From: Pseudomonas alkylphenolica
GTDB taxonomy: Bacteria > Pseudomonadota > Gammaproteobacteria > Pseudomonadales > Pseudomonadaceae
Assembly (NCBI RefSeq): GCF_004025535.1
Contig: NZ_QJRG01000033.1
Location: 682,001-746,000, forward strand
Direction of reading: 5' to 3'
DNA length: 64,000 nt
The notes under the pieces are model-generated. The model saw nothing but the letters and a program-made list of their open reading frames with translations, did not search any database and had not been told where the DNA came from. Shown here in pieces: positions 1 to 64,000 of this stretch. Position 1 is the stretch's first letter. Each line of letters begins with the position of its first letter. The translations under genes and the position numbers were made by a program.

Positions 1-1029
1 CGTCCAGTGCTTGAGAATCGCAGCCGTGCTTTGTTCATCCTGCGGCCAGTCCGGACGCGGTACAAAGCGCCACCAACGCCCGGCAAAGCCGTAACGCATC
101 ATGCCGCCGGCCTGCGACCAGCTGCCGGCATCCTGGTGCTTGCTGGCCAACCAGAAGAAACCTTTGGAGCGCAGCAACCGCCCGTTCACCCAGGGCCTGT
201 TGATAAAGTCGAAGAAGCGCTGTGGATGAAGCGGTCGGCGCGCCCGCCAGACGCTGGCGGCGATACCGTATTCCTCGGTTTCCGGCACATGTTCGCCGCG
301 CAGTTCCTGCAGCCACCCCGGGGCCTGGGCGGCACGCTCGAAATCGAACAACCCGGTGTTGAGGATCGACGTCAGAGGCACCTGCCCCATCAGCATCGGC
401 ACGATCCGCGCCTGGGCGTTGAGGCTGCGCAAAATGGCCGTGAGCTCTTCACGCTCATCGCGGCTGATCATGTCGATCTTGCTGAGCAGGATCACATCGG
501 CGAACTCAACCTGTTCGATCAGCAGGTCACTGATCGAGCGCTGATCGTCCTCGCCCAATGTTTCACCCTGACTCGCCAGGCTCTGCGCACCTTGGTAATC
601 GTGCAGGAAGTTCAGCCCATCGACGACCGTCACCATGGTATCCAGGCGCGCCTGGTCGGCGAGGCTAGCGCCCCGTTCATCACGAAAGGTAAAGGTCTCG
701 GCAACCGGCAGCGGTTCGGAAATGCCGGTGGACTCAATCAGTAAGTAATCAAAACGGCCTTCACGCGCCAAACGGCCAACTTCCTCCAACAGGTCCTCGC
801 GCAGGGTGCAGCAGATGCAGCCATTGCTCATTTCCACCAGTTTTTCTTCCGCACGATTGAGGCTGACATGGCGTTGCACCTCGCTGGCGTCAATGTTGAT
901 TTCACTCATGTCGTTGACGATCACCGCCACCCGCAAGTTCTCGCGGTTGCGCAGCACATGATTCAGCAGCGTACTTTTGCCAGCCCCGAGGAAGCCGGAA
1001 AGCACAGTGACAGGAAGGCGGTTGGGCAT
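1..1029 (-). CDS. zigA: COG0523 metal-binding GTPase (ZigA/CobW-like), 3' end outside the window
   Basis: G3E-family GTPase thought to act as a metallochaperone that delivers zinc to client proteins under zinc starvation. Read on the minus strand from the ATG at 1029, 343 residues are visible without a stop, and the C-terminus is cut by the window edge. Walker A is GFLGAGKS at residues 12-19, the metal-binding CICC motif of this family is at residues 71-74, and a SKID guanine-specificity motif follows near residue 195. A perfect Zur-type palindrome lies about 50 bp upstream, and folE2 is divergent, so the zinc-responsive COG0523 subgroup is the best fit. Family membership is seen directly. 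The zinc role is inferred from the operator and neighbours. Other COG0523 proteins handle cobalt or nitrile hydratase metals. Confidence 0.85.
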
Positions 1030-1076
1030 GGACAGATCCTCATCGGGCAGGTGCATTCAAACGATGCATTGCACAA

Positions 1077-1091
1077 TGTTATAATATAACA
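1077..1091. promoter_or_regulatory. Zur-type operator between zigA-like gene and the folE2 side
   Basis: TGTTATAATATAACA is a perfect palindrome of 7-bp arms around one central base. It matches the GTTATA-N-TATAAC form known for Zur boxes in gamma-proteobacteria. It sits between the divergent GTPase gene (ATG at 1029) and the small exported protein gene (TTG at 1154), so one site could repress both directions when zinc is plentiful. Confidence 0.8.
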
Positions 1092-1153
1092 ATACAATCT
1101 CGCCAAGCTGCTTTACCTAACCTCGATTAAAGGCCTTCGCCAAGGACGCCAAA

Positions 1154-1540
1154 TTGAACAGCTTTTGCTCGTCTGTCGCTGTCGTGTTACTGCTGTTCCT
1201 GCCCGTTGCCGCGCAGGCGCTGCCACTGAGCCAAGGTCTGGCGCTGTGTACCCGAAGCGCCACGTTGCTGGCCTGTGGTGATGTTCAAGGCAACTACTAC
1301 AGCGTACGCATCGACGGCGGCACGACATACCTGCGCGGCTATGAAGTGGAGGGACGGCGGCTCTGGACACAAACCAACAGCCGCTACGGCCAGCTGACGT
1401 TCTACACCGGTCTGGCCAGTGACGGTGAAACCTGGGTGGGCTACAGCCGTAAAGTCGGCTGGACCACCTTCAACCGAGTATCCAGTTCCAGCGGGCAGCG
1501 CTTCAAGGTGCGCTGCGAACGGCTGAGCGGCTGCCAGTAA
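1154..1540 (+). CDS. Small exported protein of unknown function, probable Zur regulon member
   Basis: I do not recognise this family. The protein has 128 residues with a TTG start, chosen because AAGGA at 1142-1146 sits 7 nt upstream and the N-terminus is then a typical Sec signal peptide: a hydrophobic run at residues 8-20 ending VAAQA. The mature part is about 105 residues, rich in Gly, Tyr and Arg, with four cysteines. Two are near the start (LALC and LLAC) and two near the end (VRC and SGC), suggesting one or two disulfides in the periplasm. It is the first gene downstream of the Zur-type palindrome and lies 36 bp before folE2 on the same strand, so co-transcription is likely. A role in zinc limitation is inference only. 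Confidence 0.65.
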   Translation: MNSFCSSVAVVLLLFLPVAAQALPLSQGLALCTRSATLLACGDVQGNYYSVRIDGGTTYLRGYEVEGRRLWTQTNSRYGQLTFYTGLASDGETWVGYSRKVGWTTFNRVSSSSGQRFKVRCERLSGCQ

Positions 1541-1576
1541 ACATCACACCCTCCCGCCCTGGAATTCGAGCTGCCC

Positions 1577-2464
1577 ATGACCGCCCTGACGCTTCCTGAT
1601 ATTGCCGCGCAAGCCACTCAAAGTTCGTTGCCACTAAACTGGGTCGGTATGTGCAACATTGCCCTACCCGTACAGTTCGACGGCAGCAGGTTGCGTGCAA
1701 GCGCCGACGCGGGCGTCGACCTGGACGATGGCAACTCACGCGGAATCCACATGTCGCGCCTGTACCTGGCACTGGAGGTTTTCGAACAGCAGCCCCTAAC
1801 ACCGCAGCTCATTCACCAGGTGTTGGGTACCTTTCTTGAAAGTCATGCCGGGCTATCCACGGGCGCCTATTTGCAATTGCGCTTTGAGCTGATGCTTAAA
1901 CGCCCCGCATTGATCAGCCCATTGGCGGGCTGGAAAGCGTATCCCGTCACTCTATCTGCACAGCTAAAAGATGAAGTGTTCCACGTGGAACTAAATGTGC
2001 AGCTGGATTATTCCTCCACCTGCCCTTGCTCCGCTGCCTTGGCCAGGCAATTGATTCAACAGCAATTTCTTGCCGACTTCAGCGACCGCGGTCTCAACCA
2101 TGAGGCAGTATTCAACTGGTTGGGTAGCGCTGAGGGTGTGGTGGCCACCCCGCACAGCCAGCGCAGTTCCGCACAGCTGCAGGTACGTTTAAAGGAGGGA
2201 ATGAACGAGCTGCCGATCAAAGCCCTGATCGATCAGGCGGAAGCCGCTCTAGGCACCGCTGTGCAAACCGCAGTGAAGCGCACAGACGAACAGGCGTTCG
2301 CCTTGGCCAATGGTCAGAACCTGATGTTCTGCGAAGACGCCGCGCGACGCTTGCACCGGGCGCTGCAGCAACTTCCCTGGTTGACCGGCTTCACCCTGCG
2401 TGTGGAACATGCTGAAAGTCTGCATGCCCACGACGCAGTCGCTCATAGTCAGTGGTACTGGTAA
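1577..2464 (+). CDS. folE2: GTP cyclohydrolase FolE2 (zinc-independent)
   Basis: Converts GTP to 7,8-dihydroneopterin triphosphate, the first step of tetrahydrofolate synthesis. FolE2 replaces the zinc enzyme FolE when zinc is scarce. The 295-residue length is normal for COG1469. The N-terminal substrate segment WVGMCNIALPV is at about residues 22-32, the active-site cysteine region SSTCPCS at about 149-155, and FCEDAAR near residue 251. The gene starts at ATG 1577, 36 bp after the small exported protein gene, downstream of the Zur-type operator, which is the expected regulation. It is convergent with the DUF3617 gene with only 6 bp between stops and no hairpin. A near-perfect parS sequence lies inside it at 1977-1992. 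Confidence 0.95.
   Translation: MTALTLPDIAAQATQSSLPLNWVGMCNIALPVQFDGSRLRASADAGVDLDDGNSRGIHMSRLYLALEVFEQQPLTPQLIHQVLGTFLESHAGLSTGAYLQLRFELMLKRPALISPLAGWKAYPVTLSAQLKDEVFHVELNVQLDYSSTCPCSAALARQLIQQQFLADFSDRGLNHEAVFNWLGSAEGVVATPHSQRSSAQLQVRLKEGMNELPIKALIDQAEAALGTAVQTAVKRTDEQAFALANGQNLMFCEDAARRLHRALQQLPWLTGFTLRVEHAESLHAHDAVAHSQWYW
1977..1992. other. parS-like ParB binding site inside folE2
   Basis: TGTTCCACGTGGAACT matches the 16-bp parS consensus TGTTCCACGTGGAACA at 15 of 16 positions. It is about 43 kb from oriC and far from the recF pair, but still in the origin-proximal region where Pseudomonas parS sites cluster. Confidence 0.75.
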
Positions 2465-2470
2465 CGCGCT

Positions 2471-2998
2471 TCAGGTTCGCGGCTTGACGGTACCGCAGTC
2501 TTCACCCAGCCAAACGGCACGGGTGTTCATGCTGCCTTGCTGCTGGACGCCTGAGGCGTTGAACGTACCGTTCACCGTGGTGGTGAACTCCTTATCACTC
2601 TGGAAGGTTGCCACACCGTTGCCCTGTGCTTTCGGGCAGCTGAAAGTGAACTTCCAGATGTTACCCGTGCGTTCGGTAATCTTCTGAGTGCACCCGGACT
2701 TCGGGTCCTGCAATGGAATGTCGTTGGTCTTGACCTGTTCCGGCGTAAGGCACGAACGCACCCCCTGACCGGCGACACTGATGCCCTGCTTGGCCAGGCC
2801 GCCTTCAATCATCGCCCGCTGTTCGGGTGGCAGGTTCTTCAACTGGCCAAGCATGAAGCCCATGTCCGGCAGCGCCTTGCCATCGACCTGCATATTGCTG
2901 GTGGTCAGTTCCCACAACCCCGGTTGCAACATCTGCGCATGCACCAACGGGCTCGCCAGCCCCAGAACCAGTGCCAGCATTGGCAGACGACTTTTCAT
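2471..2998 (-). CDS. DUF3617 exported protein
   Basis: A 175-residue protein of the DUF3617 family, whose function is unknown. The start at 2998 is chosen because it gives a clean signal peptide, ending at LVHAQ near residue 22; the frame is open further upstream but adds an unlikely leader. The mature part has the family pattern: PGLWELT near the N-terminus, a cysteine in the RSCLTPEQ segment, and later FSCPKAQGNG and EDCGTV, giving four cysteines likely paired in the periplasm. It stands alone, convergent with folE2 and divergent from cardiolipin synthase. Confidence 0.75.
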   Translation of the reverse strand: MKSRLPMLALVLGLASPLVHAQMLQPGLWELTTSNMQVDGKALPDMGFMLGQLKNLPPEQRAMIEGGLAKQGISVAGQGVRSCLTPEQVKTNDIPLQDPKSGCTQKITERTGNIWKFTFSCPKAQGNGVATFQSDKEFTTTVNGTFNASGVQQQGSMNTRAVWLGEDCGTVKPRT

Positions 2999-3126
2999 GT
3001 AATGACTCCTCGAAACTCCAGCCCCAAGCTGGAACAAAGCTTAGACGTCAATTTGCCCTTTCGGTTGCAACTGCGGTGTGGAACATGCTCTGTTAGTAGG
3101 CAGTACCTTTGGACAGCAGGATGCGT

Positions 3127-4566
3127 ATGGATTACCACAGCCCCTACTTCTTCGGTTACCTGATCGGTGCCTTGCATTTGCTCGGTGCAATCGCTGCCAT
3201 GCATGCGGTGTTGACGGTACGCACCGCTCAGGGTGCAATTGCCTGGGCCTTGTCGCTACTGTTCATTCCCTACTTCACCCTGATCCCCTACCTGATCTTT
3301 GGCAGCCGGACCTTCGACGCCTACATCCAGGCCCGGCGTCAGGCCAACCGGGAAATGCATGTCGCCATGGCCGACCTGAACTGGCGGCCATGGGTAGACG
3401 AAGCGTTGGCGGCACGAAACTCTGAATCCTACGGGGCACTGCGGGCGATGCCCAAACTGGGCCGAATGCCTTGTCTGGCGAACAACCAGGTGCGTCTGCT
3501 AATCGACGGCAAGGCCACTTTCGATGCGATCTTTGCCGCCATTGAACAAGCCAGCACCACCGTGCTGGTGCAGTTCTTCATCATCCATGACGACAAACTG
3601 GGACGGGTCCTGCAAGCGTTATTACTGAAAAAAGCCGCTCAAGGCGTGAAGGTGTATGTGCTGTACGACGGAGTCGGTAGCCATGCCCTGCCGGCCAGCT
3701 ACAGCCAGACCCTGCGCGATGGCGGGGTAAATGTTCGCGCATTCGCCACACGCCGGGGTTTGTTCAACCGCTTCCAGGTCAACTTCCGCAACCATCGCAA
3801 GATTGTGGTAATCGATGGTGTGCAAGGGTTCCTCGGCGGCCACAACGTCGGTGACGAATACCTGGGGGAAAAGCCACCGCTGTCGCCCTGGCGCGACACC
3901 CATGTTCAGGTCACGGGCCCGGTGCTGGCCTGCCTTCAGGAGTCGTTCGCCGAAGACTGGTTCTGGGCCGCTCGGGAGCTGCCGCCGCTGATCCTGCCCG
4001 ACGCCTATCCGGAAGACGGCGTGCTCTGCCAGGTGTTGGCCAGCGGACCAGCCGACCCGCAGGAAACCTGCTCGCTGTTTTTTGTCGAAGCGATTCATTC
4101 GGCGCAACAACGCCTGTGGATCACCAGCCCCTACTTCATCCCGGACGAGGCCGTGTTCGCTGCCCTGCGGCTGGCCGTGCTGCGTGGGGTCGATGTACGT
4201 ATCCTGCTGCCGTCACGCGCGGACCACCGCATCGTGTATGCCGCCTCCAGCCTGTTCGCATTCGAAGCAGTACGGGCTGGCGTTCGCATGTACCGCTACG
4301 GTCCGGGGTTCCTGCACCAGAAGGTCGTGCTGATCGACAACGAGGTCAGCGCCATTGGCAGCGCCAACCTGGACAACCGCTCGTTCCGCCTTAACTTCGA
4401 AGTGATGCTACTGACAGTAGACCGCGACTTCGCCGACCAGGTCGAAACCATGCTTATCCATGACTTCGACCTGTCCCGAGAAATCAGCGCTGAAGACAGC
4501 CAGGACACGCACCGCCTGCAACAACTGGGGATGCGAATCGCCCGGCTGATTTCGCCGATCCTCTGA
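3127..4566 (+). CDS. cls: Cardiolipin synthase ClsA
   Basis: Membrane phospholipase D-type enzyme that condenses two phosphatidylglycerols into cardiolipin and glycerol. The 479-residue length is typical. Two N-terminal membrane helices (about residues 5-25 and 37-55) precede the catalytic part. The two HKD motifs are seen: [10 protein letters not shown] with H223, K225 and D230, and LHQKVVLID with H397, K399 and D404, followed by [10 protein letters not shown]. The start at 3127 is preferred over ATG 3121 and TTG 3109 because AGGA at 3118-3121 lies 5 nt upstream and the protein then begins MDYHSPYFF as in other Pseudomonas homologues. It is convergent with cfaB, with a 4-bp gap. Confidence 0.93.
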
Positions 4567-4570
4567 GCGT

Positions 4571-5755
4571 TTAGCGGTAGAGGTCTTCGCGGGTCAGCGG
4601 CAGGTCATGGTGGCCATCGGCGAAGGGTTTCACCGCAAGAATCTGGTGCAGGTTGATCCAGCCCTTGGCGAAGGCATAGGAGCAACCAGCAAGATAGAGG
4701 CGCCAGATACGCAGAGCTTTCTCCGGCACCAGCGTCGAGGCTAATTGCAGCTGGCTTTCCAGGCGATCACTCCAGTGCTTGAGAGTGCGCGCATAGTGCA
4801 GGCGCAGGCTTTCGACATCGACAACCTCAAGGCCAGCCTGGCTGATGCTGGCGGCGATCATCGACAGGTGCGGCAACTCGCCGTGAGGGAACACATAGCG
4901 CTCGATGAAACTCCCGGCCCCCCGCCCTACCGGACGCCCGTCCACATGCTTGGCAGTGATGCCATGGTTCATCACCAGACCACCCTCGCGCACGGCACCG
5001 AACAGCCGCTCACAGTACAGCGCCAGGTTGGCATGGCCGACATGCTCGAACATGCCGACACTGACCACCTTGTCGAAGCGACCATCTTGAGGGAGGTCGC
5101 GATAGTCGAGGATCTGCAGGTCCACCTGATCCTGCAGGCCTTCGGCCTTGACCCGCTCGCGGCCCAACTTGAGTTGCTCCTTGCTCAAGGTAATGCCGAG
5201 CACTTTGGCGCCAAACTCCCGTGCGGCGAACCGCGACAGGCCACCCCAACCGCACCCGACATCGAGAAGGTAGTCGCCCTTCTGCAAACGCAGCTTGCGG
5301 CACAGGTGTTCGAACTTGTTCTGCTGGGCTTGCTCCAGGGTGTCCTGTTCCGTTTTGAAATAGGCACAGGAGTAGGCCATGTCCTGATCCAGCCACAACT
5401 GATAGAAGTCGTTGGACAGGTCGTAGTGATAGGAAATGGCTGCTGCATCGGTGGCCTTGTCGTGTTCACGGCGCACCGGTTGTTCATCGACTTCATGCTT
5501 GAGCAGCGCTTCACTAAGCTCATCGCAAACCCGAATCACCTCACTGATGGTGCCCTCCAGCTCCAGCTTGCCTTCGACGAAGGCAGCGCCCAGTTCGTCC
5601 AGGCTTGGATGGGTCAGTTGGCTGATCAGCTGCGGATCCTTGACCAGGATGGTGACCTGCGGCTTGGGCCCCAGATCGATCTCATGACCATCCCACAGCT
5701 TCAAGCGCAGTGGCAGTCGCAGGCTTTGCAGAACAGGCGGAAGTTGCGCAAGCAT
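4571..5755 (-). CDS. cfaB: Cyclopropane-fatty-acyl-phospholipid synthase CfaB
   Basis: Uses S-adenosylmethionine to methylenate cis-unsaturated acyl chains of membrane phospholipids, a stationary-phase and stress adaptation. The SAM-binding loop LLDVGCGWGG is at about residues 161-170, and YHYDLSNDFYQLWLD precedes it as in all Cfa enzymes. The start at 5755 gives 394 residues and is supported by GGGAGG 8 nt upstream on the minus strand. A longer frame back to 5806 has no ribosome site. In P. putida cfaB is RpoS-dependent; I could not confirm a matching promoter here. Neighbouring cls is convergent, so two membrane lipid modification genes sit side by side. Confidence 0.93.
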   Translation of the reverse strand: MLAQLPPVLQSLRLPLRLKLWDGHEIDLGPKPQVTILVKDPQLISQLTHPSLDELGAAFVEGKLELEGTISEVIRVCDELSEALLKHEVDEQPVRREHDKATDAAAISYHYDLSNDFYQLWLDQDMAYSCAYFKTEQDTLEQAQQNKFEHLCRKLRLQKGDYLLDVGCGWGGLSRFAAREFGAKVLGITLSKEQLKLGRERVKAEGLQDQVDLQILDYRDLPQDGRFDKVVSVGMFEHVGHANLALYCERLFGAVREGGLVMNHGITAKHVDGRPVGRGAGSFIERYVFPHGELPHLSMIAASISQAGLEVVDVESLRLHYARTLKHWSDRLESQLQLASTLVPEKALRIWRLYLAGCSYAFAKGWINLHQILAVKPFADGHHDLPLTREDLYR

Positions 5756-5894
5756 GAATTGAGCCTCCCTTTCTTCATCGGACGTCACCGCAAAAGGGTA
5801 GTTCATCTGTTGGAAGTTTCAGCCTATCGCGACCATAGTCTGAAGCGCTCGGCCCCATCCCAGACCCTTCTGGCGTAATCGAGCCGCGCGATAA

Positions 5895-5906
5895 ATTGTA
5901 TACAAT
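5895..5906. promoter_or_regulatory. Perfect 12-bp palindrome upstream of lpd3
   Basis: ATTGTATACAAT is a perfect palindrome in the cfaB-lpd3 intergenic region, 60 bp upstream of the lpd3 ATG. The TTGTATACAA core is typical of operators for GntR/FadR-type repressors. No such regulator gene is in the window, so the binding protein is unknown. Confidence 0.5.
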
Positions 5907-5965
5907 CAATCGCCGGGCAGACTAATCTTGGCGCCATTGTCGATTCTTCATCCTGGAGTACAACA

Positions 5966-7366
5966 ATGAAAACCTATGATGTGGTGATCATCGGCGGCGG
6001 CCCGGGCGGCTATAACGCCGCCATTCGCGCCGGTCAGCTGGGCATGAGCGTCGCCTGTGTGGAAGGCCGCTCGACGCTGGGCGGCACGTGCCTGAATGTC
6101 GGTTGCATGCCGTCCAAGGCCCTGCTGCATGCCTCGGAGCTGTATGAATCGGCGGTAGGCAGCGAGTTCGCCAACCTGGGGATCGAGGTCAAACCCACCC
6201 TCAACCTCGCCCAGATGATGAAACAGAAAGACGAAAGCGTGACGGGCCTGACCAAGGGCATCGAGTTCCTGTTCCGCAAGAACAAAGTCGACTGGATCAA
6301 GGGCTGGGGCCAGATCGCAGGCACGGGTCGGGTCAATGTCACCGCCGAAGATGGCAGCGTCACCGAACTGCAGGCCAAGGACATCGTCATCGCCACCGGC
6401 TCCGAGCCCACGCCGCTTCCCGGTGTGACCATCGACAACCAGCGCATCATCGATTCCACCGGCGCCCTGTCGCTGCCCGCTGTACCCAAGCACCTGGTCG
6501 TGATCGGTGCCGGTGTCATCGGCCTGGAACTGGGCTCGGTGTGGCGCCGCCTGGGCAGCCAGGTCACGGTTATCGAATACCTCGACCGCATCTGCCCGGG
6601 TACCGACGAAGAAACTGCCAAGACCCTGCAACGCTCACTGGCCAAACAGGGCATCAGCTTCAAGCTGGGCAGCAAGGTCACTCAGGCCACTGCCTCGGCA
6701 GATGGCGTCAGCCTGAGCCTGGAGCCTGCCGCAGGCGGTGCCAGTGAAAACCTGCAAGCCGATTACGTGCTGGTCGCCATTGGCCGTCGTCCTTATACCA
6801 AGGGGCTGGGCCTGGAAAACGTCGGCCTCGAAACCGACAAGCGCGGCATGCTCGCCAATGAGCATCATCGCTCGGCTGTACCCGGCATCTGGGTGATCGG
6901 CGACGTCACTTCCGGCCCAATGCTCGCGCACAAGGCCGAAGACGAAGCAGTCGCCTGCATCGAGCGTATCGCCGGCAAGGCCCATGAGGTGAACTACAAC
7001 CTCATCCCCGGTGTTATCTACACCCGCCCGGAACTGGCCAGCGTCGGCAAGACCGAGGAGCAACTGAAGGCCGAAGGGCGCGCCTACAAGGTCGGCAAGT
7101 TTCCCTTCACCGCCAACAGCCGGGCGAAGATCAACCACGAGACCGAAGGCTTCGCCAAGGTCTTGGCGGACGCCAACACCGACGAGGTGCTGGGTGTGCA
7201 CCTGGTCGGTCCGAGCGTCAGCGAAATGATTGGCGAGTTCTGCGTGGCCATGGAATTTTCGGCCTCGGCCGAAGACATCGCCCTGACCTGCCACCCGCAC
7301 CCGACCCGTTCCGAAGCCTTGCGCCAGGCCGCGATGAACGTCGAAGGCATGGCCATGCAGAACTGA
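5966..7366 (+). CDS. lpd3: Dihydrolipoyl dehydrogenase (Lpd3 type)
   Basis: FAD enzyme that reoxidises dihydrolipoamide with NAD+, the E3 component of 2-oxoacid dehydrogenase or glycine cleavage complexes. The 466 residues show an N-terminal FAD loop GGGPGGY, the redox disulfide GGTCLNVGC with C42 and C47, an NAD loop GAGVIGLELG near residue 180, VIGDVTSGPMLAHKAEDE for FAD near residue 312, and the C-terminal catalytic pair H445 and E450 in HPTRSE. It is monocistronic here and not linked to E1 or E2 genes, as for the lpd3 locus of other pseudomonads. The stop is 2 bp from the benE stop, and both stops lie in a 14-bp palindrome at 7363-7376. Confidence 0.93.
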   Translation: MKTYDVVIIGGGPGGYNAAIRAGQLGMSVACVEGRSTLGGTCLNVGCMPSKALLHASELYESAVGSEFANLGIEVKPTLNLAQMMKQKDESVTGLTKGIEFLFRKNKVDWIKGWGQIAGTGRVNVTAEDGSVTELQAKDIVIATGSEPTPLPGVTIDNQRIIDSTGALSLPAVPKHLVVIGAGVIGLELGSVWRRLGSQVTVIEYLDRICPGTDEETAKTLQRSLAKQGISFKLGSKVTQATASADGVSLSLEPAAGGASENLQADYVLVAIGRRPYTKGLGLENVGLETDKRGMLANEHHRSAVPGIWVIGDVTSGPMLAHKAEDEAVACIERIAGKAHEVNYNLIPGVIYTRPELASVGKTEEQLKAEGRAYKVGKFPFTANSRAKINHETEGFAKVLADANTDEVLGVHLVGPSVSEMIGEFCVAMEFSASAEDIALTCHPHPTRSEALRQAAMNVEGMAMQN

Positions 7367-7368
7367 CT

Positions 7369-8574
7369 TCAGTCAGCCTGCACCCCTACCCTGCTCACCT
7401 GTGGCGCTGGCCGCCGCAGGTGCAGCAGCAGGTGCGCGAACACACCGAAGATCAACCCCCAGAAAGCAGCCGACAGCCCCAGAAATGACATCCCCGAGGC
7501 CGTCACCAGAAAAGTGATCAACGCTGCCTCGCGATCATTCGGCACGCTCATTGCGCCAGCCAGTGCGCCACCGATGGCCCCGAACAAGGCCAGCCCGGCC
7601 AGCGCCGCGATCAAGGCCGCCGGAAACGCTGTGAACAGCGATACCAGCGTCGCCCCGAACACGCCCAGCATCAGGTACAACACACCGCCGCTGACCCCCG
7701 CCCAGTAGCGCTTGCGCGGATCGTCATGTGCTTCGCGGCCGGTACAGATCGCCGCAGTGATTGCCGCAAGGTTGAGACCATGGCAACCGAACGGCGCCAG
7801 TATCAGGCTGGTGAACGCATTACTGGCGATGATCGGGCTTGCCGGGGTTTGATAGCCGTCGTTGCGCAACACGGCGATACCCGGCACAAACTGTCCGGTC
7901 AGTGCCACCATCACCAACGGCAAGCTGATGCTCAGCAAGGCATGCCAGCTGAACACCGGCGTAGTCCACACCGGCGTCGCCAAACCCACCACCAGCGCCG
8001 AACTGTTCATTTCGCAGCTAAACACGGCAATGCTCACGCCGCACACCAGCACCCCCAGCACCGCATAGCGTGGTGCGATGCGCTTGAACAGCAGGTAAGT
8101 GACGAACATCGCCAGCACCAACAGCGGTTGCGACTTCAACGAGGTGAACAGCCCGGTACCGAAGCTGAACAGGATACCGGCCAGCATCGCCGCAGAGATG
8201 GCCGGTGGCAGCTTGCCGACGATGCGGTCAAAGGCACCCGACAACCCCACCAGCAGGATCACCAGGTTGGCGACGATGTAAGCGCCGACCGCCTCGGCAA
8301 ACGCGATATCCGGTAGTAGTGCCACCAACAGCGCCGACCCCGGTGCCGACCAGGCAATCACCAGCGGGACCTTGAAACGCAGGCTGAGCACGATGCCCAA
8401 CACACCGCTGCCGATGGAAATGGCCCACACCCAGGAAGACAGTTCGGCCGCCGACAACTGTGCACTGTGGGCGGCCTGGAAGATGATCACCAAGGGTCCT
8501 GCATAAGAAATCAGCGTGGCGATGAAGCCCGCAACCAAAGCAGAGAGGGAGAAGTCCTGGAGTATTGTTTTCAT
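7369..8574 (-). CDS. benE: Benzoate/H+ symporter BenE
   Basis: Inner-membrane proton symporter of the BenE family that imports benzoate. The 401-residue protein is almost wholly hydrophobic with about 12 predicted membrane segments. The start at 8574 gives the N-terminus MKTILQDFSLSALVAGF; an upstream extension to 8631 would translate through the REP hairpin and is rejected. It is the last gene of the benABCD-catBCA-benE row, separated from catA by a strong inverted repeat that may lower its expression relative to the catabolic genes. Function as benzoate carrier is inferred from family and context. Confidence 0.88.
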   Translation of the reverse strand: MKTILQDFSLSALVAGFIATLISYAGPLVIIFQAAHSAQLSAAELSSWVWAISIGSGVLGIVLSLRFKVPLVIAWSAPGSALLVALLPDIAFAEAVGAYIVANLVILLVGLSGAFDRIVGKLPPAISAAMLAGILFSFGTGLFTSLKSQPLLVLAMFVTYLLFKRIAPRYAVLGVLVCGVSIAVFSCEMNSSALVVGLATPVWTTPVFSWHALLSISLPLVMVALTGQFVPGIAVLRNDGYQTPASPIIASNAFTSLILAPFGCHGLNLAAITAAICTGREAHDDPRKRYWAGVSGGVLYLMLGVFGATLVSLFTAFPAALIAALAGLALFGAIGGALAGAMSVPNDREAALITFLVTASGMSFLGLSAAFWGLIFGVFAHLLLHLRRPAPQVSRVGVQAD

Positions 8575-8606
8575 TGGATCATCCAGTAAATGGCTTCTGA
8601 AAAGCA

Positions 8607-8659
8607 GCGCGGGGCAAGCGCGCTTCCACAAACACTGTGGGAGCGCGCTTGCCCCGCGC
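8607..8659. repeat. REP-type inverted repeat between catA and benE
   Basis: Two 24-bp arms (8607-8630 and 8636-8659) are reverse complements with one mismatch and a 5-nt loop. The GC-rich arms containing GGGCAAGCGCGCT / AGCGCGCTTGCCC resemble Pseudomonas REP doublets. The transcript hairpin would end or stabilise the cat message before benE. Confidence 0.8.
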
Positions 8660-8676
8660 CGGATTCAACCCGGTTC

Positions 8677-9609
8677 TCAGGCGTCCTGCAACGCCCGCGG
8701 CCGCTTGCTGCGCGCTTCGCTGGCAGGCTTGGGTGCCGCAAGCAACTGGAAGTCGAAGTCCATTTCGGCGAAACGCCCTTCAACACCGCGGGCATCGGCT
8801 GCAGCTGCATCTTCGACAAAGCGCAGCTCGCCGATCAGGCCATCACGGGTGGCATAGGCAAAGTCGTCCCACAGGTACTGGTCACCGGCAAGGTTGATCT
8901 GGGTGGTCAGGTGACGATAACCCGGTGCCGAAATGAAGAAGTGGATATGCGCCGGACGATTGCCGTGACGACCGAGCTGATCGAGCAGCTCCTGGGTCGG
9001 GCCGTCTGCCGGGCAGCCATAGCCCGACGGCACGATGCTGCGCGCGCGGTAGCGCCCTTCGGCATCGGTCACGATGCGGCGACGCAGGTTGTAGTCCGAC
9101 TGGGTGCTGTCGAAGTACGAATAGGTACCCTGGGTGTTCGCATGCCACAGGTCGACCACGGCGCCAGCCACCGGCTGACCTTGCTCGTCGAGGACACGAC
9201 CCTGAAGGAACATCACAGTCCCTGGGTCCAGGCCGTCGTCCATGCGTACTTCGCCTTCGGCCAGCGGTGCGCCGGCAACATACAGCGGGCCTTCGATGGT
9301 GCGCGGCGTACCGCCGCTGATGCCGGCTTCAGCATCCTGGGCATCCAGTTGCAGGTCCAGGTAGTGTTCAACACCCAGGCCGGCAACCAGCAGGCCGGCT
9401 TCCTGGCGCGAACCCAGGCGGTTGAGGTAATCCACCGCCTTCCAGAACTCATCAGGGGTCACTTGCAGGTCTTCGATGATGCGCGCCACATCGTTGACGA
9501 TGCGGTTGGTCACCAGCTTCATGCGCGGGCTGCCCAGGTCGTTGTTCAGGCCACTGACTTCTTCGAAGAATTTCTGGACATCGGCAGTGTGAGCGATCTT
9601 CACGGTCAT
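8677..9609 (-). CDS. catA: Catechol 1,2-dioxygenase CatA
   Basis: Intradiol Fe(III) dioxygenase that cleaves catechol to cis,cis-muconate. The 310-residue length is typical. Iron ligands are visible as Y163 (GTYSYF), Y197 (PSGYGC), H221 and H223 (RPAHIHF), with the same spacing as the characterised enzymes. The N-terminal helical lipid-binding dimerisation domain covers about residues 1-100. It follows catC by 38 bp and is part of the apparent benABCD-catBCA transcript. A second catA copy, as in P. putida, cannot be judged from this window. Confidence 0.96.
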   Translation of the reverse strand: MTVKIAHTADVQKFFEEVSGLNNDLGSPRMKLVTNRIVNDVARIIEDLQVTPDEFWKAVDYLNRLGSRQEAGLLVAGLGVEHYLDLQLDAQDAEAGISGGTPRTIEGPLYVAGAPLAEGEVRMDDGLDPGTVMFLQGRVLDEQGQPVAGAVVDLWHANTQGTYSYFDSTQSDYNLRRRIVTDAEGRYRARSIVPSGYGCPADGPTQELLDQLGRHGNRPAHIHFFISAPGYRHLTTQINLAGDQYLWDDFAYATRDGLIGELRFVEDAAAADARGVEGRFAEMDFDFQLLAAPKPASEARSKRPRALQDA

Positions 9610-9647
9610 GGTTTGTACCTCGAATTGTTGTTATCGGCGTTTCGCGT

Positions 9648-9938
9648 TCAACGGTCGTCGCTGTGGATCGATGACGGGTGGCGGCACAGGCCATCAATCT
9701 CGATGTCCATATAGGGGAACAGCGGCAGCTGCATCAGGGTGTCGTGCAGCGCCTCGACACTGGCTAGGTCGAACACGCTGTAGTTGGCGTAGTGCCCGGC
9801 AATGCGCCACAGGTGACGCCAGCTGCCTTCACGCTGCAGGCGCTGGGCCAGTTCCTTTTCGTCGGCCTTTAGCTGCGCAGCTTTGGCCGGGTCCATGTCC
9901 AGGGGCAGGTTCACGGTCATTTTCACGTGGAACAACAT
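9648..9938 (-). CDS. catC: Muconolactone delta-isomerase CatC
   Basis: Small cytoplasmic enzyme that isomerises muconolactone to beta-ketoadipate enol-lactone. The 96-residue length and N-terminus MLFHVKMTVNLPLDM match the family, as do EGSWRHLWRIAGHYANYSVFD in the middle and PLFPYMDIEI near the end. It starts 11 bp after the catB stop and precedes catA, the conserved catBCA order. Confidence 0.95.
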   Translation of the reverse strand: MLFHVKMTVNLPLDMDPAKAAQLKADEKELAQRLQREGSWRHLWRIAGHYANYSVFDLASVEALHDTLMQLPLFPYMDIEIDGLCRHPSSIHSDDR

Positions 9939-9949
9939 GGCATCTCTCC

Positions 9950-11071
9950 TTACTTGCGGCTGAAGAACGCCAGGCGTTCTTCGTCCAGGGTCAGGCCCAG
10001 GCCCGGGGTACGGGGTACGTGCAGGGCGAAGTCGCGGTACACCGGCGCCTCGTTAACGATCTCTTCGGTCAGCAGCAGCGGGCCGAACAGTTCGGTGTGC
10101 CAGGTCAGTTTGTTCAGGGTGACAAAGGCATGGGCAGCGGCCAGGGTGCCGATCGAACCTTCGAGCATGGTCCCGCCGTACAGGGCGATACCGGCGGCTT
10201 CGGCGATCTGCGCGGTGCGCAGTACGGCACGCGGACCGCCGTTCTTGGCGATCTTCAGGGCGAAGATGCTCGCTGCGCCATCGGCCGCCAGACTGAAGGC
10301 ATCCTCAACGCTCTCGATGGATTCATCGGCCATGATCGGTGCCGGGCTGCGCTGGTTCAGGCGCACTTGACCGGCACGATTGATACGCGAAATAGGCTGT
10401 TCGACCAGGTCGATACCGTTGTCGCCCAGCACTTGGCAGGCGCGGATGGCCTGGGACTCGTCCCAGTACTGGTTGACGTCCACCCGCACACTGGCGCGTT
10501 CGCCCAGTGCGCGCTTGATGGCAATTACATGGTTGAGGTCATGGGCGACTTCGCTGGAACCGATCTTCAGTTTGAAGATGCGGTGGCGGCGTAAATCGAG
10601 CATCTGCTCGGCCTCGGCAATGTCGCGCGCAGTGTCACCGCTGGCCAGGGTCCAGGCCACTTCCAGGCTGTCGCGCACACGCCCGCCAAGCAGTTCGCTG
10701 ACGGCCAGGCCCTGACGCTTGCCCTGGGCATCGAGCAACGCGCTCTCGATCCCGGAGCGGGCGAAGGTGTTGCCCTTGATCACCTTGTCCAGGCGTTGCA
10801 TGGCGGCATTGATGTTGCTCGCATCCTGGCCGATCAGCAGCGGCGCGAAGTAGCTGTCGATGTTCTGCTTGATGCTTTCCGGGCTTTCGTTGCCATAGGC
10901 CAGGCCGCCAATCGTGGTGGACTCACCGAGGCCTTCGATGCCATCCGAACACTGCAGGCGGATGATCACCAGCGTCTGTTTCTGCATGGTGTGCATCGCC
11001 AGCTTGTGCGGGCGAATGGTGGGCAGGTCGACGATCAGCGTCGAGATGCGTTCAATCAGGGGATGACTCAT
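9950..11071 (-). CDS. catB: Muconate cycloisomerase CatB
   Basis: Enolase-superfamily enzyme that lactonises cis,cis-muconate to (+)-muconolactone. The 373-residue protein has the KxK-type catalytic segment FKLKIGS near residue 167, metal-binding acidic positions in VDVNQYWDE, EQPI and ADESIES, and the C-terminal GGTMLEGSIG. The ATG at 11071 is only 19 bp after the benD stop, so catB is probably translated from the ben transcript rather than from its own CatR promoter. The frame is open upstream to 11188 but that part lies inside benD. Confidence 0.95.
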   Translation of the reverse strand: MSHPLIERISTLIVDLPTIRPHKLAMHTMQKQTLVIIRLQCSDGIEGLGESTTIGGLAYGNESPESIKQNIDSYFAPLLIGQDASNINAAMQRLDKVIKGNTFARSGIESALLDAQGKRQGLAVSELLGGRVRDSLEVAWTLASGDTARDIAEAEQMLDLRRHRIFKLKIGSSEVAHDLNHVIAIKRALGERASVRVDVNQYWDESQAIRACQVLGDNGIDLVEQPISRINRAGQVRLNQRSPAPIMADESIESVEDAFSLAADGAASIFALKIAKNGGPRAVLRTAQIAEAAGIALYGGTMLEGSIGTLAAAHAFVTLNKLTWHTELFGPLLLTEEIVNEAPVYRDFALHVPRTPGLGLTLDEERLAFFSRK

Positions 11072-11090
11072 CGAGATCTCCAGGGGGCGC

Positions 11091-11852
11091 TCAGCCGAGG
11101 TCGCCGCCGCCGACCGGCAATACCGTGCCGGTAATGTAGGAAGCCTCGTCGGAGGCCAGGAAGAGGATCGCGCCAACCTGCTCATCAAGGTTGCCGTAGC
11201 GTTTCATCAGGCTGCTGTCGAGCGTCTGGTCGACGATTTGCTGGTACCAGACTTTCTCGTCGCCGCTCTGTTCGGCACTGTTACGCGGCACCCGACGTGG
11301 CGGTGCTTCGGTGCCACCGGGGGCCGTAGCGTTGACCCGCACACCGCGGCCGGCAGTTTCAAAGGCCAGGCACGCAGTCAGAGCATTCACGCCACCTTTG
11401 GCGGCGCCGTACGGCACACGGTTGACGCTACGCGTGGCGATCGAGGAAACGTTGACGATGGCGCCATGGCCCTGCTCAAGCATGTAGGGCAAGGCGGCAT
11501 GACAGCACCACAAGGTCGGGAACAACGAGCGACGGACTTCGGCTTCGATCTGCGCCGCTTCGTAATGCTCGAACGGCTTGGCCCAGATGGTGCCGCCAAC
11601 GTTGTTGACCAGCACATCAAGGCGGCCGAAGTGCTCCACCGCAGCGGCCATGACCCGGTTGCAGTCGTCGTACTGCTCCAGGTCCGCTGTCAAGGTCAGT
11701 ACGCCCTCGCCTTGCAGCTCGTGGACCAGCTCCGAGCGATCCACGGCTACCAGGGTCGCGCCCTCTTCGAGCAAGCGCTCGCACAGACGGCGGCCGATGC
11801 CCTGCGCCGCGCCGGTAACCAGCGCGACCTTGTTGTCGAATCTGTTGTTCAT
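11091..11852 (-). CDS. benD: Benzoate cis-diol dehydrogenase BenD
   Basis: Short-chain dehydrogenase that oxidises and decarboxylates the benzoate cis-diol (1,6-dihydroxycyclohexa-2,4-diene-1-carboxylate) to catechol with NAD+. The 253 residues include the nucleotide loop TGAAQGIGRRLCE at about 14-26, NNVGG near residue 88, a catalytic serine region NVSSIATRS and YGAAKGG carrying the Tyr and Lys. It lies 63 bp after benC and 19 bp before catB. Confidence 0.94.
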   Translation of the reverse strand: MNNRFDNKVALVTGAAQGIGRRLCERLLEEGATLVAVDRSELVHELQGEGVLTLTADLEQYDDCNRVMAAAVEHFGRLDVLVNNVGGTIWAKPFEHYEAAQIEAEVRRSLFPTLWCCHAALPYMLEQGHGAIVNVSSIATRSVNRVPYGAAKGGVNALTACLAFETAGRGVRVNATAPGGTEAPPRRVPRNSAEQSGDEKVWYQQIVDQTLDSSLMKRYGNLDEQVGAILFLASDEASYITGTVLPVGGGDLG

Positions 11853-11915
11853 GACAACCTCGAGTAAAAAGGGACCGAACGTACCCGCACGATGCGCCCG
11901 GCCCCGTAAACAGGT

Positions 11916-12926
11916 TCAGGCAGCGGCAGCGGCGAATTTTTCGTAGTAGAAGTTCGCTGGGGTGATGCCCTGTTCGCGGATGTACTGGCTGACCGCCTCG
12001 ACCATCGGCGGCGGGCCGCACAGGTACACATCGACGTCGCCCTCGTTAAGGTGCTGCGGCTCGATGTGCTGGGTGACATAACCCTTGAGCGGGTGCTGGC
12101 TGTCGGGGTTGGCCACGCAGGCGCTGTAGCTGAAATTGGGGATGCGTGCAGCCAGCGCTTGCAGGCGGTCCAGCTCAACCAGGTCGAAGTCGTTGGTCAC
12201 GCCGTAGATCAGGTGCAGCGGATGTTCACTGCCCTCCTCGGCAATTTTCTCCAGCATCGCGGTGAACGGAGCGAGCCCGGTCCCCCCCGCCAACAGCAGC
12301 AACGGCCGGCGGATTTCGCGCAGGTAGAAACTGCCCAGCGGTCCGGCCAGGGTCATGCTGTCGCCGGCCTTGGCCAGGCCAGTGAGGAAGCTGCTCATCA
12401 GGCCGCCCGGCACGTTGCGGATCAGGAAGCTGACTTCGCCATCCTTCTGCAGCGAGCTGAAGGAATAGGCGCGGGTCTGTTCACTGCCGGGCACGCCGAG
12501 GTTGACGTACTGCCCGGGCAGAAAGGCCAGGCGGCTCAAAGCATCGCCCTTGATCGACAGCGCAATGGTGCTGTCGGAGAGCTGACGCACCGCACTGATG
12601 CTGGCCTGGTAGCTGGACTGCTCGGTCTTGCACACCTGGGACGAAGCCGGAATGCGTACCACGCAATCGCTCTCGGCACGCATCTGGCAGGTCAGCACAT
12701 AACCCTGGGCGGCTTCTTCTTCGCTCAAGGCATCTTCGATGTATTCCTGACCGAGGTCGTAACGACCGGCCTCGGCAAAGCACTTGCAGGTACCGCAGGC
12801 GCCATCACGGCAATCCAGCGGAATGTTGATGCCCTGGCGGTAGGCGGCATCCGCCACGGTTTCGTCAGCAGCGGCGTCAATGAAACGGGTAACCCCGTCC
12901 TCGAAATTCAAGGCGATCTTGTGCAT
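11916..12926 (-). CDS. benC: Benzoate 1,2-dioxygenase reductase BenC
   Basis: Electron-transfer component passing electrons from NADH to the BenAB oxygenase. The 336-residue protein starts with a plant-type [2Fe-2S] ferredoxin domain (DCRDGACGTCKCF near residues 39-51 and a further cysteine in LTCQMRAES), followed by an FAD-binding barrel (RAYSFSS) and an NAD domain (GGTGLAPFTAML, CGPPPMV). It sits 25 bp after benB. Confidence 0.95.
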   Translation of the reverse strand: MHKIALNFEDGVTRFIDAAADETVADAAYRQGINIPLDCRDGACGTCKCFAEAGRYDLGQEYIEDALSEEEAAQGYVLTCQMRAESDCVVRIPASSQVCKTEQSSYQASISAVRQLSDSTIALSIKGDALSRLAFLPGQYVNLGVPGSEQTRAYSFSSLQKDGEVSFLIRNVPGGLMSSFLTGLAKAGDSMTLAGPLGSFYLREIRRPLLLLAGGTGLAPFTAMLEKIAEEGSEHPLHLIYGVTNDFDLVELDRLQALAARIPNFSYSACVANPDSQHPLKGYVTQHIEPQHLNEGDVDVYLCGPPPMVEAVSQYIREQGITPANFYYEKFAAAAA

Positions 12927-12951
12927 GGCGCACCTCGCAGAAAAACTGGAT

Positions 12952-13440
12952 TCAGATGTGGTAAACGTCGATGACCTGACGCACGTAGTCGTTCTTGAGC
13001 ACGACTTTCTTGGCCTTGATCAGCGGCCGCTCGCCGCGCACATCAAGGGTGTAGAAACTGGTGCCGAAGTGACTGTCCACTGTCTTGTAGCGAAAGCTTA
13101 AGGTGTGCCAGTTGAAACGCACCTTGCAGACGCCATCGCCCTGTTCCAGCAGTTCGATGTTGCTGATGTTGTGCGAGGTACGGGTGTCGGGCATGGTCGC
13201 ACTGGAGCGTTCGGTCTTGATCCGGAACACCCGGTCTTCCAGGCCGCCACGGTTGCCGTACCAGATCAGCGAGATTTCCCGTTGCGGGTCTTCGGTGAGC
13301 TGGTCGTTGTCGTCCCAGGCCGGCATCCAGAAGGTTGCGTCGGCGGCGTAGCACTCCAGCCAGTTGTCCCACTGGCTGTCGTCCAGATAACGCGCTTCTT
13401 CGTAGAGAAAGTCGCGTACTTGCTCGAAGGAAATGCTCAT
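12952..13440 (-). CDS. benB: Benzoate 1,2-dioxygenase small subunit BenB
   Basis: Beta subunit of the Rieske oxygenase, a structural partner of BenA. The 162 residues fit the ring-hydroxylating beta subunit family ([19 protein letters not shown], then [10 protein letters not shown]). Its ATG overlaps the benA stop (ATGA at 13437-13440), so the two subunits are translationally coupled. Confidence 0.94.
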
Positions 13441-14795
13441 TGCACGGCCTCCACAGGGATCAGTTGCTGCTCGTCAGCGAGGGCCTTGAGCATGGTTTCC
13501 TGCCAGTACTTGTGCTGGAGCACGAACAGGCCTTCGTCTTCGGTGCGCACACCGCTCATTTGCGGATGCAGGTCGATTTCCTGCGCAGCAGCATCGGCGC
13601 CGTCAACCCAGTGGGTTGCCCCGCGAGACATGTCGTTCCAGCCACGCCCGCCCTGGTAACCCATCTGACACGAGCGGAACTCTTCGAGGTCATCCGGAGT
13701 GGCCATGCCACTGACGTTGAAGAAGTCTTCGTACTGACGGATACGCTGGGCCCGGGCCTCATCGCTCTCGCCCTTGGGGGCGATGCAATAGATGGTGATC
13801 TCTGTCTTGTCCACGGCGATCGGCCGGGCGATACGGATCTGCGAGCTGAACTGGTCCATCAGGTACACGTTGGGGTACAGGCACAGGTTGCGCGAGTTCT
13901 CGATCATCCAGTTGGCACGGGCCTGACCGAAGTCAGCGGCCAGTTCGTCACGGCGCTCGAACAGCGGACGGTCCTCGGGGTTGGCCCAACGGGTCCAGAG
14001 CAACAGGTGGCCCTTATCGAAGGAGTAGAAGCCGCCACCGCTCTTGGCCCAGCCACCCGCACTCATGGTTTTCACTTCACCGCCCGCTTCGCGCTGCTTG
14101 CGCTGGTTCTGGGTGGCGGCATAGTTCCAGTGCACGGCACTGACGTGATAGCCGTCGGCGCCGTTCTCGGCGGTCAGCTTCCAGTTGCCTTCATAGATGT
14201 AGGAAGACGAACCGCGCAGCACTTCCAGACCTTCCGGCGACTGATCGACGATCATGTCGATGATCTTCGCCGACTCGCCCAGGTGCTCGACCAGCGGCAC
14301 TACGTCCGGGTTCAGGCTGCCGAACAAGAAGCCGCGATAGGACTCGAAGCGGGCGACCTTGGTCAGGTCATGGGAGCCTTCACAGTTGAAGCTCGCCGGG
14401 TAGCCGGCATCGACCGGATCCTTGACCTTGAGCAGCTTGCCGGAGTTGTTGAACGTCCAGCCGTGGAATGGGCAGGTGTAGGAGGAGCGGTTACCGCTCT
14501 TGTGCCGGCAGAGCATTGCACCGCGGTGGCTGCAGGCATTGAGGAAGGCATTGAGCACCCCCTCCTTGTTGCGCGCGATGAAAATCGGCTGGCGCCCCAT
14601 GGTGGTGGTGAGGAAGTCGTTCTTTTCAGGAATCTGGCTTTCGTGGGCAAGGTACAGCCAGTTGCCCTCGAAGATGTGTTTCATTTCAAGATCGAACAGA
14701 CGGGGGTCGGTGAACATCTCGCGCTTGCAGCGAAAGACGCCCTTCTCCTGATCTTCTTCAAGCAGGGAATTAAGGTAATCGAATCCCAGGGACAT
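13437..14795 (-). CDS. benA: Benzoate 1,2-dioxygenase large subunit BenA
   Basis: Catalytic alpha subunit that adds O2 to benzoate to form the cis-diol. The 452-residue protein has a Rieske [2Fe-2S] site, CSHRGAMLC at about residues 88-96 and CPFHGW near 108, and the mononuclear iron region [14 protein letters not shown] with the two histidines near 210-220. It is the first gene of the catabolic row and lies downstream of two BenR/XylS-type boxes at 14861-14896, 66-101 bp before the ATG. Confidence 0.96.
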
Positions 14796-14860
14796 GGCCG
14801 GGGCCTCCGTTGTTATTGTGTTCAGGCCATGTCAGGTTAAGGAGCGAGGGGGACGGCAAA

Positions 14861-14896
14861 TATCCGCTTTGTGCAGACCTTTATCCGTTTTCTGCA
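14861..14896 (-). promoter_or_regulatory. Paired BenR/XylS-type operators of the benA promoter
   Basis: Read on the minus strand, TGCAGAAAACGGATA (14896-14882) and TGCACAAAGCGGATA (14875-14861) both fit TGCA-N6-GGNTA exactly and are 21 bp apart. This is the arrangement known for XylS at Pm and BenR at the benA promoter. The downstream box should abut or overlap the -35 region. Confidence 0.88.
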
Positions 14897-14901
14897 AAGT
14901 G

Positions 14902-15858
14902 TCAGGAACGACGCTTGAGGGTGTCGGAGGGCAGTTCGCCGAACAGCGATTTGTAGTTTTCCGAAAAGCGGCCGAGGTGTACGAAGCCGTAATCCATGGC
15001 CAGTTCAGTAATGCTGCGCACCGGGCAAGTGGCATCGGCCAGGTTGGCGTGGATGCGTTCGAGTTTTTTCTGGCGGATGTACATTTTCGGCGTGGTACCA
15101 GCGTTTCGCTCGAACAGCGCATACAGCGAGCGCAGGCTCATGCTGGCCTGGCGCGCCAATTGTTCGCTGCTGATATCCAGCTTGAGGTTGCCCTCGATGT
15201 AACCGGCAATCCGGTCGAAGGTGACGCCCTGGCTGTTGATCGCCTCACGGCTGACGTTGGTCGGCATCAGGGTCAGCAGCTTGCTGGCGATTATCTGGCT
15301 GTAGTGTTCCTGCACGCGCAGCAACGGTTCGCTGGCTTCGGCCTCATGGCAGACCATGGCCAACAGCCCGGCGAACCCTTCCAGCGCCAGCAACTGGTAA
15401 TGGCTGTGGATAAACCGCACACCCTCGCTGGGGCGCTGCCAGCGTTGTTCATCGCAGACACTTTCAAGCAAGCGGTTGGGCAGTTTGAGAATGAATTTTT
15501 CGCAGTCGGCGGAATAGGCCAGGTCGACCGGTTCGTCCGGGTTGATCAGCAGCAACTCGCCCGGCCCCAGCAAACGCTCGGCACGACCGCGCCGCCACAG
15601 GCAATGGCCACGCAGCAGGATTTGCAGGTGAAAGACGTTTTCCAACGCCGGCGACATCACCCGTACTTCGCCGCCGTAGCTGATCCGGCACAGATCCAGG
15701 CTGGCGAACTTGCGATGGTCGAGGCACGCCTCGGGGTGACCGTGATGCGGCAGACGGATGTGGTGCACGCCCACATGCTGATTGACGTAGGTCGACACGG
15801 CATAAGGATCGGCACGATCGAAAACCCGGCTGCGCTCACTGAGCAGGGGACTCTCCAT
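14902..15858 (-). CDS. benR: AraC/XylS-family benzoate activator BenR
   Basis: Transcriptional activator that binds benzoate through its N-terminal domain and switches on benA. The 318-residue protein has the XylS/BenR N-terminus MESPLLSERSRVF and a C-terminal AraC domain with two helix-turn-helix units (about residues 215-315), ending FGELPSDTLKRR as in XylS. The start at 15858 is chosen to match that N-terminus. It lies immediately upstream of the benA operators. A second paralogue is encoded at 18813-19769; this copy is the better candidate for the canonical BenR because of its position and C-terminus. Confidence 0.88.
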   Translation of the reverse strand: MESPLLSERSRVFDRADPYAVSTYVNQHVGVHHIRLPHHGHPEACLDHRKFASLDLCRISYGGEVRVMSPALENVFHLQILLRGHCLWRRGRAERLLGPGELLLINPDEPVDLAYSADCEKFILKLPNRLLESVCDEQRWQRPSEGVRFIHSHYQLLALEGFAGLLAMVCHEAEASEPLLRVQEHYSQIIASKLLTLMPTNVSREAINSQGVTFDRIAGYIEGNLKLDISSEQLARQASMSLRSLYALFERNAGTTPKMYIRQKKLERIHANLADATCPVRSITELAMDYGFVHLGRFSENYKSLFGELPSDTLKRRS

Positions 15859-15973
15859 ACCAGGACACTCGTTGTAGTTATCCTGGCAGTCTAAGCGAAA
15901 GCACGCGTCTTCGACCAATCGCGGGATGGACGGTGTGTTGCCAAACGCATCGCACGGTTGCCCGCGATGCGCT

Positions 15974-17227
15974 TTACAACAAGCTCCAGGTGTACGTCAG
16001 CACCACCCGGTTCTCATCGATGTCCGAACGGTAGTTGGAGCGCGCCATGGCATTGCGCAAGCGCACCCCAAGCCCCTTGAGCACGCCGCTCTGCACCGCA
16101 TAGCCGATATCCAGGTCACGCTCATGCTCCTTGCCTTCAAAGCCGAGCCCGGTGTCGACATTGTTGCCTTTCAGGTAGCGAACCGTTGCCGTCAGCCCCG
16201 GCACTCCCATGGCGACGAAGTCGTAGTCGTAGCGCACCTGCCAGGAGCGCTCATCGGCATAGGAGAATTCATAGGTCGGCACTTCGTTACCCAAGGGTGA
16301 AATATTCGGAAACACACGGGGAAACGCGTTCTCGCCAAAGATGCCCTGGTAGCCGACGGTGAAGGTGTGCCCACCACGCTTGGCCGACAGCAGCGAATAA
16401 AAAGCCTGGTTGTCGATATCGCCAATACGGCTTTCGCCCTGCTCTTTGGCGCTGAAGTAGCCAAGGTTGGCGCCCAGTACCCAATCGCCCACCGGCTCGC
16501 TGTGCTTGAGACCGACAAAGCCCTGTTGATAAATGTCTTCGAGGCGGCCGTACCACAGGCTCAAGGTGCTGCGGTTGGCGTTGAAGCTGTAATCGCCACC
16601 GGCAAAATTGAAGGCATCGCTGTTGGCCTGGCGCTGCGGCAAGTGGCCGAGCATGGCGATCAGTTTTTCATCACCCGCTTCGTTGCGCAGGCTGGTGGAA
16701 CTCAGGTGACCTGCCTGTAAAGTAAGACCGCTGATCTCGGCCGAGCTGATGCTGGCGCCCTGATAAGTCGGCGGTAGCAGGCGCGAATCGTTGTACTGGA
16801 GGATGGGCAAGTTGGTTTGCAGCTCACCGACTTTCACTTCGGTCTTCGAATAGCGCAGCTTCAAAGTCGCCCCTGCCCGGCTGTATTCGTCTGCCGCGCG
16901 GCCGTCGTCCTGAACCGGCAGCAAGCCGGTACCGGTACGGTCCGGGCTGCTGTCGAGCTTGATCCCGAGCAGGCCGATTGCATCGACGCCTACACCAATG
17001 ATCCCCGGGGTATAGCCCGACTTGACGTTGAGGATAAAGCCCTGCCCCCACTCCTCGGCCTTCGATTGCGGGTTGGCACCGACGATGCCGGAAAAATCGC
17101 GGCTGAAGTAATAGTTGCGCGCTTGCAGGGTCGCGGTGGTGTCCTTGAAGAAATCCGGCTCGGCGGCCTGGGTAGTGAAACTCAGGGCGAGCAAAGACAG
17201 CAACCCGGTTGGACGGAGGTTGTTCAT
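15974..17227 (-). CDS. benF: OprD-family outer membrane porin, probably BenF
   Basis: Outer membrane 18-stranded barrel of the OprD family, probably a benzoate uptake channel. The 417-residue protein begins with a signal peptide ending TTQAAEPDFF. FKDTTATLQARNYYFSRDFSG and GWGQGFILNVKSGYTPG-type segments are typical, and the C-terminus ends RVVLTYTWSLL with a terminal hydrophobic strand. It sits between benK and benR on the same strand. The substrate is inferred from context; other OprD paralogues carry amino acids or vanillate. Confidence 0.85.
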   Translation of the reverse strand: MNNLRPTGLLSLLALSFTTQAAEPDFFKDTTATLQARNYYFSRDFSGIVGANPQSKAEEWGQGFILNVKSGYTPGIIGVGVDAIGLLGIKLDSSPDRTGTGLLPVQDDGRAADEYSRAGATLKLRYSKTEVKVGELQTNLPILQYNDSRLLPPTYQGASISSAEISGLTLQAGHLSSTSLRNEAGDEKLIAMLGHLPQRQANSDAFNFAGGDYSFNANRSTLSLWYGRLEDIYQQGFVGLKHSEPVGDWVLGANLGYFSAKEQGESRIGDIDNQAFYSLLSAKRGGHTFTVGYQGIFGENAFPRVFPNISPLGNEVPTYEFSYADERSWQVRYDYDFVAMGVPGLTATVRYLKGNNVDTGLGFEGKEHERDLDIGYAVQSGVLKGLGVRLRNAMARSNYRSDIDENRVVLTYTWSLL

Positions 17228-17292
17228 GATGGCGTGCTCTTTTTATTGTTGTTTTTGACGTGAGGACTGCGGGGTCCGCATCGCAGGCTGCG

Positions 17293-17321
17293 CCAGCTCC
17301 TACAGGTTTTGCGGGAGCTGG
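17293..17321. repeat. REP-like hairpin between benK and benF
   Basis: CCAGCTCC (17293-17300) pairs with GGAGCTGG (17314-17321). The minus-strand sequence CCTGTAGGAGCTGGCGCAGC is typical of Pseudomonas REP sequences. It lies 12 bp after the benK stop and may limit read-through into benF. Confidence 0.55.
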
Positions 17322-17333
17322 TTTAGTGGTTGG

Positions 17334-18665
17334 CTAGGCCGCTGATTGCAGGGTCGCGGTTTGCTTGGCCGTACTGCGGCTGGCAAACACCATCATCGCC
17401 ACCGCCGCCACGGCGCCCGGTACGGCAAAGGCCATGAAATTCAGCGCCAGCGGCAGCTGGATCCCCAGCAACAAGCCGCCGAGGATCGGGCCAACGATTG
17501 CCCCGCTACGCCCGATACCCGACGCCCAACCCAGCCCTGTGGAACGAATCCCCATCGGGTAGAACTGCGCGACACAGGCATAGGCCAGGATCTGTGTACC
17601 GATCGTGGTCGCCCCGGCAATGGCGATCAGCAGGTACAGCACCGGAGTCGGGCTTTTGAAGCCCAGCAGACTGATCGACAGTGCCGCCAGCGCGAAGAAC
17701 ACCACCAGCACGCGGTCGAGCTTGAATCGATCTCCAATCCAGCCGCCACCGACCGCGCCAAAAATCGCCCCGAAGTTAAGTACCAGGAGAAAGGCCAGGC
17801 TCGATCCCAGACCATAACCGGCATTGCTCATCAGCTTTGGCAACCAGGAGTTGAGCGCGTAAACCATCAGCAGGCAGCAGAAGAAGGCAACCCATAGCAT
17901 CAAGGTGCTCAGCGCCCGGCCTTCACGAAACAGCTGCGGCACAGAACCACCGGCTTCGACGCCCGTGACCACTTCCAGACGATCACCTGCCTGTGGCTGG
18001 TAACCGGGTTCGACCCGTTGCAGCAGCTGGCTGGCCTGCTCGGTACGTCCCTGGCGCACCAGAAAGCCCAGCGACTCTGGCAAGAAGCGCAGGATCAACG
18101 GCAACAGCAGCAACGGAATGACGGCGACATAGAACACCGACTGCCAACCGAAGGCCGGCAGCAACACGATCCCCAGGCCCGCCGAGAGCATGCCGCCTAC
18201 CGAATAGCCGCTGAACATGATGGCGACCAGCGTGCTGCGCATGCGTCTGGGAGCGTACTCATTCATCAACGCCACCACGTTGGGCATCACCCCGCCGATG
18301 CCCAACCCCGCCAGAAAGCGGCAGATGCCGAATTCGGTGGGGTTGCGGGCAAAGCCATTGAGCACGGTAAAACCGCTGAACAGGATCACGCAGATCATGA
18401 TGGCTTTCTTGCGCCCGATGCGGTCGGACAGCGGCCCGAACACCAGGGCACCGAACATCATGCCGAACAGGGCGTAGCTGCCCAGGGCGCCAGCCTGCAG
18501 CGGGGTCATGCCCCACTCCTGCATCAACGCCGGCAACACTACGCCATAGATGACCAGGTCATAGCCGTCGAAGATGATGATCAGCGCGCACCAGAACAGT
18601 ACACGCCAGTGAAAGGTATTGAACTTCGCCTGATCGATCAGGCTGTTGATATCGATCGCTCGCAT
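17334..18665 (-). CDS. benK: MFS benzoate transporter BenK (AAHS family)
   Basis: Proton-coupled aromatic acid importer in the inner membrane. The 443 residues form 12 membrane segments. DGYDLVIYG in the first helix is the signature of the aromatic acid:H+ symporter group, and GPLSDRIGRKKA is the MFS loop between helices 2 and 3. It is preceded by two degenerate BenR-type boxes at 18762-18797 and by the second benR-like gene. Benzoate as substrate is inferred from context; a related aromatic acid is possible. Confidence 0.86.
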   Translation of the reverse strand: MRAIDINSLIDQAKFNTFHWRVLFWCALIIIFDGYDLVIYGVVLPALMQEWGMTPLQAGALGSYALFGMMFGALVFGPLSDRIGRKKAIMICVILFSGFTVLNGFARNPTEFGICRFLAGLGIGGVMPNVVALMNEYAPRRMRSTLVAIMFSGYSVGGMLSAGLGIVLLPAFGWQSVFYVAVIPLLLLPLILRFLPESLGFLVRQGRTEQASQLLQRVEPGYQPQAGDRLEVVTGVEAGGSVPQLFREGRALSTLMLWVAFFCCLLMVYALNSWLPKLMSNAGYGLGSSLAFLLVLNFGAIFGAVGGGWIGDRFKLDRVLVVFFALAALSISLLGFKSPTPVLYLLIAIAGATTIGTQILAYACVAQFYPMGIRSTGLGWASGIGRSGAIVGPILGGLLLGIQLPLALNFMAFAVPGAVAAVAMMVFASRSTAKQTATLQSAA

Positions 18666-18761
18666 GTGGCGTGTCTCTTTTGTTGTTGTTATCGAAACCC
18701 GAAAGCGAACCTGCCGAGCAGTGTTCGCGATCTCAGGTTAGGAGCAGCACAAAAGCGCCAA

Positions 18762-18797
18762 TAGCCGTTTCCTGCGAATTGCTATCCAGTTTGCGCA
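18762..18797 (-). promoter_or_regulatory. Paired BenR/XylS-like operators upstream of benK
   Basis: On the minus strand, TGCGCAAACTGGATA (18797-18783) and CGCAGGAAACGGCTA (18776-18762) each fit TGCA-N6-GGNTA with one mismatch and are 21 bp apart, the same spacing as at benA. They start 16 bp beyond the stop of the second benR-like gene. Confidence 0.68.
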
Positions 18798-18812
18798 GGG
18801 ACTGACCAGGTG

Positions 18813-19769
18813 TCAGCGATGACGTTTGAAAGTAACCGAAGGCAGTTCACCGAAGCGCTGGCGATAGCTTTCGGCAAAACGACCCAAGTGCAGAAAACCG
18901 TAGTCCAGGGCGATCTCGGTGACATTACGCACCGTGCTGGCCGGGTCCTGAAGCGCGGCATGAATGCGGTCAAGCTTGCGCTGGCGCACATAGCCCTTGG
19001 GCGACAACCCGGCATGCCGTTCGAACAGCGAATACAACGAGCGCTCACTGACCCGCGCCACATTCATCAGTTGTACGACACTGATGTCCTGATCCAGGTG
19101 AGCGTCGATATACGCGGCCAGTTGCTCAAACGAGTGCGGCTGTTGCGAAGGCTCCCCGCGCTGAACGTTATTGCCCAGCAAGCTCAGCAGTTTGCTGGCA
19201 ACGATGCGCCCGTAATGCTCCTGTACCTGCAGCAACGAATTCGCTGACTCCGCTTCTTCGCACACCAGGCCAAGCAACCCGATAAAACCTTCCAGCTCGC
19301 CGGTGACATGGCGTGCGCTGTTGAAACGGATTCCACCATCCGGCACCTGCCAGCGCTGCTCCTGGCAAGCCTGTTCGAGCAGAGCGACCGGCAATTTGAG
19401 GATGAATTTTTCGCAGTCGGCCGAGTAGGTCAGGTCTACCGGATCGTCCGGGTTGATCAGCAGCAGCTCACCGGGGACGTAGTAATGCTCATTGCCGCGA
19501 CAGTTCGACTGGCAATGCCCCTTGAGCAGTATCTGCAGGTGATACAGGGTACCCAGTGCGGGCGAGGTAATCCGCGCCTTGCCGCCGTAGCTCAAGCGGC
19601 ACAGGTCAAGGCTGGCAAACTTGCGGTGGTTGATGCTCGCCTGCAGGTCGCCGGTTCTGGGCAGGCGCAGGCTGTGGCCACCGACATGCTGATTTACGTA
19701 TTCGGACACGGCATAAGGATCGGCGCGCTGAAACACACGGCTGCGCTCGCTTAACAGGTGGCTGCTCAT
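18813..19769 (-). CDS. Second AraC/XylS-family BenR-like activator
   Basis: A 318-residue paralogue of the BenR at 14902-15858. Both share SERSRVF, RADPYAVS and YVNQHVG at the N-terminus, DHRKFASLDLCR/NHRKFASLDLCR, LLLINPD and YSADCEKFILKLP, and a C-terminal AraC domain ending FGELPSVTFKRHR. The start at 19769 is chosen from that alignment; an open frame runs back to 20231 only as antisense to catR. It is divergent from catR and directly upstream of the benK operators. It may respond to benzoate or a related acid; AntR-like anthranilate sensing is an alternative. Confidence 0.82.
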   Translation of the reverse strand: MSSHLLSERSRVFQRADPYAVSEYVNQHVGGHSLRLPRTGDLQASINHRKFASLDLCRLSYGGKARITSPALGTLYHLQILLKGHCQSNCRGNEHYYVPGELLLINPDDPVDLTYSADCEKFILKLPVALLEQACQEQRWQVPDGGIRFNSARHVTGELEGFIGLLGLVCEEAESANSLLQVQEHYGRIVASKLLSLLGNNVQRGEPSQQPHSFEQLAAYIDAHLDQDISVVQLMNVARVSERSLYSLFERHAGLSPKGYVRQRKLDRIHAALQDPASTVRNVTEIALDYGFLHLGRFAESYRQRFGELPSVTFKRHR

Positions 19770-19882
19770 GGGCTGCCCTCTTTTTGTTCTTGCTGGACGA
19801 TATCCACAGGGTCTGGTTATCCACAGGGAAGCAGCTTGCGTCACGTGTAGTAGGCAGTCCAATATCTGTTGGGTAGGCAACA

Positions 19883-19897
19883 ATACCCTGGAGGTAT
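19883..19897. promoter_or_regulatory. CatR-type LysR recognition box overlapping the catR ribosome site
   Basis: ATAC-N7-GTAT (19883-19897) matches the interrupted inverted repeat known as the CatR/ClcR recognition site and the T-N11-A rule for LysR regulators. It ends 1 bp before the catR ATG and covers its ribosome site, and lies 114-128 bp upstream of the divergent benR-like gene. Confidence 0.55.
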
Positions 19898-19898
19898 C

Positions 19899-20786
19899 AT
19901 GGAACTGCGCCATCTGCGTTATTTCCGGGTGCTCGCGCAGACCCTGAACTTCACTCGCGCCGCCGAGCAGCTGCATATCGCCCAACCGCCCCTGAGCCGG
20001 CAGATCCGTCAGCTGGAAGAAACCCTCGGCGTCGAATTGCTGGAGCGCAACCGGCCACTGCGCCTGACAGAAGCAGGTCGCTACTTTTATGAACAGAGCG
20101 CGATGCTGCTCGATCAACTCGAACAGATCGCCGAAGGCGCCAAGCGCATCGCCAACAGCGAGCGGCAATGGTTGCGCATAGGTTTCGCACCTTCGACCCT
20201 CTACGACCTGCTGCCCGAGCTGATCCGCCAATTACGCCGTAATGCCGAACTTGAGCTGGGTCTGCAGGAGATGATCACCCTGCAACAGGTCGAAGCCCTG
20301 AAAGCCGGGCGCATCGATATCGGCTTCGGGCGCATCCATATCAAGGACCCGGCCATCGAGCAGCAGGTACTGCGCGAAGACCCGCTGGTAGTCGCCCTGC
20401 CCTGCGGTCATCCACTGATCGGCCAACCCATTGACCTGGTGCGCCTGGCGTTTGAGCCTTTCATCCTCTACCCCGCCACACCTCGCCCAAGCTATGCCGA
20501 CCACATCATGGGGCTGTTCGCCAGCCAAGGCCTGAGCGTGCAGGTGATTCAGTGGACCAATGAACTGCAGACAGCGCTGGGTCTGGTAGCGGCCGGCCTG
20601 GGGATAACGCTGGTGCCCGCCTCGGTGCAACGCCAGCACCGCGACGATATCGTTTATGCACCGCTGAGCGAGTCGGCTGCGGTTTCGCCGATCATTCTCA
20701 GTCGACGGGTTGGGGATAACTCTCCACAGGTCCGCCATTGCCTTGGCCTGGTGGATCGCTTAATTTTATCCACAGGGCCTGCATGA
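19899..20786 (+). CDS. catR: LysR-family regulator CatR
   Basis: Muconate-responsive activator of catBCA in other pseudomonads and repressor of its own gene. The 295-residue protein starts MELRHLRYF with the winged helix-turn-helix in residues 1-60 (NFTRAAEQLHIAQPPLSRQI) and an effector domain containing FILYPATPRPSYADH and TLVPASVQ, all as in P. putida CatR. The ATG at 19899 follows GGAGG by 5 nt. Unusually, it is 8.8 kb from catB and divergent from a benR-like gene, while catB has no obvious promoter of its own. Confidence 0.88.
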   Translation: MELRHLRYFRVLAQTLNFTRAAEQLHIAQPPLSRQIRQLEETLGVELLERNRPLRLTEAGRYFYEQSAMLLDQLEQIAEGAKRIANSERQWLRIGFAPSTLYDLLPELIRQLRRNAELELGLQEMITLQQVEALKAGRIDIGFGRIHIKDPAIEQQVLREDPLVVALPCGHPLIGQPIDLVRLAFEPFILYPATPRPSYADHIMGLFASQGLSVQVIQWTNELQTALGLVAAGLGITLVPASVQRQHRDDIVYAPLSESAAVSPIILSRRVGDNSPQVRHCLGLVDRLILSTGPA

Positions 20787-20902
20787 AAGCGCACGCGCCC
20801 TGCCAGGGTGAGATATCCACAGGCGCTCACTGCTCCGTGAGTCATTGCCCGATGGCGAACGCTCCGTCTAAGCTGGCAGCAGGTTATCAAAGGATGGATT
20901 CG

Positions 20903-21937
20903 ATGATGCATCTACCGCTCGCACTGGGTTTGTTACTCGCCGCGGCCGTGGTCGAAGCGGCGCCCTTGCAGGTGCCCACCCCGGCCGAACTCAGGACCCA
21001 GCTCGACAGTCTCAAGCCCGGCCAGTTTCTCTGGTACCCGCAGGTTTCGCCGGTGGGACCGGTGACCGTGGTCGTCAGCCTTACCGAGCAACGTGCCTAC
21101 GTCTACCGCAATGGCATCGCCATTGGCGTCAGTACCGTGAGCAGCGGCAAGCCTGGCCGGGAAACCCCTACCGGGGTGTTCAGCATTCTGCAGAAGAAGG
21201 TCGAGCATAAATCCAGCCTCTACAACAGCGCGCCGATGCCCTACATGGAGCGGCTGACGTGGGACGGCATCGCCCTGCACGCCGGCCATCTACCGGGCTA
21301 CCCCGCCTCTCACGGTTGCGTGCGCCTGCCAATGGCCTTTGCCAAGAAGCTGTATGAAGTCACCGGCTTCAGCTCCACCACCGTGATCGTTTCCGATACC
21401 CACAGTGCTCCGGTGGAGGTAAACCACCCCGGCGTGCTGGCGCCTACAGTCACCGAGGGCAAAGCCCAGGGCCCGCTGGTACTGAACAATCAACAGTTCT
21501 GGAACGATCCGGACCCGACGGCGGGGCCGCTGTCGATCCTGATCAGTCGCGCCGACCTGCGCGCCTATGTTTACCGCGGTGGCCAACTGATCGGTTCAGC
21601 GCCAGCACTGTCGCCAGAGAACGGCAAGCGTCGCAGCGGCATGGCGGTGTATTCCCTGCTGCAAAAACCCTCCGCCCTGGCACTCGACGCCACGCAGCCA
21701 TTGCGCTGGTCAGTGGTGGGTATGAGCAACCCGGAGTACGGCGATACGCCTTATGAACAACTGGGCCAACTGAACATGAACGCGGAATTCCGCGGCCATT
21801 TGCGCGCGGCGATGGACGTCGGCACGATGCTGGTGATCACCGATTGGGCCTCCACCCGGGATACCCGCAGCAATGGAAAATTCACCGTGATCAGCACCGA
21901 AGACAGTGAAGAAACTAAACCATTGGTCAAGAAATGA
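20903..21937 (+). CDS. L,D-transpeptidase family protein with a degenerate second repeat
   Basis: A 344-residue exported protein with a signal peptide ending VVEAAP. The start at 20903 has AAAGGA 8 nt upstream. Residues about 45-155 form a YkuD domain with the catalytic motif HAGHLPGYPASHGCVR, where H and C are seen, so it should act on meso-diaminopimelate residues of peptidoglycan or attach proteins to it. A second half from about residue 210 repeats the first: RAYVYRNGIAIG versus RAYVYRGGQLIG and TGVFSILQKK versus MAVYSLLQKP. It lacks SHGC, so it is probably non-catalytic. Specific reaction unknown. Confidence 0.82.
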   Translation: MMHLPLALGLLLAAAVVEAAPLQVPTPAELRTQLDSLKPGQFLWYPQVSPVGPVTVVVSLTEQRAYVYRNGIAIGVSTVSSGKPGRETPTGVFSILQKKVEHKSSLYNSAPMPYMERLTWDGIALHAGHLPGYPASHGCVRLPMAFAKKLYEVTGFSSTTVIVSDTHSAPVEVNHPGVLAPTVTEGKAQGPLVLNNQQFWNDPDPTAGPLSILISRADLRAYVYRGGQLIGSAPALSPENGKRRSGMAVYSLLQKPSALALDATQPLRWSVVGMSNPEYGDTPYEQLGQLNMNAEFRGHLRAAMDVGTMLVITDWASTRDTRSNGKFTVISTEDSEETKPLVKK

Positions 21938-22191
21938 TCGGCAATCCTGTAGAAATAAAGCAAAGTAGCGGGCTTTGGCTCTGAACAAGCCGATTTTTCG
22001 CTTAGAAGACGTGCCATAACAACGCATAGCAAAACCGACCATTAGGACTTAGCACCTGTTGACGATTTAGCGAGCTGGCGCCCTGCAAGACAAGGCGCAC
22101 AGCGCAGTATGCAAGGGACGAATGCCGCCCGGTTTAACGCCGAGCGGCTGACACACCCTCGATCGCAGACAGGTTTTTTACAGGATACTCC
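21938..22191. other. Intergenic stretch, little recognised
   Basis: Between the two transpeptidase genes. A weak hairpin, GGCTT (21974-21978) pairing with AAGCC (21988-21992) followed by GATTTTT, could end the first transcript. Nothing else was recognised; the promoter of the next gene is presumably here. AGGA 6 nt before the ATG at 22192 supports that start. Confidence 0.35.
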
Positions 22192-22908
22192 ATGTCGATG
22201 TTCGAACCCTTGCGGGGAGCCCTCCGGCTCTCAGCGGCCAGTATTGGCCTGTTTTTCCTGAGCGCCTGGCAGACTGCCTACGCCCAGCCCCTGCCTACCG
22301 CTGCCGAACTGCAGCAATTGGCGCCAAGCGCCAGCCTCTCGACCCTGACCCTGGCGCTCACCGCCTATGAGTGCGCCAGTGACAGCGATGAGGACAAGCT
22401 GCTGACAGTGATCGACTACTCCAAGGCCTCACGTGACAAACGCCTGTGGGTGTTCGATTTGCGCGCCCGGAAACTCTTGTTCGAGGAATGGGTTGCCCAC
22501 GGCAAGAACAGTGGTGCCGATGTACCGACCGCGTTTTCCAACACGCCGAACAGCTACCAGTCTTCGATCGGTATGTATGAAACCGGCCAGACCTACAACG
22601 GCAAGCATGGCCGTTCGTTGCGCTTGCAGGGGCTGGAGCCGGGGTTCAACGACAACAGCATGTCGCGTGCGATTGTCATGCATGCCGCCGCCTACGCCGA
22701 TCCCAAGGTCGTTCCTGGTCTCGGCCGCCTGGGCCGCAGCCAGGGCTGCCCTGCCGTACGGCCGGCCATTGCCGGCAAGCTGATCGATACGCTGCAACGC
22801 GGCAGCTATGTCTTCGCCTACTACCCGCAACAGGACTGGCTGAAAAAGTCGCGCTACCTCAGCGCCCAGAGCTGCCCGCTGGCCCATCAGTCGCTGGCCA
22901 GCAAATAA
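22192..22908 (+). CDS. Murein L,D-transpeptidase catalytic domain (YkuD_2-type) protein
   Basis: A 238-residue exported protein with a hydrophobic signal segment at residues 14-30 ending AYAQP. It has the YkuD_2 family pattern: LTVIDYSKASRDKRLWVFD, the conserved WVAHGKNSG, IVMHAAAYADP and SQGCPAV with the probable catalytic cysteine (H and C seen). Related to E. coli proteins of the L,D-transpeptidase superfamily; the reaction is not established. It is independent of the preceding YkuD gene in sequence and followed by a strong terminator. Confidence 0.8.
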   Translation: MSMFEPLRGALRLSAASIGLFFLSAWQTAYAQPLPTAAELQQLAPSASLSTLTLALTAYECASDSDEDKLLTVIDYSKASRDKRLWVFDLRARKLLFEEWVAHGKNSGADVPTAFSNTPNSYQSSIGMYETGQTYNGKHGRSLRLQGLEPGFNDNSMSRAIVMHAAAYADPKVVPGLGRLGRSQGCPAVRPAIAGKLIDTLQRGSYVFAYYPQQDWLKKSRYLSAQSCPLAHQSLASK

Positions 22909-22924
22909 CTTGCTGGACCGGCAG

Positions 22925-22962
22925 AACCACAAAAAACCCCGATAAACGGGGTTTTTGTGGTT
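22925..22962. terminator. Bidirectional rho-independent terminator
   Basis: Hairpin with arms AACCACAAAAAACCCC and GGGGTTTTTGTGGTT around GATAAAC. It lies between convergent genes and has A/T tracts on both sides, so it can serve both the YkuD_2 gene and the amidase gene. Confidence 0.85.
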
Positions 22963-22975
22963 AGGGATTGCAGCC

Positions 22976-24208
22976 CTAGTCCTCAAACTCGCTGAAGTCT
23001 GCCTTGCGGATCATTGAATTGATGCCCTTGGTTCTATCGACCACCTGAGAGACCTGAAAGTCAGTTGCGGCACTCAGGTAGGCGAACGCAACCGCTTCAT
23101 CGATGCCATATTTCGCCTTGAGGAAGTGGATCGCTTCACGCGTGGACTTCTTCATTGCCTCATCCAGATCCTCATCCAGCCCAAGAGTGATCCAGAACTC
23201 ATCTGTTTCGCCCATCGGCTGGGATATCGATTTTCCAGGAATCTGCTTGGCGCCGCTTTTCAGCAGTGTGAGGCGAAAGGTTGCCCGTGCCGATCCTTCC
23301 AGCGCAGTCAGCGCAACCTCGCCATCCCCTTGAACAAAGTGGCTATCACCGGTGTAAAACAGGGCACCGGGGACCATTACCGGGTAGTAGGCAGTGGCGC
23401 CTGCTCCCAGATCATTCACGTCCAGATTGCCGCCATAATGGGCCGGGGGAACGGAATGTACGGGCTGGTCGGTGTTAGCCGCGACGCCCATGATGCCCAT
23501 GAACGGGTGCAGAGGAAATCGGATCTTCTTGCCCGCGCCGCCATCCAGCGTGCCGACATATCCTGCCTCGCCCCGCTCGATGGGTGTGAAAATCGATAGA
23601 TTGCCGTAGCGCTCCGGGTGCTCGGCGCTGGCATTGGGCTGGGCTGGGGTTTTGGGATATTCCCCCGGAAGCGCACCAAAGCCGTGTCGACTTGAAATAA
23701 CGCCATAAGGAACCCGTGGCTCAACTGCCAGGATTTCAACCTTGAGCACATCGCCCGGTTGCGCCCCTTCCACGGCAACGGGCCCCGTAACCACGTGGGG
23801 ACCATCCTTGGCGAAATCATGGGCACGATCGGAGGCTGTCAAGGCAATGGCTTCCTTCAACACCTGCCCTGGCTTTACTCCGTGCGTACCAAAATAGGCG
23901 ACCGGATCCCGCCCCTGATCTTCCATGAGGCCTTCATGGGACAATGTGTCAAAGGTCACCACGCTACCCGAAGGGATGCTCAAAACCGGCTTCGCAGTGC
24001 GATTCGGCAAGTATCCCCAACTGACATTCTCCAGCGAGGAAGGTACATAGTAGTTCCCCGCATATTGACCTTGTTCCAACTTGGTCGGTATAGCGGAGAG
24101 CTGTTCGAGAATGGCGAACGGTGGCTGTGTCTCTGCCTGAACAACTTCGACCAGCGGGAGAAAGGCAAATGGAAGAAAACAAGAAATGAAGCGGCTGTTG
24201 GCAAGCAT
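22976..24208 (-). CDS. Exported acetamidase/formamidase family protein
   Basis: Protein of the FmdA/AmdA family, 410 residues, with an N-terminal signal peptide (SCFLPFAFLPLVEVVQA). Most family members are cytoplasmic amidases hydrolysing formamide or acetamide, so an exported form would act in the periplasm on an unknown amide. Family features are SGSVVTFDTLSHEGL, TGPVAVEGAQPGDVLKVEIL, the FPLHPFMGIMGVA region and GDSHFVQGDGEVA with its acidic and histidine residues. It stands alone downstream of glmS, beyond the attTn7 region. Substrate unknown. Confidence 0.75.
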   Translation of the reverse strand: MLANSRFISCFLPFAFLPLVEVVQAETQPPFAILEQLSAIPTKLEQGQYAGNYYVPSSLENVSWGYLPNRTAKPVLSIPSGSVVTFDTLSHEGLMEDQGRDPVAYFGTHGVKPGQVLKEAIALTASDRAHDFAKDGPHVVTGPVAVEGAQPGDVLKVEILAVEPRVPYGVISSRHGFGALPGEYPKTPAQPNASAEHPERYGNLSIFTPIERGEAGYVGTLDGGAGKKIRFPLHPFMGIMGVAANTDQPVHSVPPAHYGGNLDVNDLGAGATAYYPVMVPGALFYTGDSHFVQGDGEVALTALEGSARATFRLTLLKSGAKQIPGKSISQPMGETDEFWITLGLDEDLDEAMKKSTREAIHFLKAKYGIDEAVAFAYLSAATDFQVSQVVDRTKGINSMIRKADFSEFED

Positions 24209-24418
24209 GAATCGTCCTCGTTGATTTAGCTCAGCGAAGTCATCGCAAAATCCACGCCAACGTACAAAATGGCTGTTTACAGCCTCAACACCGCTAAAAC
24301 GAAGCAGAAACTGCCTCTAAACGGTGCAACCGCTTGCCTCAATGCATTGGGCCCGTCCCGGCCAGGCACTTGCAAGCACGACCAAGTGGAATCGGCACGT
24401 TGATCTATTGCCAGACAT

Positions 24419-24447
24419 AAAAAAGGGAGCCGAAAAGTGGCTCCCTT
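24419..24447 (-). terminator. glmS rho-independent terminator
   Basis: On the minus strand AAGGGAGCC pairs with GGCTCCCTT around ACTTTTC and is followed by a run of six T. It lies about 38 bp beyond the glmS stop. Confidence 0.88.
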
Positions 24448-24454
24448 GTTGTTG

Positions 24455-24465
24455 CGACAGTTATG
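24455..24465. other. Predicted attTn7 insertion point (unoccupied)
   Basis: Tn7 inserts about 25 bp past the glmS stop after TnsD recognises the conserved glmS 3' end. Here the stop ends at 24485, so the point is near 24460. The glmS C-terminus LAKSVTVE is intact and no Tn7 end is seen. Confidence 0.55.
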
Positions 24466-24484
24466 TTGCTAACCGCAGCGATAG

Positions 24485-26320
24485 TTACTCTACAGTGACC
24501 GACTTGGCCAAATTACGCGGCTGGTCGACGTCGGTACCTTTGAGCACCGCCACGTAGTACGACAGCAGTTGCAGCGGAATGGTGTAGAGGATCGGTGCCA
24601 GGGCATCGATGATGTGCGGCACGGCAATTACGTGAGTGCCTTCACCGTTGCTCATGCCGGCGGCCTGGTCGGCGAAGACGATCAGTTGCCCGCCACGGGC
24701 GCGCACTTCCTGCAGGTTGGACTTGAGCTTCTCCAGCAGTTCATTGTTTGGCGCCACGGTGACCACCGGCATGTCGCTGTCGACCAGAGCCAGCGGACCA
24801 TGTTTGAGTTCACCCGCCGGGTAGGCTTCGGCGTGAATATAGGAGATTTCCTTGAGCTTGAGCGCGCCTTCCATCGCCACCGGGAACTGGGCACCGCGGC
24901 CCAGGAACAGGGTGTGGTGCTTGTCGGCGAACAACTCGGCGGTTTTTTCGACTACCGCGTCCATGGCCAGGGCTTCGCCCAGGCGAGTCGGCAGGCGACG
25001 CAGCTCTTCGACCAGCTCGGCCTCCACACCCGCTGCCAGAGTGCTACGCACCTGACCCAACGACAGGGTCAGCAGCATCAGCGATACCAGTTGCGTGGTG
25101 AACGCCTTGGTCGACGCCACGCCGATTTCCGGACCGGCCTGAGTCAGCAGGGTCAGGTCCGACTCGCGAACCAGCGAGCTGATGCCGACGTTGCAGATCG
25201 CCAGGCTGCCGAGGAAGCCCAGCTGTTTGGCGTTGCGCAGTGCTGCCAGGGTGTCGGCGGTTTCACCGGATTGGGAGATCGACACGAACAGGGTGTCTGG
25301 CTGTACCACAACTTTGCGGTAACGGAACTCGCTAGCCACTTCCACCTGGCATGGAATGCCGGCCAGCTCTTCGAGCCAGTAACGCGCAACCATACCGGCG
25401 TGATAGCTGGTGCCACAGGCGACAATCTGCACATTGCGCACTTTTGCAAACAAGTCGGCAGCCTGCGGACCGAAGGCCTGAACCAGTACATGGTCCTTGC
25501 CCAGACGGCCTTCCAGGGTGCGCTGAACCACGGTTGGTTGCTCGTGGATTTCCTTGAGCATGAAGTGGCGGTACTCGCCCTTGTCAGCGGCTTCGGCACC
25601 TTCGTGGTACTGCACGGTCTCGCGCTGAACCTTGGCTCCGGTTACATCCCAGATTGATACCTGATCGCGGCGAATCTCGGCGATATCACCCTCTTCCAGG
25701 TACATGAAGCGGTCGGTCACCTGACGCAGCGCCAGTTGATCCGAGGCCAGGAAGTTCTCGCCATGGCCCAGACCAATCACCAGCGGGCTGCCGCTGCGGG
25801 CCGCCAGCAGACGGTCAGGCTGGTGCACACTGATCACCGCCAGGCCATAGGCACCGTGCAGTTGCTTGACAGCAGCCTTCAGGGCGTCGGCGAGGTCCGG
25901 AACAGTTTTCAGGGTGTGGTGCAGCAGGTGGACGATGACTTCGGTGTCGGTCTCGGAACTGAACAGGTAGCCCAGGCCCTTAAGCTGTTCACGCAGTTCT
26001 TCGTGGTTCTCGATGATGCCGTTATGCACCACCGCCAGTTCCTGGCCGGAAAAATGCGGGTGGGCATTGTGCTCGGTTGGCGCGCCATGGGTAGCCCAAC
26101 GGGTGTGGGCAATACCCAACTGGCCGACCAGCGGATCGGCGGCAACCGCTGCTTCCAGTTCGCTCACCTTACCAATTCGACGACGACGCTCCAGGTTGCC
26201 TTGCTGGGTGTATACCGCAAGACCTGCGCTGTCATAGCCGCGGTATTCCAGACGCTTGAGGCCTTCGATCAGGATGGTCGTGATGTTACGTTCGGCGACG
26301 GCGCCAACGATTCCACACAT
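24485..26320 (-). CDS. glmS: Glutamine:fructose-6-phosphate aminotransferase GlmS
   Basis: Makes glucosamine-6-phosphate from fructose-6-phosphate and glutamine, the entry step to peptidoglycan and LPS amino sugars. The 611-residue protein begins MCGIVGAV with the nucleophilic Cys2 of the glutaminase domain (residues 1-240) and continues with two SIS isomerase domains (ACGTSYHAG and [27 protein letters not shown]), ending LAKSVTVE. Its ATG overlaps the stop of the DeoR-type gene by one base, so the two are co-transcribed. No glmS ribozyme is present upstream, since the regulator gene occupies that space. Confidence 0.97.
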
Positions 26321-27099
26321 TAGATATGCTCCTTGGAGAGTGCGGCACAGATCACATGGACGCCGCGGGCTTCAATTTGTTCACGCGCCGCTGTGGGCAA
26401 GCGCTCATCGGTAATCAGGGTGTTTACGTTGCCCCAGGGCAGTTCAAGGTTGGGGATCTTGCGCCCGACCTTGTCTGACTCGACCATCACAACTACTTCA
26501 CGCGCCACTTCGGCCATCACCCGGCTCAACCCCAGCAGCTCATTGAAGGTGGTGGTGCCGCGGGTCAGGTCGATGCCATCGGCACCAATGAACAACTGGT
26601 CGAAATCGTAGGAGCGCAATACCTGCTCGGCGACCTGTCCCTGGAAGGATTCGGAATGCGGGTCCCAGGTGCCGCCGGTCATCAACAGCACCGGCTCGTG
26701 CTCCAGTTCACTCAGGGCGCGGGCTACATTCAGCGAGTTGGTCATCACCACCAGGCCCGGCTGGTGACCCAGTTCGGGAATCATCGCTGCCGTGGTGCTA
26801 CCACTGTCGATGATGATGCGCGCGTGTTCTCGGATGCGCCCTACCGCTGCCCTGGCAATGGCCTGCTTGTATAAGGAGACTGGTTGCGCCTGCTCTGCGA
26901 TCAGTTCTTGCGGCATGGTCACCGCACCACCGTAACGTCGCAGCAGCAAGCCGTTGGCTTCGAGGGCGGCGAGGTCCTTGCGGATGGTCACCTCTGAGGT
27001 TTCGAAACGCTTGGCCAGCGCATCAACGCTCACTTCCCCCTGCTCATTCAGCAAGGCGAGGATGTTGTGGCGGCGTTGTGGGGTGTTACGTTTCGACAT
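26320..27099 (-). CDS. glmR: DeoR-family regulator of the glm genes
   Basis: A 259-residue DeoR-type repressor. The N-terminal helix-turn-helix ([35 protein letters not shown]) is in residues 8-45, followed by a sugar-phosphate sensing domain with [11 protein letters not shown] and [17 protein letters not shown]. The start at 27099 is chosen over an upstream frame to 27138 because the protein then begins [14 protein letters not shown] as in relatives. It directly overlaps glmS and follows glmU, so amino sugar control is likely. The symbol is used by position and is tentative. Confidence 0.82.
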
Positions 27100-27231
27100 G
27101 GCGTCTTTAAGTTTCGTTTCGAAAGTTAGTGATGCCAATCAAAACCTAAAGCGTTAACTGCGTCAAGCAGATCCGACAAAAACCCATCTGTGCATAACTT
27201 GTTCGACAAAGCCAATTTATCCACAGAATGA

Positions 27232-27271
27232 TAAAAGGCCGACTTATACACTGTACAGTCGGCCTTTTTTA
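27232..27271 (-). terminator. glmU rho-independent terminator
   Basis: On the minus strand AAAAGGCCGACT pairs with AGTCGGCCTTTT with a run of T, about 20 bp after the glmU stop. DnaA-box nonamers flank it at 27217-27225 and 27276-27284. Confidence 0.85.
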
Positions 27272-27285
27272 CATTTGTGGATAAC

Positions 27286-28653
27286 TCAGCTCTTCTTGAT
27301 TTTCTCCGGCCGCTTCCAGCCGTCGATGTTGCGCTGACGCGCACGACCTACAGCGAGCTGGCCCGCTTCGACATTCTGGGTGATGGTCGAACCGGCGGCA
27401 GTGGTGGCGCCATCCAAGATATCCACAGGCGCAACCAGTGAGTTATTGGAGCCGATGAACACGTCCTCACCAAGGGTAGTCTTGAACTTGTTCGCGCCAT
27501 CGTAGTTGCAGGTGATGGTACCGGCACCGATGTTGGTACGTGCACCGATCTCGGCGTCGCCGAGGTACGCCAGATGGCCGGCTTTGGCGCCTTCACCCAG
27601 GCGGGCGTTCTTCAGTTCGACAAAGTTACCCACATGGGCACGGGCGCCCAGTTCGCTGCCTGGACGCAGACGTGCGAACGGGCCGGCATCGCTGCCTTCG
27701 CCCATGATCGCGCCTTCAAGATGGCTGTTGGCCTTGATCACCGCACCTTTGCGCAGGGTGCTGTTCTTGATCACGCAGTTCGGGCCGATGACCACATCGT
27801 CTTCGATGATCACCCGGCCTTCAAGAATGACGTTGATGTCGATCAGCACGTCGCGGCCCACGGTAACTTCACCACGCACGTCGAAACGCGCCGGGTCACG
27901 CAGGGTTACGCCCTGGGCCATCAGACGGCGGCCTTCGCGCAACTGATAGTGCCGCTCAAGCTCAGCCAGTTGGCGACGGTCGTTGGCGCCCTGCACTTCC
28001 ATCGGGTCGTGCGGCTGTTCGGTGGCAACCACCAGGCCATCGGCAACAGCCATGGCGATGACGTCGGTCAGGTAGTACTCACCTTGGGCATTGTTGTTCG
28101 ACAGACGCCCCAGCCACTGCGCCAGGCGTGCACCCGGGACAGCGAGAATGCCGGTGTTGCCTTCGTTGATAGCTTTTTGCGCGTCGCTGGCATCCTTGTG
28201 CTCAACGATCGCCGCCACCTGCCCCTGGGCATCACGGACGATACGCCCGTAACCCGTTGGGTCGGCGAGGTTGACCGTCAACAGCCCCAACTGCTCGGCG
28301 CTGACCTTGGCCAGCAGGCGCTTGAGGGTGTCGACTTCGATCAGCGGCACATCGCCGTAGAGGATCAGCACGGTGTCGGCTGTCAGCGCTGGCAAGGCTT
28401 GCGCTACTGCGTGACCGGTGCCCAGCTGCTTGTCTTGCAATACAAAACTCAGGTCGTCAGCCGCCAGACGCTCACGCACCAGTTCAGCCCCGTGCCCGAT
28501 CACTACGTGGATGCCTTGCGGCTGTAGCTGACGGGCGCTGTGGATAACATGGCCAAGCATGGAATCGCCGGCGACCGGGTGCAGCACCTTGGGCAGCGCG
28601 GAGCGCATGCGGGTACCTTGGCCTGCGGCGAGAATAACGATATCGAGAGACAT
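27286..28653 (-). CDS. glmU: Bifunctional GlmU (glucosamine-1-P acetyltransferase / GlcNAc-1-P uridyltransferase)
   Basis: Makes UDP-N-acetylglucosamine in two steps. The 455-residue protein has an N-terminal nucleotidyltransferase domain ([17 protein letters not shown] at residues 7-23, ILYGDVPLI near 98) and a C-terminal left-handed beta-helix with hexapeptide repeats from about residue 250 ([53 protein letters not shown]), carrying the acetyl-CoA site. It lies between the atp operon and the glmR-glmS pair and has its own terminator. Confidence 0.97.
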
Positions 28654-28713
28654 TGACGGGCTACCAATCCTGGAAGGTCAGTGAGGTGACCAGAATATAA
28701 AACGCAGAAAAAG

Positions 28714-28740
28714 AAAAAGGGTAGCCGAGGCTACCCTTTA
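28714..28740 (-). terminator. atp operon rho-independent terminator
   Basis: On the minus strand AAGGGTAGCC pairs with GGCTACCCTT around a 2-nt loop and is followed by TTTCTTTTTC. It lies about 40 bp after the atpC stop. Confidence 0.88.
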
Positions 28741-28778
28741 ACTCAATCACACCAGAAGTGACCGGTTCGAAAACCGAT

Positions 28779-29195
28779 TTACTTCTTGCGCATTTGCTGG
28801 ACGGTACGCAGCTGAGCTGCGGCCTCGGCCAGACGTGCAGCGGCGGCACTGTAGTCGAAATCCGCGCTCTTTTCGTGCAGGGCTTGCTCAGCTGCCTTGA
28901 CGGCATCCTGAGCCTGGGCCTCGTCCAGGTCGGCAGCACGTTGCACGGTATCGGCAAGCACCTTGACCATGTTCGGCTGGACCTCGAGGAAACCACCAGA
29001 GATGTAGAACACCTCTTGGGCGCCACCCTGCTTGGTCAGCGTGATCGGACCTGGCTTCAGATTAGTGATCAGCGGCGCGTGGCCTGGAGCGATACCAAGA
29101 TCACCCAGGTTACCGTGCGCAACCACCATCTCGACCAGACCGGAGAAAATCTCTCCTTCCGCGCTGACGATATCGCAATGGACTGTCATAGCCAT
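28779..29195 (-). CDS. atpC: ATP synthase F1 epsilon subunit
   Basis: Central-stalk regulatory subunit of F1. The 138 residues begin with the beta-sandwich domain ([29 protein letters not shown]) and end with two helices ([18 protein letters not shown]). Last gene of the atp operon, followed by a terminator. ATG 29189 is an alternative start two codons in. Confidence 0.96.
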
Positions 29196-29239
29196 CTGCT
29201 TGCCTCAACCTGATTAGCGCCCCTTTCGGGGCGCCGGGA

Positions 29240-30643
<1,404 letters not shown>

Positions 30644-31504
30644 TTAAACCGCGGCAGCGCCGCCGACGATTTCCGAGATCTCTTGGGTGATCGCAGCCTG
30701 ACGCGCCTTGTTATAGATCAGCTGCAATTCGCTGATCAAATCACCGGCGTTGTCGGTGGCGTTCTTCATCGCGATCATCCGGGCAGCTTGTTCAGCTGCG
30801 TTGTTCTCGACCACCGCCTGGTAGACCTGCGACTCCACGTAACGCACCATCAGGCCGTCCAGCAGCTCTTTGGCGTCAGGTTCGTAGAGGTAGTCCCAGT
30901 GGTGCTTGAGTTCTTGATCCGGGGTTGCCACCAACGGAATCAACTGCTCGACCGTTGGAGTTTGAGTCATGGTATTGATGAACTTGTTCGATACCACGGA
31001 CAGACGATCGATACGACCGTCCAGGTAAGCATCCAGCATGACCTTGACGCTGCCGATCAGATCATTGATCGACGGCTCTTCGCCCAGGTGGCTGATTGCT
31101 GCAACGACGTTGCCGCCGAAGCTGCGGAAAAACGCCGCACCCTTGCTACCAACTACGCAGAGATCGATCTCGATCCCTTGCTCGCGGTTGGCCGCCATGT
31201 CCTTGACCAGGGCCTTGAACAGGTTGGTGTTCAAGCCACCACACAGACCACGGTCACTGCTCACCACAACATAACCGACGCGCTTTACAGGGCGATCGAT
31301 CATGAACGGGTGGCGGTATTCCGGGTTGGCGTTGGCCAGATGACCAATAACCTGGCGGATACGCTCCGCATAAGGACGGCTAGCAGCCATGCGCATTTGA
31401 GCCTTGCGCATTTTGCTGACCGCCACTTTTTCCATGGCGCTGGTAATTTTTTGCGTGCTTTTGATGCTCGCAATCTTACTGCGAATCTCTTTTGCGCCTG
31501 CCAT
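30644..31504 (-). CDS. atpG: ATP synthase F1 gamma subunit
   Basis: Rotating central shaft of F1, 286 residues. N-terminal [24 protein letters not shown] and C-terminal [35 protein letters not shown] form the coiled coil. [10 protein letters not shown] near residue 80 is typical of the family. Lies 50 bp after atpA. Confidence 0.98.
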
Positions 31505-31554
31505 GTAACACCTATCAGGTTAGCAAGCGGGGGCTGCAAAGCCCCCGCTGCGGC

Positions 31555-33099
31555 TTACCAGGTTTGGGTGGCCTTGAACTTCTCGATACCGGCTTTGATG
31601 CCAGCGTCGATTTCGTCGTTGAAGTCACCCTTCACGTTGATCTTCGCCATCAGTTCGGCGTGATCACGGTTGAAGTAGGAAATCAGCGCTTGTTCAAAGC
31701 TGCCGACTTTGGCGATTTCAACGTCGGTCAGGAACCCACGCTCAGCGGCATACAGCGACAGCGCCATGTCCGCGATGGACATTGGAGCGTATTGCTTCTG
31801 CTTCATCAGCTCGGTTACACGTTGACCGTGTTCGAGTTGCTTACGGGTGGCTTCGTCCAGGTCAGAAGCGAACTGGGCGAATGCTGCCAGTTCACGGTAC
31901 TGAGCCAGAGCGGTACGGATACCACCGGAGAGCTTCTTGATGATCTTGGTCTGAGCGGCACCACCCACACGGGATACCGAAACACCGGCGTTAACTGCAG
32001 GGCGGATGCCCGAGTTGAACATGGCCGATTCCAGGAAGATCTGACCGTCGGTGATGGAAATCACGTTGGTCGGAACGAACGCGGAAACGTCGCCAGCCTG
32101 GGTTTCGATGATCGGCAGTGCGGTCAGGGAACCGGTCTTGCCAGTTACAGCACCGTTGGTGAACTTCTCGACGTACTCTTCGGAAACGCGCGATGCACGC
32201 TCCAGCAGACGGGAGTGGAGATAGAACACGTCACCTGGGTACGCTTCACGTCCTGGTGGACGGCGCAGCAGCAGGGAGATCTGACGGTAGGCAACGGCCT
32301 GCTTGGACAGGTCATCGTAAACGATCAGCGCGTCTTCACCGCGGTCACGGAAGAACTCGCCCATGGTGCAACCGGCGTATGGCGCCAGGAATTGCAGTGC
32401 GGCGGATTCCGAAGCACTGGCAACAACCACGATGGTGTTGGCCAGGGCGCCGTTTTCTTCCAGCTTGCGAACGATGTTGGCAACGGTGGAACGCTTTTGG
32501 CCGACAGCAACATAAACACAGAAAATACCGGAGTCTTTCTGGTTGATGATGGCGTCGATCGCCATGGCGGTCTTACCGATCTGACGGTCACCGATGATCA
32601 GCTCACGCTGACCACGGCCGACTGGGATCATGGCGTCGACGGATTTGTAGCCAGTCTGTACAGGCTGGTCTACCGACTTACGCCAGATCACGCCCGGAGC
32701 AACTTTCTCGACCGCGTCGGTCTCGGTGTTGCCCAGCGGGCCTTTGCCGTCGATTGGGTTACCCAGTGCGTCGACAACGCGACCCAGCAGTTCCTTACCA
32801 ACTGGAACTTCGAGGATGCGGCCGGTGCACTTGGCGCTCATGCCTTCAGCGAGGGTGTCGTAAGCGCCCAGTACTACCGCACCAACGGAGTCTTGCTCCA
32901 GGTTGAGGGCCATACCGTAGACGCCGCCTGGAAATTCGATCATTTCGCCGTACATGACGTCGGCCAGACCGTAAATCCGCACGATGCCGTCAGAAACGCT
33001 GACGACAGTACCTTCGTTGCGAGCTTGAGAGGCTACATCGAGATTCTCGATGCGGCCCTTGATGATTTCACTAATTTCGGAAGGATTGAGTTGCTGCAT
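31555..33099 (-). CDS. atpA: ATP synthase F1 alpha subunit
   Basis: Non-catalytic nucleotide-binding subunit of F1, 514 residues. The P-loop GDRQIGKTA is at about residues 170-178, [15 protein letters not shown] carries the arginine finger near residue 374, and the C-terminal helical domain ends [10 protein letters not shown]. Lies 21 bp after atpH. Confidence 0.98.
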
Positions 33100-33120
33100 T
33101 GCTCTGCTGCCCCTTCAAAC

Positions 33121-33657
33121 TCAAGATTTCAATGCTTCGGCCAGTTTCGCGATTTTGCCGCGGACTGAGCCATCGATAACCAGGTCGCCGGCGCGGATTA
33201 CGACGCCACCGATCAGGCTGGCATCCTCCGACACTTGCAGGCGCACTTCCCGGTCGAGCCGTGCACTGAGAACCTTGGCGAGTTTGTCTTGCTGTTCTTG
33301 GTTCAACGCAAAAGCACTGGTGACTTCCACGTCCACGGATTTCTCTTGTTCGGCCTTGTACAGCTCGAACAACGCCGAAATCTCCGGCAACAGCAGGAGA
33401 CGTTCGTTTTCCGCGGCAACTTGGATGAAACTCTTTGCCTGTGCATCAAACTTGTCACCGCACACTTCAACAAAAGTGGCGGCCTTTTCTGCGCTCGTCA
33501 GTCGCGGGGCCTTGAGCAGGCGCTGCATGGTGTCGTCTTGCGACACCGCAGCAGCCAGGCCGAGCATGGCTGACCAATTGGCCAGTTGCTGATGGGCCTG
33601 GGCATGCTCAAAGGCAGCCTTAGCGTAAGGTCGGGCCAACGTGGTCAGTTCTGCCAT
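33121..33657 (-). CDS. atpH: ATP synthase F1 delta subunit
   Basis: Peripheral-stalk subunit joining F1 to the b dimer, 178 residues. N-terminal [13 protein letters not shown] and C-terminal [25 protein letters not shown] are the OSCP/delta signatures. Lies 12 bp after atpF. Confidence 0.97.
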
Positions 33658-33669
33658 GATCGCCCTCGC

Positions 33670-34140
33670 TTAAATTTCAGCGGCCAGTTTGTTAACCAGC
33701 TCCGCATGCGCGTTTTGATCGATTGTGGCGCCAAGGATCTTTTCAGCACCGTCAACGGCCAGGCTACCCACTTGGGCGCGCAGCGCGTCTTTGACACCGT
33801 TAATTTCCTGTTCGATCTCGGCCTGAGCCTGAGCCTTCACACGGTCAGCTTCGACGCGGGCCTGATCACGGGCTTCCTCGACGATCTGAGCACCGCGTTT
33901 CTTGGCTTGCTCAATGATTTCAGCTGCCTGAGCCTTCGCTTCGCGCAGTTGCTGACCCACTTTATCTTGGGCCAACTCCAGGTCGCGAGCTGCTCGGTTG
34001 GCAGCGTCCAGTCCATCCGCGATCTTCTTCTGACGTTCTTGCAATGCCGCGATGACCGGAGGCCACACGAACTTCATGCAGAACAGTACAAAGATGAAGA
34101 ACGCAACGGACTGGCCAATCAGGGTTGCATTAATGTTCAC
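33670..34140 (-). CDS. atpF: ATP synthase F0 b subunit
   Basis: Peripheral stalk b subunit, 156 residues, with one N-terminal membrane helix ([20 protein letters not shown]) and a long charged coiled coil. The start is GTG at 34140, giving [10 protein letters not shown] as in other pseudomonads and supported by GAGG 7 nt upstream. The upstream ATG at 34176 would add 12 residues not seen in relatives. Confidence 0.95.
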
Positions 34141-34197
34141 GCCAACACCTCGCTCGTTCTTTGTCCAACACACCAAACCACTCGGAAATCCGAGTGA

Positions 34198-34470
<273 letters not shown>

Positions 34471-34598
34471 TTACGTCGTATTGGTTAGGTTTTTTAGTTT
34501 GAAGCGGTAAAACAAAATCGTTTGGTACAACTGCCCTTGCGGACTTTTTCGACCCTCCCCAGTACCTGCGAAAGGGTCATCAGACACGCCAGGCGGTC

Positions 34599-35892
<1,294 letters not shown>

Positions 35893-35967
35893 CAAAACTG
35901 CTCCTCGAAAGTCGACCAACCAGTCAGCAATGACTTGGCATAATTTGTGCCGACAAAATGCGCGCAG

Positions 35968-35996
35968 AGTATAGGGGCGGATTAACCCCTATTCAA
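35968..35996 (-). promoter_or_regulatory. Sigma-70 promoter of the atp operon
   Basis: On the minus strand TTGAAT (35996-35991), a 17-bp spacer, and TATACT (35973-35968). It is 76 bp upstream of the atpI start. The spacer itself is a short inverted repeat, AGGGG with CCCCT. Confidence 0.8.
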
Positions 35997-36041
35997 CTGC
36001 CGGGTAGTGATTTCCGACTGCGCGCTACAAAAGGAATTGTT

Positions 36042-36914
36042 TCAGCGGATGTGAGCAAGCACGCCTTGCAACTCATCTAACGAGTTGTAGCGGATAACTA
36101 ACTGACCCTTGCCCTTGTTGCCGTGACGTATCTGTACTGACGAGCCCAAACGCTCTGCAAGCCGCTGTTCAAGGCGGGTGATGTCCGGATCGGGTTTGGC
36201 CGGTTCGACCGGTTCCGGCTTGCCATTGAGCCACTGGCGGACCAGTGCTTCGGTTTGGCGCACGGTGAGACCACGTGCGACAACATGACGCGCCCCTTCC
36301 ACCTGTTGCTCATCCGGCAACCCCAGCAGCGCCCGGGCGTGGCCCATCTCCAGGTCACCATGCGACAGCATGGTCTTGATCACTTCCGGCAGCGAAATCA
36401 GACGCAGCAGGTTGGCCACGGTTACCCGCGACTTACCCACAGCATCGGCAACCTGCTGTTGCGTCAGCTGGAACTCCTGCTGCAAGCGCTGCAGGGCGAT
36501 CGCCTCTTCAACCGGGTTGAGGTCTTCGCGCTGGATGTTCTCGATCAGGGCCATGGCGATGGCGGCCTCATCGGGGACATCGCGGACCATGGCCGGGATG
36601 GTTTCCATGCCTGCCTGCTGGCTGGCGCGCCAGCGGCGTTCGCCGGCGATGATCTCAAAGCGGTTGTCGCCAACCGGACGGACCACGATCGGCTGCATCA
36701 CACCCTGATTCTTGATCGAGTGAGCCAGCTCTTCCAGCGCTTGCGGGTCCATATCCCGCCGTGGCTGATACTTGCCGCGCTCGATCAGGTCGAGCGGGAG
36801 GTGTTGCAGTTCTTTCTGGTCGACCTTTACAGCCTGCTCTTCGAGCGCGCTGACGGTAGGACCACTGAGCAGTGCATCCAACCCACGTCCGAGACCCCGT
36901 TTCTTAACGGCCAT
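36042..36914 (-). CDS. parB: Chromosome partition protein ParB
   Basis: CTP-dependent clamp that loads on parS and spreads to organise the origin region, 290 residues. The CTP/ParB box region includes YQPRRDMD, GERRWRASQQAGM near residue 94 and ENIQREDLNPVEEA near residue 128, followed by the parS-reading helix-turn-helix (LTQQQVADAVGKSRVTVANLLRL). The C-terminal dimer domain starts near 240. It follows parA by 9 bp; matching parS sites are at 48392 and 49022 in recF and at 1977 in folE2. Confidence 0.97.
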   Translation of the reverse strand: MAVKKRGLGRGLDALLSGPTVSALEEQAVKVDQKELQHLPLDLIERGKYQPRRDMDPQALEELAHSIKNQGVMQPIVVRPVGDNRFEIIAGERRWRASQQAGMETIPAMVRDVPDEAAIAMALIENIQREDLNPVEEAIALQRLQQEFQLTQQQVADAVGKSRVTVANLLRLISLPEVIKTMLSHGDLEMGHARALLGLPDEQQVEGARHVVARGLTVRQTEALVRQWLNGKPEPVEPAKPDPDITRLEQRLAERLGSSVQIRHGNKGKGQLVIRYNSLDELQGVLAHIR

Positions 36915-36923
36915 ACGGATTCC

Positions 36924-37715
36924 TTAAGTTGTTTGTGCAGTGCGTGATGGACGGCGCTGACGGCGTACGAGTTCCCCGGCCAGAGCCAGATAAGCCAGAG
37001 CGCCACGCGATTGCTTGTCATACGCCAACGCCGGCATGCCGAAACTCGGCGCCTCGGCCAGGCGAATGTTGCGTGGGATCACGGTGTCGTACAGCTGGTC
37101 GCCGAAGTGTTCCTTGAGTTGCGCGGAAACATCGTTGATCAGGCTCAAGCGCGGGTCGTACATGGTCCGCAACAAGCCTTCGACCTTCAGCTGAGGGTTC
37201 AGGCGTTCGCCGATGCGCTTGATGTTATCCACAAGGTCGCTCAAGCCTTCCAGTGCAAAGTACTCGCACTGCATCGGAATGATGACGCCATCGGCAGCTA
37301 CCAGGGCGTTGAGGGTCAGCATCGACAGCGACGGCGGGCAGTCGATCAGGATGTAGTCGTAACTTTCCCGGATCGGCGCCAGTGCCGTGCGCAGACGGCT
37401 CTCCTTCATCTGCATTTCCAGCAGCACCACTTCAGCCGCCGTCAGGTCGCGGTTGGCCGGCAGCAGTTGATAACCACCGTGCTCAGAGACGTGCATGGCC
37501 TGGGTCAGATCGCATTCACCGATCAGCAGGTCGTAGACCGAATGCTCCAGGACGTGTTTATCCACACCGCTACCCATGGTGGCGTTGCCCTGTGGATCGA
37601 GATCGATCAGCAGCACGCGTCGCTTGGTCGCGACCAGCGATGCTGCGAGGTTGATACAGGTGGTGGTCTTGCCCACACCACCTTTCTGGTTCGCGATAGC
37701 GAATACCTTAGCCAT
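36924..37715 (-). CDS. parA: Chromosome partition ATPase ParA (Soj)
   Basis: Walker-type ATPase that works with ParB to segregate origins. The 263-residue protein begins MAKVFAIANQKGGVGKTTT with the deviant Walker A at residues 10-18; LIDLDPQGNATMGSG and IDCPPSLSMLT follow. The start at 37715 is preferred to an upstream codon at 37733 because it matches relatives. Two exact DnaA-box nonamers fall within the gene (37225-37233 and 37558-37566). Confidence 0.97.
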   Translation of the reverse strand: MAKVFAIANQKGGVGKTTTCINLAASLVATKRRVLLIDLDPQGNATMGSGVDKHVLEHSVYDLLIGECDLTQAMHVSEHGGYQLLPANRDLTAAEVVLLEMQMKESRLRTALAPIRESYDYILIDCPPSLSMLTLNALVAADGVIIPMQCEYFALEGLSDLVDNIKRIGERLNPQLKVEGLLRTMYDPRLSLINDVSAQLKEHFGDQLYDTVIPRNIRLAEAPSFGMPALAYDKQSRGALAYLALAGELVRRQRRPSRTAQTT

Positions 37716-37733
37716 TCTTGCTTGTGTTCCCAA

Positions 37734-38378
37734 TCATGCCGTGCGGCGCAGTATCAGCAGATGGCGCTGGCCTTGGCAACCCGGAACGGTCAAGGCCTGC
37801 TCGCTATCTACTCTGAAATCTGCCGGCAATGCTACCAGCTCGTCGGCAGGATGCAGCCCTTTCATTGCCAGCCACTGCGTCTGCTCGTCGCCAAGATGGC
37901 GCGTCCAGTTGGTGAAGTTCTCCATGCTGCTGAAAGCCCGGGAAACAATTCCGGTAAACGGCAGCTCAGGCTGGAACTCTTCGACCCGCTTGTGGATAAC
38001 TGTCAGGTTGTCCAGTTTCAGCTCAAGTTTTACCTGCGTGAGGAACCGGGTTTTCTTGCCATTGCTGTCAAGCACCGTGACTTGCTTGTCCGGATGCAGG
38101 ATGGCCAAGGGAATACCCGGCATGCCGCCACCGCTGCCGACATCGAGCCAGCGCGCGCTGTGGATAAACGGCATCACGCTCAAACTGTCGAGCAGATGGC
38201 GGGAGACCATTTCGTCCGGATTACGCACCGCAGTCAGGTTGTAAGCCTTGTTCCACTTTATCAACAGGGCAAGGTAAGCCAGCAATTGCGCGTGCTGCGC
38301 CTCGCTCAGCTCAACACCCAGCTGGCGGGCACCTGTGGACAACTCTTCGGCGTGTTGAGGGGTGACCATAGAACTCAA
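37734..38378 (-). CDS. rsmG: 16S rRNA (guanine527-N7)-methyltransferase RsmG
   Basis: Methylates G527 of 16S rRNA with SAM, 214 residues (also called GidB). The SAM loop [17 protein letters not shown] is at about residues 74-90. Its start overlaps the mnmG stop by 4 bases, so the genes are translationally coupled. Two exact DnaA boxes lie inside at 37991 and 38159. Confidence 0.96.
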
Positions 38379-40270
38379 GCGCTTTGCTCCAACTCGCGGC
38401 CAGCGCCGCGTTTTTTCAGATGAATCAGCAACAGGGAAATCGCTGCCGGCGTGACGCCGGGAATACGCGATGCCTGGCCCAGCGTCTCGGGCCGGGTCTG
38501 ACCCAGTTTGCTCTGGATTTCCTTGGACAGACCGGAAATACCGCTGTAATCGATATCTTCAGGCAGGCGGGTGTCTTCGCTGGCACGCAGGCGGGCGATT
38601 TCTTCCTGTTGCCGGTCGATGTAGCCGGCATATTTGGTCTTGATCTCGACCTGCTCGGCTACCTGTGGATTAATTTCGGCACCGCCGGTCACTTCCATCA
38701 GCCCAGCGTAGTCGATTTCCGGACGGGTCAGCAGGTTGAGCAGATTGTATTCATGACTCAACGGCGTGCCGAATTTCTCGGCAATGGCCTGACCTTGCGC
38801 GGTGTCCGGGCGAACCCAGGTGGACTTCAACCGTTGCTCTTCCAGGGCAATGCCTTCGCGTTTGGCGCTGAACGCCGCCCAACGCTCGTCGTCGATCAGG
38901 CCCAGCTCGCGACCTTTTTCGGTCAAGCGCAGATCGGCGTTGTCTTCACGCAGGATCAGCCGGTATTCGGCGCGCGAAGTGAACATGCGGTATGGCTCCT
39001 GGGTACCCAGGGTAATCAGGTCGTCGACCAGCACGCCGATGTACGCCTCATCCCGACGCGGGCACCAGCTTTCACGACCCTGCGCGCGCAGCGCGGCGTT
39101 GGTACCGGCGAGCAAGCCTTGCGCACCGGCCTCTTCGTAGCCGGTTGTGCCGTTGATCTGGCCGGCGAAGAACAGGCCGCCGATCACTTTGGTTTCCAGG
39201 CTGTACTTGAGGTCACGCGGATCGAAGTAGTCGTACTCGATGGCGTAGCCCGGACGCACGATATGCGCGTTTTCCATGCCGCGGATCGAACGGACGATCT
39301 GCAGTTGCACATCGAACGGCAAGGATGTGGATATCCCGTTCGGGTACAGCTCGTGCGTGTTCAGGCCTTCCGGTTCGATGAATACCTGATGGCTTTCCTT
39401 GTCGGCAAAGCGATGAATCTTGTCTTCGATCGACGGGCAATAGCGCGGGCCGATGCCTTCGATTACCCCCGAGTACATCGGCGAACGATCAAGGTTCGAG
39501 GCGATGATCTCGTGGGTCCGCGCGTTGGTGTGGGTAATCCAGCAACTGACCTGGCGTGGATGCATCGATTTGTCGCCCATGAACGACATCACCGGAATCG
39601 GGGTATCGCCTGGCTGCTCGGTCATGACCGAGAAATCCACAGAGCGCCCATCGATACGCGGAGGCGTGCCGGTTTTCAGTCGACCGACGCGCAGCGGCAA
39701 CTCCCGCAGGCGATGCGCCAAAGCAATCGCAGGCGGATCACCGGCGCGACCGCCGGAGTAATTCTGCAAACCAATGTGGATAAGTCCAGCGAGGAAGGTC
39801 CCGGTGGTCAGTACCACGGAGTCGGCGAAGAAACGCAGACCCATTTGAGTCACCACGCCGCGTACCTGGTCCTGCTCGACGATCAGGTCATCGCAGGACT
39901 GCTGGAATATCCACAGGTTGGGCTGGTTCTCGAGAATTTCACGCACAACCGCCTTGTAGATGGCGCGGTCGGCCTGGGCGCGGGTTGCGCGCACTGCCGG
40001 GCCTTTGCGGTTGTTCAATACACGGAATTGGATACCGCTCTTGTCAGTAGCCAGCGCCATGGCGCCGCCGAGCGCATCGATCTCCTTGACCAGATGGCTC
40101 TTGCCGATGCCACCGATAGCCGGGTTGCAACTCATATGACCGAGGGTTTCCACGTTATGGGTCAGCAGCAGGGTTTTTACGCCCATGCGAGCAGACGCAA
40201 GCGCAGCCTCGGTACCGGCATGGCCGCCGCCGATGACGATCACTTCAAAACGGGAAGGGAAATCCACCAC
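38375..40270 (-). CDS. mnmG: tRNA uridine 5-carboxymethylaminomethyl modification enzyme MnmG (GidA)
   Basis: FAD enzyme that with MnmE builds the cmnm5 group on U34 of certain tRNAs. The 631-residue protein has the FAD loop [13 protein letters not shown] at residues 13-25, signature [12 protein letters not shown] near 270 and [17 protein letters not shown] near 370. It starts at the edge of the second origin-like segment and heads the mnmG-rsmG-parA-parB row. Confidence 0.97.
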
Positions 40271-40783
40271 GCACCTCGTGCCTGTTTCGGGAATAGATAG
40301 GGATAACGCACCAGTATAGGGACTTCCCCCCCTCTATAGGAACCTTTTGCACAAAATTTAACCAGCCTGTGGATGAGTGGCGAGCAATAGAAATTAAAAG
40401 AGAGAAATTTATTAAAGCTTTGTTTTTATGTTTATTCTTATGCACCTACCTTTCTGTGGATAAATCTCTACAGGCCTTTAACTACGGTATGTACAGAGGT
40501 TCAAAACCCTGTGGTCTACCGGCCATGAGCGTTCTGGATAAGCGCTTTAAGCCTGTGGATGAAATGCCTACTTACCCACAAGCGGATTTATCTTCAGGGT
40601 TGAGGGCTAGTTATCAACGGAGCTGAAGCCGGGTTTTCCACAGGGCTTATTTAACAAAATTGTGGATAGACGCGCAGACGAGTACGCAGGATCAACGCAT
40701 GGGTTGTCCTGGCAGGGGGAGAAAAATTAAGGAGAGAAGGCAGCAGCCAGGTCCATTGCGGACCCGGCTGTGGATAAGGACGC
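40271..40783. other. Origin-like intergenic segment (second ori) between mnmG and mnmE
   Basis: A 513-bp gene-free stretch. It holds exact DnaA boxes at 40455-40463 and 40769-40777, near-consensus boxes at 40368, 40533, 40554, 40572, 40634 and 40661, and an AT-rich stretch at 40378-40450. The segment 40453-40498 aligns without gaps to 44953-44998 in oriC at 39 of 46 positions and in the same orientation. Both segments also share an AAAGAGAG-rich AT stretch 56-60 bp upstream. From memory, two autonomously replicating fragments were reported from this region in other pseudomonads. Confidence 0.7.
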
Positions 40784-42154
40784 TTACTTGCCGATGCAGA
40801 AGCTGGAGAAGATTCGACCCAGCAAGTCGTCGGAGCTGAAAGCGCCGGTAATTTCGCCCAAGGCTTGCTGAGCCTGACGCAGGTCTTCAGCAAGCAGCTC
40901 ACCGGCACCCGCCAGGGTCAATTGCGCACGACCGTGCTCCAGGTGCGTACTGGCCTGGCGCAACGCCTCCAGGTGGCGCCTGCGCGCGCTGAAGCTACTC
41001 TCGGCCGTCTGTTCGTAACCCATGCAGGCCTTCAGGTGTTCGCGCAACAGCTCAAGCCCCATGTCAGTATCCCTGGCACTGAGGGTGATGGTGACGTGGC
41101 CATCCGCGCTTTGCTCCATGGCGACCGTCTCGCCACTGAGGTCGGCCTTGTTACGAATCAGCGTGACTTTGGCCGGGTCCGGGCGCAGATCGAGAAACTC
41201 CGGCCACAGTGCAAAGGGATCGCTGGCTTCCGGCGCCGTCGAATCAACCACCAGCAACACCCGATCAGCTTCGTTGATGGCTTTGAGTGCACGCTGCACA
41301 CCGATCTTTTCCACATGGTCATCGGTGTCGCGCAGTCCGGCAGTGTCCACGACATGCAGCGGCATGCCATCGATGTGGATATGTTCGCGCAGGATATCTC
41401 GGGTGGTGCCGGCAATATCGGTCACGATTGCAGCTTCACGCCCGGCCAGTACATTGAGCAGGCTGGATTTGCCGGCATTCGGACGACCGGCGATCACAAC
41501 CGTCATGCCATCGCGCAGTAACGCGCCCTGCCCGGCTTCACGCTGCACTGTGGACAGATTCGTGCGGACATCATCGAGCATGCTCAACACATGGCCATCG
41601 GCGAGAAAGTCGATTTCTTCCTCCGGGAAGTCGATTGCGGCTTCCACGTAGATCCGCAAGCTGATCAATTTCTCGGTGAGGTTATCCACACGGCGGGAAA
41701 ATTCGCCCTGGAGCGAGCGCAAGGCATTGCGCGCCGCTTGGGCCGAACTGGCTTCAATCAGGTCGGCGATCGCCTCGGCCTGCGCCAGGTCGAGCTTGTC
41801 ATTGAGGAATGCGCGTTCGCTGAATTCACCTGGGCGCGCCAGTCGGCAACCCAGTTGTACACAGCGCTGCAGGAGCATATCCAGCACCACCGGCCCACCA
41901 TGGCCCTGCAACTCGAGTACATCCTCGCCGGTGAAGGAATTTGGCCCAGGGAAAAAAAGCGCGATACCTTCATCGAGTACCAGACCATCGTCAGCACGGA
42001 ACGGCCCGTAATGGGCATGCCGCGGCGTCAGCGCTTTTCCACAGATGGCCAGCCCGGCCTGTTGGGCCAAGGGACCGGAAAGCCGCACGATCCCCACCCC
42101 CCCACGTCCCTGGGCGGTAGCGATGGCGGCAATGGTTTCACGCACAGTGTTCAT
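40784..42154 (-). CDS. mnmE: tRNA modification GTPase MnmE (TrmE)
   Basis: GTPase partner of MnmG in U34 tRNA modification, 456 residues. Starts [19 protein letters not shown] with the formyl-THF-binding domain, followed by a helical domain, the inserted G domain ([12 protein letters not shown] near residue 222, DTAGLRDT near 270, NKAD near 335) and the C-terminal CIGK with the family cysteine. The start at 42154 is chosen to match this N-terminus. It is separated from yidC by a terminator and a DnaA box. Confidence 0.97.
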
Positions 42155-42188
42155 GCTCGAAGGCCTCACGACAAAAACGACAGATAGC

Positions 42189-42212
42189 AAAACGCCCCAC
42201 GAGGGGGCGTTT
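42189..42212 (-). terminator. Rho-independent terminator between yidC and mnmE
   Basis: On the minus strand AAACGCCCC pairs with GGGGCGTTTT around CTCGT, followed by T. An exact DnaA box at 42211-42219 overlaps its upstream side. Confidence 0.75.
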
Positions 42213-42237
42213 ATCCACAGGTTAGCTGGCTAACCCG

Positions 42238-43920
42238 TTATGCAGCGGCTTTCTTGGCAGCCTTTTCGATGCTGCTGGTGATGTACCACTGCTGTGCGAT
42301 CGACAGGCAGTTGTTCACAACCCAGTACAGCACCAGACCTGCCGGGAACCACAGGAAGAAGAAGGTGAAGATGATTGGCATCAGCTTCATCACCTTGGCC
42401 TGCATCGGATCCGGCGGCGTCGGGTTCAGGCGCTGCTGAATGAACATGGTCGCACCCATGATGATCGGCAGGATGAAGAACGGATCCTTGATCGACAGGT
42501 CGGTGATCCAGAACATCCAGGGTGCCTGACGCATCTCGACGCTTTCCAGCAACACCCAGTACAGCGAGAGGAAGACCGGCATCTGCACCAGTATCGGCAG
42601 GCAGCCGCCCAGCGGGTTGATCTTCTCTTTCTTGTACAGCTCCATCATGGCCTGCGACATTTTCTGCCGGTCATCACCATGTTGTTCTTTCAGTGCAGCC
42701 AGTTTTGGCGCCACGGCACGCATGCGCGCCATCGACTTGTAGCTGGCGGCGGACAGCGGGAAGAACAGCAGCTTGATCAGCATGGTCAGGACGATGATCG
42801 ACCAGCCCCAGTTGCCGAGCAGGCTGTGGATATGTTGCAGCAGCCAGAAAATCGGCTGAGCGATGAACCACAGAATGCCGTAGTCGACAGTCAGTTCCAG
42901 ACCTGGGGACAACTCTTTGAGCTTGTCCTGGATCTTCGGACCGGCATACAGCATGGCACTGGTTTCGCCTTTGGCACCGGCGGCTACGTTCAGGGCCGGG
43001 CCAGTGAAACCGATGATGTAGTTACCCTGGCTGTCCTTGCGGGTCTGGACAATGTTGTTGTCAGACTTGTTTGGAATCCAGGCGGTAACGAAGTAGTGCT
43101 GCAGCCAGGCTACCCAGCCACCGGAAACATTTTCTTTCAGATTTCCCTTGTCGATGTCTTTCATCGACACTTTTTTGTAGGGTTCCGAACTTGTCCACAG
43201 GGCAGCACCCAGGTACGTCGCGGTACCCGTTGCAGTGCTCGAAGAAGGATCGGAGCTTGCATCGCGCTTGAGTTGCGCGAACAGGTTACCGGTCCACGGC
43301 TGTGCACTCTGGTTGTCGATCAGGTAGGTAACGGTCAGGTCGTACTCACCGCGCTTGAAGCTGAAGCGCTTGATGTAGTTGACGCCGTTATCGCTGAACT
43401 TGAGGTCGACGACCAGTTGGTCCTGGCCATCAGCCAGTTGATAACTTTTCTGATCGGCGGCGTACAGCGGACGGCCGGCAGAACGTGCATCAGGACCATT
43501 GGTACCGGTCAGGCCGCTTTGCGCCAGATAAGTACGCTCGTTTCCGTTGTCGAACAGCTGGAACGGAATGTCCGGATGATCCTGACGACGGGGGTACTTG
43601 GGCAGCATCAGCTGGGCGATGTCACCACCGTTTGGATCGATAGCCAGGTCGAGAACGTCAGTTTTGACCCGAATCAGGTCCTTGCTGACGGCAACCGGAG
43701 CCAGTTCGGCTGGGCTGGATTCAGCGTTGGCGCTCGGCACATCGGCGCTGGCGCCAGTGTTGCCGGCCTGCGCGGTGTCCGGCAATGCCGGGGCAGCGTT
43801 GCTGGCAGCAGTATTCTGAGTCGGCAGGGCAGCCTGGCCGTAGTCCTGGTTCCAGTTAAGGACCATGACGTAGGACACGATTGCCAGGGCGACGATCAGG
43901 ATCGTGCGTTTAATATCCAT
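42238..43920 (-). CDS. yidC: Membrane protein insertase YidC
   Basis: Inserts and folds inner membrane proteins, alone or with SecYEG. The 560-residue protein has an N-terminal membrane anchor (ILIVALAIVSYVMVL), a large periplasmic domain with a low-complexity Ala/Ser linker at residues 35-75, and the conserved membrane core from about 350 (GNWGWSIIVLTMLIKLLFFPLS, then MPVFLSLYWVLLESVEMR). It follows yidD by 2 bp. Confidence 0.97.
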   Translation of the reverse strand: MDIKRTILIVALAIVSYVMVLNWNQDYGQAALPTQNTAASNAAPALPDTAQAGNTGASADVPSANAESSPAELAPVAVSKDLIRVKTDVLDLAIDPNGGDIAQLMLPKYPRRQDHPDIPFQLFDNGNERTYLAQSGLTGTNGPDARSAGRPLYAADQKSYQLADGQDQLVVDLKFSDNGVNYIKRFSFKRGEYDLTVTYLIDNQSAQPWTGNLFAQLKRDASSDPSSSTATGTATYLGAALWTSSEPYKKVSMKDIDKGNLKENVSGGWVAWLQHYFVTAWIPNKSDNNIVQTRKDSQGNYIIGFTGPALNVAAGAKGETSAMLYAGPKIQDKLKELSPGLELTVDYGILWFIAQPIFWLLQHIHSLLGNWGWSIIVLTMLIKLLFFPLSAASYKSMARMRAVAPKLAALKEQHGDDRQKMSQAMMELYKKEKINPLGGCLPILVQMPVFLSLYWVLLESVEMRQAPWMFWITDLSIKDPFFILPIIMGATMFIQQRLNPTPPDPMQAKVMKLMPIIFTFFFLWFPAGLVLYWVVNNCLSIAQQWYITSSIEKAAKKAAA

Positions 43921-43922
43921 GA

Positions 43923-44168
43923 TTACTCGGCTATCGAAGAAGAACGGGAAGAGGGAGCTGGCGGAACCGGGTCAAAACCGCCGGCATTCCACGGATGACA
44001 ACGCCCCAGGCGACGAACGGTTAGCCACCCACCACGCAGTAGGCCATGGTTTTCGATGGCTTCCAATGCGTAACAGGAGCAACTGGGGTAGAAACGACAG
44101 TGATTGGCCATCAGTGGACTAATGGCATAACGGTAAAACTGGATCGGAACGAGCGCCAGTTTACGCAT
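43923..44168 (-). CDS. yidD: Membrane protein insertion efficiency factor YidD
   Basis: Small membrane-associated protein of 81 residues that helps YidC-dependent insertion. The family pattern [32 protein letters not shown] with its three cysteines is at residues 12-43, followed by [17 protein letters not shown]. It overlaps the rnpA stop by 8 bp and precedes yidC by 2 bp. Confidence 0.95.
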
Positions 44169-44565
44169 CTTGACTGTCTACCCCCACAGAGTCGGTGTTC
44201 ACCACTGGAGCGGGCCGACTGCGTGCGAGGCGCTTCCAGAGCTTGCCAAAATGTTGGTGCAATTCTGGGTTTTCAATCTCGCCCAACCCTTTGCGCGCGA
44301 CGATCACGATATCCCAACCTGCAAGCAAGTGCTGGTTCAGGCGAAACGAATCGCGCATCAGGCGTTTCAGGCGATTGCGTTGAACGGAGAGCTTGACGCT
44401 CTTTTTCCCGATCACAAGCCCCAGGCGGGGGTGATCAAGACCGTTCTCGCGGGCAAGGAGCAGCAGGTTTTTCCCTGGGACCTTGCCGGTTGGGGAGTCG
44501 AAGACCGCTTTGAAATGTCGGGGAACAAGCAGACGCTTTTCCCGACTGAAGTCCTGACTCACCAC
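44161..44565 (-). CDS. rnpA: Ribonuclease P protein component RnpA
   Basis: Protein subunit of RNase P that helps the catalytic RNA mature tRNA 5' ends, 134 residues. The RNR-type motif is [17 protein letters not shown] at about residues 61-77 and [17 protein letters not shown] is N-terminal. The start is GTG at 44565, giving [10 protein letters not shown] as in related species; GTG 44562 and CTG 44568 are alternatives and no clear ribosome site is seen. Open frame continues upstream through rpmH but that is not used. Confidence 0.93.
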
Positions 44566-44578
44566 CAGTGCCGAAAAA

Positions 44579-44713
44579 TCAAACTGCCAGACGCTTACGG
44601 CCTTTGGCACGGCGACGCGACAGAACGGCACGACCGTTCTTGGTGGCCATACGGGCACGGAAACCGTGAGTGCGAGCGCGCTTGATGGTGCTTGGTTGGA
44701 AAGTACGTTTCAT
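44579..44713 (-). CDS. rpmH: 50S ribosomal protein L34
   Basis: Ribosomal protein of 44 residues, very basic. It reads [19 protein letters not shown] at the start and ends GRKRLAV. It lies 13 bp before the rnpA start and marks the left border of oriC. It has its own sigma-70 promoter at 44774-44802. Confidence 0.97.
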
Positions 44714-45293
44714 GGCGTGTTACCTGGTTCGTCGACAACGGGCCGGAATGGCCCCCGTTTTAAGAGACCGGCGATTCTAGAGAAAGCGCAGCCGTAGGTC
44801 AATTTCCAACCAGCTTTTCCTTATAGACGGGAAATCCGCTGTTTCGGGTTGGGGTGTCACGCTGGAGAACCATCACACGCTTAAACATAAAAAAAGAGAG
44901 AGGAATTATTTAAAGCTTTTCTGTAAAACTTATAGAACTTAAGCAGCCGATATCTGTGGATAAAACGCTACAGGCCTTTATTCACGCCATGTACAGAGAA
45001 CTGAAAGGTTGTCGAGAAGAGGTGCTCTGACTGTGCTGAAGGTTCGGAAAAGCTGTGGATCAAATCGATGGTTATCCACAGGACGGTTATCCACCGATTT
45101 CGACCCCCAGTTGTGCAAAGACCTCAGGTGCGGTTATCCACAGAGCTTATTCACAGCGCATAAAGGTCATTTTGGTCACTAAGCTGCTGATTTATCGCCA
45201 CCCTCATCGCACCTGCATGTGGATAACTGTGAGGTTGCTCGGTACAATGGGGGCTTGTTTTTGCCTCACCGGCTTTCAACTCAGGGGATATCC
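44714..45293. other. oriC: Replication origin oriC
   Basis: A 580-bp gene-free region between rpmH and dnaA. Exact DnaA boxes TTATCCACA or TGTGGATAA are at 44955-44963, 45072-45080, 45134-45142 and 45218-45226. Variants are at 45054-45062, 45088-45096 and 45147-45155. An AT-rich segment at 44880-44945, next to the box at 44955, is the likely unwinding element. The last box lies in the dnaA promoter region, upstream of a possible -10 TACAAT at 45243-45248, which fits DnaA autoregulation. Confidence 0.93.
44774..44802 (-). promoter_or_regulatory. Sigma-70 promoter of the rpmH-rnpA-yidD-yidC row
   Basis: On the minus strand TTGACC (44802-44797), a 17-bp spacer and TAGAAT (44779-44774), 61 bp upstream of the rpmH ATG. 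Confidence 0.8.
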
Positions 45294-46808
45294 GTGTCAG
45301 TGGAACTTTGGCAGCAGTGCGTGGAGCTTCTGCGCGATGAACTGCCTGCCCAGCAATTCAACACCTGGATCCGTCCGCTACAGGTCGAAGCCGAAGGCGA
45401 CGAGTTGCGCGTTTACGCGCCCAACCGTTTCGTTCTCGATTGGGTCAATGAAAAATACCTCAGCCGTCTGCTCGAGCTGCTCGGGGAACATGGCAACGGC
45501 ATCGCGCCTGCCCTTTCCTTATTAATAGGCAGCCGACGCAGTTCTGCACCCAGAGCCGCTCCCAACGCCCCGCTGGCTGCCGCTGTTGCTGCATCCCAGG
45601 CGCAGGCGGCACAGACGGCCGTGGTCAATGAGCCGGTTGCCGCCCCCGTTGCTGCGCCCGCTGCGGCTGAAGTCGAGCAAGCGCCTTCGCGGGACAGCTT
45701 CGATTCGATGGGCGAGTCTGCTGCTGCGCCGGCGCCCACCGGCCGTACTGAACAACGTACCGTGCAGGTCGAAGGTGCGCTCAAGCACACCAGCTACCTG
45801 AACCGTACTTTTACCTTCGAGAATTTCGTCGAAGGTAAATCCAACCAGTTGGCGCGCGCGGCCGCCTGGCAGGTCGCCGACAATCCCAAGCATGGCTACA
45901 ACCCGCTGTTCCTTTATGGCGGTGTCGGCTTGGGTAAAACGCACTTGATGCACGCTGTGGGTAACCACCTGCTCAAGAAGAACCCGAATGCAAAAGTGGT
46001 TTACCTGCATTCAGAGCGTTTCGTTGCCGACATGGTCAAGGCGCTGCAGCTGAACGCGATCAACGAGTTCAAGCGTTTCTACCGATCGGTGGATGCGTTG
46101 CTCATCGATGACATTCAGTTCTTCGCCCGGAAAGAGCGTTCGCAGGAAGAGTTTTTCCACACCTTCAACGCCTTGCTCGAAGGCGGTCAGCAAGTAATTC
46201 TTACCAGTGACCGTTACCCGAAAGAGATCGAAGGCCTGGAAGAGCGTCTGAAGTCGCGTTTCGGTTGGGGCCTGACCGTAGCGGTCGAGCCCCCCGAGCT
46301 GGAAACCCGCGTTGCGATCCTGATGAAGAAAGCCGACCAGGCAAAGGTAGACCTGCCTCACGACGCCGCGTTCTTTATTGCCCAGCGCATTCGCTCCAAC
46401 GTCCGCGAACTTGAAGGCGCATTGAAACGTGTCATCGCGCACTCGCACTTCATGGGACGCGACATCACCATTGAGCTGATTCGGGAATCGCTCAAGGATC
46501 TTCTGGCACTCCAGGACAAGCTGGTAAGTGTGGATAACATCCAGCGCACCGTTGCCGAGTACTACAAGATCAAGATTTCCGACTTGCTGTCCAAGCGTCG
46601 CTCGCGTTCAGTGGCACGGCCTCGACAAGTGGCCATGGCACTGTCCAAAGAGCTGACCAACCATAGCCTGCCGGAAATTGGTGATGTCTTTGGCGGCCGC
46701 GACCACACTACCGTGTTGCATGCGTGCCGTAAGATCAACGAACTCAAGGAATCCGACGCGGATATCCGCGAGGACTACAAGAACCTGCTGCGGACGCTGA
46801 CGACGTGA
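45294..46808 (+). CDS. dnaA: Chromosomal replication initiator DnaA
   Basis: AAA+ initiator that binds DnaA boxes and opens oriC, 504 residues. The start is GTG at 45294 ([13 protein letters not shown]), supported by AGGGGA upstream; an upstream ATG at 45219 overlaps a DnaA box. Domain I is at residues 1-80, an Ala-rich linker at about 85-150, the Walker [10 protein letters not shown] near 218, and the domain IV DNA signature [16 protein letters not shown] near the C-terminus. An exact DnaA box lies within the gene at 46529. Confidence 0.98.
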
Positions 46809-46847
46809 TTAACGTCAGCGCAGCTTATTAAGGCAAGGGACTAGACC

Positions 46848-47951
46848 ATGCATTTCACCATTCAACGCGAAGCCTTGTTGAAACCCCTGCAACTGGTCGC
46901 AGGCGTCGTTGAGCGCCGCCAGACCTTGCCGGTACTTTCCAACGTACTGTTGGTCGTTCAGGGCCAGCAACTGTCGCTTACCGGTACTGACCTGGAAGTG
47001 GAACTGGTTGGCCGTGTTCAACTGGAAGAGCCTGCCGAGCCAGGCGAGATCACCGTGCCTGCACGCAAGCTGATGGACATCTGCAAGAGCTTGCCGAACG
47101 ACGCGCTGATCGACATCAAGCTCGACGAACAGAAGATCGTGGTGAAGGCCGGTCGTAGCCGTTTCACCCTGTCTACGTTGCCAGCCAATGACTTCCCGAC
47201 GGTTGAAGAAGGCCCTGGCTCGCTGACCTGCAACCTTGAGCAAAGCCGCCTGCGTCGCCTGATCGAACGCACCAGCTTCGCCATGGCCCAGCAGGACGTG
47301 CGCTACTACCTCAACGGCATGCTGCTGGAAGTGTCGACCAACACCCTGCGTGCTGTGGCCACCGACGGTCACCGTCTGGCGATGTGCTCGATGAGCGCCG
47401 ACATTGGCCAGGCCGATCGCCACCAGGTCATTGTGCCGCGCAAAGGTATCCTGGAGCTGGCGCGCCTGCTCACCGAGCCGGATGGCATGGTCAGCATCGT
47501 TCTGGGTCAGAATCACATTCGCGCGACCACTGGTGAGTTCACCTTCACCTCCAAGCTGGTCGACGGCAAGTTCCCGGACTACGAGCGCGTGCTGCCTAAA
47601 GGCGGTGACAAGTTGGTGGTGGGTGATCGCCAGGCGCTGCGTGAGGCATTCAGCCGTACCGCCATTCTGTCGAACGAGAAGTACCGCGGTATTCGTTTGC
47701 AGTTGGCCAATGCTCAGCTGAAGATCCAGGCGAACAACCCTGAGCAGGAAGAGGCAGAAGAAGAAATCAGCGTTGACTACAACGGTAGTTCGCTGGAGAT
47801 CGGCTTCAACGTCAGCTACCTGCTGGACGTTCTGGGCGTCATGACTACCGAGCAAGTTCGCCTGATCCTGTCGGATTCCAACAGCAGTGCACTGCTGCAG
47901 GAAGCTGGCAATGACGACTCCGCTTACGTTGTCATGCCGATGCGCCTGTAA
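46848..47951 (+). CDS. dnaN: DNA polymerase III sliding clamp (beta)
   Basis: Ring-shaped processivity clamp, 367 residues in three similar domains. N-terminus MHFTIQREALLKPLQLVAGVVERRQTLPVLSN and C-terminus DSAYVVMPMRL are typical. It follows dnaA by 39 bp. Confidence 0.98.
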   Translation: MHFTIQREALLKPLQLVAGVVERRQTLPVLSNVLLVVQGQQLSLTGTDLEVELVGRVQLEEPAEPGEITVPARKLMDICKSLPNDALIDIKLDEQKIVVKAGRSRFTLSTLPANDFPTVEEGPGSLTCNLEQSRLRRLIERTSFAMAQQDVRYYLNGMLLEVSTNTLRAVATDGHRLAMCSMSADIGQADRHQVIVPRKGILELARLLTEPDGMVSIVLGQNHIRATTGEFTFTSKLVDGKFPDYERVLPKGGDKLVVGDRQALREAFSRTAILSNEKYRGIRLQLANAQLKIQANNPEQEEAEEEISVDYNGSSLEIGFNVSYLLDVLGVMTTEQVRLILSDSNSSALLQEAGNDDSAYVVMPMRL

Positions 47952-47970
47952 ATTGTCCAGCAGACTCTAG

Positions 47971-51496
<3,526 letters not shown>

Positions 51497-51517
51497 TCCG
51501 GTGTAGCCACCCGCATG

Positions 51518-51553
51518 AAAAACCCAGTGCCGAAAGGCCCTGGGTTTTTTTTT
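51518..51553 (+). terminator. gyrB rho-independent terminator
   Basis: AACCCAG pairs with CTGGGTT with further pairing inside the loop, followed by a run of nine T. It is 22 bp after the gyrB stop and faces the convergent DUF2817 gene. Confidence 0.9.
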
Positions 51554-51578
51554 GCGTTCATTATTGAGGTGCGGCTGA

Positions 51579-52667
51579 TTACAGCGCGACGCTCAAGCCA
51601 TTGATTGCCTGCAGAGCGACTTCGCGACCCTGACGCAACACATCATCCTTCCACTGCGGTTCGTCGACATAGAATGCATCGCGCAATTGCTGCTTGATCT
51701 GCTGGCGCTGGTGCTCACCGGTACCAGGGTTGTTGTGCAGCCACTGTTCAGCGCGTAAAGCATCAAGCACTTGTGTGCCTGGCAAGGTGCCGAACTCCAA
51801 GGTCAGTGCGGTGAACGCCGCCGGGGAGCACTCATCCAGTGCGCCGTATACCATCAGCCCGCTAAGCGGCACCGATACGGACTGACCTTCTTGCGAGGAA
51901 CGTACGCCCTCCCCCCACCAGCGTCTGGCCCGTTCCAGCATGGGTGAATTACCGGGCCCGGAGTAAATGCGTTCACCATGGCCCTTGGGTCCGAGACCGG
52001 TGTGGATATCTATCCACACCAGGTGTTTGCAGTGGCTGGCGTGCTGGCGGACGATTTTGCGCACCGCGCTATTGCTCCATGTGGGCGAGACGCCGGTGTA
52101 GAACAGACCTTCGGGATGACTGTGCTGCCCACCCGAGACTGCTTTCTGCAAGCGCCTGCGGCCGAACTTCACCAGGTGTGAAAGCAGGTGAAGGCGATTA
52201 CCTAAGGTCGCCGGCCAGCGTTTGGGGATCATCACTGCGTGAAGCGCCTTATAGTCGTCGTTGTGCGTGCGGGCCTGGCTGAAATCTCGGAAGTTGCGAT
52301 TCAGGTCGACGTTCTCATGAGTCCAGCGGCGCAGCCAGGAGAAGCCATAGGGGTTGGCTGCATGCAGGTACACCACCGCACAGCGAGCGTCGCTTGCCTG
52401 ACGCTGAAAGACCTCATCCCGTAACAATGCGATCTGCACCGCTGACCCGCAAAAGCCCTCAACGCCATGGCAACCACTGCTGATCAACACCACGTGCTCG
52501 GCGTCGAGCGGGCCACTGCGTGCTACATCAACGGCCAGCTCCTCTGCTTCGGCACCCGGTAAGGGGTGCCGGTGGGATTCCACGGGTAAACCGAGATCGG
52601 CGCAGGCACTCAAGAACTTCTGGCGTGCTTGGGCATATGTCTGTGAGAAACAGGCAGCGGAGGTCAT
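51579..52667 (-). CDS. DUF2817 / M14-like metallopeptidase-type protein
   Basis: A 362-residue protein of the DUF2817 family, related to zinc carboxypeptidases of clan M14. Probable zinc ligands H and E are in GCHGVEGFCGS near residue 63 and a further H in WIDIHTGLG near 210; ENVDLNRNFRDF is the substrate-arginine region of such peptidases. No signal peptide. The start at 52667 has CAGGAG 5 nt upstream. The MFS gene upstream on the same strand ends with a terminator-like hairpin, so it may be transcribed separately. Substrate unknown. Confidence 0.72.
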   Translation of the reverse strand: MTSAACFSQTYAQARQKFLSACADLGLPVESHRHPLPGAEAEELAVDVARSGPLDAEHVVLISSGCHGVEGFCGSAVQIALLRDEVFQRQASDARCAVVYLHAANPYGFSWLRRWTHENVDLNRNFRDFSQARTHNDDYKALHAVMIPKRWPATLGNRLHLLSHLVKFGRRRLQKAVSGGQHSHPEGLFYTGVSPTWSNSAVRKIVRQHASHCKHLVWIDIHTGLGPKGHGERIYSGPGNSPMLERARRWWGEGVRSSQEGQSVSVPLSGLMVYGALDECSPAAFTALTLEFGTLPGTQVLDALRAEQWLHNNPGTGEHQRQQIKQQLRDAFYVDEPQWKDDVLRQGREVALQAINGLSVAL

Positions 52668-52756
52668 AGCAGCTCCTGGATTTTTCCATGGGTTGACCCG
52701 GCTGGCGGGCAGCCGCATGCCGGCCGGCCCTAAGCCAGGAAAAGTTGAATGGGGAA

Positions 52757-52780
52757 AAGGCCGCAAGACAGCGGCCTGAT
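52757..52780 (-). terminator. Possible terminator after the MFS gene
   Basis: On the minus strand AGGCCGC pairs with GCGGCCT around TGTCTT, followed by TTTTCCCC. It lies just past the MFS stop. Confidence 0.6.
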
Positions 52781-52782
52781 GA

Positions 52783-54060
52783 TTAGCTGGTGTGCAGCAC
52801 CGGTTGCAGGGACGACTCGCCGGCCTGCAGCTGCTCGCGGGTGTGCTCTGGTCGTACCAGCCAGAAGGCGATCAGGGTGAAGACAATGATGGCTGCGCCG
52901 ATCAGCGCCAGCGCCGACTCGAAGCCATGCGCAATGTCACCGCCGCGAACTGCGACCAATTGCCCGACTAACCAGGGCGCCAGCATGCCGGCGCTGGTAA
53001 CTCCGCCGATATGGATCGACAGCATCGAACCGCGGCGCACGCTGGGCGCAATGAACGCAACGATGGTGTTGGCGAAGGTCGGCAACACATTGATCAATAC
53101 CGCGCCAATCGCGTACAGCGCCAGTGTCGCAAGCGTGTGGCCGTGGGCCTGGGTTATCAGCAGGAAGGCCAGGCCTGCGATCAGACAGCAGGCCAGCGGG
53201 AGTACCACCATTGCTCGTTGCGGGCTGATGCCTCGCTTGAGTGCCCGTTGGGAAAATGCCGAGACGCCGAGGTTACAGAGGATGACCGCCAGGGTTACGC
53301 CCATGACCACGTAACCTGACTGCATCGCGGTCATGTTCAGGCCTTTCTGCAGGTACACCGGCACCCAGCTGTAGACCAGCGCATTGGGTAAAAAGCCCAT
53401 GAAGCCAATCAAGGTGATGCCGAGGAAAGTCCGGTTTAGCAACAACCGCCGATAGCCTGGCAAGGGTTGCCCGGCATTGTCGATTACTTCATCCACCTGC
53501 GTGCCCTCGCGACCGAAGGCCAGCCACAGCAGCATCCAGAGTAGCCCGATCAGCGCCAGCGCAAGGTAAGCCATGCGCCAACCGACCTGTGCTATCAGAA
53601 AAGGCAGACAGATCGCGGCGAGCACGGCACCGAGCATGATCGACACCTGGATCAGCGATGCGGGCATCACCCGTTCAGTGGGGCCGAACCATTTGAAGCA
53701 GGCATGCTGAGTCACGGCAGTGCCAGGGCCGGTACCGGCACCCAGCATCAAGCGGCTGAGTACCAGTGCAGCGAAGCTGCTGCTGACGCTCACCAGCAGT
53801 TGCGAGACCATCCACACCACGGACATGCCCACCAGGATCCAGCGGCTGGGAAAGCGGTTGGCGAGAAAGCCCACCGCCACCCCGGAGATTGAATAGAGGA
53901 AAAAGAACGCACTGCCGATGAAGCCGAATTCAGCGGGTGTGAGTTTCAGCTCATCAATGATCTGGGCGCCGGCGAAGGCAAAGATGCTCTTGTCCAGCAC
54001 GCTGATGATCATTACTGCCATCAGCATCACCAACACGAGGTTACGTCGGGAGAACGGCAT
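52783..54060 (-). CDS. MFS transporter (anion:cation symporter-like)
   Basis: A 425-residue inner membrane carrier with about 12 helices. The N-terminal SVLDKSIFAFAGAQI and the loop GFLANRFPSRWIL, then LGAGTGPGTAVTQH, resemble the anion:cation symporter group that imports organic acids. It lies 77 bp after the LysR gene on the same strand, so the LysR protein may control it. Substrate unknown. Confidence 0.78.
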   Translation of the reverse strand: MPFSRRNLVLVMLMAVMIISVLDKSIFAFAGAQIIDELKLTPAEFGFIGSAFFFLYSISGVAVGFLANRFPSRWILVGMSVVWMVSQLLVSVSSSFAALVLSRLMLGAGTGPGTAVTQHACFKWFGPTERVMPASLIQVSIMLGAVLAAICLPFLIAQVGWRMAYLALALIGLLWMLLWLAFGREGTQVDEVIDNAGQPLPGYRRLLLNRTFLGITLIGFMGFLPNALVYSWVPVYLQKGLNMTAMQSGYVVMGVTLAVILCNLGVSAFSQRALKRGISPQRAMVVLPLACCLIAGLAFLLITQAHGHTLATLALYAIGAVLINVLPTFANTIVAFIAPSVRRGSMLSIHIGGVTSAGMLAPWLVGQLVAVRGGDIAHGFESALALIGAAIIVFTLIAFWLVRPEHTREQLQAGESSLQPVLHTS

Positions 54061-54137
54061 ACAGGGCTACTCCATGGGTCAGGCAGGCAGGATGCCGCAG
54101 CCGCTGGTCGCTGAATAATGATCTATCGGCATGCTTA

Positions 54138-55058
54138 TCAGGGTTGGTTATGGAGCGGTGAACGCAAAGATGGCGGGTTTTTGAAGGCGTAGATGATGTC
54201 GTCGACAAGCATCTGTGTTTCCCGGGTCATCAGTTCTGCAGGCCGGCACACCAGGGAGATGTCGGTGCCGGGCACGCGCTCTGCGATCGACAGCATGTCC
54301 AGATTGCCAGACACGATGGGCAAGTCGAACACCCGACGCGACCAGCTACTCACGGCATCGGTTGTGGCGGCGAGCTCTGCGTAAAGCACTACCGACGCGC
54401 AGACGATGGTGCGTTCTGGCGGCTTGACCCCGTACTCCTCGAACATGCGGCCGGCCAGTGCACTGTCCAGCGCGTCAGGCAGCAGCCATTCCTGGTCGAG
54501 CAATTCGCTCAATGAGCGCGCCTTCGACAGTGGATGGCCTTTGCGCACCGCCAGCGTGGTGGGTTGCGCGTAAAGCTCGTGCCACTCAAAGCCTTCAACA
54601 CTACGCACCGGCGGATGGGAAGTCAGGGCCAGATCCAGCTGACCTTCACGCAAACCTTCCAGTAGTTTGGCCGGGCGCAGTTCAAGGATCTGCAGTTGCA
54701 CCTTTGGAAAGCGCTTGCGGTAGCTGAGGATGCAACTGACGAACTGTTGGCTGGGCGTTACAGGCGACACGCCGATGGTCACCCGACCGTCCATGGTGCC
54801 CTTGAGTGTTTCGATTTCGTCCCGCGCCCGGCGTACTTCCTCTACTACCAGGCGCGCGCGGCGCACCAGATGCTCACCATAAGGGGTGGCGGTGATGCCA
54901 CGATTCGATCGCACCAACAGGGGCACGCCCAGTTCCGACTCCAGTTCCTTGATGCTCTTTGACAGGGCCGGCTGGGAAATATGCAGTAACCGTGAGGCCT
55001 CCTGAATACTGCCACTTTCGCAGATCGCGACGATGGCGCGCAGTTGATGCAACTTCAT
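54138..55058 (-). CDS. LysR-family transcriptional regulator
   Basis: A 306-residue regulator. Helix-turn-helix in residues 1-60 (SGSIQEASRLLHISQPALSKSIKELESELG) and a two-lobed effector domain from about 90. ATG 55058 is chosen; a GTG two codons upstream (55064) is an alternative. It lies between the MFS gene and the DUF1329 gene on the same strand, so it may control either. Effector unknown. Confidence 0.82.
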   Translation of the reverse strand: MKLHQLRAIVAICESGSIQEASRLLHISQPALSKSIKELESELGVPLLVRSNRGITATPYGEHLVRRARLVVEEVRRARDEIETLKGTMDGRVTIGVSPVTPSQQFVSCILSYRKRFPKVQLQILELRPAKLLEGLREGQLDLALTSHPPVRSVEGFEWHELYAQPTTLAVRKGHPLSKARSLSELLDQEWLLPDALDSALAGRMFEEYGVKPPERTIVCASVVLYAELAATTDAVSSWSRRVFDLPIVSGNLDMLSIAERVPGTDISLVCRPAELMTRETQMLVDDIIYAFKNPPSLRSPLHNQP

Positions 55059-55163
55059 GGACACACACCTGAACTGAGGGGATGCGAACTAGAGCATAAA
55101 AAGCAGCGTCGGACGAGTCCGCGCCCACGGGTAGCATTACCATCCCGTGGGTGCTGCGGGCTG

Positions 55164-56525
55164 TCAGCGAATCCCGGTAGCGCGCAAGGCGTTCGGGGTG
55201 AAATCTTTGCTCGATGCATTCAGCGAGAAGTCGTAGCTGTTCTTCTTCTCTTCGTTGCGCAGGCCCGAGACCGTGTAGCGACCGTTGGACACGTCGTAGT
55301 GAGTCTCGGCCGTCAGCCAGGGGAACTGCTGGTCGTAGAAGAACCGTGCATGCCCCTCGGAAACCCGCCACAGGTTGCCACGGCCGTCGTAGGCATCGAC
55401 TTCGGCAACCTGCCAGCTGTCTTCGTCGATGTACAGGTCACGCTTGCTGTAGACATGGCGCTGCCCCGGCTTCAGGGTGGCGACCACATGCCAGACCCGG
55501 TGCAGTTCGTAGCGGGTGTGGTCGGGATTCAGGTGGCCCGGACGAATGATGTCGTCGTACTTGAGCTTCGGTGAGTCCAGGGCATAGCTGTTGTAGGGGA
55601 TGTAGACCTCTTTCTTGCCCACCAGCTTCCAGTCATAGCGATCGGGTGCACCGTTGAACATGTCGAAGTCGTCGTAAGTACGCATGCCTTCGGCGCCGGG
55701 GCTGTCGTATCCCACCTGTGGCGCACGGCGCACCCGGCGCTGGCCGGCGTTGTATACCCAGGCCATTCGCGGCTCGGCGACCTGATCGAGGGTTTCCAGC
55801 ACCAGCATCACGCTGCCGGCCCGACGGGGTGGCGAGAGGATTTCCTGGCGGAAGTAGAAGAGGATATTCGCCATCTTCTGCGGGTCGTAATCCTTCAGCC
55901 CGAACGGAAAGGCGAACTGCTCTTTCATCATGCTGACGGTGTAGGTGCCGTTATCTTGCGGGTTCATTTGGGCGGTGTTGCGCAGGATAGAATCGCCCCG
56001 GTAACGGGTGATGTGGTTCCAGATCACTTCCAGGCCAGTCTGAGGAATCGGGAATGGAATCGACATCGTGAAGTTCTGTAGCCCGTTACCGCCTTCGGCA
56101 AGGGTGGTGCGCGTGGCGTTTTCCTTCACGGCGGCAAACACCTTCGGCGGCAGAGTGACGCTGCGATGGGTGGTGTACACCGGAATGCGGTAGGTGTCCG
56201 GAAACCGTTTGAACATCGCCAACTGACCGGGGGTCAGACGCGCCTTGTACTGTTCGGCGTTTTGCGCGGTGATGACGAACAGGGGCTTTTCGTCGGCATA
56301 AGGGTTGGGGATAAAGCCGCCGGCGTCCACTGCACCGGTGCTCGCCGGCAGGCCGCCGGTCCAGGCCGGGATGCTGCCGTCGGCGTTAGCGGCTTTCTCG
56401 GCGCCGATAGGCGTCAGGTCACGTCCCAGGCGTGCGGCTTCCTGTTCGGACACCGCGGCCATCACCTGGCCGGTCAACAGGCTCAAGGCCAGGCAGCTGC
56501 TGCGGATCAAGGATTTGCGAAACAT
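55164..56525 (-). CDS. DUF1329 envelope protein
   Basis: A 453-residue protein with a signal peptide (SCLALSLLTGQVMAA). The family is DUF1329, which resembles LolB-type lipid carriers and nearly always occurs beside DUF1302. YTTHRSV, GLEVIWNHITRYRG and WAYTAGQRRVRRAPQVGYD-like segments are typical (here MAWVYNAGQRRVRRAP). It follows the DUF1302 gene by 26 bp and is presumably its periplasmic partner. Function is not established; hydrophobic compound handling is inferred. Confidence 0.8.
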   Translation of the reverse strand: MFRKSLIRSSCLALSLLTGQVMAAVSEQEAARLGRDLTPIGAEKAANADGSIPAWTGGLPASTGAVDAGGFIPNPYADEKPLFVITAQNAEQYKARLTPGQLAMFKRFPDTYRIPVYTTHRSVTLPPKVFAAVKENATRTTLAEGGNGLQNFTMSIPFPIPQTGLEVIWNHITRYRGDSILRNTAQMNPQDNGTYTVSMMKEQFAFPFGLKDYDPQKMANILFYFRQEILSPPRRAGSVMLVLETLDQVAEPRMAWVYNAGQRRVRRAPQVGYDSPGAEGMRTYDDFDMFNGAPDRYDWKLVGKKEVYIPYNSYALDSPKLKYDDIIRPGHLNPDHTRYELHRVWHVVATLKPGQRHVYSKRDLYIDEDSWQVAEVDAYDGRGNLWRVSEGHARFFYDQQFPWLTAETHYDVSNGRYTVSGLRNEEKKNSYDFSLNASSKDFTPNALRATGIR

Positions 56526-56551
56526 GGTCTACCTCCAGGAACAAAGGGACG

Positions 56552-58444
56552 TTAGAAACTCACGCCCATGCTGACGGCGAGGAAGTCGCGGTCGGTGTTG
56601 GTGTTGAAGTCACCGCCGAAGTAATCGGTGTAACTGACGGCCAGGTTGTAGCGGGTCATGTATTCGGCATCCAGACCAATGCTCACTGACTTGTCGCCTT
56701 CGTTGAAGGTCGGGCCAAAACCTTCGACGTCGTGGGCGAAGGACAGACTCGGGCGTAGTACTACACCACCGATCAGGTCGGCGTATTCCAGCCCGGCACG
56801 CAGCCGGTAACCCCAGGAGTCGGCGGTGTAGAAGCCTTTGCTGCTGCACTGGTCCGGGTTGGCGGAGTTGGCTACCTGGCGACACAGGTTGTTGCCAGAA
56901 ATGCCACCGAGCAAAGGCGCGCTACCAGCTTCGGACAATTCACCGTTGCCATAGATACTGCTGCGGCCAAAGCGCAGATCTGAACCATCGGTCGCGCCCA
57001 GGTCGGCGATGTGGCTGTAGCCGAGCTCACCCACCAGCGTCAGCCGGTCGGCACCGATGAAGGTCAACTGGTCGATGGTGCGGGTCAGGGTGACTTGTGC
57101 CTGGGTGAACGGCTTGCGTACATAGCCATTGATCAGCGAGCCGTAGGCGGAACTGGCGAAACCGGTCTGGAAGATCGGCAGGCCGGCATTGACCCGCGGG
57201 TTGGTGGCAGCAGCACCAAGGGTGGCGGCTGCCGATACATCGCTGGCGTTTAGCGACAGCGGCATGTTTGGCCGGTAGCTGAGTTCGCCGGCCACGGCGG
57301 TGGCGCCGACAGTGGTGCTGAAGCTCAGGCCGAACAGACGAATGTCTTCCGGATACTCCAGGTAATAGCGTGCCGTACTGACACCGCCCCGCCCTGCCAG
57401 CCCGCCCACCGGGTCGACCAGGGCGCCGCGGCCTACGGCCCAGGTGCTGGTCGGGGTTCGGCTGTGATAGTTCATGGCGTAGAAGCCGAACTCGGTGTCA
57501 TTGAGTTCGGGCACCATCCAGCGCAGGGCCACGCCGAACTGGCCGCTGTCGCGCGGTTCTTTGTCCGAGAGCCGAGGTACATAACCGTAACCCCCAAGCA
57601 CACCGGTGCCGTCGATATCGCGGTCAAAGTCGCTGCCGTTGATTGCCATGTTGATGTCGCAGCCCTTGGCGGCTACATCGCTGCTGAAGAAGGTGCCGCA
57701 GTTGTCGGCGACGGTCTTTTCCCACTGCAATTGGTAGAAAGTCTCGACCGACAGGTTGTCGGTCAGGCCCTGGTTGAAATAGAGCATGCTGACCGGAATC
57801 AGCGCTTCCTTGACCTCGGAGCCTGGGCGGCGCAAGGCCGAGACATCGACCGGGTTGATGCTGTTGATGCCGTTCTGGATAAAGGTGCTTTCACCCCAGC
57901 TGACTACCTGACGGCCGGCGCGCACAGTGCCGGGCAGGTCGTTGACGGTGTAGTTGTGGTAGACGAAGGCATCCAGCAGCTCGACGCCCGAGGCTTTGGC
58001 GGCATTGTCGCGGTGGTTGTCGTCGATGTCGTAGAGCGGGCGGCTTTCGTCTTTGAGCTCAAAGTCGTACCAGTACTTGCCACGTACGAACACGCCGGTG
58101 TCGCCGTACTTGAGTTCAAGGTCGTGCACGCCCTTGAAGATCTTCGAAAAGGTCTCGCCTTTCTTGAAGTTCAGGCGTCCGTCATCGGAGGTCTGGGTGG
58201 AGGCTGTGCCGCCGTTGCGACTGCCAATGAACGCACGGTCCGGGCTGTCCATGGCCCAGCTTGCCCCAATGGACAGGCTGGAGTCTAAACGCCCTTCTAT
58301 TTCCCCGATGTTGAAGGTAACGGCCTGCGCGCCTGTTGCCGCGAGTGTCAGGCTGACTGCCAGCGGCAGTGCGCGAAGCCGAAGGCCCGCGACGCCGGTT
58401 ATTGTTTTTTTCATAGTGCTCTGCGCCTTGAACCTGCTGTTCAT
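56552..58444 (-). CDS. DUF1302 outer membrane barrel protein
   Basis: A 630-residue protein of the DUF1302 family, predicted outer membrane barrel: signal peptide with core SLTLAATGAQA, then NIGEIEGRLDSSLSIGASWAM, GNFDLYHAYVY-like segments and a terminal strand ending VSMGVSF with a final Phe. The start at 58444 has GGGGAGG 7 nt upstream. DUF1302 and DUF1329 occur together, often with an MMPL/RND pump, in loci for hydrophobic compounds; no such pump is seen here. The substrate is unknown. Confidence 0.8.
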   Translation of the reverse strand: MNSRFKAQSTMKKTITGVAGLRLRALPLAVSLTLAATGAQAVTFNIGEIEGRLDSSLSIGASWAMDSPDRAFIGSRNGGTASTQTSDDGRLNFKKGETFSKIFKGVHDLELKYGDTGVFVRGKYWYDFELKDESRPLYDIDDNHRDNAAKASGVELLDAFVYHNYTVNDLPGTVRAGRQVVSWGESTFIQNGINSINPVDVSALRRPGSEVKEALIPVSMLYFNQGLTDNLSVETFYQLQWEKTVADNCGTFFSSDVAAKGCDINMAINGSDFDRDIDGTGVLGGYGYVPRLSDKEPRDSGQFGVALRWMVPELNDTEFGFYAMNYHSRTPTSTWAVGRGALVDPVGGLAGRGGVSTARYYLEYPEDIRLFGLSFSTTVGATAVAGELSYRPNMPLSLNASDVSAAATLGAAATNPRVNAGLPIFQTGFASSAYGSLINGYVRKPFTQAQVTLTRTIDQLTFIGADRLTLVGELGYSHIADLGATDGSDLRFGRSSIYGNGELSEAGSAPLLGGISGNNLCRQVANSANPDQCSSKGFYTADSWGYRLRAGLEYADLIGGVVLRPSLSFAHDVEGFGPTFNEGDKSVSIGLDAEYMTRYNLAVSYTDYFGGDFNTNTDRDFLAVSMGVSF

Positions 58445-58672
58445 GAGAAAGCCTCCCCGTCGGCGGGGCGGTTGCATGGTAAGCAGCGAGTCACAGCGAC
58501 GGCTTCTGAAAAAAAGTGATGCCCATAGCCAAATGAGAGGGTGGCAGGTGTGAGTGCTCTTGCCGCACAAGGGGTTGATAACTTGTGGCTATCGGGATGA
58601 ACCGTATTCAATCTGCTGTCGTGCAGGCTTGCCCTATAGTCCGGTCGGATTTCACCCCTTGCGAGGTAGACC
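58445..58672. promoter_or_regulatory. Divergent promoter region between the DUF1302 and CapA genes
   Basis: A 228-bp gap between divergent genes, so promoters for both should be here. I could not identify convincing -10/-35 elements or a palindrome with confidence. A GC-rich hairpin, CCCCG and CGGGG (58456-58469), sits near the DUF1302 ribosome site. Confidence 0.4.
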
Positions 58673-59995
58673 ATGAAGATTGCCCTGACCGGCGACAGTA
58701 TCCTGCAGCGTCGTCTGCACAGCCGTGACGATCAGACGCTGAGTCCGCTGTTTGACCTGATCCGCGCAGCGGACGTGAGCTTCACCAATCTTGAGGTGTT
58801 GCCCAACGACTTTGCCGGTGACCCGGCACTGGAAAGCGGTGGCTCCCATTTCGGTGCCCCGGCCTGGGTGCTCGACGAACTGGTCGAGGGTGGCTTTGAC
58901 GTGTTCTCCACCGCCAACAACCACAGCCTGGATTACGGCATCAGCGGCCTTCACGCCGCCCATGAACAGCTACGCAAGCGTGAATTGCTGTTCGCCGGCA
59001 CCGGGCGAAACCTCGAAGAAGCTCGTCGCCCGGTGTACTGCAGCAAACCGGCGGGTACCGTCGCAATGCTGGCTTGCAGCTCGACCTACGGCAAGGGCCA
59101 GGAAGCCAGTGACCAGAGCCGCGACATGCCTGGCCGCCCGGGCCTCAACCCGTTGGGCTACGACACCCTGCATGAAGTCAGTACCGAACAGATGACACAG
59201 GTGCGCCAGTTGATTGCCGACCTTGGTCTGGATCGTCTGTACCAAGGCGCGGTCGATCTGGGCTTCGCTCATCCCCTGCCCGACCCTTCGCTGCAGGTGT
59301 TTGGCCCGTTCACACCGCTGCTGTTTCGTGAAGGTGCGCGCACCCGGCTGCGTACTCTTGTGCGCAAGAAAGACCTGGATGGCATTTTGCGTTGGGTCGA
59401 GGAAGCACGGCTGACTTCGGACATCGTGATGGTCAGCCTGCATGCCCACGAACTGGGCTATAACGAAGCGGGTGAATGGGACCTCGAAGTACCCGCCGAA
59501 TTCATCCAGCCAGTGGCGCGCAAGCTGATCGACGCGGGCGTCGATATCGTGGTGGGTCATGGCCCGCATTTGCTGCGTGGCATGGAAATCTACCAAGGCA
59601 AACCGATCTTCTACAGCCTGGGTAACTTCATCGGTCAGAATGAACTGGTTGAACGTCTACCGGTGGACAGCTACGACCAGTTCCGCGTCGACCGCCAGCA
59701 GACACCGTCCAAGGTGTTCTTGCAGCGCACCCGCAACGACACGCGCAGCTTCCCGTCCGATGCGCGTTTCTGGGAGAGCATTGTGCCGATCTGCACCTTC
59801 GACGGTCGCACCCTGACGGGCATCGAACTACACCCGGTGCATTTGGGGCTCGGCGAAGCCATCCACCGACGCGGCCGACCACGGCTGGCCGCAGGTGATC
59901 AGGCCTGGGCAATCCTGCAACGCTTTGCAGCGCTGTGCGCTGGCTATGAAACCCGTCTGGAAATCAACGCGGACACGGCGCGCGTTGTGCTCTGA
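58673..59995 (+). CDS. CapA-family metallophosphatase-like protein
   Basis: A 440-residue protein of the CapA family (calcineurin-like fold; named for poly-gamma-glutamate synthesis). It has no signal peptide or membrane anchor. Metal-binding segments: TGDSILQRR at residues 5-13, TNLEV near 38, STANNHSLDYG near 80 with the NH pair, VSLHAHELGYN near 258, VGHGPHLLRGMEIYQG near 290 and YSLGNFIGQ near 310. It stands alone, divergent from the DUF1302 gene. The real substrate is unknown, and polyglutamate genes are not seen nearby. Confidence 0.78.
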   Translation: MKIALTGDSILQRRLHSRDDQTLSPLFDLIRAADVSFTNLEVLPNDFAGDPALESGGSHFGAPAWVLDELVEGGFDVFSTANNHSLDYGISGLHAAHEQLRKRELLFAGTGRNLEEARRPVYCSKPAGTVAMLACSSTYGKGQEASDQSRDMPGRPGLNPLGYDTLHEVSTEQMTQVRQLIADLGLDRLYQGAVDLGFAHPLPDPSLQVFGPFTPLLFREGARTRLRTLVRKKDLDGILRWVEEARLTSDIVMVSLHAHELGYNEAGEWDLEVPAEFIQPVARKLIDAGVDIVVGHGPHLLRGMEIYQGKPIFYSLGNFIGQNELVERLPVDSYDQFRVDRQQTPSKVFLQRTRNDTRSFPSDARFWESIVPICTFDGRTLTGIELHPVHLGLGEAIHRRGRPRLAAGDQAWAILQRFAALCAGYETRLEINADTARVVL

Positions 59996-60011
59996 TCCTG
60001 CTTGTGAAATT

Positions 60012-60043
60012 CCAATGTCAGCCCCCCAACGTGCTGACATTGG
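60012..60043. terminator. Hairpin between convergent capA-like and fisR-like genes
   Basis: Perfect 11-bp stem CCAATGTCAGC / GCTGACATTGG with a 10-nt loop. No T tract follows, so it may be a bidirectional stop or protective structure. Confidence 0.55.
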
Positions 60044-60059
60044 TAGCGCATGGATGATG

Positions 60060-61373
60060 CTAGTGTTTTTCCAACGCCTTCAACCGCCGATACAGGGTGC
60101 GCTCGCTCATCCGCAAGTGCTTTGCCAGTTCGGCGCGTGACCCTGCGAAGTTATCCACTGCCTGCGCCAGGTGCCCAAGGCTGTTTGCTGGTTGCCTTCT
60201 GTGTTGGCCGTCGGTGGCAGGTTCCTTGAACTCGGCGGGCAAATGTTCAAGGCGGATGACTCCGTCATCGGCAAACAACCGCGCCCGTTCAAGGATGTTG
60301 CGCAGCTCACGGATATTGCCGGGATAGGCATACAGGCTCAGGACGTTCATCGCCTCCCGATCAACCCGGGGTGCCGCACTCCCTGCGATGCGCTGTAACA
60401 AACTCTCGATCAGCAACGGCAAGTCATCGACCCGCTCTCTGAGCGCCGGCAATCGAATGGGAAAACCGCTGATCCGGTAATACAGGTCTTCGCGAAAGCT
60501 GCCCGCCGCCACCATCTCCTTGAGCGGCTTATGCGTGGCCGACACCAGCCTGAAGTCCGAATGAACAGTGCGCAGGCTACCGACCGGGCGAAAGCTGCCG
60601 GATTCGATCAGGCGCAGCAGTTTGACTTGCATGGCCAGCGGTACTTCGCCGATCTCATCGAGAAACAAGGTGCCGCCATGGGCCGCTTCGGCCAGGCCGA
60701 TCTTGCGTTGCAGCGCACCGGTGAATGCACCTTTCTCGTAACCGAACAGCTCACTCTCGAACAATGACTCGTTCAGCCCGGTGCAGTCGACGACGACCAA
60801 CGGGCCGTTGGCGCGGGGGCTGCCCAGGTGCAAGGCGCGGGCAAAGAGCTCCTTGCCGGTGCCTGACTCACCCTGCAGCAGCACCGGGATCTGTGCCGGC
60901 GCGGCGCGCTGCAGGCTGGACAAGGCGTCGGTAAACGCGCTCGAGCGCCCGACCAGACCTTGCTGTTGAGGTTGTGCCGACGCCACGGCAATGCTGCTGA
61001 GGCGTTCGACAAAGGCTACCACCTCGCCGTCCGCGTTCAGGATCGGCCGCAACTCGACATCCACGTGCTCCGGCCCCCGCGGAGTGTGGTGCACATGCAG
61101 CACCCTTTCCGGGGCGCGGCTGTCCCAGGCTTTGCGCATCGGGCACAACTCGCCAGCCTGATCGCAGGGCACGGCATAGTGATGGGACACCCGGTGGCAT
61201 TTACCTCCGACGGGCGATTGGCCTCCAGCGGTGAACTGGCGCTGATAGGCCGCGTTGGCAGCCAGGATGTTGTAGTCAGTGTCCAGCACGATGCTCGGTT
61301 GTGGGTCGTGTTCGAGGTAGGACACCAGCGATTGAACGGCAGGATCAGGAATTTCTTGCGAAGAATAAGCCAT
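60060..61373 (-). CDS. fisR: Sigma-54 activator, FisR-like sulfane sulfur sensor
   Basis: Enhancer-binding activator of 437 residues: N-terminal PAS-like sensor (about 15-130), AAA+ domain (GESGTGKE at 168-175, GAFTGA near 214 for sigma-54 contact) and a C-terminal Fis-type helix-turn-helix ([19 protein letters not shown]). The sensor has three cysteines, C59, C70 and C77, spaced 11 and 7 apart. This equals the C53/C64/C71 pattern known to sense persulfide in Cupriavidus FisR. The start at 61373 is chosen by homology. It is divergent from the persulfide dioxygenase gene, whose promoter is of sigma-54 type. Symbol by analogy. Confidence 0.86.
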
Positions 61374-61420
61374 AAGACACCAGGGAAATCTCCCGAGCAG
61401 CTTAACTGAAGGCGAGAGGG

Positions 61421-61495
61421 ACTGCCAAAAACTGCCAGGGACTGCCATGACCTGGCAGAAACAACGGCAGTCTGCCAGCTGCCAGGCGACTGCCA
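61421..61495. promoter_or_regulatory. Array of CTGCCA repeats, probable activator binding region
   Basis: ACTGCCA recurs at 61421, 61431 and 61441 with exact 10-bp spacing and again at 61489, and CTGCCA at 61472 and 61479. Inverted copies TGGCAG at 61453 and GGCAGT at 61466 form palindromes with them. The array lies 48-122 bp upstream of the sigma-54 promoter, the usual enhancer position. Confidence 0.72.
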
Positions 61496-61542
61496 GTCAA
61501 TGAAACCGGCGCTTTAGCCTGAAAACAGGCTGCTACAAGGGG

Positions 61543-61557
61543 TGGCACGCATCTTGA
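61543..61557 (+). promoter_or_regulatory. Sigma-54 promoter of the sulfide oxidation genes
   Basis: TGGCACGCATCTTGA matches TGGCACG-N4-TTGC at all but the last consensus base. Predicted transcription start is about 61569 and the gene starts at 61623. Confidence 0.82.
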
Positions 61558-61622
61558 TAACAGGCTGATCAATGCGCACACGGCTTTACGCCATGGCACA
61601 CGAAAAATTCTGGAGAGCGGTA

Positions 61623-62507
61623 ATGATCATCGGCGGCAATATGTATGTGGAGGCGCTGTTCGACAGTGCGACCTCGACCATCAGTTATCTGGTGATGGAT
61701 CGTGCTAGCGGTCAATGTGCATTGATCGACAGCGTGCTCGACTACGATCCCAAGGCCGGGCGTACCAGCACGGCCTCGGCCGACGCCCTGATTGCCCGGG
61801 TTCAGGAGCTGGGTGCCAAGGTCCAGTGGATTCTGGAAACCCATGTGCATGCCGATCACCTGTCGGCAGCGGCGTATCTCAAGCAGGCACTGGGTGGCCA
61901 GGTGGCCATTGGCAGCCAGATTACCCAGGTACAGAAAGTCTTCGGTGCCCTGTTCAATGCCGACCCGACGTTCGCCCGCGATGGCAGCCAGTTCGATGCG
62001 CTGTTCGAGGATGAGCAGGTGTTTGCCATCGGTAGCTTGCGCGCCAAGGCACTGCATACGCCAGGCCATACGCCAGCGTGCATGACCTACGTGGTGGAGA
62101 GTGAAGGGCAAAGCATCGCCTTTGTCGGTGACACCCTGTTCATGCCGGACTACGGCACGGCCCGTTGCGACTTCCCAGGTGCCAGTGCGCGCACGCTGTA
62201 CCGCTCGATCCAGCGCATTCTCGCCCTCCCCGCTGAAACCCGATTATTCATGTGCCATGACTACCTGCCGGGTGGCCGTGAGCTTCGTTACATGACCACG
62301 GTGGCAGAGCAACGCACCAGCAATATCCACGTGCGTGAGGGCATCAGCGAAGACGCATTTGTCGCCATGCGCGAAGCCCGCGATGCAACCCTCGACATGC
62401 CGGTGCTGATCCTGCCGTCGGTGCAGATCAACATGCGCAGTGGGCAACTGCCAGAACCCGAAGAAAACGGCGTGCGCTACCTGAAGATTCCGCTGAACGC
62501 ACTCTGA
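61623..62507 (+). CDS. pdo: Persulfide dioxygenase-type MBL-fold enzyme
   Basis: Non-heme iron enzyme of the ETHE1/Blh group that oxidises glutathione persulfide to sulfite. The 294-residue protein has the metallo-beta-lactamase motif THVHADH (H74, H76, D78, H79), the third histidine in HTPGHTPAC, GDTLFMPDYGTARCDFPG with the bridging Asp and a conserved cysteine, and CHDYLPGG. The start at 61623 has GGAGAG 5 nt upstream; ATG 61641 is less likely. It is driven by a sigma-54 promoter and followed after 37 bp by the sulfide:quinone oxidoreductase gene. Confidence 0.9.
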   Translation: MIIGGNMYVEALFDSATSTISYLVMDRASGQCALIDSVLDYDPKAGRTSTASADALIARVQELGAKVQWILETHVHADHLSAAAYLKQALGGQVAIGSQITQVQKVFGALFNADPTFARDGSQFDALFEDEQVFAIGSLRAKALHTPGHTPACMTYVVESEGQSIAFVGDTLFMPDYGTARCDFPGASARTLYRSIQRILALPAETRLFMCHDYLPGGRELRYMTTVAEQRTSNIHVREGISEDAFVAMREARDATLDMPVLILPSVQINMRSGQLPEPEENGVRYLKIPLNAL

Positions 62508-62544
62508 GCACTACCCAGAATTATTATTAAAGGAACACCTTGCC

Positions 62545-63813
62545 ATGCCTGCCCATTCCCCATCGCTGAGAAGCGATCATCACAAAGTCCTGATTGTTGG
62601 CGCTGGAGCTGCCGGCATCGCTGTGGCTTCCAGCCTGATCCGTCGCGATCCGTCGCTGGACATTGCCCTCGTTGATCCGGCCGACACTCACTACTATCAG
62701 CCCGGCTGGACGATGGTAGGTGCGGGTGTCTTCTCGCCTGCCAGTACCGCCAAGCCGATGGCCGCCGCGCTGCCGAAGGGTGTGCGCTGGATCAAGGCAC
62801 GGGTCGAGCAGTTTGACCCCAACGCCCAGACGGTGACCCTGGATGACACCAGTGTGCTGAGCTACGAGCAGTTGATCCTGTGCCCTGGACTCAAGCTCGA
62901 TTGGCAGGCGATTGAAGGCTTGAGCGACACCCTGGGTCGCAACGGCGTGACCTCCAACTACCGCTACGACCTGGCACCCTACACCTGGCAGCTGGTGCAG
63001 AACCTGCGTGAAGGTCGCGCCGTGTTCAGCCAGCCGCCGATGCCGATCAAGTGCGCGGGGGCACCGCAAAAAGCGCTGTACCTGTCCTGCGACCATTGGC
63101 TTCGCAGCGGCCGCCTGGGCAACATCCAGGCGCAGTTCTTCAATGCCGGCGCGGTGTTGTTCGGTGTGGCCGATTATGTGCCTGCGTTGATGAAGTACAT
63201 CGACAAGTACGCCGTCGACCTTCAGTACAACCATCGCCTGGTTGCCGTCGATGGTCCCGCCCGGCAAGCCACCTTTGTACGCACCCTGCCCGATGGCAGC
63301 AGCGAAACCCGGGTACAGCCTTTCGAAATGCTACACGTGGTCCCGCCGCAGGTCGCTCCGGACTTTATCCGCAGCAGTCCATTTGCCGACGCTGCCGGCT
63401 GGGTCGACGTCGACCCGGCGACCTTGCGCCACCGGCAGTTCGCCAACGTTCACGGCTTGGGCGATGTGATCAATACCAGTAATGCCAAGACCGCTGCCGC
63501 CGCGCGCAAACAGGCACCTGTGGTCGCCAATAACGTGTTGGTGGCCTTGGGACGTTTGCCGAGGCTGGCGCAGTACGATGGCTACGGTTCCTGCCCATTG
63601 ACCGTTGAGCGCGGCAAGATTGTCCTGGCCGAGTTCACCTACGGCGGCAAACTGGCGCCGAGCTTCCCGCGCTGGCTGCTGGATGGTCGCAGGCCCACCC
63701 GCCTGGCGTGGTTGCTCAAGGCGCAGATCCTGCCGCCACTGTACTGGCGCTGCATGCTCAAAGGCCGCGAATGGCTGGCCAAACCGCAAACGCTTGTCGA
63801 GGTCGGGCAGTGA
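62545..63813 (+). CDS. sqr: Sulfide:quinone oxidoreductase (FAD)
   Basis: Flavoprotein oxidising sulfide to sulfane sulfur and passing electrons to quinone; the product feeds the dioxygenase. The 422 residues show the FAD loop VGAGAAGIAVASSL near residue 18 and PIKCAGAPQKALYLSC with C170 near the middle, plus C350 in YDGYGSCPL. The two-cysteine pattern (C170, C350) fits the type II enzymes related to mitochondrial SQR. A C-terminal amphipathic segment (LAWLLKAQILPPLYWRCML) likely binds the membrane. Its stop overlaps the next start. Confidence 0.88.
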   Translation: MPAHSPSLRSDHHKVLIVGAGAAGIAVASSLIRRDPSLDIALVDPADTHYYQPGWTMVGAGVFSPASTAKPMAAALPKGVRWIKARVEQFDPNAQTVTLDDTSVLSYEQLILCPGLKLDWQAIEGLSDTLGRNGVTSNYRYDLAPYTWQLVQNLREGRAVFSQPPMPIKCAGAPQKALYLSCDHWLRSGRLGNIQAQFFNAGAVLFGVADYVPALMKYIDKYAVDLQYNHRLVAVDGPARQATFVRTLPDGSSETRVQPFEMLHVVPPQVAPDFIRSSPFADAAGWVDVDPATLRHRQFANVHGLGDVINTSNAKTAAAARKQAPVVANNVLVALGRLPRLAQYDGYGSCPLTVERGKIVLAEFTYGGKLAPSFPRWLLDGRRPTRLAWLLKAQILPPLYWRCMLKGREWLAKPQTLVEVGQ

Positions 63814-64000
63814 TCGAACACGAACTACTGGCCGCAGGGCTCGGCGCGATCATCGGTGCCGTGCTGGCGCTCACCGGTGCAGGAGGCGGCATCCTGGCAG
63901 TGCCGCTGTTGGTGTTCGGCCTTGGCCTGTCGATGGTGGAAGCCGCTCCCGTCGGCCTGCTGGCTGTCGGCATGGCCGCCGCCGTCGGCGCCTTGCTGGG
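63810..64000 (+). CDS. Sulfite exporter TauE/SafE family, 3' end outside the window
   Basis: Membrane transporter of the TauE/SafE family, probably exporting sulfite made by the dioxygenase. The GTG start at 63810 overlaps the sqr stop (GTGA). About 63 residues are visible: a first helix with AGLGAIIGAVLALTGAGGGILAVPLLVFGLG, the family motif, then a second hydrophobic segment. It runs off the window. Confidence 0.82.
   Translation, partial: MIEHELLAAGLGAIIGAVLALTGAGGGILAVPLLVFGLGLSMVEAAPVGLLAVGMAAAVGALL

Follow-up and report, generated by a model that had tools for sequence, protein, structure and literature searches.

A second oriC-type module between mnmG and mnmE in Pseudomonas alkylphenolica, colinear with the dnaA-side origin

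The window analysed here is a 64,000-nucleotide stretch of the Pseudomonas alkylphenolica genome (6.17 Mb in 50 contigs). It holds two origin-like sites, ori2 between mnmG and mnmE and ori1, the dnaA-side oriC, between rpmH and dnaA, and these gene neighbours are those given in the initial annotation. Offsets are counted from the first DnaA box of each site, and the features are as follows.

38375-40270, minus strand: mnmG (gidA), with its start 184 bp from the R1-type box of ori2
40393-40651, plus strand: ori2 entire, comprising the AT-rich side, R1-type box, 46-bp segment and box array up to the shared GCTTATT; ungapped and colinear with 44893-45151
40393-40443, plus strand: AT-rich and putatively the unwinding side; contains TTTTTATGTTTATT, conserved in the genus (from -60 to -21, 1.35-1.80 bits per position; from -130 to -71, 0.40-0.86)
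40453-40498, plus strand: 46-bp segment with the R1-type box, AGnCC and TGTACAG
40455-40463, minus strand: perfect R1-like DnaA box TTATCCACA, offset 0
40510-40518, minus strand: weak box TGTGGTCTA at +55, three mismatches, at the offset of E. coli R5M (TGTG at +55 in 45 of 49 ori2 loci)
40554-40562, minus strand: DnaA box at +99, one mismatch (TGTG at +99 in 48/49 ori2 and 27/31 ori1 loci)
40572-40580, plus strand: DnaA box at +117, one mismatch (49/49 ori2 and 29/31 ori1 loci)
40634-40642, plus strand: DnaA box at +179, one mismatch (45/49 ori2 and 29/31 ori1 loci; E. coli has a box at +180)
40769-40777, minus strand: perfect DnaA box at +314, beyond the shared array
40784-42190, minus strand: mnmE (trmE), longest reading frame, the first gene between the two origins
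42238-43920, minus strand: yidC, used with mnmE for the fork-direction test
44579-44713, minus strand: rpmH, left neighbour of ori1
44893-45155, plus strand: ori1, the colinear counterpart, from AAAGAGAG to the box at +192 (boxes at 44955, 45054, 45072, 45087, 45134 and 45147)
45219-46808, plus strand: dnaA, right neighbour of ori1, longest reading frame, the real start perhaps lying further right

The mnmG-mnmE intergenic region (40271-40783) is a DnaA-box cluster with 10 boxes of at most one mismatch, two of them perfect, and it has an AT-rich side, the lowest 50-bp G+C content (0.16) beginning 115 bp from the mnmG start. The ungapped, same-strand match of its 46-bp segment to oriC (40453-40498 and 44953-44998) was reproduced at 39 of 46 positions, against a best value of 31 among dinucleotide-shuffled pairs of both intergenic regions (n=300). 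Elsewhere in the window the 46-mer reaches 25 identities on the plus strand and 24 on the minus strand, and across the whole genome TGTGGATAAANNNCTACAGGCCTTTA occurs with up to three mismatches in two places only, ori1 and ori2. The AT-rich sequence AAAGAGAG, reported to lie upstream of both segments, starts at 40397 and 44893, which is 56 and 60 bp before them, respectively (start to start).

A module duplicated 4.5 kb apart, from the unwinding region through the conserved segment, had been proposed, and this is borne out by a likeness longer than the one claimed, with the full box array included. The offset from ori2 to ori1 is exactly 4500 bp and the ungapped likeness spans about 260 bp. 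With the first DnaA boxes superposed, the copies are identical at 130 of 252 positions from -62 to +190; leaving out the 46-mer, the figure for the same range is 91 of 206 (44%), compared with a mean of 25% and a maximum of 33.5% for slid copies. Boxes common to ori1 and ori2 lie at 0, +99, +117, +132/133 and +179, the ori2 box at +133 having two mismatches, and one of the shared boxes is perfect in ori2 vs three in ori1. Clear similarity stops at a common GCTTATT (+190 to +196). In the genus profiles, the best agreement between the AT-rich parts comes at a shift of -3 and not 0, so that these parts are similar outside strict register.

The two sites had been called paralogous, which is likely but unproven, because constraint from one initiator would also keep both alike and an excess of similarity within genomes is absent. 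Across 32 genus genomes the 46-bp identity between ori1 and ori2 averages 30.2/46 within a genome and 30.4 between genomes, and concerted evolution within genomes was accordingly rejected (30.22 vs 30.37, n=32, permutation p 0.68). The top value, 39, belongs to the window and one other of the 32 genomes, the window pair being unusually alike. Co-variation of the two sites by genus is weak (AT-rich side, p 0.017; +11 to +54, p 0.028; +55 to +191, p 0.32; all positions, p 0.09). TGTACAG, at about +35, is present in both copies at 40 of 95 loci, in neither at 40 and in one only at 15, in a count uncorrected for kinship and with some genomes duplicated.

Conservation was assessed within the genus, Pseudomonas_E, on the stretch running from mnmG to dnaA, the 49 loci being the window, three chosen for a pattern match, five from a search of the order, and 40 of 59 genomes. 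Conservation across Pseudomonas had been named as a check on the second segment, and the ori2 core is present in 49/49 of these loci, vs 32/35 for the ori1 core. A box at +132 is found in 26 of 31 ori1 loci, and +55, where TGTG is common in ori2, lies outside the frequent offsets of ori1 (31 loci). Conservation of the AT-rich side peaks at 1.8 bits per position in ori2 and at about 1.2 in ori1, and orthologue identity across 14 genera of the family is 0.446 for ori2 and 0.399 for ori1. The better-conserved copy thus seems to be ori2, the one seemingly less used, and the difference may be partly local, given that the left flank is also better conserved at ori2 (0.40-0.86 bits) than at ori1 (0.12-0.46 bits).

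The distance between mnmG and mnmE exceeds 4.5 kb in 10 of the 49 genus loci, and where the insert is at least 4 kb, ori2 remains beside mnmG and not mnmE. One such spacer (L138, 1463-4960) carries genes for a TonB-dependent receptor and a FecR-like protein, both named by eye. Erosion is seen in L221, a draft genome of another genus of the family (code g300), in which the mnmE coding end lies about 50 bp past the first box, the first box has one mismatch and no further box with at most one mismatch is found inside 600 bp of mnmG; its module scores (matrix described below) are -3.0 on the mnmG side and 31.0 on the dnaA side. A second g300 genome, L222, retains the first box and the +117 and +179 boxes. 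Barring an assembly fault, L221 has lost most of ori2 and kept ori1, and ori2 would therefore be dispensable.

Similar sites were found outside the family. Many genomes of the same order have a similar AT-rich block and box upstream of mnmG, about 170-220 bp from its start, and a position matrix was built from 16 such mnmG-side sites in other families, with zero Pseudomonadaceae; the sites were picked by eye and for two of them (L119 and L120) the automatic anchoring is probably off. Scores on Pseudomonas_E ori2 run from 15.3 to 39.3 in 49/49 loci, the window scoring 29.0 at ori2 and 21.9 at ori1, and 22 of 31 ori1 regions score at least 15. As controls, 259 coding windows score at most -1.9 and 30 block-shuffled ori2 regions at most 14.6, a maximum that the lowest genus ori2 score, 15.3, barely exceeds. 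Two other DnaA-box clusters of the genome score -3.9 and -21, which makes ori2 more than a box cluster. The description of the second segment as origin-like therefore holds over its full length, through its resemblance to oriC and its conservation in genus loci, profile and box offsets.

With a module called at threshold 12 plus a box, other families have it on the mnmG side in 25/41 loci and on the dnaA side in 18/42; the remaining 24 of the 42 dnaA-side loci, several Halomonas included, fall below threshold, the Halomonas loci being covered on the dnaA side only. Boxes recur at +117 (12/25) and +99 (9/25) in the mnmG-side sites, and at +180 (10), +55 (5), +100 (5) and +134 (3) in the 18 dnaA-side sites, so that in Halomonas and Marinobacter relatives the dnaA-side module, where found, resembles the layout in the window. 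The 69 Pseudomonas_E loci of the threshold-12 scan represent 49 genomes, 20 of them counted twice, and the family genome sets overlap in several genomes. Among 20 loci from beyond the order, a single one has the mnmG-side module, and no class-wide claim is made. In a locus of the same class and another order (L173) an origin-like module in the rpmH-dnaA region scores 31.6 at position 372 and includes a perfect +55 box; such dnaA-side sites are therefore not confined to the order.

The oriC of E. coli (NC_000913.3, 3925744-3925975) lies, like ori2, upstream of mnmG in the same orientation, with 164 bp from the first box to the mnmG start compared with 184 bp in the window. Its boxes are at 0, +55, +106, +141 and +180; those of ori2 at 0, +55 (weak, three mismatches) and +179 agree, giving the E. 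coli-type arrangement of inward-facing outer boxes about 180 bp apart with a box at +55, whereas the inner boxes differ (+106 and +141 vs +99, +117 and +132/133). Beyond the boxes the alignment is weak (z 2.2), and the matrix scores E. coli oriC at 6.1, under every genus ori2, although its best position is exactly the R1 box. According to a review (PMC4451416), Gammaproteobacteria share a frame resembling that of E. coli, to which P. aeruginosa adds central boxes, and part of this layout was therefore already known. TTCTGTGGATAGA, given as a motif typical of Pseudomonas origins in PMC7174414, is the form found in many genus ori2 sites, and that origin set may mix ori1 and ori2 sites.

Other signals were less telling. 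An IHF-like match is present in 34/49 ori2 loci (50 rounds of shuffling, mean 21.5, maximum 31), at the E. coli position in five, and in 11/31 ori1 loci (shuffles, mean 9.2, maximum 15); reading the conserved segment as an IHF site is not clearly supported beyond shuffles. Under the DnaA-trio rule of PMC8287927 (at least three consecutive NAN trios no more than 16 bp from a box, the strand being our inference), ori2 of the window has one trio and ori1 two, short of the strict rule, and E. coli has three. Three or more occur in 7/49 ori2 and 2/31 ori1 loci, and the opposite strand of ori2 has longer runs.

Fork direction was examined by same-strand 4-fold GC skew, taken as the value for mnmE and yidC minus that for genes on the mnmG side (left genes). 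Forks starting at ori2 would copy mnmE and yidC as lagging-strand genes, and forks starting at ori1 would copy them like mnmG. The difference is +0.065 in Pseudomonas_E (negative in 2/21) and +0.007 in the remaining genera of the family (negative in 16/28). It is -0.232 in five Marinomonas and Marinobacterium genomes with a higher mnmG-side module score (negative in 5/5), and +0.083 in four with a higher dnaA-side score, three Marinobacter and one Thalassobium bin (negative in 0/4). The groups of five and four differ in the combined measure (p 0.03, exact Mann-Whitney), with the caveat that they are small, were split after scores and skews had been seen, and comprise all nine other-family genomes with same-strand data.

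Measured against dnaA and dnaN, the skew is +0.031 in Pseudomonas_E (5/21 negative) and -0.098 in the other genera of the family (27/28 negative), leaving the latter ambiguous between the two measures. In the first set, with its 14 other-family genomes, the value is negative for 12 of them, zero for L091 and positive for L116, and other families differ from Pseudomonas_E at p 1.5e-5 with L112 and L116, which are without the mnmG-side module, excluded. Because the classes are not cleanly resolved by this second measure, in which the four dnaA-side genomes are negative as well (-0.157, 4/4), the same-strand comparison was relied on. It suggests that in Pseudomonas_E forks mostly begin at ori1, with a mnmG-side start the apparent pattern in some other families. 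Module strength was rejected as a predictor of fork direction, no correlation being seen over 103 loci (Spearman -0.07, p 0.45).

Yee and Smith in 1990, Smith et al. in 1991 and Jiang et al. in 2006 reportedly described a second autonomously replicating fragment in pseudomonads, P. putida included, and this fragment is said to lie between the mnmE and mnmG genes. The two replicating fragments mentioned in the initial annotation are confirmed for P. aeruginosa by a citing paper, which refers to two autonomously replicating elements used in studies of pre-priming complexes (PMC4403523). A second pseudomonad origin is of a known kind, and what is added here is the layout common to both sites, its relatives on the mnmG side and the skew test; a literature search covering mostly titles and few subscription papers gave no description that was recognised as the colinear pair or the skew test.

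On balance we favour ori2 as a complete second oriC-type module, probably kept as an accessory or conditional origin while most forks start from ori1. Its parts would be the AT-rich side for unwinding, the R1-type box turned towards that side, and further boxes in a constant array that closes with the inward box at +179. From this layout we would expect DnaA to bind both the R1-type box and the array and, as an oligomer, to open the AT-rich side in the way known from E. coli oriC; firing from ori2, and its retention as an accessory or conditional start beside ori1 as the main one, are likewise predictions. We propose, from the sequence comparisons, that ori2 corresponds in Pseudomonas to the origin on the mnmG side in other families of Pseudomonadales. 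A bolder and more tentative scheme is that one oriC layout moved between mnmG-side and dnaA-side sites in Pseudomonadales; Pseudomonadaceae would then be a living two-origin intermediate, with both copies initiation-competent and kept alike by the same initiator, and ori2 firing conditionally or when ori1 fails.

The most serious competitor, though an unlikely one, makes ori2 a DnaA-binding site without fork starts that either titrates DnaA, the stronger form, or couples transcription of mnmG to DnaA activity. The window, about 1% of the genome, holds 20 of its 123 perfect TTATCCACA boxes, and box-rich DNA near the E. coli origin has been argued to titrate in a recent paper. Boxes suffice for titration, yet the best-conserved stretch of ori2 is the AT-rich side beside the R1 box, which counts against a pure titration or promoter role, and two box clusters elsewhere in the genome are without the module. 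Coupling to mnmG would fit the way ori2 stays with that gene across inserts of at least 4 kb, but a simple sigma-70 scan of the ori2 region found zero promoters (weak evidence), and an RNA family scan for leader RNAs or riboswitches gave one hit, whose 18.2 bits fall below the cut-off of 35.

Less probable again is a single bipartite origin of which ori1 and ori2 are halves, ori2-bound DnaA aiding the opening of ori1 with the intervening 4.5 kb looped out. The origins of Bacillus and Helicobacter, split by a spacer, likewise consist of two DnaA-box clusters close together, and the weak genus-level co-variation of the two sites would agree with such a partnership. However, in those cases, as described, one subregion has the AT-rich side and the total is at most about 2 kb, whereas in the window both copies are complete, AT-rich side included, and the clusters are 4.5 kb apart. 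The 10 genus loci with widely separated mnmG and mnmE also speak against it, as does the relative that lost most of ori2, a loss that counts against any need for ori2.

It is improbable that ori2 is the main chromosomal origin of the genus and the dnaA-side site the accessory one, even though ori2 is the copy with the higher conservation and E. coli has its oriC on the mnmG side: the mnmE and yidC skew in Pseudomonas_E fits forks arriving from the dnaA side, the genes from mnmE to rpmH would run against the fork, and the dnaA-adjacent site is treated as the P. aeruginosa oriC in a chromosome paper. That ori2 is merely what remains of an ancestral origin decaying on the mnmG side, as its near loss in one relative might hint, is hardly credible with the core in 49/49 genus loci and the AT-rich side and box offsets conserved.

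Why a second, highly conserved origin is kept beside one that is apparently used has been a question since the cloning of replicating pseudomonad fragments in 1990. The box layout, the lineages with a single site, the loss in L221 and the skew test make it experimentally tractable, and frame it in terms of the site that fires, the cost of deleting ori2 and the ability of one site to replace the other. An answer would also show how an origin changes its address without a functional break.

DnaA boxes are found in other places too. A 107-kb stretch around the window (C14:658961-765808) holds 37 of the 123 perfect boxes of the genome, which are dense near the origin. Within the window, three perfect boxes (TTATNCACA) lie at 27189-27284 between a glmU-like gene and a DeoR-type regulator (by eye). 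On another contig (C21:161250-163259; L329, 1751-3760) 2 kb hold eight perfect boxes, and five of the eight are crowded into 470 bp between an electron-transfer-flavoprotein-like gene and a Rieske-type oxygenase gene (by eye), a candidate titration site. A distant element, CTGTCCACAAAAANCGTGGGTAGGTCTGTGGATAA, was seen in L037-L040 (position 3001), where it is followed by AACGCTACAGGCC, and in L163-L167; with up to three mismatches it is present in 5 of 59 genus genomes and absent from the genome of the window. It adjoins a LysR-type gene (by eye, in L037 and L040) and has one perfect and two imperfect DnaA boxes, a layout which we take to recall DnaA-reactivating sites. In one further genome (L033, L034 and L035) three repeats carry TGTGGATANNTCNCTACAG, an origin-like motif, inside inverted TTCTTGC/GCAAGAA ends and look mobile.
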